IMG/VR virus record: IMGVR_UViG_3300023171_000031
Location: 1-35,906 of that record
DNA: 35,906 nt
DNA from: a virus
Direction: 5' to 3' (one strand)
Position numbers and translations under genes: made by a program. Below the pieces are notes generated by a model, which saw nothing but the letters and a program-made list of their open reading frames with translations, was not told where the DNA came from and made no database searches. Shown here piece by piece: positions 1 to 35,906 of the stretch (position 1 is the first letter of the stretch; each line of letters opens with the position of its first letter).

Positions 1-612
1 ACCCCACCCTCGGCAACTACCGCAAATTCTCCGGTAGTTGGATCACCCTCGGGGGCGGATCAACTGCGGGAGGCGGCGTACCCGCTGACGTTCAATGACG
101 CATCCACGTTGGAGCGTCGTGTCTCGGGGTTGATCGCGCTGTTCCGCCAAGAGCCGGGCGCTACCAAGTTTGGCATCCACAACGCCGAACAAGCCGCTGC
201 AGATCTGTTCCTACTCCTGCTCAACCAGCGCGCAGCCACCCCAGCGAGCGTGCCGGAGCGATCCGGGATGCGGGAAGCGCTGGAAACGGTGAAGAAAACA
301 GCTACAGTAGGACGGTACGGCACCACGCCCTTGCGATCAAAATGGGTGACGATATCGGCGGCTGCATATCACCAAGTCTGCGCAGCCCTCTCCACTCCAA
401 AGCGCGAAGTACCGGGGATGGAAGGTAGCTGCCGTCAAACGCTCTACATCGCCGAATGCTCCGAATGCGTGGGCACTGGATGCGGACCAAAGGAGGAGCG
501 GTGCGGAGTATGTGCCGGCAGAGGCGTCCGGCCCGGTGCCAAGTGGACCGCTGACATGGCGGAAGCACTGTCCACCCCCGGAGAGCCCGCCGATGGTGAG
601 GTGCAATCGTGA
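1..612 (+). CDS. Cysteine-rich hypothetical protein, 5' end outside window
   Basis: The reading frame is open from base 1, so the true start lies left of the window; the TTG at 109 is only an internal possibility. The visible part is about 203 residues. The N-terminal half is unremarkable. The C-terminal part holds closely spaced Cys pairs (CSEC, GTGCG, CGVC-GRG) that resemble a small DnaJ-type zinc-binding knuckle. It ends GTGA, overlapping the GTG start of the next gene, so translation is coupled. I do not recognise the family; a small phage accessory protein is likely. Confidence 0.7.
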   Translation, partial: TPPSATTANSPVVGSPSGADQLREAAYPLTFNDASTLERRVSGLIALFRQEPGATKFGIHNAEQAAADLFLLLLNQRAATPASVPERSGMREALETVKKTATVGRYGTTPLRSKWVTISAAAYHQVCAALSTPKREVPGMEGSCRQTLYIAECSECVGTGCGPKEERCGVCAGRGVRPGAKWTADMAEALSTPGEPADGEVQS

Positions 613-1076
613 GCGCTCGCGACAACCTCCTAGTCGCCGCGCGCGATTACGTCGCCAGTGCTGGCGTGCCCCTGACCGAGTTCGATCCCGAGTTCGTCGT
701 TCGGATGATGGCGGCGATGATGGTCAGCTTCCACAAATATGGGCGGGTGGCAGTCGCGTATCCGGCAAAGTTTAACGCCGCGTCCGATGTCCGCGCTCGC
801 ATGTCGAAGTACCGCGAGACCGGCAATAAGCACTACCTCGTGGACGCCGCCAACTTCGCGATGATCGAGGCCATGCACCCAAGCCGCGCGGCGGAGTGGG
901 CGGGCAATGATGCCGCCGACAGCCCCGGTCGCACCACCGCCAGCGGTCATCGGCTTGTTCAAGAGGACAACGCTGGTAACCGCATCATGGGTGAGACTAT
1001 CCTTCATATTCCAGGAGATCACGCTCCCGCCATGATCGCCGCCGCCGAAGCCCCGCAGACCGGGGAGGCGTTATGA
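609..1076 (+). CDS. Conserved small phage protein (DAANFAMIE motif)
   Basis: This is a 155-aa protein with a GTG start overlapping the previous stop. The central block KYRETGNKHYLVDAANFAMIE followed by MHPS is one I recall as conserved in many small phage hypothetical proteins, so the gene itself is secure although the function is unknown. The N-terminal half looks helical. There are no membrane segments or signal peptide. The stop overlaps the next ATG (ATGA), within a chain of four coupled genes. Confidence 0.8.
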   Translation: MSARDNLLVAARDYVASAGVPLTEFDPEFVVRMMAAMMVSFHKYGRVAVAYPAKFNAASDVRARMSKYRETGNKHYLVDAANFAMIEAMHPSRAAEWAGNDAADSPGRTTASGHRLVQEDNAGNRIMGETILHIPGDHAPAMIAAAEAPQTGEAL

Positions 1077-1525
1077 TCGGCGGCGTCTGCGATGTGCCCG
1101 GCGAGCGGTGCCACCATCCCATTTCTTGCGAGGAGCGAGGGTGCGTCAAGCGGCGCTCGTCCACCCCAACCCCCGCCCCCGAGGCGACCATGAGCCCGGA
1201 AGAGGTGGCGCGAAAAACTCACCTCGACCGTGCCGCTCGGGTTCTGGAGGAAGCGCGAGTAAAGCGCGCCTGCCATAGCGGCGAGTGCTCGGAATGCGTC
1301 TACCGCCGAAGAGCTTACCGCAGCAAATGCGCGCACCCCATAGTCGCCCTTGCTGTTTTCAATGCTACCCCGCGCGCCGCTCAATATATCGGGGAGTGCG
1401 ACGAGCAACGCGGCACTTCATCGATCTGGGGACCAGTGCTGTGCGGCCCTTTCGGTACGCTGTTTGAACAGCGTCCGCCATCGGCGTTGAGATCGCTAAT
1501 CGCCATCCTGAAAGGTCAGTCATGA
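1073..1525 (+). CDS. Cysteine-rich hypothetical protein
   Basis: This 150-aa protein starts at an ATG inside the preceding stop (ATGA). It has about ten Cys, including CDVPGERC, CEERGC and a CSECVYRRRAYRSKC block, which suggests zinc binding, but it matches no family I know. A Pro/Thr-rich linker lies near residues 30-38. It ends TGA overlapping the ATG of the Lar-like gene downstream. It may belong with its cysteine-rich neighbours in one functional set; that is inference. Confidence 0.72.
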   Translation: MIGGVCDVPGERCHHPISCEERGCVKRRSSTPTPAPEATMSPEEVARKTHLDRAARVLEEARVKRACHSGECSECVYRRRAYRSKCAHPIVALAVFNATPRAAQYIGECDEQRGTSSIWGPVLCGPFGTLFEQRPPSALRSLIAILKGQS

Positions 1526-1887
1526 GCCAAGTAGAACTCAAGCCGTGCCCCTTTTGCGGGGCTTGCGGGCGTATCGAGGACATTGGGGAAGGCAGTCGTG
1601 CCGCATGGCTGGCGGGATGCGAGTCCTGTAATTCTGAGCCAGAGCGTTCGCTCTACATATCGATGCCCAGCCGTGCCGAAGCTATCGCCGCTTGGAACAC
1701 CCGCGCCCCTGTCGCTCCTCCAAGCGATCAGGGGGAGGTGAGCGAAGCTGCGCGGGCATGGCTCGATTTCAAGACGGCGTTGCTCGCACAATATGCCGGC
1801 TGGCCGAATGGCGGTATCGAGGCCATGCAAACGCTCAATAGGCTGTTGGGTCCGCCCAAGCCCGAAGCCCTCAAACCCAATCCCTAA
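1522..1887 (+). CDS. Lar-like restriction alleviation zinc-ribbon protein
   Basis: This is a 121-aa protein. The N-terminal 60 residues carry the Lar signature: KPCPFCG at residues 7-13 and a second CESC pair at 33-36, then the EAIAAWNTRA block. Lar in the Rac prophage moderates type I restriction, but most phage Lar-like proteins are uncharacterised. The C-terminal 55 residues are an extra helical tail not found in short Lar proteins. It is the last gene of the plus unit and its stop overlaps the stop of the convergent minus gene; I see no terminator hairpin between them. Confidence 0.8.
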   Translation: MSQVELKPCPFCGACGRIEDIGEGSRAAWLAGCESCNSEPERSLYISMPSRAEAIAAWNTRAPVAPPSDQGEVSEAARAWLDFKTALLAQYAGWPNGGIEAMQTLNRLLGPPKPEALKPNP

Positions 1888-2300
1888 CCCTTAGTAGCCT
1901 TGTTAATCACGTCTCGCGCCAACGCGACCACGACCTTGCGTTTGTTGGCTGTGGCGGGTCTCAACACCGGCCTTTCCACCATATTCTTCGTACCGAACTC
2001 GATTGGGAGGCTGTGGTCGCTATCGGATATGACGGCAGCTTGTCCGATGGCCGGTAGATCAACCGCATTGGTAGCATTGGCCATGTCGCGAGTATCGGAA
2101 TTAGCGGGTTGGCCGGGGGCGCTAACGACGTGGTTAGGCGATGGAATGCCACCTTCATCCAATAGGTCTTTAGCTTCCTGCGCGATAATGCGAGCACTAT
2201 CCAGTGCCCATTTATCCATTACCGGTCCAACTTTAGCAGCCTTCCGCAACCGTGCGATAAACGTCTTGTCTCCCGTTACCGGCACCCTACAAATCCCCAT
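1884..2300 (-). CDS. HK97 gp10-like tail completion protein
   Basis: About 138 residues. The layout matches the gp10-like family: an N-terminal helix, a middle segment SPNHVVSAPGQPANSDT, then PIEFGTKNMVERPVLRPA, corresponding to the conserved EFGT...RP...PA block. Family members help complete the head-tail junction. The frame is open further upstream, but that part lies inside the preceding gene. The ATG at 2300 or a GTG at 2285, which has GGGGAT about 8 nt upstream, is the better start. It overlaps the preceding gene by 14 nt if the ATG is used. Confidence 0.78.
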   Translation of the reverse strand: MGICRVPVTGDKTFIARLRKAAKVGPVMDKWALDSARIIAQEAKDLLDEGGIPSPNHVVSAPGQPANSDTRDMANATNAVDLPAIGQAAVISDSDHSLPIEFGTKNMVERPVLRPATANKRKVVVALARDVINKATKG

Positions 2301-2829
2301 CCGGTACGGGGAATGCATCCCGCAAAACCTCGCCCATATCCTCGACCGAGCGACTATTAGCGTTCGGCCCCAATGGCATTGCTCGACCACTTGCTTGTTG
2401 CCATTGTATCATCTGACGACGCAGGGCAGTAATTTCGTCCCGCAGAGCGCGAATTTCAGTTTCATAGCCGTTACGGATATTGATAACTTCTTCGGCGTGC
2501 TGACGACGTGTAGTAGAAAGTTCATCATCAAATCGCTTACGATCATCTCTGCCGGTTTGCTCTAGCCCTTCTACTCGCTTTTGCAGTGCTGCGTTAAATT
2601 CCATCATTTCGCCACGAAGCGCGGCGGCGGCATCTATTTCTTGTTTCTTGGTTTCGTTTTTCTTATCAATTTGCAAAGCTATTGCTTTGGAGCCAATCCA
2701 AAGAAAGCCACCGCCAATAGGTGCGCCAACAATAAGCTGGATAACGCCAACCGTTGCACTCCACGTCCAGCCTGGGTCTATTTTAGGCGGAGATTGCGTA
2801 ACCGCTTCCGCCAGCATTTCAAAAATCAT
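2287..2829 (-). CDS. Membrane-anchored coiled-coil protein
   Basis: A 180-aa protein with one hydrophobic segment (about residues 24-48, VGVIQLIVGAPIGGGFLWIG) followed by a highly charged helical region (about 50-140) with heptad-like spacing. An N-terminal anchor plus a long coiled coil is also the topology of inner-membrane spanins, so a lysis role is possible but unproven. It overlaps the end of the upstream membrane gene by 11 nt and the start of the gp10-like gene. Confidence 0.75.
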   Translation of the reverse strand: MIFEMLAEAVTQSPPKIDPGWTWSATVGVIQLIVGAPIGGGFLWIGSKAIALQIDKKNETKKQEIDAAAALRGEMMEFNAALQKRVEGLEQTGRDDRKRFDDELSTTRRQHAEEVINIRNGYETEIRALRDEITALRRQMIQWQQASGRAMPLGPNANSRSVEDMGEVLRDAFPVPDGDL

Positions 2830-3310
2830 GATTGGTGCCGAATTTCTTGACTAACTGACGAAGCATCCATTCATCCAAACGTCGTATACCACGGCCTACA
2901 GCTTCCCAATCATTGCCGACTGGCACCAGTATGGCTTGAGCCATAATAATCAGCCATCCCGCCCAATATGCCGCCAACTGCGCGTGGTATTCCTGCATGG
3001 TCGCGGGCGGAACGGTGAAATTGATCGCCGCATACGCCGCCAATACGGCAGACGGCACAAACAATCCCGCAATAACACCGTTAGCATAAGCGCGACGCGA
3101 GCCGTCCCAAGGCTGGGAAAATGCTAACGCCGCGCCGAATGCTACGGTGCGGGCAAACATGAACGCTGGGTCCTCATGTGGCCCGAAAACATGCGCGAAA
3201 TGCCCGAACGCCCAACTGGACAAGACCACCAACGCCATGCGATTGAACGCAAGCGACGGTAGAACCAAGGCGACTAGCGCAATCCAGTAAAGACATTCGG
3301 GCGACAGCAT
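2819..3310 (-). CDS. Polytopic membrane protein (holin candidate)
   Basis: This 163-aa protein has at least four hydrophobic segments (roughly residues 6-35, 50-66, 78-98 and 112-132) and a basic C-terminus (RRLDEWMLRQLVKK). It lies between a polyproline micro-protein and a membrane-anchored coiled-coil protein on the same strand. This resembles a lysis cassette, but no endolysin is visible nearby. Holin is a guess from topology and context only. Confidence 0.7.
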   Translation of the reverse strand: MLSPECLYWIALVALVLPSLAFNRMALVVLSSWAFGHFAHVFGPHEDPAFMFARTVAFGAALAFSQPWDGSRRAYANGVIAGLFVPSAVLAAYAAINFTVPPATMQEYHAQLAAYWAGWLIIMAQAILVPVGNDWEAVGRGIRRLDEWMLRQLVKKFGTNHDF

Positions 3311-3315
3311 GGGCG

Positions 3316-3477
3316 TTACCCACCGCCCGAAGAAGGCGGCGGCGGGGGCGGTGGTGGACTAGAGCCAGGATCGCCGTCAATCGGAGGACGTGCAGCGGTG
3401 CAATCCGTAGCTTCCTCCATCCGGTCGAGATACCATTCCGTAAGCGCCTTGAGATAGGCTGCGGTTTCGGGGGTCAT
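3316..3477 (-). CDS. 53-aa micro-protein with polyproline tail
   Basis: The ATG at 3477 has a good Shine-Dalgarno (AAAGGAGC) about 9 nt upstream. The protein begins with a helix (MTPETAAYLKALTEWYLDR) and ends with eight consecutive prolines followed by SSGGG. The stop lies 5 nt before the start of the downstream membrane gene, so the two are probably co-translated. I know no family for it. It is the first gene of this minus unit. Confidence 0.65.
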   Translation of the reverse strand: MTPETAAYLKALTEWYLDRMEEATDCTAARPPIDGDPGSSPPPPPPPPSSGGG

Positions 3478-3558
3478 GTCTGAGGGCTCCTTTGGCGCGG
3501 GTGCGCTAGGCGGGGTTTTAGCATGGGTTGCTGGGGATTGGTAGGGGTGAAATAGTTC

Positions 3559-3586
3559 TTGACGCGGCGCGATAGGGCGTTACGGT
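3559..3586 (+). promoter_or_regulatory. Promoter, TTGACG-16-TACGGT
   Basis: TTGACG at 3559-3564 and TACGGT at 3581-3586 with a 16-bp spacer match the recurrent promoter pattern of this phage. It sits just upstream of the small plus cassette that starts at 3615. Confidence 0.6.
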
Positions 3587-3614
3587 TGTGGAATTGACGA
3601 AGGAGGAAAGAAAA

Positions 3615-3878
3615 ATGCTAATCCTAAAATCCACCCACGAAGCCGCAATCACCGAGCGCGAAGCCACGATCTCGGCGCTTCATACAAAACTGAATTATGC
3701 CAACGCGCTGATTAACAGTCAGGCGGAGCGGATCGAAGAATTGATGGACGCGAATTATAAGGCGGAGTTGCGGTTGAAGCCGTTTATGGGGCCGAAGGTA
3801 CGTGGCGAACACGGGCGGTTTGTGTCAACTAAAACGGTCGTTACAGCGGATGGCATTCATTGGAGGGCCACCCAATGA
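3615..3878 (+). CDS. Small coiled-coil hypothetical protein
   Basis: The ATG at 3615 is chosen because a perfect AAGGAGG lies at 3599-3605; the frame is open upstream to a GTG at 3588 that has no ribosome site. The 87-aa product has a charged helical N-terminal half (about residues 5-50, heptad-like) and a basic C-terminus (KVRGEHGRFVSTKT). The stop overlaps the next ATG. Function unknown. Confidence 0.75.
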   Translation: MLILKSTHEAAITEREATISALHTKLNYANALINSQAERIEELMDANYKAELRLKPFMGPKVRGEHGRFVSTKTVVTADGIHWRATQ

Positions 3879-4144
3879 GCCTGTTCGACCATATCGCGAG
3901 GGCATTTGCCGTTCGGCAGACTGTCGCACCAACTCCACCGCCCACGCCCAAGCCGATGGCATTCAGCCATTCGGTGGGCTCGGGTTATGTGGATACGGCT
4001 GGCAAGTGGTACGCCACTAAGGCGGAGGCTGATTGGGCTAGTGGGCGAATTTATTTGCAGATTAATACTCCCGATTGGGACGAATACCTCCGCAACCCCG
4101 ACACAATCCGCGCAATGGCAATTTTAGGGATGGGAGAGCCGTGA
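3875..4144 (+). CDS. Hypothetical protein
   Basis: 89 residues. The start overlaps the preceding stop (ATGA) and has GGAGGG at 3862-3867. A proline-rich linker (about residues 19-27) separates an N-terminal helix from a C-terminal part containing GYVDTAGKWYATKAEAD. No family recognised. Confidence 0.72.
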   Translation: MSLFDHIARAFAVRQTVAPTPPPTPKPMAFSHSVGSGYVDTAGKWYATKAEADWASGRIYLQINTPDWDEYLRNPDTIRAMAILGMGEP

Positions 4145-4239
4145 TGCGCCTCCTAGCTGAAATCGCGTGCTTCGCCGTTGGCGTGGCATTGATGGTGTTC
4201 GCGCTAGATCGCGCAGTTAATTGGCTGGTTTTGGGCTAA
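4144..4239 (+). CDS. 31-aa single-pass membrane peptide
   Basis: The ATG shares a base with the preceding stop (TGATG). The product MRLLAEIACFAVGVALMVFA is followed by a charged DR and a short hydrophobic end, so it is mostly one transmembrane helix. It is one of several tiny membrane peptides in this genome. Confidence 0.55.
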   Translation: MRLLAEIACFAVGVALMVFALDRAVNWLVLG

Positions 4240-4242
4240 TCA

Positions 4243-4271
4243 TTGCCCCGCAACCCCTGCCATGATATACT
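4243..4271 (+). promoter_or_regulatory. Promoter, TTGCCC-17-TATACT
   Basis: TTGCCC at 4243-4248 and TATACT at 4266-4271 have a 17-bp spacer. It lies directly before the structural-type gene at 4309 and resembles the promoter before the terminase genes (TTGCCG-17-TATATT). Confidence 0.7.
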
Positions 4272-4308
4272 CCCCGCAACACAACACACTCGCGCGTAAG
4301 GAATTATC

Positions 4309-4827
4309 ATGGCAGGCGTTTCCGCAAATATTGGTCAGACCCTAACCGCCAAGGTTACTGGTTCCGCAACTGGTGCGGCAACGCCCGTTGCTGGCGTATC
4401 GATTTCCCACGCTCTACAGCTTGAGGCAGGCACCGCCGCGCTCGGCAAGGCAGACTTGCTCTACACCGCTACTCGCACGCTTGCCGCCAGTGCCACCGAA
4501 AATCTGGACCTTACGGGCGTTCTTGTGGGCCCGGTCGGCACTGCGTTCAATGCAGCGGAAGTTGTGGCGATTGTGGTTGAAGCCGCCGCCGCCAACACAA
4601 ACACAGTTGTTATTGGTGGCGCTGCCTCGAATGCGTTTCTTGGGCCATTTGCGCTTGCTACGGACACTTTGAAGGTCAAGCCGGGTCAGTGGCTCTTTCT
4701 TACCGATACCACTGGTTGGCCCGTTACGGCGGGGACTGGCGACCTTCTGAAGGTTACGAATGGCGCTGCCGGAACCGCTGTTACCTACACGATCACCGTG
4801 ATTGCTCGTTCGGTGGTGGACGCATAA
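4309..4827 (+). CDS. Beta-rich putative virion structural protein
   Basis: This 172-aa protein is very rich in Ala, Thr, Val and Gly with few charged residues, the composition of phage decoration or adaptor beta-sandwich proteins. It has its own promoter and an AAGGA ribosome site at 4298-4302. It is encoded opposite to the capsid block next to it and overlaps a two-helix membrane protein by one base. A virion role is inferred from composition and position. Confidence 0.7.
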   Translation: MAGVSANIGQTLTAKVTGSATGAATPVAGVSISHALQLEAGTAALGKADLLYTATRTLAASATENLDLTGVLVGPVGTAFNAAEVVAIVVEAAAANTNTVVIGGAASNAFLGPFALATDTLKVKPGQWLFLTDTTGWPVTAGTGDLLKVTNGAAGTAVTYTITVIARSVVDA

Positions 4828-4988
4828 TGTCCGTGCTTATTTCGGCGCTAGTGATCCTGCTTATCGTAGCGCTGTGCATTTATGCACTACAGACGCTATC
4901 GCCCGATCCCAAACTTACGCAGATTGGCACACTGGCGCTGATTATTATCGCTATCGTGCTGATTTGCCAGCGGGCGGGATTGATCTAA
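4827..4988 (+). CDS. Two-helix membrane protein, Thivi_2564-like
   Basis: The ATG overlaps the preceding stop (TAATG). The 53-aa product has two hydrophobic helices (about residues 3-22 and 33-48) joined by a short polar loop, the architecture of the Thivi_2564 family of small membrane proteins often found in phages. The function of that family is not known to me. It converges on the minus-strand head-closure gene and overlaps it by 4 nt. Confidence 0.65.
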   Translation: MSVLISALVILLIVALCIYALQTLSPDPKLTQIGTLALIIIAIVLICQRAGLI

Positions 4989-5356
4989 CTAGGTTTGCGC
5001 CTAACGCGAGCCGACCAGTACGCCCCACAAGGGTCTCGCTCTGGAATGGTCATTACCAGCCAGCGAGAACCGGCGTATGGGCCCTCATCGGCAGAAACAA
5101 TGCTGTCGGTGTCTAGTGTCACGCCATCAGTTGCGAGGACTACCACGCGTCGATCGCTGTCTGCCGCACCTTCCGCTCCCCGCATGGCTTCCGTCATATT
5201 ATCCACTTGCACGCGCGCGGGAATGGTGGTTTCCGTGGTCGTGGGCTCGCCTACCTCACTATAAATGGTTGTAGTGGCGTAGACCGTCCCCGCAACGTAC
5301 AGCCGCGAGAATATGTTGGTTAGAAGGCTTGCGCCGCCTCCGCTGAGAAGGCCCAT
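4985..5356 (-). CDS. Putative head-closure / neck protein
   Basis: About 123 residues from the ATG at 5356, one nucleotide after the stop of the DUF4054 gene; upstream in-frame codons lie inside that gene. The protein is beta-rich with a VYATTTIYSEVGEPTTTETTI segment and SRWLVMTIPERDPCGAYW near the C-terminus. Its place after the capsid and DUF4054 connector genes fits a head-tail joining protein. Sequence alone does not fix the family. Confidence 0.68.
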   Translation of the reverse strand: MGLLSGGGASLLTNIFSRLYVAGTVYATTTIYSEVGEPTTTETTIPARVQVDNMTEAMRGAEGAADSDRRVVVLATDGVTLDTDSIVSADEGPYAGSRWLVMTIPERDPCGAYWSARVRRKPS

Positions 5357-5357
5357 G

Positions 5358-5828
5358 TTATAGCCCAAACCCTGGCGCAGTCGCCCACGCCCACGGCATG
5401 TCCGTCGCGGCTCCTGCAATACCGCACCCACAGCCACCCGTGGTCAACGGCCCCGACTTGTTCTTACGCAGCATGATATAAAACTCGATACCGTAGCGGT
5501 TTTCGTTCCAAGGTGAGGGAGTGTCCCCATCGCCCGCGTCTGACGAACTGGCAAACGTCACATCGAGCGTACCCGACTTCAAGCGGGATACGCCTGACAA
5601 ACCTTGTGCTGCCAGTTCCGCGCTCGTGCCAGTGCCGAAGCCATCCTTGGTTAGCCAATAGGCGACCAAGAGTTCCTTGGACCACGTATAGTCCGACGAT
5701 AGCCAGCTATCGTCAACCCAAATCGGTGTGCGATCGATACGACGTTGGATTGCCGCGTCGTCAACCGCTGCGAAGGCGGGGAAGTCCGCTTTGATATCGG
5801 CGGGGGCGGGGTCGGCGTAATCGGGCAC
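5358..5828 (-). CDS. DUF4054 head-tail connector protein
   Basis: This 156-aa protein starts PDYADPAPADIKADFPAFAAVDDAAIQRRIDRT, with the connector helices after it including a WSKELLVAYWLTKDG segment. This pattern belongs to DUF4054 proteins in the gp6-like connector slot. A Gly/Cys-rich stretch (TTGGCGCGIAG) lies near residue 130. It lies between a small hypothetical gene and the putative closure protein. Confidence 0.78.
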   Translation of the reverse strand: MPDYADPAPADIKADFPAFAAVDDAAIQRRIDRTPIWVDDSWLSSDYTWSKELLVAYWLTKDGFGTGTSAELAAQGLSGVSRLKSGTLDVTFASSSDAGDGDTPSPWNENRYGIEFYIMLRKNKSGPLTTGGCGCGIAGAATDMPWAWATAPGFGL

Positions 5829-5830
5829 AG

Positions 5831-6175
5831 TTAGGCCGCTGCGTCCATCGTCAACGGAAGATTAATAGTTGCAGCAGTAGCGATAACGGCAGGACCATGG
5901 CTTCCGTCATCTCCCACAGGTCTCAAACAAGCATCAGGGTTGGCCGCCCAAAAATGCCCGTCGTAATTCTTTTCCAGCATGCCAACTGCGATCATAATCA
6001 TGGCGTCGCCCTTAGGGACGCGCGTGATAAGCGCAGTTTCAAATTCTCCAGGCACGCTAGTTTCGCGCGATGGAAGAACAAGCACATTGTCAATCTTGAC
6101 GCCATACTTTTCCTCGGCAACACGCATTTGCGCCACAGCGCCTTCAAGCATGTCTAGTGTGATGTAGTGGCTCAT
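5831..6175 (-). CDS. Hypothetical protein in capsid block
   Basis: 114 residues with an ATG overlapping the previous stop (ATGA). It has alternating helices and strands and no recognised motif. Its place between a structural-type gene and the DUF4054 connector suggests a virion or assembly role, which is inference. Confidence 0.72.
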   Translation of the reverse strand: MSHYITLDMLEGAVAQMRVAEEKYGVKIDNVLVLPSRETSVPGEFETALITRVPKGDAMIMIAVGMLEKNYDGHFWAANPDACLRPVGDDGSHGPAVIATAATINLPLTMDAAA

Positions 6176-6816
6176 TCTCCGCCCTCCGCCGCCAAAGCTT
6201 CCTCAACCGCCTTCATAACGCCCTTACGCGGACCCCCTTCGCGCTTTTCCTCGGCAGCACCGATGTCCATAGCATTCTCGGGCGTGATTTTGTCGATCAC
6301 GTTGGGAGCGGTATCGTTGACTAGGGCGACGTAGTCGGTGGCGGGTTCGGGTTCGGGTTCATTGCCCGCACCTTCCGGCAGTTCGGGCTCAGCAACGGGC
6401 TCGATAATGTCCGCTTCAATCACCGGGATATCGACGACGCCTTGCCCCTCATCCCCACCAACCTTAACCCAACTATAGCCCGCAAACCCCTCGGGACGTT
6501 CGCCCGCGACCGCCATGCCGACATACCAAACGCCGTCAATATCCTTCAGGGGGCGGAAGTTACCCCCGCTGGCGTCCGTCGCGAGTGCGATCCACGGCTT
6601 TTCTTCGGGCATCTGCTCGGAGAAGTGGTCCGTCCATGTCTTGCCGCCGTCGTTAGACGACTGCACCTTGAGGCCATCCATCGCGGCTGCGATGTCGCGA
6701 TCAGCGGCACTGGCATCGGTGAAGGTCGAAGTTGCCCCACCGTCAACGAAAACCAGTTCACCGTTGATGTATGCGCCCCTAGCGCCCTTGTTGGTATTTT
6801 TTACCCGGATTTGCAT
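6172..6816 (-). CDS. Acidic putative structural protein
   Basis: This 214-aa protein begins MQIRVKNTNKGARGAYINGE, the kind of short beta-rich start seen in small virion-associated proteins. It has a long acidic Glu/Pro-rich middle (about residues 130-160, repeated EPE units) and a charged helical C-terminus (EEKREGGPRKGVMKAVEEAL). No family is assigned. It is preceded by a promoter at 6841-6869. Confidence 0.7.
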   Translation of the reverse strand: MQIRVKNTNKGARGAYINGELVFVDGGATSTFTDASAADRDIAAAMDGLKVQSSNDGGKTWTDHFSEQMPEEKPWIALATDASGGNFRPLKDIDGVWYVGMAVAGERPEGFAGYSWVKVGGDEGQGVVDIPVIEADIIEPVAEPELPEGAGNEPEPEPATDYVALVNDTAPNVIDKITPENAMDIGAAEEKREGGPRKGVMKAVEEALAAEGGE

Positions 6817-6840
6817 ATTGATTTCCTAATAATTTCCGAG

Positions 6841-6869
6841 ATGCTATGCAAACGTCAAACCAAAGTCAA
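6841..6869 (-). promoter_or_regulatory. Promoter, TTGACT-17-TAGCAT (minus strand)
   Basis: On the minus strand TTGACT (6869-6864) and TAGCAT (6846-6841) are 17 bp apart. It starts immediately after the SGNH hydrolase stop codon and would transcribe the head-completion genes. Confidence 0.55.
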
Positions 6870-8285
6870 TCACACTTCGCTATAAGACGTGACATATTCC
6901 CCGACGTTAGCATAACCCTTGATCGATTGATGGACCGCAGGCGACGCGCCATCGTAATAGCTAATGTTATCGGTATAGGCACCACGCGCCCTATAGACAT
7001 CGATCAGGGGCAGTTTTCGGGCATCGGAAATGTCGTATAGCGCCTGTAAAAATTCACCCTGCCGCGACAAGGCCGCCCAATTTGCAGAGGTGGGAACAAA
7101 GCTTTTCAGCACCACATCTGAACCAGGGAGCCACGTATCGAGTATCCTATTGATTGCCGTAGAATATTGAGCAATCGTATAAGCAACATTATTCATGTCG
7201 TTCAGACCGAGGTCCAACACGATCAAGTCGGGCATAATCGACGCCGGGATGATACTAAGCGGTTCGAATACGTTGCCGCCAGACACAGACCATTGCATGG
7301 CCTCCGAACTTGCCCATCCCGCGTTGATGACCGAGATTTGCTTGATAGCGCTGTTGTACGCCTCGACACCGACGATATAGATCGTGCCGGACACCCACGA
7401 CATGGTGAGCGCGTTTGCCCCCAAGGTCGCCGATACGGTTACTTTCTGAACCGATTTGGTGCCTGCGGTGATAACGTTGGTCGTGCTGCCGCCGTTCACT
7501 GCATAAGAAAATGTGCCGAAACCCGCGTTCTGAACGTAGGTAATTTCAAAGGTATCTACATTTTTAATGGGCGTAAACGTCAGACTTGCGGTAGCAGAAG
7601 CCTGAATGGTTCGGCCTCCTGCGGAGCTAAGCGAAGCCAGAAATGTTCCGCTAGTGGTAAAACGAGCGTCCAGTGCTGGCATCGTACTTGCGGCATTGCC
7701 GGAACCAGTTCCGTAAAAGCTGTCGATCCCCACCGGCAGGCCAGTTTGCGTTGCCAGGATGTCGGCTGCAAATTTAGGCCACGATGTAGCAACCTGTGCC
7801 GATCCACCCCCAGCACGAACGCCGCGAGTGGTGCTGTCGCCCACTGCCAAAAGACGTGCATTTGCCACGCCCGCGCGCGCGGCGGCGCAGGCAGAACGCC
7901 ACCGCTTAGTCGCTGCGGGGTTGGGATTGCGGACGTTGCCTCGGTAAAGAATACCAGCGCGGGAAGTTGGGTCGCCTCCGACAAAATCGATAAGCGAGGA
8001 CGTTAGGTTGGGGATAAGCGGAGGACCCGCCGCATAACTCCCCGCCACATTAACCGCAAAAACCGTAGTCTGAGCATCATCCCCAAGCGTCTGTGTAAGC
8101 ACTGGGTGCAGTGTCCGAGGTGTGCCAGCGGAGATAGTGTAAAGCAACGACGCCCCATCAAAATAGAACGCACCTTCGGGGTTGCTGGTCAAAACCACCG
8201 TAGCCCCAGCCGTAAGCCCCGACACCGCAACAGTGCCCGTCCCGCTAAGATTGTTGCTAGCGAGTGTAAGCGGAGAAAGGGCCAT
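6870..8285 (-). CDS. SGNH/GDSL-family hydrolase, virion-associated
   Basis: A 471-aa protein. The SGNH blocks are present: GDST at residues 149-152 with candidate nucleophile Ser151, a Gly in block II near 323, GLND at 360-363, and DGASPAVH ending at 445-452, which gives Asp445 and His452. The N-terminal ~90 residues are a beta-rich TIG/Ig-like region, and a beta insertion lies between blocks I and II (about 210-310). SGNH enzymes hydrolyse esters, including acetyl groups on surface polysaccharides. Its place just after the major capsid gene suggests a particle-bound enzyme. The substrate cannot be read from sequence. Confidence 0.85.
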   Translation of the reverse strand: MALSPLTLASNNLSGTGTVAVSGLTAGATVVLTSNPEGAFYFDGASLLYTISAGTPRTLHPVLTQTLGDDAQTTVFAVNVAGSYAAGPPLIPNLTSSLIDFVGGDPTSRAGILYRGNVRNPNPAATKRWRSACAAARAGVANARLLAVGDSTTRGVRAGGGSAQVATSWPKFAADILATQTGLPVGIDSFYGTGSGNAASTMPALDARFTTSGTFLASLSSAGGRTIQASATASLTFTPIKNVDTFEITYVQNAGFGTFSYAVNGGSTTNVITAGTKSVQKVTVSATLGANALTMSWVSGTIYIVGVEAYNSAIKQISVINAGWASSEAMQWSVSGGNVFEPLSIIPASIMPDLIVLDLGLNDMNNVAYTIAQYSTAINRILDTWLPGSDVVLKSFVPTSANWAALSRQGEFLQALYDISDARKLPLIDVYRARGAYTDNISYYDGASPAVHQSIKGYANVGEYVTSYSEV

Positions 8286-8311
8286 GCTGCGTACCTACTC
8301 TGTATTATATT

Positions 8312-8346
8312 AAAAAGGGGTCGCCAGCACTGGCCAGCAACCCCTT
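8312..8346 (-). terminator. Rho-independent terminator after the major capsid gene
   Basis: On the minus strand AAGGGGT (8346-8340) pairs with ACCCCTT (8321-8315), with an inner GCCAG-TG-CTGGC hairpin, followed by a run of five T. It would stop or attenuate transcripts leaving the major capsid gene. A TATAAT (8309-8304) just beyond it may be the -10 of a fresh promoter for the SGNH gene, but no convincing -35 is visible. Confidence 0.8.
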
Positions 8347-8374
8347 GGGACCTACCGCGTCATCCGTTCGGGTA

Positions 8375-9379
8375 TTACGTGCCCGAGCCATCCGTGATGC
8401 CGTCAGCGTAGCGGATCGCTCCGGTAAGCTTGATCTGCGTACCGCCCGTGCGTGCGATACCTGCGCCTTCAAACGAGAGGATGCTGCGGCTCCGAACCGG
8501 CAACAGCATGAAGGGCATCGGGAGCCAGAAACGAATTACCTCTGGCGCATTGCGATACGCGATCATGCGGCCCTGCCCACTTGCGCCAGCCGTCTCAAGC
8601 TCGGGGAGCGGAAGAATGTCGAGCGGCCCACCGTATTCAGCGGTGTAGATATTGTTCGCCTTGAGGAACGCCATGATGGTAAGCGAGCCATCGCCGTTAC
8701 CGAGGCGAACCGACGACAGATAGCGGAACGCGGACGGGGGAAGGCGAAGCGTATCGGCATATTCGACCTGTGCCGTCGCGGTCGGAATGCCCGACAGAAG
8801 CGTGTTCACGTCGAACAAAATCTGATCCGGCGTCTTATTCTTCCAGAACGTCGAAGCGCCAGTGCCGGTTGCGGCAACAACGTAGCTGGTAACGCCAGCG
8901 TCGTTGATAAGCCCGGTGAGACCCTTTTCCGACGTAGTGTTAAGCGCATTGATCTTGCCGGTAATGGCAATCTGGTAAAGCGAACGCTCGATAACCTGAC
9001 GCGACGCGAGTGGCAGTTCCGAAGAAAGAGACTGGCCCGTGATGAGCGCCTGATTGGCCTCCTCCACGTTCCACTCGAAACCCGAGCCAAGCATGTAGTT
9101 CGGCGCGTTCTGCTGATCGCGCGTCATGCTGACATAGGGAATATCCGTCGAAGCGCCAGTAACGAACTTGGCTTCACCGACAGTATCGGTAGCATAGAAC
9201 GTGGTGGTTGCGGCCCATGCCTGCCCCTCGGTAACAACCGAAACGTGGCGGGCATAGTCCGCGTTCTGATACTTACGGGCATAGACCGTAGTCTCAATAT
9301 TCGCGAGGTTGCTCTGTACGAAACCAAGCGAAGCCTGATCGTTCAGCATCACGCCGCGTGCGTCAGTGAGAAAAGCCAT
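8375..9379 (-). CDS. Major capsid protein, DUF2184 type
   Basis: This 334-aa protein matches the DUF2184 major capsid family. It has an N-terminal segment with TTVYARKYQNADYARHVSV, a mid region with EEANQALITG, a helix with ASRQVIERSLYQIAI, and the C-terminal beta block RNAPEVIRFWLPMPFMLLPV. Its genes run protease, decoration protein, capsid, as expected for a head module. A strong terminator follows. No frameshift or truncation is visible. Confidence 0.88.
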   Translation of the reverse strand: MAFLTDARGVMLNDQASLGFVQSNLANIETTVYARKYQNADYARHVSVVTEGQAWAATTTFYATDTVGEAKFVTGASTDIPYVSMTRDQQNAPNYMLGSGFEWNVEEANQALITGQSLSSELPLASRQVIERSLYQIAITGKINALNTTSEKGLTGLINDAGVTSYVVAATGTGASTFWKNKTPDQILFDVNTLLSGIPTATAQVEYADTLRLPPSAFRYLSSVRLGNGDGSLTIMAFLKANNIYTAEYGGPLDILPLPELETAGASGQGRMIAYRNAPEVIRFWLPMPFMLLPVRSRSILSFEGAGIARTGGTQIKLTGAIRYADGITDGSGT

Positions 9380-9393
9380 TGTTCTGTTGCCCT

Positions 9394-9885
9394 TTATGCG
9401 ACGCGATGATTGCCAAGCGCGATCTCAACGATCTGGCCAGCGGCGGTAGCGGTGGTGTCAAACTTGGCGTTGGGAATGAGCAGGTTGCTCGCACCGACGA
9501 CATTCGAGTAGCGCCCCGTTGCCGTGACGTAATAGACAGGATCGCCGGGGACGACTGCAATGTCTGCGAGAACGTACATCTGGCCTTCGGTCATGAAAGA
9601 GCCAGTAGCGTTGAGCGGGTAGCCATCCGTGATAGCTGCCGAGCCCGTTGCACGATGCTCCGGTGCCATCGTCTTGACAGCGATGCCAAGAAACTTGCCA
9701 CCAGTGGCAAACAAAGCCGCCTGATGGTCGCCAGTGCCACGCATACCAGGAGCGCCAAACGCGATGCCCGCCGCCGTGGTAACGGTGCGAGAAATCGCGT
9801 TATACTTTTCCTCATTGGCGATCTGGCCGGGGATGCCTCGCGCGAAGGATGCCGTGTAAGCGGCCTGCTGATTGAAAGATGCCAT
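9394..9885 (-). CDS. Capsid decoration / structural cement protein
   Basis: 163 residues, beta-rich, with GMFxx-style features: FARGIPGQIANEEKYNAISRT at the start, VPGDPVYYVTATG in the C-terminal half, and NAKFDTTATAAGQIVEIALG at the end. This layout belongs to the DUF2190 / Gp24-like cement proteins that bind the outside of the capsid. It sits between protease/scaffold and major capsid genes, the expected place. Confidence 0.8.
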   Translation of the reverse strand: MASFNQQAAYTASFARGIPGQIANEEKYNAISRTVTTAAGIAFGAPGMRGTGDHQAALFATGGKFLGIAVKTMAPEHRATGSAAITDGYPLNATGSFMTEGQMYVLADIAVVPGDPVYYVTATGRYSNVVGASNLLIPNAKFDTTATAAGQIVEIALGNHRVA

Positions 9886-9897
9886 GTTCCGGTTTCC

Positions 9898-11103
9898 TTA
9901 CTTGGCGATGTCGCGGGGAGCCGAAAGCTCCGCGATCATCTTTTCGCGAGCGGTCTTTGCCTTGGCAGCAGCATCGGCGAAGTCGGTGACGTTGCGGTTT
10001 GCCATGGCGTCGCGGAAGGCGTCGGGGCGGGCATCGTCGGCCTTGCCATCCTTGACCTTGGAAGCCTCGACCTCAAAGAGCGCATCGAAGAAGGTGTCCG
10101 ACTTGTCCTTGTAGGTGTCGCCAAACACCGTAAGCACGACACCCTTGCGGATATCCGCATCGGTCATGGCATCAGTGATCGCAAAAGCAGGAGCGATCTT
10201 GCCAGCCGCGTCAACGAGCGCCGAATATGCCTTGGCGGCATCGCGAAGCTGTTCCGGCGTGGTCTTGGCGTCCTCAACAGCCTTCGTCAGCGAAACGACT
10301 TCGGCTTCCGCCTTGTCCTTCGCGTCGTTGGCGTCCTTAAGCGCGGCTGCGTGCTTCACTTCGGCGTCGGTAAGAGCCTTGGTAGCCGTGTCGCGGTCGG
10401 TGCCAGCCTTGGCGGCTGCATCGACAAGCTTGGTGACAAGGGCGGAAACGGCCTCAGCATCCGTGAGGTCGATCTTGAGCCCATCATGCATGATGTGAGG
10501 CAATTTGGTATCCTTTACGGGGCGGGTGGGGGTAATGGGGGCAGTATCTTCAACAGGCCACGCGGCATCGCCAATGCGGCACTGCGAACCGGCGCGGCCA
10601 TTCTTGACAATCGCGATATGATTGCCGCGAATATTGGACATGATGGCGCGGTAAGGCTTGCCATCGGGGGCGATGCCGTCACCAACAGTGATCTCTGCGG
10701 AATACCCAGCCGACAATTCTCGGGTGCCAGCAGCGATAGCCGAAATGGCCTCGCCGTCGTTGACTACCATCGGAATTTCGAGGAAGTCGCCCGCACGAAC
10801 AACGCGTCCGCCAGACATACCACGCGAATACTGACGCCAATTGGTTTTACCAACTGCATCTTTGGGATGGTTCAGCGTGATTGGTTTGTGCGCGAAAGAT
10901 GCCATTGCATCGGCATCGAAAACTTCATCCTCTGGTCGATATACATCGACTAGTTCGTTAGGATTTCCCTCAGTATCCCCGATTTCGCCACGGAGATACT
11001 GATAGTGCCCCATCCTAGCAATTTTGGCGTTGACAGCGAGATAACCATCAGGCGTTTCCGTCTGATCTCCAATCTCTAGCCGATCAACAATGCTAACGAG
11101 CAA
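9898..11103 (-). CDS. DUF2213 prohead protease with scaffold-like C-terminus
   Basis: A 401-aa protein. Residues 1-185 form the DUF2213 domain: TPDGYLAVNAKIARMGHYQY, KPITLNHP (His79), ELSAGYSAE (Ser131) and GNHIAIVKNGRAG (His162), consistent with a Ser/His prohead protease. Residues about 210-310 are a charged Ala-rich coiled coil typical of a scaffold. The start is a TTG at 11103 because GGAAGG lies 7 nt upstream and the family begins with this conserved DRLE...T.DGYL region; an ATG slightly upstream is out of frame. It heads the capsid operon. Confidence 0.85.
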   Translation of the reverse strand: MLVSIVDRLEIGDQTETPDGYLAVNAKIARMGHYQYLRGEIGDTEGNPNELVDVYRPEDEVFDADAMASFAHKPITLNHPKDAVGKTNWRQYSRGMSGGRVVRAGDFLEIPMVVNDGEAISAIAAGTRELSAGYSAEITVGDGIAPDGKPYRAIMSNIRGNHIAIVKNGRAGSQCRIGDAAWPVEDTAPITPTRPVKDTKLPHIMHDGLKIDLTDAEAVSALVTKLVDAAAKAGTDRDTATKALTDAEVKHAAALKDANDAKDKAEAEVVSLTKAVEDAKTTPEQLRDAAKAYSALVDAAGKIAPAFAITDAMTDADIRKGVVLTVFGDTYKDKSDTFFDALFEVEASKVKDGKADDARPDAFRDAMANRNVTDFADAAAKAKTAREKMIAELSAPRDIAK

Positions 11104-11149
11104 TTTGGCACCTTCCGCATTCTGTCATCACGACGATTGCTTGATTTGA

Positions 11150-11178
11150 TCTATAACGTATTTTTGTTACGCATGGAA
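11150..11178 (-). promoter_or_regulatory. Weak candidate promoter for the capsid operon
   Basis: On the minus strand TTCCAT and TATAGA are 17 bp apart upstream of the TTG start at 11103, in an AT-rich patch. The -35 is poor, so this is a candidate only. Confidence 0.3.
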
Positions 11179-11198
11179 GGGGGTGGCGTAGAAAGGTG

Positions 11199-11226
11199 TT
11201 GACAGGGTTTCGTATAGCCTTATCAC
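11199..11226 (+). promoter_or_regulatory. Promoter, TTGACA-16-TATCAC
   Basis: TTGACA at 11199-11204 and TATCAC at 11221-11226 are 16 bp apart. AAGGAGG follows at 11234-11240, then the ATG of the 84-aa gene. Confidence 0.7.
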
Positions 11227-11247
11227 AATCCGCAAGGAGGATTTTGC

Positions 11248-11502
11248 ATGAGCGTTTTTAAGTGGATCAAGGGTGTGTGGGGATATTCTAAGCGAGAGGA
11301 GGAATTGCTTGAAGCGCTTGCGTGGATGGCTGTTCAGTATCTTGAGCATAAGCGAGACGATGGCGTCGAGGCGCTATATCACTCGTTTATGAGTGCCGGA
11401 GAATTGACGTGCGCCGTTTTGGACACGCACGGCCTAATCGTTGACGATGGCTCAGGCGGCGAATGGACCGAGAAGGGTAAAAAGTTTCTCGCTGATCATT
11501 AA
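11248..11502 (+). CDS. Small hypothetical protein
   Basis: 84 residues with a strong AAGGAGG ribosome site and its own promoter. The N-terminus is aromatic and basic (MSVFKWIKGVWGYSKREEELLEA), followed by helices and a C-terminal DGSGGEWTEKGKKFLADH. That last part resembles the wing of a winged-helix domain, but the match is weak. It is a single-gene unit placed opposite to the capsid operon. Confidence 0.75.
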   Translation: MSVFKWIKGVWGYSKREEELLEALAWMAVQYLEHKRDDGVEALYHSFMSAGELTCAVLDTHGLIVDDGSGGEWTEKGKKFLADH

Positions 11503-11506
11503 TATG

Positions 11507-11535
11507 TTGACACACCCGCCCCACCAAGCCAAAAG
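11507..11535 (+). promoter_or_regulatory. Candidate promoter of the RNA-gene region
   Basis: TTGACA at 11507-11512 is followed by CAAAAG at 11530-11535 with a 17-bp spacer. The -35 and its flank (TTGACACACCC) are identical to the promoter at 24696, but the -10 is weaker than in the other units. It is the only clear promoter before the tmRNA and the structured region. Confidence 0.5.
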
Positions 11536-11949
11536 GACATCAGCGGTTGGAAACAACCCATCTTTCTCAGTGTTGGCGGGATAAAAGAGTTTGGCTGGTG
11601 CTAGATGGCGTAGTGAGTTGCTACACGACCGCAGCTATTAGAAGCGGAGTTGGGCCGTACAAAAATACGGTTTAAGATGCCCTAGATTAAAGCGATAAGG
11701 TTCGCGCCCTACGTCATGCCGACAGGTGTGAGGCCAATTTATTCAGAGTTTGACGGGCGCGGTGCGCTTTGTCTACATAAGTCCGTCCACTGCTTAGGTG
11801 TGGCAAGGCGGTTATAAACAAACACACTGACTGCGCGGACCCGACGCTTGTCGTATATCGGGCATAGTTTTTCTGAAATTAACCCATCAGGGTTATCGAC
11901 CCCGCCAGCAATGACGGGATAGGCCAACCGTAAGGCGCTTTCCTGATAG
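11536..11949 (+). other. Structured non-coding leader before the tmRNA
   Basis: No protein gene is supported here. Several perfect hairpins can be drawn: CCGTA-CAAAAA-TACGG near 11650, a nested CCCGA...TCGGG near 11857-11880, AACCC-ATCA-GGGTT near 11881, and GTCCG/CGGAC around 11787-11855. The segment is probably the 5' part of the transcript that carries the tmRNA. It may be a separate RNA or only a processed leader. Confidence 0.45.
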
Positions 11950-12021
11950 GTTGATAATGATCGTAATTCGATCAATTGAAGTGAAGTGGTCACGCGGGGG
12001 CAGTACCCGCCGCCTCCACCA
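11950..12021 (+). other. tmRNA acceptor piece
   Basis: It contains a TGATCG-TAATT-CGATCA hairpin (11958-11974), the P2 strand AGTGGT (11985-11990), a T-arm GCGGG / CCCGC (11994-11998 / 12006-12010), acceptor strand CGCCTCC, discriminator A12018 and a genome-encoded CCA (12019-12021). The T-loop reads GGCAGTA rather than the usual TTCRANY. I cannot tell whether that is normal for this tmRNA class. The 5' end is a guess. Confidence 0.85.
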
Positions 12022-12130
12022 TTAACCCTGCGAGGGTATCGCCAAAGGGCTGTAGGAAGCCTAGCGGCGGTAAGGGATTGCCTACACAATCCGCCTTCTC
12101 ATGCAGACGATAAGTCGCAGGGTTATTGAT
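12022..12130 (+). other. tmRNA intervening segment removed on maturation
   Basis: The 109 nt between the CCA and the GGGGGCG fold on themselves. The outer stem is AACCCTGCGA (12024-12033) with TCGCAGGGTT (12115-12124), and an inner hairpin is GGATTG-CCTACA-CAATCC (12075-12092). Such a segment joins the two acceptor strands in the permuted precursor and should be cut out by tRNA-processing nucleases. Confidence 0.85.
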
Positions 12131-12329
12131 GGGGGCGAAACAGGATCGAACCACTAAGCCGATATGAAGTCGCGATCCGTTTGGTTGAGGCCCGTTATGC
12201 CTTGGCAATCTCGAAAGTGTCGCAAACGACAATTTCATTTCGGACAACCGCGTAGCAGCCTAACGGCTGTGCGGTGAAATCCGAACGGGCTTCCCGGAGC
12301 CTTGGAACAGAATTAACCGGGATTGTTTC
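12131..12329 (+). other. tmRNA coding piece
   Basis: It starts with acceptor strand GGGGGCG (12131-12137), then the D-loop-like AAACAGGATCGA, the P2 strand (12150-12155) and the resume region before the tag. The stop codon lies in the loop of a hairpin GCAGCC-TAAC-GGCTGT, the usual P5 position. The 3' end is placed at the start of the abutting tRNA-like element, where RNase P cleavage would release it; that is inference. Confidence 0.85.
12222..12263 (+). CDS. tmRNA proteolysis tag ORF (ANDNFISDNRVAA)
   Basis: The frame from the presumed resume codon GCA at 12222 encodes ANDNFISDNRVAA and then TAA. With the charged alanine the tag would be AANDNFISDNRVAA. The ANDN start and VAA end match alphaproteobacterial tags, which are delivered to ClpXP, in some species through SspB. 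The middle (FISDNR) differs from the common FAEE-type core. The ORF has no start codon because translation resumes on the tmRNA. Confidence 0.9.
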   Translation, partial: ANDNFISDNRVAA

Positions 12330-12402
12330 GGGGAACGCGCTGGGTACGCATGGGAGGTTTGCACCTTACCTGAGTTCGGTTCGATACCGAAGTTCTCCAC
12401 CA
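12330..12402 (+). tRNA. Degenerate tRNA-Ala(UGC)-like element
   Basis: Acceptor GGGGAAC (12330-12336) pairs fully with GTTCTCC (12392-12398), giving a G3-U70 pair and an encoded ACCA. The T-arm TTCGG-TTCGATA-CCGAA is canonical. The anticodon loop TTTGCAC carries TGC (Ala). Two features are odd. The segment from position 8 to 26 is about three nucleotides short, with a cramped GCG-CTGGGTA-CGC D-arm. The anticodon stem GGAGG/CTTAC has a G-A mismatch and a G-U pair. It may be a working but reduced tRNA, a processing signal for the tmRNA coding piece, or part of the larger RNA downstream. Confidence 0.7.
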
Positions 12403-13386
12403 ATATTGCCCCAACCGCTTCCAGCGACGGGGCTATTCAGTTAGTGCGGCGAACCCAAAGCCATGCACCAAATTTCTCGGCAAGTGAGCCTGCACGTCAA
12501 GGACCGAGAGGGGGCAGACAGCCGCTAAGTTTCTGCGGTGCCGCACTAAACATCCGTACCACTGGAACGGGCCGAACTGGCGTCACGTAAACCACGCCCG
12601 TTGTGACCGACAACGCTAAAAACGGTCGTTTATTCCGGTCATTCCGGATTGGTGTGAGGCTGCTTCACCACTAAGAATATGCAGTCCGCCTACCGTGCTG
12701 GCGTAAAATGCACGGATGAATACAGGGTCTATCCAGTTGTCGGTGGAAGCGTAAGCGAGGGTCCAAAACCCCGAGGCCCTAGATTTTGGTTGCCGATAAC
12801 TCCTGGCGGTCTATACCGGACTGCTAATCAATCCAGCCACCTGCCCTTGCGCGTCCCAAATCCTTAATCAGCGCGCTTCGGGAATGTGGAAAAGTCGTTC
12901 GGCGTAATTAACAACCGATAATGGCTGGAAGGTATAGACCTACGGAGACGTAGGGCGGAGAGTGGAAGCCTCTCATTTATGGGCCTCGCAATCTAAAGCG
13001 GGAACTCCGAACGGGGCAGTCCAGACAGCGGTTAGGTGCCGCCTAGGTCCACCAGTTCCACGAACAGCCCCGAGCATGATCGCATAGGCGGAGGGTGGTT
13101 GCCGAGTATCGGCATTGGCGATCAGACTTGCTCGCGCGGGCAAGACGGTGGGTGGAAATCCTGCGATTGCGCTTGGCGTCGATACAACAGTAACGCCCTC
13201 TGGATCGCTGGTTGTGAAGCGTGATGGGACCAGCGCGCAAGTTCCGCCTTCGGGCGGTGATGGTGTGGGCGCGCGGAGCCGCAAGCGAAAGCGCCGTATC
13301 TACGGATGCGAGACCAAACACCGCAAGGTAGCGTTGCTGACTACGGTTAGCGCGTTCGGATAATGCCGACTTGCTGTCCACACCAT
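12403..13386 (+). ncRNA. Candidate large structured RNA, unassigned
   Basis: About 980 nt hold no supported protein gene but many perfect paired segments. Long-range pairs are TTAGTGCGGC / GCCGCACTAA (12441-12450 / 12540-12549), GGTCTATACC / GGTATAGACC (12808-12817 / 12931-12940) enclosing TCCAGCCA / TGGCTGGA (12832-12839 / 12922-12929), and TGATCGC / GCGATCA (13077-13083 / 13118-13124). Local hairpins include CCTACG-GAGA-CGTAGG (12939-12954), CCGTGC/GCACGG (12693-12715), CTTGCTC-GCGC-GGGCAAG (13127-13144), CGCTGGT/ACCAGCG (13206-13235) and CCGCC-TTCG-GGCGG (13244-13257). GNRA and UUCG loops occur in the plus orientation. It could be GOLLD- or ROOL-like, or a new class. Confidence 0.75.
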
Positions 13387-14307
13387 CTAAATCCCGCTAA
13401 ACTTCCCAATCCGCAAAACCGGAATGGCTTGGCAGCGACAGCCGGGTTCGTACTGCTGCGCCCATATCGGATCGGACAACGCATAAATCTGCCCTTGTCG
13501 CGCTTTGTGATCGACGCGGTAATTGCGCAACGTGTTGTGTTGCCACTTCCCCAATTCCAACCCAGCCTCCGCCATACGCGCCCGCGTAGCAGCCTTAACG
13601 AAATTATCCATTTCCTTAACGGCGATCCTACGCGCGCGATCCCGTCCGAGCCCCAGCGCCTTGTTGATTTGCTTGGCTACTTCGGTTGCGGGACGGTTGG
13701 CACGAACACCGCCTAGCACTGCCGCACGGATACGCGCGCGAGCTTCGTCGGATAGCGAGCGGGCGAGGCTTTGGGATGATGCTACAGCATCGTTAACCGC
13801 GCGAGTGATCGTCTCTTGCGATAGTCCTGCTGTAGCGGAGCGCACCACACGCTGTTGTGCAGTGATAGGCGACTGTGTTGCCGCTTTAGCCGCCGCTGAG
13901 ACGCCGCTAGGGGTGTTATTAGAGGCAGGACGGAATGTAGCGGCAGGAGGACCTACAACCGGCGCAGCGGTCATCCACCGGGCATCTACGCCAGTAGCGT
14001 AGGACACCGAGGACAGCCACTTACTCCGGTGCCACGTTTCCGCCTTTTGGAAAAACGATCCCCACTGGATTAGCGCCAACAACGCGGCTATCTCCGCCGC
14101 TGTCTGCCGGTCTTCTTCGTCCAGACCTGCTAGTTCGCCGGTATTGAGCGCCAGGACGTAGGCGTTCATGCTGCGGGCGGCGCTATCGCGCCACGCCCGC
14201 AAAATGGGCGTGTAGAGCCGTAGAAGTTCGCCGGTTTGCACGGCATTCGGCTCAATTACGCGAAACGGTTTGTCCCGCGTCGCCAGTGCCGTAAGGTAAT
14301 ACGGCAT
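13387..14307 (-). CDS. Phage Mu gpF-like minor head protein
   Basis: This 306-aa protein carries the MuF domain in its C-terminal 110 residues: RDRARRIAVKEMDNFVKAATRARMAEAGLELGKWQ, then DHKARQGQ (His267) and EPGCRCQAIPVL (Cys290, Cys292), the conserved H...CxC ending. MuF proteins are minor head components associated with the portal, as expected a few genes after it. The N-terminal half is helical, with an Ala/Thr/Pro-rich linker near residues 115-150. The stop converges on the structured RNA region. Confidence 0.87.
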   Translation of the reverse strand: MPYYLTALATRDKPFRVIEPNAVQTGELLRLYTPILRAWRDSAARSMNAYVLALNTGELAGLDEEDRQTAAEIAALLALIQWGSFFQKAETWHRSKWLSSVSYATGVDARWMTAAPVVGPPAATFRPASNNTPSGVSAAAKAATQSPITAQQRVVRSATAGLSQETITRAVNDAVASSQSLARSLSDEARARIRAAVLGGVRANRPATEVAKQINKALGLGRDRARRIAVKEMDNFVKAATRARMAEAGLELGKWQHNTLRNYRVDHKARQGQIYALSDPIWAQQYEPGCRCQAIPVLRIGKFSGI

Positions 14308-14735
14308 CAGCCGCCAATGCCGATCACACTAAATTCCCAAGTGCCTTCAGCGCATGGTCCTACAATCCCATTTCCGCTAGGATCACAAACAATCTCGCCT
14401 CCCTGAATAACCACAACATGGTTGCAGCCAAGGGACGATTTGCCAAGAAAGATCATTGGAACTTTTGGATTTTGTTTGGAGGCAAAATAGATTGCTTCTT
14501 CCATTGGAAGTTCGCCAGAATATGCGAACGTAGCTAGGGCCAATCCTCTTGCAGCAAGCCAACTCTCTTGTTGCTGGTTCCACGGCCTATGGTCTTCACG
14601 TTCCGGTCTTCCATCGCAAAAATGCGGAACTTCGGAAGGATGAAGATCAAGGATCACGGCGATGCACGTCCGTTGGCAATCGCCATAGGCATTGTTTTCA
14701 GGATCATGCTTAATCAATTGCTTATGCGGTGTCAT
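14307..14735 (-). CDS. Papain-like cysteine peptidase-fold protein (putative)
   Basis: This 142-aa protein has the order of a papain-like fold: AYGDCQRTCIAVILD (Cys20 or Cys24 at the start of a helix), LGCNHVVVIQGGEIVCDP with His106, and Asp118. This gives a possible Cys-His-Asp triad, similar to C39/BtrH-type proteins. Substrate and role are unknown. It lies between the MuF gene, whose start it overlaps, and small genes after the portal. It could be a maturation protease, an amidase or an inactive fold. Confidence 0.68.
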   Translation of the reverse strand: MTPHKQLIKHDPENNAYGDCQRTCIAVILDLHPSEVPHFCDGRPEREDHRPWNQQQESWLAARGLALATFAYSGELPMEEAIYFASKQNPKVPMIFLGKSSLGCNHVVVIQGGEIVCDPSGNGIVGPCAEGTWEFSVIGIGG

Positions 14736-14942
14736 TCATTCAGGCCCAATATGTACGATCATAACAGTCCCGTCATCGTCATCGTTGCAATGGCCGCAAT
14801 CGCACTCATGCGCGATGTCCCATGCGTTGATGAGCAATTCCGCGCTGGCATCGTCTACCTTCGCGGCCTCGGTATAGGTCAAACCCGCGTCCATCATTCG
14901 GAATATGCGGTCTGCGTGGAGGATGTCGCGGACATTGCTCAC
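14736..14942 (-). CDS. Small acidic Cys/Asp-rich protein
   Basis: 68 residues with a GTG start overlapping the stop of the 33-aa gene before it (GTGA). The C-terminal half reads HECDCGHCNDDDDGTVMIVHIG, a cluster of Cys, His and Asp that could bind metal. No family recognised. Confidence 0.68.
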   Translation of the reverse strand: MSNVRDILHADRIFRMMDAGLTYTEAAKVDDASAELLINAWDIAHECDCGHCNDDDDGTVMIVHIGPE

Positions 14943-15040
14943 TTGCTAATATCCTTAAGCAATTGATGAACCTTAGCGCTGATTTGAAGCGTATCCGCAC
15001 CCGCTGTAGATACCCGGAAAAACTCTGTCATCTTGACCAT
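14939..15040 (-). CDS. 33-aa micro-protein
   Basis: The ATG at 15040 has a strong GGAGGA about 7 nt upstream. The product is MVKMTEFFRVSTAGADTLQI followed by a helical SAKVHQLLKDISK. The TGA overlaps the next GTG start. Tight coupling and the ribosome site support translation; function unknown. Confidence 0.6.
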   Translation of the reverse strand: MVKMTEFFRVSTAGADTLQISAKVHQLLKDISK

Positions 15041-15056
15041 AAATTCCTCCGCCGTC

Positions 15057-15125
15057 TCATTCGTCCTCCCACTCGCGGCGATGCTCTTTGCCGTTGGCGT
15101 CGAACCAAACTTCACCCCTCTTCAT
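15057..15125 (-). CDS. 22-aa micro-protein
   Basis: The ATG at 15125 follows GGAGG with a 6-nt spacer and lies inside the 3' end of the preceding gene. The product MKRGEVWFDANGKEHRREWE plus DE is coherent and charged. It is among the shortest ORFs I would call here and rests on the ribosome site and gene chain only. Confidence 0.45.
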   Translation of the reverse strand: MKRGEVWFDANGKEHRREWEDE

Positions 15126-15300
15126 CCCACGCCTCCAATTCATCTTCGCCGTAGCACAGCACTTCGCCAGCATAAAACTCTACAACTACGCCGATAGGGT
15201 CGGTAGTGGTGGAGTAATACCCTACCACCACACCAACAGCGCCAGCCTCGTCGCGCACCCTATCCCCCAAGCGGAATTTTGAGGTTGTTAGGTAGGGCAT
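15112..15300 (-). CDS. Small beta-barrel (SH3/KOW-like) protein
   Basis: 62 residues: FRLGDRVRDEAGAVGVVVGY, then PIGVVVEFYAGEVLCYGEDELEAW. The pattern of a GDRVRD turn, a GVVVGY strand and a final acidic ELEAW is typical of small SH3-like beta barrels in phage genomes. The ATG overlaps the stop of the frameshifted gene before it (TAATG). Confidence 0.72.
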   Translation of the reverse strand: MPYLTTSKFRLGDRVRDEAGAVGVVVGYYSTTTDPIGVVVEFYAGEVLCYGEDELEAWDEEG

Positions 15301-15465
15301 TATTTCGGTTCAGTTTCAGTCACCAGAATATCCATAGCGTCATGAACGTAAAACGTCATTTCGCTGTTGGGGCGCAATCGGCACCGAAATGCTATCGGCA
15401 GCGGCGTAAACCTGCTTTACGAAAGCGCCTTTGTCGTGAGTTTTTACGGTTACACTAGTCGTCAT
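15300..15465 (-). pseudogene. Small phage protein split by a +1 shift at CCCC
   Basis: The ATG at 15465 overlaps the portal stop and opens MTTSVTVKTHDKGAFVKQVY in one frame, which as read ends at a TGA after about 41 codons. The neighbouring frame continues as NSEMTFYVHDAMDILVTETE then PK and ends at a TAA overlapping the next ATG (TAATG). The parts join at GCG-CCC-C-AAC (CCCC at 15372-15369) to give one coherent protein of about 54 residues. Either the sequence has one extra C, the gene is damaged, or a programmed +1 shift occurs on the proline codon. Confidence 0.6.
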
Positions 15466-17365
15466 CGCCCGTCCAATCGTCGTCCAACTGTTGGAAAATC
15501 TCTGGCCCCAGGATAATTTCCCCAAGCCACGGCTTAATTTCTCGTGCCGACACGCTATCGCCTTCGTAGGCGTAATTCAAGCTAAAATGTGGATTGTAGT
15601 CGGGATAATCGGAAGTTGCACCCGCGCGTAGGAACTCCTCATGACGCCACGAAAGCTGGCTGGAGCCGAATATCTGCACAAGCGTGCCGTTGAACACTTC
15701 CATGATCCGCGCGCCGCCTTCCGGCAGCTTCAGAATAGGTTCGCGCCAATCGTCGGGGGAAACCTTTAGCCAATCTAGCGGGGTTCGCGAGCAGCAAATG
15801 GTAACGTGCCCGTCCGCGTCGGCGACCGATACCGTGACGCCTTGGGCTTCAAAATGCTCGCGGATGTCAGCGAAGTTTTTCACCTTGCGGCTGGCGTAAA
15901 GCGTCATAGGCTGAGCGTCGGTCAGCATGGCCCGCGCGTCCGCCGCTGCTACAGATGCGGATTTGCCTGCTGCAACGCCTGCTTCGGTGGCGGCTCCGAT
16001 TGCGCCGTTGTCGTTGTCTGCTTCTGGCGGCTCTATAACCGCCAAATCGCCACCTTCGGCTTCCCACTCGCTGTATGCATCCTCGATACCCGGATACTCG
16101 CCGCCGTCGATCAAGAGACCCTTGACGGCTTTGGCGAGAACCTCGGATGGGACAGTGGAGCTTTCGGAAAGGGTTTTAATGCCAGTTGCCCGAACGCTAG
16201 CCGTCTCCGCTTTGGTCTTTTCGCTATCGACTTGGAACGGGTTATAGTCGAACCAAATTTCAGGCGGCTTGCTACCAATAGCAGACCTAATCAAAACTTC
16301 GTCAATCATGTCGAGGCGAGGACGCAAATCAAGTTCACGTCCAGACGACAGAACGGAATAATAGTTGTTCATGTCGCCATCGCCGGTACTGGAAAGACCT
16401 GCAGGGCTCATACCTGCGAACCTAGTCAACGGAATGTCACAGGCTCCGGCAACCATCTGGATTAGCCAAGTGCCAAGTTCTGGCATTCCGCTAAAATTGA
16501 CTTGTTCGCTTTTCCATTCCTCGCCCAAATCGCCCGTCTTGCTAGGGCCGCTGACGATGTTTAGATGGAACATAGATTCGAATGCCTGAGCAATCCTAGT
16601 CTTTTTTACGAATTTTTCTTCGCCATCCTTGGTGGATACGATATTTACCAATCCGGGAACGGTAAGCGTAGAAGTGCGCGCCTTGGTGGTAAGTGCTGCG
16701 AATGCACCTTGCGCAGTGTCTCCGTTTACCAAAGCGTCCCGAAGGCTCATCATCAGGGGGTCGCCCCAACCCTGCTCCGCGAAGGCAATCTGATCCGGCA
16801 TATCTCCGCTAGTGAAGCGTACCATGCGGCTGCTATGCACTTCCGTCATAGTTCCGCCGCCATTGACTAGATATGAAACAGGCTCGCCGTACTGTGGCGA
16901 TCCGGGGTCAAGGATCAATCCAGGGATAGTGACTTCGTGGCGTGTCAGAACGTGAATATAGGACAACCCGCCCAGCTTCACTTTGGTAACGTCGAGAGGC
17001 GTCCGAGGGTCGTCACCAGCTACGCCAAGCATCATGACTGAGCCGCCGTAGAGCCGTGAAAACAGTAGCGCGCGGCGCGTCTTTTGACGCAAGCCTAGCC
17101 GCTTTTCCTCATTCTCGATTGCGGTAATTTGCTCGGGCTTTGCGACAAACTTACGCCACGGAGCAACCATATCCGTTGGGATAATACCGTGCGCCTTTTT
17201 ACTAGCCCAACTGGTGCGCCACGAAGCTTCAATTTCCTGCTGACTAATAGGGCGGTTGAACCACGTTGCCCCCCTAGCGTGTGAATCCGCCGAACCGCCC
17301 AATTGGGTCAGAACGTTCTGAAAGCCATCTTTCAGCCATGCGGCTGCATCGGTCAAATTTGCCAT
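15455..17365 (-). CDS. Portal protein fused to an Acb1-type 2H phosphoesterase
   Basis: A 636-aa protein. Residues 1 to about 440 are a DUF1073-type portal: RPISQQEIEASWRTSWASKK, a RALLFSRLYGGSVMMLG strand, and the tail of the domain with WFDYNPFQVDSEKT. Residues about 485-636 form a 2H phosphoesterase: HVT at 520-522 and HFS at 593-595 are the two HxT/S motifs, set in HVTICCSR and HFSLNY. Pfam/NCBI naming links this pair to anti-CBASS protein Acb1, which cleaves cyclic nucleotide signals. An Ala-rich linker (about 450-485) joins the parts. Portal function is sure; activity on cyclic nucleotides is inferred. Confidence 0.87.
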   Translation of the reverse strand: MANLTDAAAWLKDGFQNVLTQLGGSADSHARGATWFNRPISQQEIEASWRTSWASKKAHGIIPTDMVAPWRKFVAKPEQITAIENEEKRLGLRQKTRRALLFSRLYGGSVMMLGVAGDDPRTPLDVTKVKLGGLSYIHVLTRHEVTIPGLILDPGSPQYGEPVSYLVNGGGTMTEVHSSRMVRFTSGDMPDQIAFAEQGWGDPLMMSLRDALVNGDTAQGAFAALTTKARTSTLTVPGLVNIVSTKDGEEKFVKKTRIAQAFESMFHLNIVSGPSKTGDLGEEWKSEQVNFSGMPELGTWLIQMVAGACDIPLTRFAGMSPAGLSSTGDGDMNNYYSVLSSGRELDLRPRLDMIDEVLIRSAIGSKPPEIWFDYNPFQVDSEKTKAETASVRATGIKTLSESSTVPSEVLAKAVKGLLIDGGEYPGIEDAYSEWEAEGGDLAVIEPPEADNDNGAIGAATEAGVAAGKSASVAAADARAMLTDAQPMTLYASRKVKNFADIREHFEAQGVTVSVADADGHVTICCSRTPLDWLKVSPDDWREPILKLPEGGARIMEVFNGTLVQIFGSSQLSWRHEEFLRAGATSDYPDYNPHFSLNYAYEGDSVSAREIKPWLGEIILGPEIFQQLDDDWTGDDD

Positions 17366-17399
17366 AGCTTCCGACTATAAAGCATATGTCAACCGCGCG

Positions 17400-17684
17400 C
17401 TAGACCGTGGGAGGTGCGGGCGGGTACATCCAGTGGGTTGGTTCCTCCCCTTCAATGGGACCATCCGCGCCATCGTACCATTCATTTTCTGCCCACCAAC
17501 ACGGATATGGCTTACCGTCATCAAAATACGTACCATCTCCCCAATGGCCTAGATCGTACTCTGATCGCCAGTAGGCGCACGGTACGCGCCCATACTCATG
17601 CGGCGGATCATTTCTGCCGGGATACCACAAATCTACCCGCGTCCCATCCCTCGGAGCCGTGCTGATATCCTGCCAAGTGGTCAC
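17400..17684 (-). CDS. DUF551-like protein
   Basis: 94 residues beginning MTTWQDISTAPRDGTRVDLW, the DUF551-type opening, and rich in Trp, Tyr and Pro (CAYWRSEYDLGHWGDG). The family is common in phages and its role unknown. The GTG start overlaps the preceding stop (GTGA). It is the last gene before the portal. Confidence 0.75.
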   Translation of the reverse strand: MTTWQDISTAPRDGTRVDLWYPGRNDPPHEYGRVPCAYWRSEYDLGHWGDGTYFDDGKPYPCWWAENEWYDGADGPIEGEEPTHWMYPPAPPTV

Positions 17685-17845
17685 AACCCCTCCTCCCTCT
17701 GCAAAACCTTAACCGCCCGCCACCAATGGGTGGCGTATTCGCCCAAACTAACGGTTCCCATATCCCAGTCGTTAGCCAAAGCGTCCAATGCATCGGCTTT
17801 GGCGTGGTGATTGTGCTGGCGTAGGCGGGTGGAGATATCACCCAC
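17681..17845 (-). CDS. Small helical hypothetical protein
   Basis: 54 residues with a GTG start at 17845 and GGGAG about 8 nt upstream: GDISTRLRQHNHHAKADALD, then a helical ATHWWRAVKVLQREEGL. Codon use and amino acid pattern are those of a real gene, and it overlaps both neighbours by a few bases. No family assigned. Confidence 0.68.
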   Translation of the reverse strand: MGDISTRLRQHNHHAKADALDALANDWDMGTVSLGEYATHWWRAVKVLQREEGL

Positions 17846-18011
17846 CCTCAATCTCCCTAACCTTAGCGATCACAGCTTCCTCAACCTCCGCTCCAGTGCC
17901 GAGCATGACTACTTCGCGGGTGCCTGAGCCGTATGTCAGGCCAATTAATCCGGGGTAGCCGCCGTGCTGTGGGATACGGCGGAAGTCGGGTTTTGGGTTG
18001 TCTCTAGCCAT
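17838..18011 (-). CDS. Small hypothetical protein
   Basis: 57 residues from an ATG overlapping the previous stop (TAATG): MARDNPKPDFRRIPQHGGYP, then a Gly-rich strand LIGLTYGSGTREVVMLG and a C-terminal helix. It is chained by overlaps to both neighbours. Function unknown. Confidence 0.68.
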   Translation of the reverse strand: MARDNPKPDFRRIPQHGGYPGLIGLTYGSGTREVVMLGTGAEVEEAVIAKVREIEGG

Positions 18012-18274
18012 TATTCATCATCCCATACGGTTTCGGCTTCATTACCGAGCCAATTCATCGCCACAGCTTTGCCGGTTTCGGTAATCTGACAGCGCTTCTT
18101 TTCTATCGTCACGGCGGGCGGGTTAGCCTGTGCAAGCCTATTCCAAGTTGCCCGCATTACGCCTGCTAGTTCACCGCTAGCAAGCAAAACTTGGCCATGG
18201 GTAAACATACCGGAGCCACCGCGATTATGCAGCCACTTCAAGGCGCGTCGCTGTGCGTCCGTAAGGCCACTCAC
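18011..18274 (-). CDS. Winged-helix-like small protein
   Basis: 87 residues. LTDAQRRALKWLHNRGGSGMF, a second helix with GVMRATWNRLAQ, and a strand pair VTIEKKRCQITETGKAVA together look like a winged helix (the ITETGKA ending is typical). DNA binding is inferred. It is coupled to the gene before it (TGA/ATG overlap). Confidence 0.65.
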   Translation of the reverse strand: MSGLTDAQRRALKWLHNRGGSGMFTHGQVLLASGELAGVMRATWNRLAQANPPAVTIEKKRCQITETGKAVAMNWLGNEAETVWDDE

Positions 18275-18906
18275 GACACAATCTCCGCCAGCACCTTTTC
18301 GACGTCGGCGAGGGGTACGCCGGTAGTGGCGGCGATGGTTTCGGCGCGGGTTGGTTCGCGGATTAGGCCGAGGTGGCGATATGCGGCAATCCAGCCGTCA
18401 ACATAGTGGTCTACAGTTTCCACGCCGCCGCCAATCGCTTCGCTATACGGCGTAGAGGCAAGCGCCTCGGCCTTGCTGACACGCTTAACAGAAACGTAAC
18501 CGACTGGCGACCACGCATCCTCCACCACCCCGGCTTTGCACTTGTAGCCGATGATGTCGCCACTCGTTGGCCCGTCGTTCATGTGCGGAATTTTCCAGTT
18601 TAAGTATGCGCCGTAGACAAACTGACTACCATTGCGTGCCAAGACAGGGCCACCATCATAATCAGCAGGTGGCTTCTCGCTATCCCCAGGGTTCGGCTCA
18701 TACCCCGCATTGATAGCGGTGTAAGCCGTATGCGACGCCTCTAGTTGGATATATTCCAAGGGGTCGCCGGTTTGCTCCCATACCATCCTTCCAGCCGTCG
18801 AGGACCCGCTCTGCCAGCCGCTATCGTGCCAAAACACAGGCGTTGCGTCATCCTTTAGCCAAGCCGGACGCCTCTGGCCGGTATAAATCTTGTCACCCCA
18901 TTCCAT
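18271..18906 (-). CDS. Hypothetical protein, 211 aa
   Basis: The ATG at 18906 overlaps the stop of the 36-aa membrane peptide (TGATG), so it is preferred over an in-frame codon 45 nt upstream. The N-terminal part is Trp/Gly-rich (MEWGDKIYTGQRRPAWLKDD); the middle carries GDIIGYKCKAGVVEDAWSPVG, and the last 40 residues are helical. No motif is recognised. Confidence 0.72.
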   Translation of the reverse strand: MEWGDKIYTGQRRPAWLKDDATPVFWHDSGWQSGSSTAGRMVWEQTGDPLEYIQLEASHTAYTAINAGYEPNPGDSEKPPADYDGGPVLARNGSQFVYGAYLNWKIPHMNDGPTSGDIIGYKCKAGVVEDAWSPVGYVSVKRVSKAEALASTPYSEAIGGGVETVDHYVDGWIAAYRHLGLIREPTRAETIAATTGVPLADVEKVLAEIVS

Positions 18907-19016
18907 CACAACATAACTCCCAAAGTGAAAATTCCTGCCACAAGTAGCCATCCCACCACCGCGCTAACCACATCCCGCACGCTGGCGGTGCGGAGGGTTT
19001 GGAGGACGGGGGTCAT
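18906..19016 (-). CDS. 36-aa membrane peptide
   Basis: MTPVLQTLRTASVRDVVSAV continues into VGWLLVAGIFTLGVML, one hydrophobic helix at the C-terminus. The ATG overlaps the previous stop (ATGA) and the stop overlaps the next ATG (TGATG). The chain supports translation; function unknown. Confidence 0.55.
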   Translation of the reverse strand: MTPVLQTLRTASVRDVVSAVVGWLLVAGIFTLGVML

Positions 19017-19171
19017 GCTGCATCGTCCATAAGCCGCAGATATTCGATACGCGCAATCGAACTTGCCCAAGCATCTTCAAAATGCGTCATAGCGTTTTCT
19101 CCGCTGTCGTAATCTGACCATCCCTCTGCATATGCATCATAAATCAACTGTGCAATTGCCGCGTTATCCAT
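19013..19171 (-). CDS. Small acidic hypothetical protein
   Basis: 52 residues from the ATG at 19171, chosen because GGGAG with the TTTGAG-ATG arrangement precedes it, the same initiation region as other genes here. An upstream in-frame start would lie in the promoter. The protein is helical and acidic (DNAAIAQLIYDAYAEGWSDY). Confidence 0.65.
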   Translation of the reverse strand: MDNAAIAQLIYDAYAEGWSDYDSGENAMTHFEDAWASSIARIEYLRLMDDAA

Positions 19172-19200
19172 CTCAAATCTCCCTAAATCATCACCCCGCC

Positions 19201-19228
19201 ACCTTAGCGGGGTTGGGGTTGGTGTCAA
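19201..19228 (-). promoter_or_regulatory. Promoter, TTGACA-16-TAAGGT (minus strand)
   Basis: TTGACA (19228-19223) and TAAGGT (19206-19201) are 16 bp apart on the minus strand. The -10 lies in the loop of a perfect inverted repeat CCCCGC/GCGGGG (19194-19199 / 19207-19212), a possible operator or 5' hairpin. It drives the 52-aa gene and those after it. Confidence 0.68.
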
Positions 19229-19231
19229 TTT

Positions 19232-19462
19232 TTATTTGAATATGTTTATGGGCTTGGAATTGTCGTGGAGATAAAGCCTGTCGCCTTCATAACCAGCTAC
19301 ACAATACGATGCCGTCTCGCCATTTGAGGAAACCTCGATATCACGAGCCATAACATCGGCGGGCGAAGTTCCAAAGGCGTTGGGCCAATACATTTCCATC
19401 CAAACGCCATCGGCGTCCTCGCCTACGGCCTTGATGTCCGAGCGTCCACACTGCAATTCCAT
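19232..19462 (-). CDS. Hypothetical protein
   Basis: 76 residues with GGAGGGAATGAG-ATG initiation. It is beta-rich with GVWMEMYWPNAFGTSPADVM and a SSNGETASYCVAGYEGDRLY segment, which could be a small beta domain. It is followed by a promoter and is a one-gene unit. No family recognised. Confidence 0.72.
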   Translation of the reverse strand: MELQCGRSDIKAVGEDADGVWMEMYWPNAFGTSPADVMARDIEVSSNGETASYCVAGYEGDRLYLHDNSKPINIFK

Positions 19463-19486
19463 CTCATTCCCTCCGTTAATACAGCC

Positions 19487-19514
19487 ATCCTAGCGGCTGC
19501 ATTGGTGGTGTCAA
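19487..19514 (-). promoter_or_regulatory. Promoter, TTGACA-16-TAGGAT (minus strand)
   Basis: TTGACA (19514-19509) and TAGGAT (19492-19487) are 16 bp apart. The flank AACAATTGACACC is shared with the plus-strand promoters at 24696 and 28568. Confidence 0.72.
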
Positions 19515-19522
19515 TTGTTATT

Positions 19523-19702
19523 TTAAGGTAGCGATATTTCGCCCATTTGCCATTTACCGATAACCTCCACCGCGCGCGGGCGCTTGATCCCTAGTTCATC
19601 GGACAGCCGGTCTGCTAAGGCCGCTAGACGTTCGTCATGGCGCTCGCCGTGGCCCATAAGAGAAGTGCGTCCGCCACAGTAAAGGCAATAATAATCAGCC
19701 AT
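19523..19702 (-). CDS. Small zinc-knuckle-like protein
   Basis: 59 residues. MADYYCLYCGGRTSLMGHGE has a CxxC and His near the start, then a charged helix (RHDERLAALADRLSDELGIK). One CxxC pair alone would not complete a zinc site, so it may dimerise or bind differently. GGAGG lies about 12 nt upstream of the ATG. Confidence 0.65.
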   Translation of the reverse strand: MADYYCLYCGGRTSLMGHGERHDERLAALADRLSDELGIKRPRAVEVIGKWQMGEISLP

Positions 19703-19716
19703 CTCACCACCCCCTC

Positions 19717-20043
19717 CTAAAACAGGTCAATATGCCCAGCCGCCGCGCTAGCCCGCTCCCGCTCCGCCCGAAGTTGGCGCTTGTGTAAGTCGGCGGCAAA
19801 CTCTTTCGCCGATCCATACCACTCCACCCGATCCGCCACATGCTCCCAAAAGGCGATCTTGGCATTCTCCCTACGTGAGCCCCACGGATTGCCCGCGTCC
19901 ATGCCTACGTCTGGGCGGATGGCCTTGCGGGTCCAGTAAGTAGGGTGGCCGTAGGTGTATTCGGCACCATCCACCGTCAGGCAGTAAGCAGGACCTGGGG
20001 GGATTAGGGAGGTAGAGACGCTAATTACATCAATATCAGACAC
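19717..20043 (-). CDS. Hypothetical protein
   Basis: 108 residues with a GTG start that overlaps the HAD gene by 19 nt. It has a compact first half (PAYCLTVDGAEYTYGHPTYW) and a helical, basic C-terminal half ending in GHIDLF. No recognised family. The accessory genes around it suggest a phage early function. Confidence 0.68.
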   Translation of the reverse strand: MSDIDVISVSTSLIPPGPAYCLTVDGAEYTYGHPTYWTRKAIRPDVGMDAGNPWGSRRENAKIAFWEHVADRVEWYGSAKEFAADLHKRQLRAERERASAAAGHIDLF

Positions 20044-20492
20044 GGCTTACCACCCAACACAAGAGAGGCTTGGTTTAGGTGCCCTACATGCAGGCCCGCA
20101 TCAGGATCAACCAAAATCATATTGGGTGCGTCAGCACATTCTACGTCGTCAATAGCAACCCAAGCCTCAACTTCATCATGCCGAGCCAGCCATTCCTTTA
20201 CCGCCAAGTCTCTCGGAATATCGGGATAGAGCGTATGCGGATCGGTAGGATGTAAGTGCACTGGATTAAAACCATGCCTTACCATTGCATCGGCAATGTC
20301 GGGAACATCTGCCATGGGGCGGTTGTGAGTCGTATTGAACACCACCTTTGCTCCACTGTCGGAACATAGCCGATTGATCGCCGCTATCGTCGTTGCGGGA
20401 AAGTTACGGTTCCAAGAACACATGCGATCAATCAGGAACATCGTTGCCGGTATCATTGGCCCGTCGATGTCGAGAAATATAACCTTGCTCAC
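20025..20492 (-). CDS. HAD-family hydrolase
   Basis: 155 residues. IFLDIDG with Asp8 and Asp10 is HAD motif I; FNTTHNR (about 52-58) fits motif II; Lys98 and IDD (113-115) fit motifs III and IV. There is a small cap-like region between. It resembles the short HAD domains of phage and RNA-repair proteins. The phosphatase substrate is unknown. The GTG overlaps the stop of the HD gene before it (GTGA). Confidence 0.78.
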   Translation of the reverse strand: MSKVIFLDIDGPMIPATMFLIDRMCSWNRNFPATTIAAINRLCSDSGAKVVFNTTHNRPMADVPDIADAMVRHGFNPVHLHPTDPHTLYPDIPRDLAVKEWLARHDEVEAWVAIDDVECADAPNMILVDPDAGLHVGHLNQASLVLGGKPCLILM

Positions 20493-21025
20493 CGCAAAGC
20501 CTCCTGCAACAACTCACTCTCGCCTAAGGTCAGCGTACCCTCGCACGTCCGCCACAATCCCCAATCGTCCTGCATCATTAGGTCGAGCATCGCGCGTTTC
20601 TCCTTGAGATACACGCGAGCGAAGTCAGGATCATGCATAACGATGCTCGACGTATTGCTAATCAAATCCGCGTATTTAACCGCCTGACAATGCATAGACG
20701 TGCCAGCGATGCGCTCGCGTTCCTTACGCTTGCGCTCCGCCCGATTGCCGCCAGTACCAGCGGGATATTGATCGGTTAGCCCGTCCACCAAATCGGCCAC
20801 GTCCTCGCCAAAGCGCCTGCGGATGGCGTCCAAGGTCACAGGACAATCCTCCACCACATCGTGCAGCACGGCGGCGCACAACATAGCCTCATCGCGGACG
20901 CCGTGATCGTGCAGGATCGTCATCACCTCGATTGGGTGGACGATGTAGGGCAAGTTGCTGTACTTCCGCACCTGCCCAGCGTGCGCCGTGGCCGCGAAGG
21001 CGATAGACTCATCAATCTTGCTCAC
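20489..21025 (-). CDS. HD-domain hydrolase, SpoT/Mesh1-like
   Basis: 178 residues. AHAGQVRKYSNLPYIVHP with His30, AAVLHDVVED with His55-Asp56 and the ED pair at 59-60, and KYADLISN with Asp120 and Asn124 follow the (p)ppGpp hydrolase pattern of SpoT and Mesh1. If active it could lower alarmone levels, but other phosphohydrolase substrates are possible. The GTG overlaps the stop of the nucleotidyltransferase gene. Confidence 0.82.
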   Translation of the reverse strand: MSKIDESIAFAATAHAGQVRKYSNLPYIVHPIEVMTILHDHGVRDEAMLCAAVLHDVVEDCPVTLDAIRRRFGEDVADLVDGLTDQYPAGTGGNRAERKRKERERIAGTSMHCQAVKYADLISNTSSIVMHDPDFARVYLKEKRAMLDLMMQDDWGLWRTCEGTLTLGESELLQEALR

Positions 21026-21993
21026 AACTGGCTCCGATACATTTCGAGGATTAGCGCATCAGCAATGCTGGCGTCGGATTTGGCGGGCAATGGCGAACGC
21101 TCACTAGCCAAATGAACCTCCGCAACCAAGCGCTCCAATAGATCGCTTACCTCGGAATACGGCACGCGACCAGCCTTGATTTCCACCAATTCCGCTGCGT
21201 CTGGACGCGGAAACGTGATTACGCCGGTTGTCAGCAACTCGATAGCCTGTCGTGCCACACGGACGGCGTGCGACATGGCCTTCCAATCGATGCCCTCATT
21301 CGTCATGGCGGCGCGAGCGCGTTCCCCATAGTTCTCCCATACCTTGTTATAAACCGCATACGCCTCGTTGATGCTGACATTCATCGGCATTTTACGGTCG
21401 CAAACATCAATATGCCAGCAATCCACGCCATGCTGCGATTGAATGTTGACAAACGAAGCATGTTCTTGGCTTTCGGCAAAAGCACGCAACTCGGGCTCGA
21501 TATCACCTAGCTTATGCACGTTCAGCGATGCAGGGCCGATGATATCCAGAACGGCGCGGATAGCCGCCATGCGGGAGCCTTTTATGCCGTATTTTGCAGC
21601 CTGCCGAACGCAATATCCGACGAAACCTTTGCATTCTCGGTTGAGCAATGTGCGGCCAACGGCTTGCACATCTAGCCAAGCCGTATCCGTGAACGTCATA
21701 GCAGATTGCGGTGCGAACAGGATTTCCGTCGCTACGGTGTCCCCCTTCATCAGCATCTCGAAAAACTTCTGCAAAGAATAGCTGTCACTATCGATCGCGT
21801 TGGCGTCATTCTTCAAAGTGCCGCTTGCCTTGCTGGCAACGCCCTCGTTGATGACGTTTTCTGCGCGCTGTAGAACGATTGCATCGCCCGATGGCAAATG
21901 CACGCCCTTGAAATCCTGATCGGACGTAGGCGTGTTGGTGCCGTATAAATGGGAGCCGTGCTTGACACGAACTAGCTGACGAACCCCACTCAT
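21022..21993 (-). CDS. Pol-beta-type nucleotidyltransferase (RlaP-like)
   Basis: 323 residues. GSHLYGTNTPTSDQDFKG at 13-30 has the GS and Asp25/Asp27 of the nucleotidyltransferase fold, and SDQDFKGV fits the RlaP/RNA-repair-type sequence family. A long helical remainder follows. RlaP-like proteins occur next to RNA ligases in repair modules, but no RNA ligase is visible in this window. Genes 20.0-22.3 kb are coupled by short overlaps, so HAD, HD and this enzyme may act on the same substrates; that is inference. Confidence 0.78.
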   Translation of the reverse strand: MSGVRQLVRVKHGSHLYGTNTPTSDQDFKGVHLPSGDAIVLQRAENVINEGVASKASGTLKNDANAIDSDSYSLQKFFEMLMKGDTVATEILFAPQSAMTFTDTAWLDVQAVGRTLLNRECKGFVGYCVRQAAKYGIKGSRMAAIRAVLDIIGPASLNVHKLGDIEPELRAFAESQEHASFVNIQSQHGVDCWHIDVCDRKMPMNVSINEAYAVYNKVWENYGERARAAMTNEGIDWKAMSHAVRVARQAIELLTTGVITFPRPDAAELVEIKAGRVPYSEVSDLLERLVAEVHLASERSPLPAKSDASIADALILEMYRSQL

Positions 21994-22289
21994 GGCTGCA
22001 CCGTGGATGCTTGGGCGCGAGCAACCTCAAGGTTGTAGCGCATGGCTTCTGCGTGATACTCGCTGCTTGGGATCGCATTCATCGGAACCATGCCGCGCGA
22101 ATACATTTGGCCAACTTGGGCCAGACACGACGCCCGATCGATGCCGAACAGGCACACCGAGCTTCCGGGTCCGCCTTGGTAGGCGATGGCTTTCCATCCG
22201 CCTGCCCACTGGTCAACCGTGAACTGGCCCACGATTTCCTTGGCCTCTTCGGCAGCGATCTGCTCGCGGAGCCCTACTACGGAGGTCAT
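21990..22289 (-). CDS. Hypothetical protein
   Basis: 99 residues, ATG overlapping the previous stop (ATGA). A compact N-terminal alpha/beta region (WAGGWKAIAYQGGPGSSVCL) and a helical C-terminus are visible. No family recognised. Its stop overlaps the start of the nucleotidyltransferase, so it belongs to that chain. Confidence 0.7.
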   Translation of the reverse strand: MTSVVGLREQIAAEEAKEIVGQFTVDQWAGGWKAIAYQGGPGSSVCLFGIDRASCLAQVGQMYSRGMVPMNAIPSSEYHAEAMRYNLEVARAQASTVQP

Positions 22290-22636
22290 GAGGATGACTC
22301 CGGGGTAGCGGGGAGAGCGGCGGCGCGATAAGCGGCCAATGCGGCCTGAAACTGAGGCGTGTCGTCGTAGCTACCCTTGGCGTAGGACATGTTGCCCCAA
22401 CAACTATCGGGCGGTGTCATTGCTCGCTGTTGAGCGTGCATGATCGCGCGCACTGCCAAGACATCCGCATCCGGATCCGGTTTTAGCAGTCCGAGCCCTG
22501 CTATGACTGCAGGTACGACATACCGATACGCATCCCAGCGCCGGGCCATAAACTCCATCTTATTGGAGTCGAGATCAGCAAGGCGCTCGGCAAATGCCTG
22601 CGCTTCAGCAAGCGTCATTGGTTCAATGTCGCTCAT
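22286..22636 (-). CDS. Hypothetical helical protein
   Basis: About 116 residues from the ATG at 22636, which has GGAGC upstream and overlaps the Rmf-like gene stop by 3 nt. An upstream in-frame ATG would lie inside that gene. The first half is a helix (SDIEPMTLAEAQAFAERLADL). Function unknown. Confidence 0.7.
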   Translation of the reverse strand: MSDIEPMTLAEAQAFAERLADLDSNKMEFMARRWDAYRYVVPAVIAGLGLLKPDPDADVLAVRAIMHAQQRAMTPPDSCWGNMSYAKGSYDDTPQFQAALAAYRAAALPATPESSS

Positions 22637-22803
22637 GAGGATGCTCCTGAGGTAAGGGTGGCGTTCTGCCGAGCAACCATCCACCCCTCTCGCCACTGCC
22701 CCCACTTCACGCTCCCGCGCGCATACAGGCACCCATCAGCGGTAACGCCACGGCCATAAGCGCAAACGCCTTCTCCGTAGGCTGGGGATTTAGTGTCAAT
22801 CAT
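22633..22803 (-). CDS. Rmf/CrpP-like small protein
   Basis: 56 residues with the pattern AYGEGVCAYGRGVTADGC then LYARGSVKWGQWREGWMVAR, that is A...G..A...G....C followed by W..GW. This is the layout of the Rmf/CrpP family. Rmf binds ribosomes; phage members are uncharacterised, so ribosome binding is not shown. It sits in the accessory operon beside the RNA-related enzymes. Confidence 0.65.
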   Translation of the reverse strand: MIDTKSPAYGEGVCAYGRGVTADGCLYARGSVKWGQWREGWMVARQNATLTSGASS

Positions 22804-22891
22804 TATACAACGTTCCCTTAATAAGTTTGCCCATCACGATCCCCAGCGGTAGTTGGGCGGCAAGCCATGCCGCGATGATAACAGCGGTCAC
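22796..22891 (-). CDS. 31-aa membrane peptide
   Basis: A GTG start overlaps the previous stop (GTGA). The product TAVIIAAWLAAQLPLGIVMG plus KLIKGTLYND is one transmembrane helix and a short basic tail. It overlaps the Rmf-like gene start by 8 nt. Confidence 0.52.
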   Translation of the reverse strand: MTAVIIAAWLAAQLPLGIVMGKLIKGTLYND

Positions 22892-23028
22892 TTCCCCGCC
22901 TCCCCGCCAGACACACGCACCAACCGCCCCTTGCTCTCGCGCAGCTTGCCCGCCTTACGGTCGGCGTCCAGCTTGCGCGCGCGGGCGAGCATGTCGTTTC
23001 GGAAGTCGTTTGCGGCGGTGGGGGTCAT
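22888..23028 (-). CDS. 46-aa basic micro-protein
   Basis: The ATG at 23028 has CAGGAG about 7 nt upstream and follows a promoter. MTPTAANDFRNDMLARARKL and the basic helical remainder (DADRKAGKLRESKGRLVRV) could bind nucleic acid, which is speculative. First gene of a long minus operon. Confidence 0.6.
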   Translation of the reverse strand: MTPTAANDFRNDMLARARKLDADRKAGKLRESKGRLVRVSGGEAGK

Positions 23029-23054
23029 GTGCGTTCTCCTGTTGCTATGGCATT

Positions 23055-23082
23055 ACTGTATAGGGTTGTGGGGTAGCGTCAA
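23055..23082 (-). promoter_or_regulatory. Promoter, TTGACG-16-TACAGT (minus strand)
   Basis: TTGACG (23082-23077) and TACAGT (23060-23055) are 16 bp apart. The TTGACG overlaps the TGA stop of the gene upstream. It drives the 46-aa gene and those after it. Confidence 0.7.
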
Positions 23083-23390
23083 CATAAATCTTTCACATCC
23101 AATGGATTTATCAAAGACCGATATCCTCCGTTCCATTTTAACTTACCGACAAGTCGCCATGCGTATCCCATGGCCTTACTCCGCGTTCTAATTTTATCGC
23201 ATGGAAACGCTCGAACATCATACCCCTTCTGATCATACAAACATTGCAGAAGGCCATTGTTAATAGGGACTTTTATTCCCGCATCTTTGGCCTCCATAGC
23301 AGTAACACCGCATGGCCTTAGCGCCATAATTAAAAATTTTCGGGCTTGTGATCCTTTTGCGGGAGGCCTGCCAAAGCCAACTCTACGCAT
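23079..23390 (-). CDS. Basic protein with HTH-like region
   Basis: 103 residues, strongly basic. FLIMALRPCGVTAMEAKDAG looks like a helix-turn-helix, and a basic C-terminal part follows (KAMGYAWRLVGKLKWNGGYR). Regulatory role is inferred only. Its TGA stop is part of the -35 of the next promoter. Confidence 0.65.
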   Translation of the reverse strand: MRRVGFGRPPAKGSQARKFLIMALRPCGVTAMEAKDAGIKVPINNGLLQCLYDQKGYDVRAFPCDKIRTRSKAMGYAWRLVGKLKWNGGYRSLINPLDVKDLC

Positions 23391-23685
23391 CCTCCGTCAC
23401 CCGTCCCGGCGACAGCGACCGGATAAGCGAGATGAACTCGGGGGAGGCTGGTGGGAGTTTTTGGAAGCGGTGCGCGGAATAACCTGCAAACAAGCCGTCC
23501 TGCTCGTTACGAACGCCCATAAGGTTCAACCCCTGAATGCCATCCTCGGGATCAATCCAAGCCGCCGTAACACGAAATACAGCGCCCTTGGATAGACCGA
23601 AAGGACAGCCTGGGTATGGCGTCTCGCGACATGGGCTATCGTCCACGCAAACCGCTAAGTCGCCCACTTGGAATTCATCAGCCAT
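23383..23685 (-). CDS. Small beta-barrel-like hypothetical protein
   Basis: 100 residues from the ATG at 23685 with GGGG upstream; the frame is open further but would run through the gene before it. ADEFQVGDLAVCVDDSPCRE and GAVFRVTAAWIDPEDGIQGL are beta-strand rich, as in SH3-like folds, and six Cys-free residues in the C-terminal part are helical. Family not recognised. Confidence 0.68.
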   Translation of the reverse strand: MADEFQVGDLAVCVDDSPCRETPYPGCPFGLSKGAVFRVTAAWIDPEDGIQGLNLMGVRNEQDGLFAGYSAHRFQKLPPASPEFISLIRSLSPGRVTEDA

Positions 23686-23974
23686 CATAATCCCCCCGCA
23701 TCTCAGCCCTGCACTCAGCAGCATCAGCAAGCATGGCGGCATAATCCTCCATACACTCTTGACGCAATTCCTCACTATCGACAAACGTCTCTAGCACGTC
23801 GTCGGGCATATCGCCCATCTTCACAATAACGGACTGCACCTCTACCGAAGCGTCCTCTGGTGGCTGTTCCATACTGCCACAGTAGCCCGCGTAATAGCTA
23901 TACGACACGCACACCTCCGCCTCATGCTCCATATCGTCTGCGTCCGTCCAGACGTGGCTTGTGTGGAATTTCAT
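23678..23974 (-). CDS. Acidic hypothetical protein
   Basis: 98 residues starting at the ATG (23974), preceded by AAAGGAT. It has a strand-rich start (KFHTSHVWTDADDMEHEAEV) and a very acidic C-terminal half. The start overlaps the stop of an upstream frame (ATGA), which hints that the true gene before it ends there. Confidence 0.7.
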   Translation of the reverse strand: MKFHTSHVWTDADDMEHEAEVCVSYSYYAGYCGSMEQPPEDASVEVQSVIVKMGDMPDDVLETFVDSEELRQECMEDYAAMLADAAECRAEMRGDYDG

Positions 23975-24086
23975 GCCCAATATCCTTTATACTGTGCGGC
24001 GTAAGCCTTGAGAATTTCCTCATCGCCACAATCATAAGCGCGCAGATCGCACCGATTACCCCGCTCTTAAAGGCCTCCCAATTCAC
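23922..24086 (-). CDS. Small protein, possibly frameshifted (membrane-like frame)
   Basis: GTG at 24086 overlaps the previous stop (GTGA) and opens a 54-aa frame with a hydrophobic helix (GVIGAICALMIVAM). The neighbouring frame gives a coherent end, NRCDLRAYDCGDEEILKAYA then AQYKGYWA, whose TGA overlaps the next ATG (ATGA), but it has no start codon. The frames could join by a -1 shift at GGGG (24062-24059). Both readings are plausible; the true product is unresolved. Confidence 0.4.
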   Translation of the reverse strand: MNWEAFKSGVIGAICALMIVAMRKFSRLTPHSIKDIGHEIPHKPRLDGRRRYGA

Positions 24087-24316
24087 TTCCCCTCTCCCCG
24101 AGCTTTGGCAAGAGCGGCGCGGGCGGCTTGGAGTGCATTCGCATATGCGAGCATTGTCGCCACCTCGTCAGCATCGCTGTCCGCCATGTCATTGTAGGCC
24201 ACGAAAACCTCAAGCGCCTCCACCAAATCCGGTGCGGCATCCCGCATACGTTCGATTGCGTAATGATGAGATAGTACGGCATCAATCTCGGCTTTGGTGA
24301 TATGCACAACACCCAT
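24083..24316 (-). CDS. Helical hypothetical protein
   Basis: About 77 residues from the ATG at 24316 (TGATG overlap). ERMRDAAPDLVEALEVFVAY and ARAALAKARGEGK are helices of the sort common in small phage proteins. The stop overlaps the GTG of the next gene. No specific function. Confidence 0.72.
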   Translation of the reverse strand: MGVVHITKAEIDAVLSHHYAIERMRDAAPDLVEALEVFVAYNDMADSDADEVATMLAYANALQAARAALAKARGEGK

Positions 24317-24540
24317 CACTTGCGCTCCCGTTCGGCGAGGAGGGCGTCTGCGGTGGCGTATGCATCACGAGCAAGCGACACGCGATCATCCGTCTTGCCA
24401 CCGTACATAGCATTGCTGGCTAGCAGCCCGGCCATTGCCTTGATTGCCGCATAATCACGAAGCGTCATGCCCGGTTCTGCCGGATAAAGGTCATCATTTG
24501 GTCCGACCGTATAGGGTGCGGGAAAAGCCATTAACGTCAT
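24316..24540 (-). CDS. Small hypothetical protein
   Basis: 74 residues from the ATG at 24540, with GGAGGAATGAGTG in front. EPGMTLRDYAAIKAMAGLLA is a motif seen in many small phage proteins of unknown role. It opens the long minus accessory operon under its own promoter. Confidence 0.74.
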   Translation of the reverse strand: MTLMAFPAPYTVGPNDDLYPAEPGMTLRDYAAIKAMAGLLASNAMYGGKTDDRVSLARDAYATADALLAERERK

Positions 24541-24571
24541 CACTCATTCCTCCGCGTCAAAATAACGCCCC

Positions 24572-24599
24572 ACCCTACCGCCTATATCGCACCCGTCAA
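24572..24599 (-). promoter_or_regulatory. Promoter, TTGACG-16-TAGGGT (minus strand)
   Basis: TTGACG (24599-24594) and TAGGGT (24577-24572) are 16 bp apart on the minus strand. It drives the genes from 24540 downwards. The gap 24544-24695 also holds a TATAAT at 24624-24629 without a good -35. Confidence 0.68.
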
Positions 24600-24695
24600 G
24601 GTTTATTATCGCACGGTGGATGATATAATTCCGTTGACATGGCTGGTGGCTTTAGGCTGTCGGAAGGTGTGGGTGCGGGCCGGTGAAAATAACAA

Positions 24696-24723
24696 TTGAC
24701 ACACCCCGCGCGGGCGTTATCGT
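24696..24723 (+). promoter_or_regulatory. Promoter, TTGACA-16-TATCGT
   Basis: TTGACA (24696-24701) and TATCGT (24718-24723) are 16 bp apart, with AACAATTGACACACC in front, the same flank as other promoters here. It begins the plus accessory unit at 24751. Confidence 0.7.
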
Positions 24724-24750
24724 GGTGGGCGTTGATATGGAGAAATTGAA

Positions 24751-24948
24751 ATGATCGATTGGACGAAGCCTATCGAGGCGGTGCATGAAGCGACTGGCGA
24801 AGTGGTCGCAATCACGGATGCAGTATGGGATGAGCCTGACTATCGAACCATGTTATTGCGTGGTGGGATGCCGACCTATTTCATGCGGGGTAGCGGCATC
24901 GCTGCTGGTACTGGCTGGCGCGCTCGCAACGTGGAGGACGCAGCATGA
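24751..24948 (+). CDS. Small hypothetical protein
   Basis: 65 residues, ATG preceded by GGAGAAATTGAA. EAVHEATGEVVAITDAVWDE and a second half with RGGMPTYFMRGSGI form what looks like a small beta domain. The stop overlaps the next ATG (ATGA). No family assigned. Confidence 0.72.
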   Translation: MIDWTKPIEAVHEATGEVVAITDAVWDEPDYRTMLLRGGMPTYFMRGSGIAAGTGWRARNVEDAA

Positions 24949-25235
24949 CCCAGGTATTGCAGGTGGATCGCGAGGCGGCGTGGCCTTACCGCCCCTCATG
25001 CTACAAGGATGTCGGCAATACTCGCACCCTGTGGATGGCCGGCACTTACGATGCCAGTGCCCGCATTATCCAAGCCTTCGCCGCCCACCGCGAGGAGGCT
25101 GTGGCGGGGTTGGTGAGGGTTTTGGAGCGGATTGCGGATGGCCCTTGGCCTGATACGGTAGATGGCCCTGTCGCCCAAGCCAGATGGGACGAGATGATCG
25201 CCCGCAATGCCCTCGCCACTTATGGGAAGGAATGA
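24945..25235 (+). CDS. Hypothetical protein
   Basis: 96 residues overlapping the previous stop. It has an aromatic N-terminal part (RPSCYKDVGNTRTLWMAGTY) and a helical C-terminus with GLVRVLERIADGPWPDT. It lies in a four-gene coupled chain. Function unknown. Confidence 0.72.
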   Translation: MTQVLQVDREAAWPYRPSCYKDVGNTRTLWMAGTYDASARIIQAFAAHREEAVAGLVRVLERIADGPWPDTVDGPVAQARWDEMIARNALATYGKE

Positions 25236-25238
25236 GAG

Positions 25239-25547
25239 ATGACTAAGACTGCGATGGAAATGTTGGATCGGATGGAGGCGTTAGTGCGCCGACTAGCTGC
25301 GCACGATGAAGCGATGGGAGGTAGGGCTGTAATACCATTGGGTATGCTCGCAGAAGCCCGCGCAATAGTCGCCGAGCTTCCCGAGCCGGTTGATGCTGAT
25401 CTTTTGACGGCTAGGGAATTAGCGGCGCTTGGACAGGTACATAGCACCGCTGCCGAAAAATATCGCAAGGGCATGTACGATAATGACACGTGCATCAAGC
25501 AGACAGTACAAGCCCTCCGCCACGCCCGTGAAGAAGGAGTGAAGTGA
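25239..25547 (+). CDS. Helical hypothetical protein
   Basis: 102 residues, ATG preceded by GGAATGAGAG. EMLDRMEALVRRLAAHDEAM and a long helical remainder with AALGQVHSTAAEKYRKGMYD. It resembles the next gene in layout (helical, RAIV...DADLLTAR-type motif in both), so the two could be paralogues. The stop overlaps the next start. Confidence 0.72.
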   Translation: MTKTAMEMLDRMEALVRRLAAHDEAMGGRAVIPLGMLAEARAIVAELPEPVDADLLTARELAALGQVHSTAAEKYRKGMYDNDTCIKQTVQALRHAREEGVK

Positions 25548-25903
25548 TGGTTGAGCGTATATGGGGAATGCCAATCCCTCCAGAGAAGGGCCAGCCCTCC
25601 CCCGACCTCCAAGCCCGCTGCGTGGCACTGGTGGAGCGACTTTCCACCTATTCCAGCCGAGAGCATCACGTTACCGAGATGCTGATAGCTGCTGACGAAG
25701 CCCGAGCCATCATGTCTGAGATGCGGCCGGCCGATCCGGATATCCTCCTAGCCCGAGATATTGTATTCGCCGATCACGTCGAAATGGGTAACACCAATCT
25801 GGATCGGACCGAACTCGATAGCGGCAAGCTGGACAATGAGCGCCCCATGCGCCTAACCCTCACCGCACTACGCCGTGGCCGTGAGTTGGAGCGTGGGAAA
25901 TGA
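25547..25903 (+). CDS. Helical hypothetical protein, possible paralogue of 25239 gene
   Basis: 118 residues from the ATG at 25547 with AAGGAG 7 nt upstream. RCVALVERLSTYSSREHHVT and EMRPADPDILLARDIVF parallel segments in the preceding gene (VRRLAAHDEAM and EPVDADLLTARELA), and both end in a similar helix, ALRHAREEG versus ALRRGRELE. Duplication is likely. Function unknown. Confidence 0.72.
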   Translation: MVERIWGMPIPPEKGQPSPDLQARCVALVERLSTYSSREHHVTEMLIAADEARAIMSEMRPADPDILLARDIVFADHVEMGNTNLDRTELDSGKLDNERPMRLTLTALRRGRELERGK

Positions 25904-26037
25904 TTGAGTGGATCGGCTGGACGGCTCTTAATGCCGGTGGCGCGGCATTGCTATTCCAAGGCAATTGGGCCGGAGCCATGATCTGGATCGGCGGCGGGTT
26001 GCTGTCTTGGAACCGTATTGGGCCGGGACGAAAATAG
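25900..26037 (+). CDS. 45-aa membrane protein
   Basis: ATG overlaps the previous stop (ATGA). MIEWIGWTALNAGGAALLF, a small polar turn and GAMIWIGGGLLSW give two hydrophobic helices and a basic tail (NRIGPGRK). Role unknown. Confidence 0.62.
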   Translation: MIEWIGWTALNAGGAALLFQGNWAGAMIWIGGGLLSWNRIGPGRK

Positions 26038-26040
26038 TTG

Positions 26041-26068
26041 TTGACTACCCAGCGATGGGTGGTAGGGT
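26041..26068 (+). promoter_or_regulatory. Promoter, TTGACT-16-TAGGGT
   Basis: TTGACT (26041-26046) and TAGGGT (26063-26068) are 16 bp apart, right after a stop codon. AGGAGG lies downstream, 5 nt before the ATG of the 64-aa gene. Confidence 0.7.
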
Positions 26069-26095
26069 GTGGGCAGGATTTAACAGGAGGAAGAA

Positions 26096-26290
26096 ATGAA
26101 CAAGAAAGGCTCTTACGGCAGTACTTATCGCACCGAACATGGGCATCCTTGGGATGGCAATGTAGCGTATAATCCCGGCATGACGGTCACACACAACGGC
26201 AGAACGTGGAAAGCTGGTCCCACCGGCATCCACAATCCCGCTTTCGAACCCGGTGGTTTTCAGCCGTCTGGTTATTGGATTGAGGTGTGA
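26096..26290 (+). CDS. Carbohydrate-binding-module-like small protein
   Basis: 64 residues with a strong AGGAGG. PWDGNVAYNPGMTVTHNGRT then TWKAG..., and W near the end (SGYWIEV), is the pattern of the small chitin/glycan-binding CBM5/12 fold: aromatic-YxxGxxVxxxGxxW...W. It is the first gene of the unit with the Mom-like enzyme. Binding to sugars is inferred and the protein may instead be a structural mimic. Confidence 0.62.
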   Translation: MNKKGSYGSTYRTEHGHPWDGNVAYNPGMTVTHNGRTWKAGPTGIHNPAFEPGGFQPSGYWIEV

Positions 26291-26961
26291 AAGACTTCAC
26301 CGTAATCCCCTGCACCAAGCGCGATGCGGACGCCATAGTCACCGCTCGACACTACAGCCGCAAGCCTAGCATATTTTGGAAAGGCTTTGCGTTGGTGCGG
26401 GGCGGGCAGATTGAAGGCGTAGCAGTCTATGGCCAGCCGTCAGCGGCGATCCAGAAACACGCGTTCCATGAGCGCAGCTTCCGCCTTTACGAGCTATCCC
26501 GCGTTGTAGTGCAGACGCCCGAGCGTAATGCTGCCAGTTTTCTCATAGGCCGCTCTCTTCAAATGCTAGAGACACCATGCGCTGTAGTGTCCTATGCTGA
26601 TAGCGCATGGGGGCACACAGGCTGCATATATCAGGCGACAAATTGGTTATACACTGGCGCAACGAAATCACACGACCACCTGTATCTCATTGATGGTGTC
26701 GCGACACACCCAATGACGCTCCGGGATCGTGGTATTACCAATCCGAAAGAGTGGGCGAGGTTGAACGACATTGAGACAGTGCCGCCAAAGGAAAAGCATC
26801 GATATTTCTATATGCTTGGTGGCAAGCGTGATCGGCGATTGATGCGGGACACTTTGCGATATCCGGCAATGCCGTATCCTAAAGGAGAGGCAAATAGGTA
26901 TGATGATGGGGAGCGGGTAGAAATATCGATGGATGATGGTTCTGGTGATCTTTTCTGTTGA
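26287..26961 (+). CDS. Mom-like DNA modification (adenine methylcarbamoylation family) protein
   Basis: 224 residues with a GTG start overlapping the previous stop. YELSRVVVQTPERNAASFLI, then CAVVSYADSAWGHTGCIYQA and NWLYTG, matches the GNAT-like Mom family that modifies adenine in phage DNA and so blocks many restriction enzymes. The SYADS (residues 102-106), GH (109-110) and Y..NW signatures are intact. It is followed by a promoter whose TTGACA overlaps its stop TGA. No accessory Com-type regulator is obvious. Confidence 0.82.
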   Translation: MKDFTVIPCTKRDADAIVTARHYSRKPSIFWKGFALVRGGQIEGVAVYGQPSAAIQKHAFHERSFRLYELSRVVVQTPERNAASFLIGRSLQMLETPCAVVSYADSAWGHTGCIYQATNWLYTGATKSHDHLYLIDGVATHPMTLRDRGITNPKEWARLNDIETVPPKEKHRYFYMLGGKRDRRLMRDTLRYPAMPYPKGEANRYDDGERVEISMDDGSGDLFC

Positions 26962-26985
26962 CACGGAGCGGTCATGCCCTAAAAG
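26958..26985 (+). promoter_or_regulatory. Promoter, TTGACA-16-TAAAAG
   Basis: TTGACA (26958-26963) and TAAAAG (26980-26985) are 16 bp apart; the -35 includes the stop codon of the Mom-like gene. It drives the genes from 27017. Confidence 0.66.
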
Positions 26986-27016
26986 GGGTGTAACGAAACG
27001 CAAACGGAGATATGAG

Positions 27017-27298
27017 ATGAGCCATACGATTAGTGCACAGAAAGCGGATGGCTTCCATGTCGAGGTCCGAGACTGGAACGGCAGAGTTTTCCACCAGTCA
27101 AAGCACCATAGCCGCAGCGATGCGCAGCGGGCAGCGGAAATTGCAGAGCGCATGGTTACACTGCAAGGAAGTCAATCGCTGGCACTTGAATGCGGCTGCG
27201 ATAAGTGGACTTGCATTACCTGCTCCAATGATCGGCTCGGGTACATCGCACCTAACACCCTCTCCGACGACGAATTGCTGCGGGAGTTGGGGGAGTGA
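27017..27298 (+). CDS. Small zinc-binding-like hypothetical protein
   Basis: 93 residues; the ATG at 27017 is chosen because GGAGATATGAG lies in front, while the frame is open upstream inside the promoter. SAQKADGFHVEVRDWNGRVF is beta-rich and a CGCDKWTCITCSND cluster near residue 60-75 could bind zinc. The stop overlaps the next GTG (GTGA). Confidence 0.7.
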   Translation: MSHTISAQKADGFHVEVRDWNGRVFHQSKHHSRSDAQRAAEIAERMVTLQGSQSLALECGCDKWTCITCSNDRLGYIAPNTLSDDELLRELGE

Positions 27299-27483
27299 GT
27301 GGTATCGTTAAGCCATGCCCTTGGTGTCACGGCACTAACCTGAATTGGACGGTATCGCCCTATTCTCGGCACGTCGTTCCAGAATGTGATGACTGCCAAG
27401 CTAAGGGGCCGCCGATGTACTACACGGGTCATGATCGGGACGGCAGAAACGCCACCGCGATTAATTCGTGGAATGCGCGATGA
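27295..27483 (+). CDS. Lar-like zinc-ribbon protein
   Basis: 62 residues. KPCPWCHG (Cys8, Cys11) and CDDCQAKGP (Cys31, Cys34), then the RNATAINSWNAR end, match Lar-like proteins as in the gene at 1522, but without its C-terminal extension. Its neighbours include the Mom-like enzyme. Antirestriction is inferred from the family name. Confidence 0.78.
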   Translation: MSGIVKPCPWCHGTNLNWTVSPYSRHVVPECDDCQAKGPPMYYTGHDRDGRNATAINSWNAR

Positions 27484-27716
27484 TTGTCCCCGCGACCACA
27501 TTCGCCCTACTGGACGCGATCTACAAGGCTGGCATGCGTCGAGGAAGCGATGAGGCAACCGCCCATGATTGGGGATCGCGTGCAAGTGGTAGCGAATACG
27601 ACAACCTCATAGAAGCGCTTCACGATCACATCAACCACGGCCTCGCCTACGATCATCCCGACTATCACGATTGGGATGCTATTCAGGCTTGGGTTGAGCG
27701 TAAGGGGGATATGTGA
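27480..27716 (+). CDS. Helical hypothetical protein
   Basis: 78 residues from the ATG at 27480, overlapping the previous stop. PATTFALLDAIYKAGMRRGS and later NLIEALHDHINHGLAYDHPD are helical with several His. Unknown function. Confidence 0.7.
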   Translation: MIVPATTFALLDAIYKAGMRRGSDEATAHDWGSRASGSEYDNLIEALHDHINHGLAYDHPDYHDWDAIQAWVERKGDM

Positions 27717-27907
27717 TGCGCAATCCACACGGCAACCTAATCTGCCCTCACAACGGCGAGCCGCACTACATCACCAACCATGACGGCAAACAATCAGGCC
27801 CTTGGGGCGTAACGTGTGGCTATTGGCGATGTCGGGATGATCGGTGCTGCTTGATTGATGGCGAGGCGGAGAATTATCCGATGGAAAAGCGTGCGATGGC
27901 AAAATAA
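27716..27907 (+). CDS. Small Cys/His-rich protein (zinc ribbon-like)
   Basis: 63 residues from the ATG overlapping the previous stop (TGATG). ICPHNGEPHYITNHDGK then VTCGYWRCRDDRCCLIDG has four to five Cys and several His, suggesting a zinc site. It ends just before a promoter. Confidence 0.7.
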   Translation: MRNPHGNLICPHNGEPHYITNHDGKQSGPWGVTCGYWRCRDDRCCLIDGEAENYPMEKRAMAK

Positions 27908-27910
27908 CCA

Positions 27911-27939
27911 TTGACCGCACTAAACACCCTCGTTAGAAG
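27911..27939 (+). promoter_or_regulatory. Promoter, TTGACC-17-TAGAAG
   Basis: TTGACC (27911-27916) and TAGAAG (27934-27939) are 17 bp apart and are followed by GGGG, like the unit at 28568. It drives the gene from 27971. Confidence 0.66.
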
Positions 27940-27970
27940 GGGTCAACAAGCAAATGGTGGAGAATTTGAG

Positions 27971-28156
27971 ATGACGATCCTGGAAACCGTAGAAGCCGCT
28001 AAGGCCCGCGCTAACATTCTTCACTCGCATGAGCGCCACCTACGCGACATTCGCGCGCCGAAGGAAGAAATTGCCAAAGCCCTCGCGGATTGGTCGGCTG
28101 CAAACGATGAGTTGAATTCGGTGTTTTTCTTCCTCAAGAAGGCTTTGGGGAAGTGA
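27971..28156 (+). CDS. Helical hypothetical protein
   Basis: 61 residues; the ATG at 27971 has GGAGAATTTGAG in front, the shared initiation region, and the upstream frame start lies in the promoter. LETVEAAKARANILHSHERH and the rest form a helical hairpin of about 55 residues. The stop overlaps the next GTG. Confidence 0.7.
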   Translation: MTILETVEAAKARANILHSHERHLRDIRAPKEEIAKALADWSAANDELNSVFFFLKKALGK

Positions 28157-28284
28157 CCGATCAAGGCGACTGGCAGTGGAGCCAATGCAATAAATGTGAC
28201 GGCACTGGCGTTGTCGATTTGACCGAAGAAACTTGCGACGCCTGCAATGGCGAGGGCACTATTTGGGAATGGATTGAGGAATGA
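28153..28284 (+). CDS. DnaJ-type zinc-finger micro-protein
   Basis: 43 residues with a GTG start overlapping the previous stop. CNKCDGTGVVDLTEETCDAC then NGEGT gives two CxxCxGxG repeats, the DnaJ cysteine-rich fold. It binds zinc, probably; client unknown. The stop overlaps the next ATG (ATGA). Confidence 0.72.
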   Translation: MTDQGDWQWSQCNKCDGTGVVDLTEETCDACNGEGTIWEWIEE

Positions 28285-28559
28285 GAACTGTTCGCATCGT
28301 CGGAACCGCGATCATAACCTCTGACGCGGGAAGGAATGAGGTTGCAAAGAAAGTGTGGCCCGAACAGAACGTAATGAAGCTATCGCAGTGCCGCGCATGG
28401 GTAACACGGACGTTCAACAAACTCCGTGCCGACTTAGGCCCGAATGAGGCGCTGCGCGTAACCTTCAGCGGCGGTTTATCGGAGCATCCCTTCTCGCACT
28501 ACGGAGGTGGTATTCGTGGCACTAGTCGCCTTGTGATCCGTGAAGGCGATATGGATTAA
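28281..28559 (+). CDS. Hypothetical protein
   Basis: 92 residues. VRIVGTAIITSDAGRNEVAK and a helical ALRVTFSGG segment, then HPFSHYGGGIRG. It may be an alpha/beta domain. It closes a coupled chain and is followed by a promoter. Confidence 0.7.
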   Translation: MRTVRIVGTAIITSDAGRNEVAKKVWPEQNVMKLSQCRAWVTRTFNKLRADLGPNEALRVTFSGGLSEHPFSHYGGGIRGTSRLVIREGDMD

Positions 28560-28567
28560 AATAACAA

Positions 28568-28596
28568 TTGACACCCCCAACACACCAACCTAGAAG
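28568..28596 (+). promoter_or_regulatory. Promoter, TTGACA-17-TAGAAG
   Basis: TTGACA (28568-28573) and TAGAAG (28591-28596) are 17 bp apart, preceded by AACAATTGACACCC and followed by GGGG. It drives the 63-aa gene. Confidence 0.72.
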
Positions 28597-28629
28597 GGGG
28601 TTGTTGAGGCGATGGATGGAGTGATTGAG

Positions 28630-28821
28630 ATGGCACGGTTCGCAAGCAAGGCACAGTTTCCGCAGACCACCAATAAGGCGCGTGCCGAGGAAATTGCCAA
28701 ACTCAATACCCGGAAGTCGATCGTCGGCAAGCTGGTTGGGCGAGTGGTAGAAACCGCCCCCTGCATGTTCTCGGTACTGATCGACTGCGACGGCAAGCCT
28801 TACGGTGCAGCTTCGGTATAA
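28630..28821 (+). CDS. Small basic hypothetical protein
   Basis: 63 residues; the ATG at 28630 has GGAGTGATTGAG-ATG, the shared initiation region. An ATG at 28612 with GAGGCG is the alternative. ARFASKAQFPQTTNKARAEE is basic and helical, and the C-terminal half is beta-like. It converges on the terminase gene 6 nt away. Confidence 0.65.
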   Translation: MARFASKAQFPQTTNKARAEEIAKLNTRKSIVGKLVGRVVETAPCMFSVLIDCDGKPYGAASV

Positions 28822-28826
28822 CCCCC

Positions 28827-30284
28827 TCAATCCCCATCAAGCCAGCCGGAGAAGGAGTAGGAGCTACCATCCGCAATGCTATAAGCCATAACCACTGCAT
28901 CCGCGAGGTTATGCGATGGAACGCCCCGAGCTTTCAAAGATTTCTTACTCTCCACTTTCATCCGCCCGTTGACGCTCTCGCGCCTAGGCTGCGACAGTTC
29001 CGCGCATAGCTTATCCGCCATCGCCAATCCCGATGGAATGGATATCAGCAACTCCGCATCATAAGGCAGGCCATTGCGCGCCTGCCACGTATTGCGGAAG
29101 CGATCCGCTAGAGTGCCCCATCCCTGGGCTTTCAAATTGGCGAACATATCGCCGTGTGTCTTGCCCGGTTGATATTCATCGTCTGCCCGTATTGGGCTCT
29201 CAGATGCCGTCCAGCCGTTAAACGCCGTCTGGTGCGCCCCAACCCCCGCTTCACGCTGCAAACGTCCTAATTCGCCCGGTACGGACGCGCCAACGCCGAT
29301 ATCATCGATATTGAGTAAATCCAGCCGTTCCCGCGAAATAACCCCGTAGGCGTGCGCTGAGGCTGCATTGGGGTTTTCATCCTGCCACTCCTCCAAACCG
29401 GCCAGAACGCAACCGTAGCGCCATGCCAGCGCGTTAGGATCGTTCGACTTGGGCGCAGCGACATCGCCCTCAACGCCGCCGGACACGTCCATGCCGCCAA
29501 TCTTGCCGCCGCCCATAGGGAAATTGGCGATTTGCGTGTGCGCGTCCACACTAGCCTCAATCCACATCGGCTTGATAATCGATAGCGCATTGTCCGCTAC
29601 CGGTTGGCCGAGGTAGATATGCCGGTATAACTCGGGATCGGTCTTGCGCATCAACTCCGCGTCATCCGCCAGTTCCTTGGGGAAGAACGGGTTGTCGGTG
29701 TAGTTGACTTTCAGCGTGATCGCGTAGGGCTTGCCGTCCAACACGGCGGGATAGATCGGCTCAGTTACGAAGCTCTGGTATATGAAATCCAAGGGCGACG
29801 CCGGGTTGAAGCAAACGTAAATCTCACTCCCAGCCTTGCGCATCGTCGGCACCAAGGCATTCCAGCTATCCTTGGTGATGCTCTCGCCTTCGTCGATGAA
29901 ACAGGCGTCGAAGTTGGAAAAGCCCTTGAGCTTCTGGTTCTGAAGGCGCTTGCTGCTGGCGCGGATGCCGGAAAACTTGAACACGCCACCGCTTTGCGGG
30001 CAGGTGATTTCTGTCTTGGTGACGGAGAATATGCCGTGCAAATTGCGCCGGTCGATTTCCTCCACGATTTCCTGATAGGAGCTTTCGGCGATGGCTTCCA
30101 TCAACTCGCGGAAACATACCACGCGCCAACCGTAGGACATCACGTTGTTAACGAGGATGGTAATGACCGAGCGGGTCTTGCTGCTGCCTCGACCGCCCTC
30201 TGCCACTTTGAACCTGGCCGGTTGCAGGAACGGCGCAAAGATTGCTGGTAGCTCGCAATCCAGTACCGCAGCGTCAAGCATCAC
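28827..30284 (-). CDS. Terminase large subunit
   Basis: 485 residues. Walker A EGGRGSSKTRS (29-39) and Walker B ACFIDEGE (127-134) form the packaging ATPase; a coupling FNPASPLDF follows. The nuclease part carries MDVSGG (Asp266), NIDDIGVG and HNLADAVVMA, as in PBSX-type TerL. The start overlaps TerS by 4 nt. Length and motifs are intact. Confidence 0.92.
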   Translation of the reverse strand: MMLDAAVLDCELPAIFAPFLQPARFKVAEGGRGSSKTRSVITILVNNVMSYGWRVVCFRELMEAIAESSYQEIVEEIDRRNLHGIFSVTKTEITCPQSGGVFKFSGIRASSKRLQNQKLKGFSNFDACFIDEGESITKDSWNALVPTMRKAGSEIYVCFNPASPLDFIYQSFVTEPIYPAVLDGKPYAITLKVNYTDNPFFPKELADDAELMRKTDPELYRHIYLGQPVADNALSIIKPMWIEASVDAHTQIANFPMGGGKIGGMDVSGGVEGDVAAPKSNDPNALAWRYGCVLAGLEEWQDENPNAASAHAYGVISRERLDLLNIDDIGVGASVPGELGRLQREAGVGAHQTAFNGWTASESPIRADDEYQPGKTHGDMFANLKAQGWGTLADRFRNTWQARNGLPYDAELLISIPSGLAMADKLCAELSQPRRESVNGRMKVESKKSLKARGVPSHNLADAVVMAYSIADGSSYSFSGWLDGD

Positions 30285-30697
30285 TTAGCGCCGGGTGCAG
30301 CTTCCACCAGGATGTAGCGAGGCTCTTTGGGCGGTGTCATACTGCCGTCAGTGCTGGTGTGGTCGATTTCCTGCTTGTCGCCATAGTCACGACGGTTCCA
30401 CTTGCCGATGAGCCGTAGCCGCGTATCCACACGCAATTTGTTGCGGGCGATGGCGACCGTATCCTCTACGTCTTCGTCCGAAATGTTCAGGCAATCATCG
30501 GCAAGGTAATGCGTGCCATGCCGTCGCGCGCGCGTGGAAAGATCACGAAACACCTCATCCTCATTCTCCCATCGCCAAACCGTCTGAAACGACGGCATTC
30601 CGTCATCCTCGCAAATCCGCTTCAAGGGCTCTCCGCCAGCCAACCGCTCGCAGATGCTATCGATGAGTTCTGGGGTTTTGATAGTGGGGCGTGCCAT
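30281..30697 (-). CDS. Terminase small subunit
   Basis: 138 residues. A helix-turn-helix-like N-terminal region (LIDSICERLAGGEPLKRICE then GMPSFQTVWRWENEDEVF) is typical of TerS DNA-binding domains, with a helical C-terminal part (NKLRVDTRLRLIGKWNRRDYG). It is directly upstream of TerL. Confidence 0.85.
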   Translation of the reverse strand: MARPTIKTPELIDSICERLAGGEPLKRICEDDGMPSFQTVWRWENEDEVFRDLSTRARRHGTHYLADDCLNISDEDVEDTVAIARNKLRVDTRLRLIGKWNRRDYGDKQEIDHTSTDGSMTPPKEPRYILVEAAPGAK

Positions 30698-30703
30698 ATC
30701 TTC

Positions 30704-30732
30704 AATATACTCCCTACGCCATCAATCGGCAA
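30704..30732 (-). promoter_or_regulatory. Promoter, TTGCCG-17-TATATT (minus strand)
   Basis: TTGCCG (30732-30727) and TATATT (30709-30704) are 17 bp apart upstream of the terminase genes. It matches the promoter before the structural gene at 4309, suggesting a class for packaging and structural genes. Confidence 0.68.
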
Positions 30733-30783
30733 CCCAACCACATCCCCCGGCAATCACACCAGCTCGATCAATCCTTACGGATT

Positions 30784-31014
30784 TTAATAAATTGGAGTTG
30801 AGGTAGCAAGGTAATCGAAATCTTCCGGCTTCAACCCCAACTTTTCCATTTCAGCTATAGGCGCGAAAGTGGTGGCATGGCGATGGTCGCTATTCTCATC
30901 AACCGGCATTGCCGTGCGGTACTCCACTAAAACATTGTCTGCATCGTCCATTGACCTGATACGGATAATGCATTCCGCGTTAATGAGCCCACGCTTGGTT
31001 TTGATAAAAATCAC
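30784..31014 (-). CDS. Hypothetical protein
   Basis: 76 residues. FIKTKRGLINAECIIRIRSM then a beta-strand rich segment; resembles small phage proteins with an RGL...A..I.RI pattern. The start overlaps the previous stop by 4 nt. Unknown function. Confidence 0.7.
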   Translation of the reverse strand: MIFIKTKRGLINAECIIRIRSMDDADNVLVEYRTAMPVDENSDHRHATTFAPIAEMEKLGLKPEDFDYLATSTPIY

Positions 31015-31253
31015 TTAGCCATCTCCCCGACCTTGAAAACACGAACACCCCCATCCTCTTGGCGGGTTCTGTAATTTCCCTTGCCCCAATGATAGCGAGC
31101 AAGATTGCAAAGGCTGATTTGTAACTTGTCCATCGTTACCCCAGATTTCATGGGAGCCAAAAAACTCTGCCCCACTTCCGCCAAGTGCCAAGGCAGATTG
31201 CTCGACTTGCCTCGCTTGCCGCCATCGTAAACCATCTTTTCTAGCTCAACCAT
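31011..31253 (-). CDS. Small basic hypothetical protein
   Basis: About 80 residues from the ATG at 31253 with AAAGGAT upstream; the frame extends 51 nt further upstream without a better site. VELEKMVYDGGKRGKSSNLP and a Lys/Arg-rich C-terminal part suggest nucleic acid binding, which is speculative. First gene under the promoter at 31277-31304. Confidence 0.66.
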   Translation of the reverse strand: MVELEKMVYDGGKRGKSSNLPWHLAEVGQSFLAPMKSGVTMDKLQISLCNLARYHWGKGNYRTRQEDGGVRVFKVGEMAK

Positions 31254-31276
31254 AAAACATCCTTTCTGTTGTCGCT

Positions 31277-31304
31277 TATATATATGATTATGATGGCGCG
31301 TCAA
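31277..31304 (-). promoter_or_regulatory. Promoter, TTGACG-16-TATATA (minus strand)
   Basis: TTGACG (31304-31299) and TATATA (31282-31277) are 16 bp apart on the minus strand. It drives the 80-aa gene and the one after it. Confidence 0.7.
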
Positions 31305-31314
31305 TGGCGAAATT

Positions 31315-31332
31315 TAGCTTTGTTGCTTTGTC
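31315..31332 (-). repeat. 18-nt iteron, inverted copy
   Basis: TAGCTTTGTTGCTTTGTC is the exact reverse complement of the two copies at 31541 and 31615. Confidence 0.85.
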
Positions 31333-31540
31333 GCTGGATTGTCATGAGTGTAAAACTAAAAAAAATATATCAATAGGGAGAGAGTAGAGTATATAAAGAA
31401 TATTGTATTGTTACTTTGTCATTATTCTAAAGACTGTTTCTTATTCTTCTAGAGCATCTAAGGCACATACAACTCTACCCCCATAAACACTCTTTTTAGG
31501 AGGTCTATGAGGGCTTTTCCGAACAGTCTCTAGAGTTGGT

Positions 31541-31558
31541 GACAAAGCAACAAAGCTA
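31541..31558 (+). repeat. 18-nt iteron, copy 2
   Basis: GACAAAGCAACAAAGCTA, identical to the copy at 31615-31632 and inverted relative to 31315-31332. Confidence 0.88.
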
Positions 31559-31614
31559 GAAAAAAATGGCTGATTTCTGCGGTTTTTTGCCATGTACAAG
31601 GCTAACAAAGCTAT

Positions 31615-31632
31615 GACAAAGCAACAAAGCTA
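31615..31632 (+). repeat. 18-nt iteron, copy 3
   Basis: GACAAAGCAACAAAGCTA, next to a partial copy AACAAAGCTA at 31604-31613. Confidence 0.88.
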
Positions 31633-31677
31633 AAACCAGTTACCGGCTAAAAGACGGGCAATCCGTATCCCATACCG

Positions 31678-33954
31678 TCATCCGCGCGTCAAGTGATAGC
31701 GGACGATTTCCGCACCGTTCTTAGGGTGTTTGGTCGTTTCAACGCGCGCCTGCCCTTCCTCGACCATCTTATCGAGAACCAACTGGATATCCTCTTTTTT
31801 CTTGCGCCGCAGCTTCCCGCAAACCACGCCAAATGTCTCGCCTTCCTCGCCGGCAATGAGATTGGATACCTTGGCATGCAGCGCCACCAACGGAGCATCG
31901 TCCTCCCGATCATTGCCAACCACCAAGCGGATTTTCTCTTCAATGTCGCGCTTCACTAACGCGAACGCCCAGCGCACATGCTCCAAGGTGCGCACCCGTT
32001 CGGCTACGGAAAGGATAAGGCTTACCTTGCTCACCAATTCATAGGCTCCGAGATAAAGCGCCTCCAGGCCAGTTTTTGCACGCTCTTTCTTGGCGGTATC
32101 CTCAAACCATTTCACCAAGGCATCCAATACCGCGCTGGCGTCATCATCTGTCGGAACCTGTATTTTTTCGCCGCGGTATTCCACGCGAGTAAAATCATCA
32201 ATGCTGTACTCACCGGCATTGAAAATCTGCTGAATTGCCATTTGCATGTTATCCGGCATAGGTGGGGCTTTGAAATTATCCTTTGTCAAAGGCACCGTCT
32301 CCCGCTCATTGAATATCAGCGCACGTCCAAAGAAACCATTGGTAGCAGACTGATAATCAACCAACGTGTCGAACGTGACGGGAGTAGTAAAGCCCATCAT
32401 GGAAAGGATTGGATTTTCCAACCCGTTTTCCAAACTTGACAAAGAATATTTGATATTTTCTCTGCGTGCTTCCAAAGCTCTTGTGCCTTCATTGGCCTCA
32501 ATTCGCTTTTCAATTTGCGACAATTCCTTGAGCATTTTTTCTTTGAGTTCTTCGCTGGCGTCGCCGGTAATCATCAAAGAACCATTGGCTTTGGAATAAA
32601 CGGACATAAAAATGCCGATCACGCCTTCAAAGTATGAGGCTCCGCCCCTCTTTTGAGAATTTGCAATCTTTTGAAGCAAAATGCCAACTTCGTCCAATAC
32701 GTAAAAGCACGCTTGATGACGAGTTAGGTTGCGAAGAACCTCTTGCTCTGACTTAATATTACCATGGCTTGCCGATCCGACGCCAGCAACCTTATGGATA
32801 GCAATACAAGCCTGATAAATACTTTCCTTGCCAGTGCGTGAAGCCGCAACGCCAAAAGTAAACATATTAGGCGTCACCCCGTCACGTTCATCCGTGTAGC
32901 GAAGGCTGGCAATATTTCCGATTGTTCCAAGCGCCGATGCTACCGCCAAATGACGGCGAGGGCGGCGTGACTGGCTCTCAATCCATGCGGCCACCTCCCC
33001 AACAAAGCCGGGAGGTATCGTTAGATCGACGCCACTAATATTGACGGGCAATCCATCGCTATTCATAGGCTCCTCAAAAACCAAATCTTGATCCGCAACA
33101 AATGTAACGGACATTACCCAGCCATTTTTTTGGGCATAGTGTACAAGAGTGCCCATTGTAGCGGGATCGCCATGCTTGCCAAAATGGTTCCACCAATATT
33201 CCATTTTATCAGGATCGTATTTAGTAGATTTTTGTGACCATTCTTCCCACAAATAATAGCTATTTCCGTGGGTAGCATGATGAATAGCCATGCCAATTCT
33301 AGACCAATCCTCATAGGGCATCCCCTCGGGATCGATGTGAGTTAGCATGTCTGCTATATCTTCATTGGCAAGATCAAGAGTATTGCCGTTATATACTGTA
33401 CGGTGACGCTCAGGACGGCGCAGAAACTCTACCAAATCGGCAGGCGCTTCGGTTATTTCCTCCGGGTATCCGTCTGCCTGATATTCTCCGCCGCTAACGT
33501 GGCGCGATCCAGGTCCCACCACAAAGCCGGATGACTTGAAATCAATACCCGGATAATCCGCATGGTTCTGGACCAACGAAGTCTTTTCCGGCATGGAAAA
33601 ATAAATATGGCGCGATCCGCCGCCAGAGCCTGTCTCGACCTCTAGGCGAGCCTCATTGATAGAGGGAAATTCATAGATCAGGCGAGAGAGGCTCTCTACT
33701 CCGCCATTTCGCGCATCCACGTCCAAAACCAAAAGCGTATCGCACCGCACCCCATAACCGGATTTGAACCATCCGGCTTCTTCCATATTTGTAATCGCCT
33801 CATCATCAAACAAAGGCACGTTCTGCCAATTTGGCATTTGCGGATGTTTGCCCGATGCGGCGCAATCTGGATTGCCGCACGCGCATTTCAGGTTTTTATC
33901 AAAGCTATAAATAGGGAAAACGATATGGCCTGCGGCCCAAAAAGCGCGATGCAT
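31678..33954 (-). CDS. PrimPol-type primase / DUF3987-like ATPase
   Basis: 758 residues. The N-terminal part is a bifunctional primase-polymerase: LLVLDVDARNGG (Asp78, Asp80), SGGGSRHIYFS (His116) and GIDFKSSGFVVGPGS, with a CACGNPDC knuckle near the start. A PriCT-like segment follows, then an ATPase with AASRTGKES (370-378) as Walker A and FYVLDEVG (417-424) as Walker B. The C-terminal part has a winged-helix-like end. It should start and drive replication next to the iteron region, and it lies in an operon headed by the small HTH gene. Confidence 0.88.
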   Translation of the reverse strand: MHRAFWAAGHIVFPIYSFDKNLKCACGNPDCAASGKHPQMPNWQNVPLFDDEAITNMEEAGWFKSGYGVRCDTLLVLDVDARNGGVESLSRLIYEFPSINEARLEVETGSGGGSRHIYFSMPEKTSLVQNHADYPGIDFKSSGFVVGPGSRHVSGGEYQADGYPEEITEAPADLVEFLRRPERHRTVYNGNTLDLANEDIADMLTHIDPEGMPYEDWSRIGMAIHHATHGNSYYLWEEWSQKSTKYDPDKMEYWWNHFGKHGDPATMGTLVHYAQKNGWVMSVTFVADQDLVFEEPMNSDGLPVNISGVDLTIPPGFVGEVAAWIESQSRRPRRHLAVASALGTIGNIASLRYTDERDGVTPNMFTFGVAASRTGKESIYQACIAIHKVAGVGSASHGNIKSEQEVLRNLTRHQACFYVLDEVGILLQKIANSQKRGGASYFEGVIGIFMSVYSKANGSLMITGDASEELKEKMLKELSQIEKRIEANEGTRALEARRENIKYSLSSLENGLENPILSMMGFTTPVTFDTLVDYQSATNGFFGRALIFNERETVPLTKDNFKAPPMPDNMQMAIQQIFNAGEYSIDDFTRVEYRGEKIQVPTDDDASAVLDALVKWFEDTAKKERAKTGLEALYLGAYELVSKVSLILSVAERVRTLEHVRWAFALVKRDIEEKIRLVVGNDREDDAPLVALHAKVSNLIAGEEGETFGVVCGKLRRKKKEDIQLVLDKMVEEGQARVETTKHPKNGAEIVRYHLTRG

Positions 33955-33955
33955 G

Positions 33956-34126
33956 TTACGCCTTGTCAGTCAGATAATCAGAGAGAGCTTTGAGTACTGA
34001 ATAGGAGGGATTTCCTCCGCCATTACGCACCTTTGCGATTGTGTTGTAATGCAGTCCTGTAGCCTTCGCTACTACGGGGATACGGCGATCCGCCAGCCGA
34101 TCCGAAATTTCCTGCAATGTTAGCAT
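33956..34126 (-). CDS. Cro/CI-like HTH protein
   Basis: 56 residues: LTLQEISDRLADRRIPVVAK then ATGLHYNTIAKVRNGGGNPS and a short LKALSDYL end, an xre-type helix-turn-helix. It stops one nucleotide before the primase ATG and is co-transcribed with it. It could repress its own operon or the divergent AAA ATPase operon. The start codon is preceded by AAGGAT. Confidence 0.78.
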   Translation of the reverse strand: MLTLQEISDRLADRRIPVVAKATGLHYNTIAKVRNGGGNPSYSVLKALSDYLTDKA

Positions 34127-34233
34127 GTCAATCCTTAGTGTGGATATTTTTTATCAGAATGTCGCTATGTTGGCTTGACCGTAACCGCGAACCGCGCCAT
34201 AAGCAAGGGGCAGAGAGAAGAAAGGAACCATTT

Positions 34234-35064
34234 ATGTCCCTGCTATCTGCGGCCAAAAAGCCGCAAAACGAACCGCTTATCGTAACGATTTGCGGAAACC
34301 CTGGATCGGGCAAGACCAGCCTTGCCGCATCCTTCCCCCGCCCGTTCTTGATCCGCACCACTGGTGAGGCGGTGCCACGCGACCTTGCCGATGCACCAGA
34401 CAGTCTGGACGAAGTTCAGAAGGTTGCCGACCTTTGGTCGCAGCTTATGGCGCTGCTGGACGACGAACACTCCTACGAAACGCTTATCCTTGATAGCGTG
34501 ACCGGCTTGGAGGCGCTGTTTATCGCCGACGTGCTGGCGAGCGACACGAAGGCGCGTGGCTTGAACCAAGCGCTCGGCGGGTACGGGGCGGGACGGGCGG
34601 CGGTTGTCGCGCAACATGCTCGGGTCCGCAAGGCGGCGGAAGCACTGCGCAAGCGTCGCGGCATGAATGTGGTGTTCGTCGCGCACGCGGATATCGTGCG
34701 GGTTGATCCTCCCGACAGTGACGGGTTTTCGCTATACAGCCTGCGCTTGGATAACAAGAGTATGGCACCGTATGTCGATAGTGTGGACGTTGTTGGCTTC
34801 GTCAAGCAGCATGTCGTACTGATGGGCGAAGAGGGTAGCAAGAAGGCCGTTACCTCAGGCGACCGCACCTTGACGTGTTACATGACGCCCGCCAGCGTGG
34901 CGAAGAACCGGCTTGGCATTACCGAGGATATCGAGTTCGTGCAGGGTGAAAACCCGCTTGCACCGTATCTTGCTACGCCGGAAATGAAGCCAGCGCGCAA
35001 GGGCCGTGCAAAGCCCGAGCCCGAACCCATCGAAGAAGTTAACAGCGAAGAGAAGGAAGCCTAA
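34234..35064 (+). CDS. RecA-like AAA ATPase (AAA_24 / Sak4-like)
   Basis: 276 residues from the ATG at 34234 (AAAGGA upstream; the frame extends further in the intergenic region but has no site). ICGNPGSGKTSLAA is Walker A (19-32), ETLILDSVTG is Walker B (Asp87), and the rest has the compact RecA-like layout of AAA_24 proteins, with a Lys/Glu-rich tail. These phage ATPases serve in recombination and replication. It pairs with the SSB-like gene downstream. Confidence 0.82.
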   Translation: MSLLSAAKKPQNEPLIVTICGNPGSGKTSLAASFPRPFLIRTTGEAVPRDLADAPDSLDEVQKVADLWSQLMALLDDEHSYETLILDSVTGLEALFIADVLASDTKARGLNQALGGYGAGRAAVVAQHARVRKAAEALRKRRGMNVVFVAHADIVRVDPPDSDGFSLYSLRLDNKSMAPYVDSVDVVGFVKQHVVLMGEEGSKKAVTSGDRTLTCYMTPASVAKNRLGITEDIEFVQGENPLAPYLATPEMKPARKGRAKPEPEPIEEVNSEEKEA

Positions 35065-35066
35065 CC

Positions 35067-35663
35067 ATGTCTTTTTGGCAGACCAGCGACAATGACGACG
35101 CAACGCAGACTGGGTCGAGTTTCGACGGCGGTGGCGGCAACATGGAACCCATCCCGGACAATACCACTTGCACGGCGATGCTTGACGAAGTGAAGTGGGC
35201 GGAAACGAACGACGACAACCGTGCCGAGTATATCAGCGCACGCTGGCGTGTCGTTAAGCCGGAAATCTATGCGAACCGCGTTGTGTTTCACAAGATTTTT
35301 TGCACCGATGACAAGCCCGGTGTGAAACCGGATAAGGTCGACCAGACCCGCGACAAGGCTAAGCGTATGCTTGCGGCTATCGATGCTAACGCGGGCGGCA
35401 AGCTCGCCAAGGCACAGGCAAAGCCAACCGACGTGCAGCTTGCAACGGCGCTGTTGGGTAAGGCCATGAACATCAAGGTTATGATGTACTCGCTTCCCGA
35501 TCGGAATGACGCCAGCAAGATGATCGAGGGCAATTGGGTAGCGGCTGTGAGTGCCAAGAGCGCGGTTGCGGAAGTTGCTGCGGCCCCGGCGCGCAAACCG
35601 GCGTCGCCAACTCGTCAGGCATCGTCATTCGCCGCCGATCTCGACGACGACGTGCCCTTCTAA
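35067..35663 (+). CDS. DUF669-like single-stranded DNA-binding protein
   Basis: 198 residues. An N-terminal Gly-rich run (DGGGGNMEPIPDNTTCTAML) and AEYISARWRVVKPEIYANRV match the DUF669 OB-like fold. A Pro/Ala-rich linker then leads to an acidic C-terminal tip (ADLDDDVPF), the SSB signature for partner binding. It starts 2 nt after the ATPase gene stop and is followed by a terminator. Confidence 0.78.
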   Translation: MSFWQTSDNDDATQTGSSFDGGGGNMEPIPDNTTCTAMLDEVKWAETNDDNRAEYISARWRVVKPEIYANRVVFHKIFCTDDKPGVKPDKVDQTRDKAKRMLAAIDANAGGKLAKAQAKPTDVQLATALLGKAMNIKVMMYSLPDRNDASKMIEGNWVAAVSAKSAVAEVAAAPARKPASPTRQASSFAADLDDDVPF

Positions 35664-35718
35664 CACCCCTAACCGGACCCCGGCTGGATGCCGGGGCGAG
35701 GATTAGGCTGTGTTTTTT
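35663..35718 (+). terminator. Strong Rho-independent terminator
   Basis: A long hairpin has outer pairs ACAC/GTGT and CCTAA/TTAGG and an inner CCCCGGC-TGGAT-GCCGGGG stem, followed by six T (35713-35718). It ends the ATPase/SSB unit. Confidence 0.85.
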
Positions 35719-35733
35719 GATGGAGGAAGTGAG

Positions 35734-35904
35734 ATGAACTTGAGCGAAACCATGATGTATCTCGAAGAGCCTTACGATCCCGTAAAGGTCATTCAAGACC
35801 TGTTGGAACATGCGGTCTATGATCGTGAGCGCAACGATGAATGCTATGATGCTGTACAGAACGCGTTGGGGTATTTGGAGCAAGAAGGGGTCTCGGTCGA
35901 ATGA
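35734..35904 (+). CDS. Small acidic hypothetical protein
   Basis: 56 residues; the ATG at 35734 has GGAGGAAGTGAG in front, the shared initiation region. MNLSETMMYLEEPYDPVKVI and a helical acidic remainder with NDECYDAVQNALGYLEQEG. The stop overlaps an ATG at 35901 that begins the next gene, cut by the window end. Unknown function. Confidence 0.7.
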   Translation: MNLSETMMYLEEPYDPVKVIQDLLEHAVYDRERNDECYDAVQNALGYLEQEGVSVE

Positions 35905-35906
35905 CT

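Follow-up and report, generated by a model that had tools for sequence, protein, structure and literature searches.

A conserved structured RNA beside a phage tmRNA, probably of a new kind

Part of a non-coding stretch beside a phage tmRNA is a conserved structured RNA. The stretch (12403-13386, 984 bases) lies in the IMG/VR virus record IMGVR_UViG_3300023171_000031, of which we analyzed positions 1-35,906 (35,906 nt, the whole of which we call the window). Its core, of about 190-195 nt, has eight predicted helices together with conserved unpaired sequence. The fold, the non-coding nature and the position are directly supported, and so is the conservation of the cassette in a second phage, the IMG/VR contig L003. 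The original prediction of a non-coding, structured and conserved RNA beside the tmRNA is thus supported for the core and for the 5' arm (12403-12556), whose folds are kept in this one homologue. In sequence it is unrelated to the giant RNAs known from phages, and a new kind of structured phage RNA is the probable reading; we would file it as a new family, by sequence, within a known kind, the structured phage RNAs beside tRNA-type genes.

The window belongs to a tailed phage, with genes for the large terminase, portal, head morphogenesis, head maturation protease and major head protein, all on the - strand. The RNA cassette is on the + strand, flanked by two of these - strand late genes (Table 1), and from 11502 to the head morphogenesis gene the + strand has no credible protein gene. 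Directly upstream of the cassette we observed an 84-codon ORF (11248-11502, + strand) with a good ribosome site (AGGAGG) and an upstream TTGACA box; it has no Pfam match, and no counterpart in the shorter gap of L003. When the cassette was searched for promoters and terminators, none stood out.

Table 1. Position, strand and conservation of the cassette elements and flanking genes in the window.
Feature	Position	Strand	Identity to L003	Remarks
Head maturation protease	9898-11103	-	82-83% (protein), 77% (DNA)	
Permuted two-piece tmRNA, alphaproteobacterial type	11867-12324	+		RF04321 77.4 bits, RF01849 64.7 bits
tRNA-Ala(UGC)-like element	12330-12402	+	69/73 bases (95%)	minimum-energy cloverleaf
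Hairpin P1	12408-12433	+		GCCCC...GGGGC around CGCT-TCC-AGCG; within the 5' arm, kept in L003
Arm P2	12441-12549	+		closed by TTAGTGCGGC (12441-12450) / GCCGCACTAA (12540-12549)
Variable linker	12553-12783	+	34%	3' end is the place of tRNA-Thr in L003
Conserved structured RNA core	12784-12980	+	68%	two-sided changes, RNAalifold z -4.2, no codon periodicity
tRNA-like cloverleaf, 74 bases	12981-13054	+		minimum-energy fold; aligned place of L003 tRNA-Met
Variable arm	13055-13121	+	39%	
Most conserved block downstream of the core	13122-13166	+	42/45 bases (93%)	hairpin CTTGCTC/GGGCAAG; T-arm-like GTGGG-TGGAAAT-CCTGC
Unconserved tail	13167-13386	+	14%	TTCG hairpin and terminal 10-bp stem
Head morphogenesis gene	13387-14307	-		

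The tmRNA that had been reported beside the region is real. It encodes the tag ANDNFISDNRVAA* (translated from 12222-12263), and the 3' end of its acceptor piece reads ...CGCCTCCACCA; L003 has a tmRNA of the same type at 6470-6194, with the tag AHNDNFISDNRVAA. The tRNA-Ala-like element that follows has a 3-bp D-stem abutting the acceptor, a G3:U70 pair, A73 and a CCA end, and was called neither by ARAGORN nor by Rfam. Its 3' part shares 83% identity over 53 bases with an annotated tRNA-Ala of Pseudomonas phage PE09. Relatives of 12352-12404 (81-83% identical) occur in phages of Pseudomonas and Vibrio and point to a lineage of tRNA-Ala specific to phages, part of which escapes tRNA finders.

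L003 was reached through a search with the protease and was the one relative found to carry the cassette. The order of the elements (tmRNA, tRNA-Ala-like element, 5' arm, core, 45-base block) and their orientation are identical in the two phages. The conservation of 12403-13386 is modular, as conserved blocks alternate with variable ones (Table 1), beginning with 85% identity over 12403-12450. The known members are the window and L003, and no third one was found in the IMG/VR viral scans or in genome scans. Pattern scans of IMG/VR for the core and the 45-base block returned L003 and otherwise chance matches. The other protease relatives (L004-L019) lack the core, as do phages with a similar tmRNA, and BLASTN against phages and plasmids matched only pieces of tRNA-Ala, other tRNAs and tmRNA. 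Fourteen further matches from one pattern scan were rejected for their lack of fit to the covariance model. Among 16 further scan matches, the one beside same-strand tRNA genes (contig L048) was also rejected, the match lying inside a decayed gene copy. This unrelated phage contig has, at 6915-7020 on the - strand, a short tmRNA-like element (GGGCCTGAAATGGTGTCGATTGC...GGGCGTTCAATTCGCCCCAGGTCCACTA), seemingly without a tag reading frame and perhaps akin to the CDS-less tmRNA of phage DS6A (PMC11915505).

The evidence for a conserved fold comes from the comparison with L003. Every segment of the helices and of the GAGA and TTCG hairpins named in the original prediction was found at its place, including a 10-bp helix (GGTCTATACC, 12808-12817, with GGTATAGACC, 12931-12940), an 8-bp helix nested in it (TCCAGCCA, 12832-12839, with TGGCTGGA, 12922-12929) and the hairpin CCTACG-GAGA-CGTAGG (12939-12954). 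The latter shares 12939-12940 with the 10-bp helix, so that the two cannot be full length simultaneously. These helices alone prove nothing, since 12403-13386 folds with an unremarkable minimum free energy (z = -0.77; 6 of 20 shuffles did as well). By our own arithmetic, about 0.5 perfect 10-bp inverted repeats are expected in some 1 kb, so finding one is near expectation. It is the homologue that lifts them above chance. RNAalifold on the core of the two phages predicts 50 pairs; all are kept, and 10 of the 50 have changed on both sides. When the partners were slid as a control, 35-43% of the positions paired, with 0-1 two-sided changes, and the observed values were reached by 1 of 500 shuffles. 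Against column shuffles that preserved conservation and gaps, the core scores z -4.2 and the 5' arm z -4.9, with 0 of 300 shuffles as good.

The compensatory changes by which the listed helices were to be checked are thus present, in a single comparison of two sequences. In L003 the 10-bp helix reads GGTCTGTTCC/GGAAAAGACC (9 of 10 paired, one A-U to U-A change), the nested helix TCTATCCT/AGGTTAGA (7 of 8 paired, two two-sided changes) and the hairpin CCATAC-GGGC-GTATGG (four two-sided changes). Two alternative pairings in the core, GGUUG/CAACC and GAGAG/CUCUC, are invariant between the phages. The opposite strand scores nearly as well (z -3.4 for the core, -4.6 for the 5' arm), as expected for helices, so it is a slightly better score, together with the neighbours, that decides the strand. 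Counting all helices with two-sided changes across the region, without targeting, gave no significant result (11 vs 8.1 +/- 3.4) because the linkers cannot be aligned, and we therefore limit the covariation claim to the core and the 5' arm. In the latter, the closing stem of arm P2 is TTAGTGCGCC/GGCGCACTAA in L003 and the interior is variable. Downstream of the core, RNAalifold against shuffles gave no conserved fold in 13048-13170 (z about 0). In the tail, the hairpin CCGCC-TTCG-GGCGG (13244-13257) is without an L003 equivalent; a terminal stem of 10 bp (13259-13268/13378-13387) extends as far as the head gene stop codon.

The claim that the region holds no credible protein gene was borne out. 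The region does contain several ORFs of 60-112 codons, which would favor a missed protein, but none of the reading frames runs through the core without a stop in both the window and L003, and translated matches are short and spread over all frames. Substitutions in the core fall on the codon positions as 20/15/21 (p = 0.57), i.e., without periodicity, compared with 52/43/178 in the protease control. A missed protein-coding stretch is refuted for the core; a peptide in the tail could still exist, and the reading as a whole is extremely improbable.

The core is bordered by tRNA-type elements. L003 has a complete tRNA-Thr (5773-5698) directly before it and a complete tRNA-Met (5504-5430) directly after it, and its core lies exactly between the CCA of the former (5698) and the first base of the latter (5504). 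The window lacks both tRNAs, and has a cloverleaf at the place of tRNA-Met. This element has G3:U70, A73 and a CCA end, with a GAAC tetraloop that replaces the 7-base anticodon loop and the T-loop UUAGGUG. Lacking a 7-base anticodon loop and a canonical T-loop, it fails as a canonical tRNA, and it has no RF00005 match up to E = 10. Scanning for an acceptor stem, a T-arm and CCA yielded only this element and the tRNA-Ala-like one in the window, and the three expected elements in L003. About 0.2 such elements are expected by chance in 984 bases; the count alone is therefore weak, and position is the stronger argument.

The resemblance to GOLLD, ROOL and OLE, of which the region had been thought a possible member, is one of setting and not of sequence. 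Rfam searches of the window, the region and L003, at gathering thresholds and up to E = 10, found only the tmRNA and the two L003 tRNAs; a cmscan with all 4227 families, again up to E = 10, gave the tmRNA alone. Up to E = 10 there was no match to GOLLD in the window or L003 (RF02032, gathering score 150 bits, searched without a known GOLLD as positive control), none to ROOL (RF03087, gathering score 99.1 bits, an absence that rests mainly on cmscan, as the targeted search had no positive control) and none to OLE in cmscan. GOLLD is phage-borne, about 0.8-1 kb long and found beside tRNA genes, with conserved and variable domains and sometimes tRNAs in the linker (PMC12286853). A similar phage setting is found here, with the tmRNA and the tRNA-Ala-like element upstream and tRNA-Thr and tRNA-Met inside the L003 cassette. 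GOLLD forms a homo-14-mer RNA cage. Its domain of 416 positions contrasts with the conserved core of about 195 nt here, and the region described here stands beside a permuted tmRNA. ROOL, also a large phage RNA, lies near tRNA islands in a similar setting. Abundant ORF-less transcripts are also known from ICP1 (about 800 nt; PMC7567579) and phage K (PMC9241854), the latter being near tRNA genes, as here (PMC9241854). The hosts of these phages are different, and the search of the phage collection found no RNA similar in sequence. The tRNA cluster of bacteriophage T4 includes the stable RNAs species 1 and 2, which are structured, of unknown function and released by tRNA processing. This cluster is not known to include a tmRNA; by description, not by sequence, these too are structured RNAs between phage tRNAs. 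Finally, Melnitz and other aquatic phages encode a permuted tmRNA (PMC9004378), similarly a two-piece one of alphaproteobacterial type. In those phages its partners are a glutamine riboswitch and a gene for a transcription coactivator, whereas here they are tRNA-like elements and a structured RNA.

We give about an even chance to a phage tmRNA/tRNA operon carrying a new structured RNA that is freed by host tRNA-processing enzymes and acts in trans. We infer transcription as a single unit, in which the + strand would yield a precursor holding the permuted tmRNA, the tRNA-Ala-like element and structured non-coding RNA modules between tRNA-type elements. Host RNase P would cut the 5' ends, and RNase Z and exonucleases would act at the CCA ends of the tRNAs and tRNA-like elements. 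The same enzymes would already have to process the permuted tmRNA, a kind of transcript that tRNA-processing enzymes are known to cut (PMC11915505). Cutting would release the core as a stable RNA of about 195 nt, in which long helices are nested, plus a 5' arm RNA. Once freed, the RNA would act in trans during infection, most likely on translation or tRNA-related functions, given that it travels with the tmRNA and tRNAs. Since complete tRNAs lie exactly on both sides of the L003 core, its transcript is probably cut there, and judging from this anatomy tRNA-processing enzymes should set free a core RNA of about 193 nt. The cloverleaf with a CCA end at the tRNA-Met place counts for processing in the window as well. 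Against the model, the 5' side of the window core has no tRNA, so that it does not explain release there, and no promoter or terminator was conspicuous.

The original prediction had pictured one ornate RNA of about 1 kb. This is supported only in part: the linkers and tail are unconserved, the L003 tRNAs flank the core and the folding energy is ordinary. A single uncut GOLLD-like RNA of this size, with conserved 5' and 3' domains, variable tRNA-holding linkers and perhaps a multimeric form, is possible but rather doubtful. The alternation of conserved and variable blocks favors it, as does a possible 9-bp helix (12785-12793/13118-13126), present in both phages with 0.07 expected per shuffle, that joins the core to the 3' block; spanning the tRNA-Met place, this helix would speak weakly for one uncut RNA. 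However, neither GOLLD nor ROOL is matched, the last 220 bases are unconserved, and complete L003 tRNAs abutting the core on both sides invite cutting. Phage tRNA arrays turn over fast, and the absence from the window of two L003 tRNAs, with an odd cloverleaf in one of their places, could reflect a decaying array, its spacers and degenerate tRNA genes having no function as RNA. We consider this quite unlikely, as two-sided changes have preserved the core pairs and as conservation extends to the core and the 45-base block, neither of which belongs to a tRNA. It is very improbable that the element acts only in cis, as a signal for processing or antitermination in the tmRNA/tRNA transcript or as an antisense tail to the convergent head gene, with no trans-acting RNA. 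The cassette does run opposite to the late gene at either side, with a last stem that touches the head gene stop codon, but the tail adjoining that gene is the least conserved part, and a 190-base core with eight helices and conserved unpaired sequence exceeds what such signals need.

The tmRNA, the tRNA-Ala-like element and the anticodon-less cloverleaf of the window all have G3:U70 and A73, the marks of alanyl-tRNA synthetase substrates. The RNA could hence be alanylated and act with phage trans-translation. That this is a new phage RNA class, whose core sits in a tmRNA/tRNA operon within an exchangeable tRNA-type frame and which could be alanylated and aid trans-translation, seems to us unlikely.

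Three other genes of this phage deserve mention. The portal gene (15455-17365, - strand; 1688-3595, + strand, in L003) encodes a C-terminal Acb1 (anti-CBASS) domain: Phage_portal_3 covers residues 44-396 of the protein and Acb1 residues 488-632 (98 bits, cut-off 27), and the motifs HVT and HFS are retained in both phages. This fusion, if true, would put an anti-defence enzyme inside the virion. A gene at 21022-21993 (- strand) encodes an RlaP-like nucleotidyltransferase (PF10127), a member of RNA repair pathways that could relate to the defence of the tRNA/tmRNA set from host nucleases. The product of 26287-26961 (+ strand) belongs to the Mom DNA-modification protein family (PF25680, 110.8 bits).

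Large RNAs with elaborate structure that phages encode close to tRNA genes, such as GOLLD, ROOL and the unassigned transcripts of ICP1 and phage K, are abundant and so far lack an explanation. The RNA described here would be a third unrelated family with the same habit, tied to a tmRNA and with tRNAs coming and going at fixed places, and its core of about 195 nt is short enough for direct testing. That a third family shares this habit suggests that lying near the translation apparatus is no accident but belongs to what such RNAs do.
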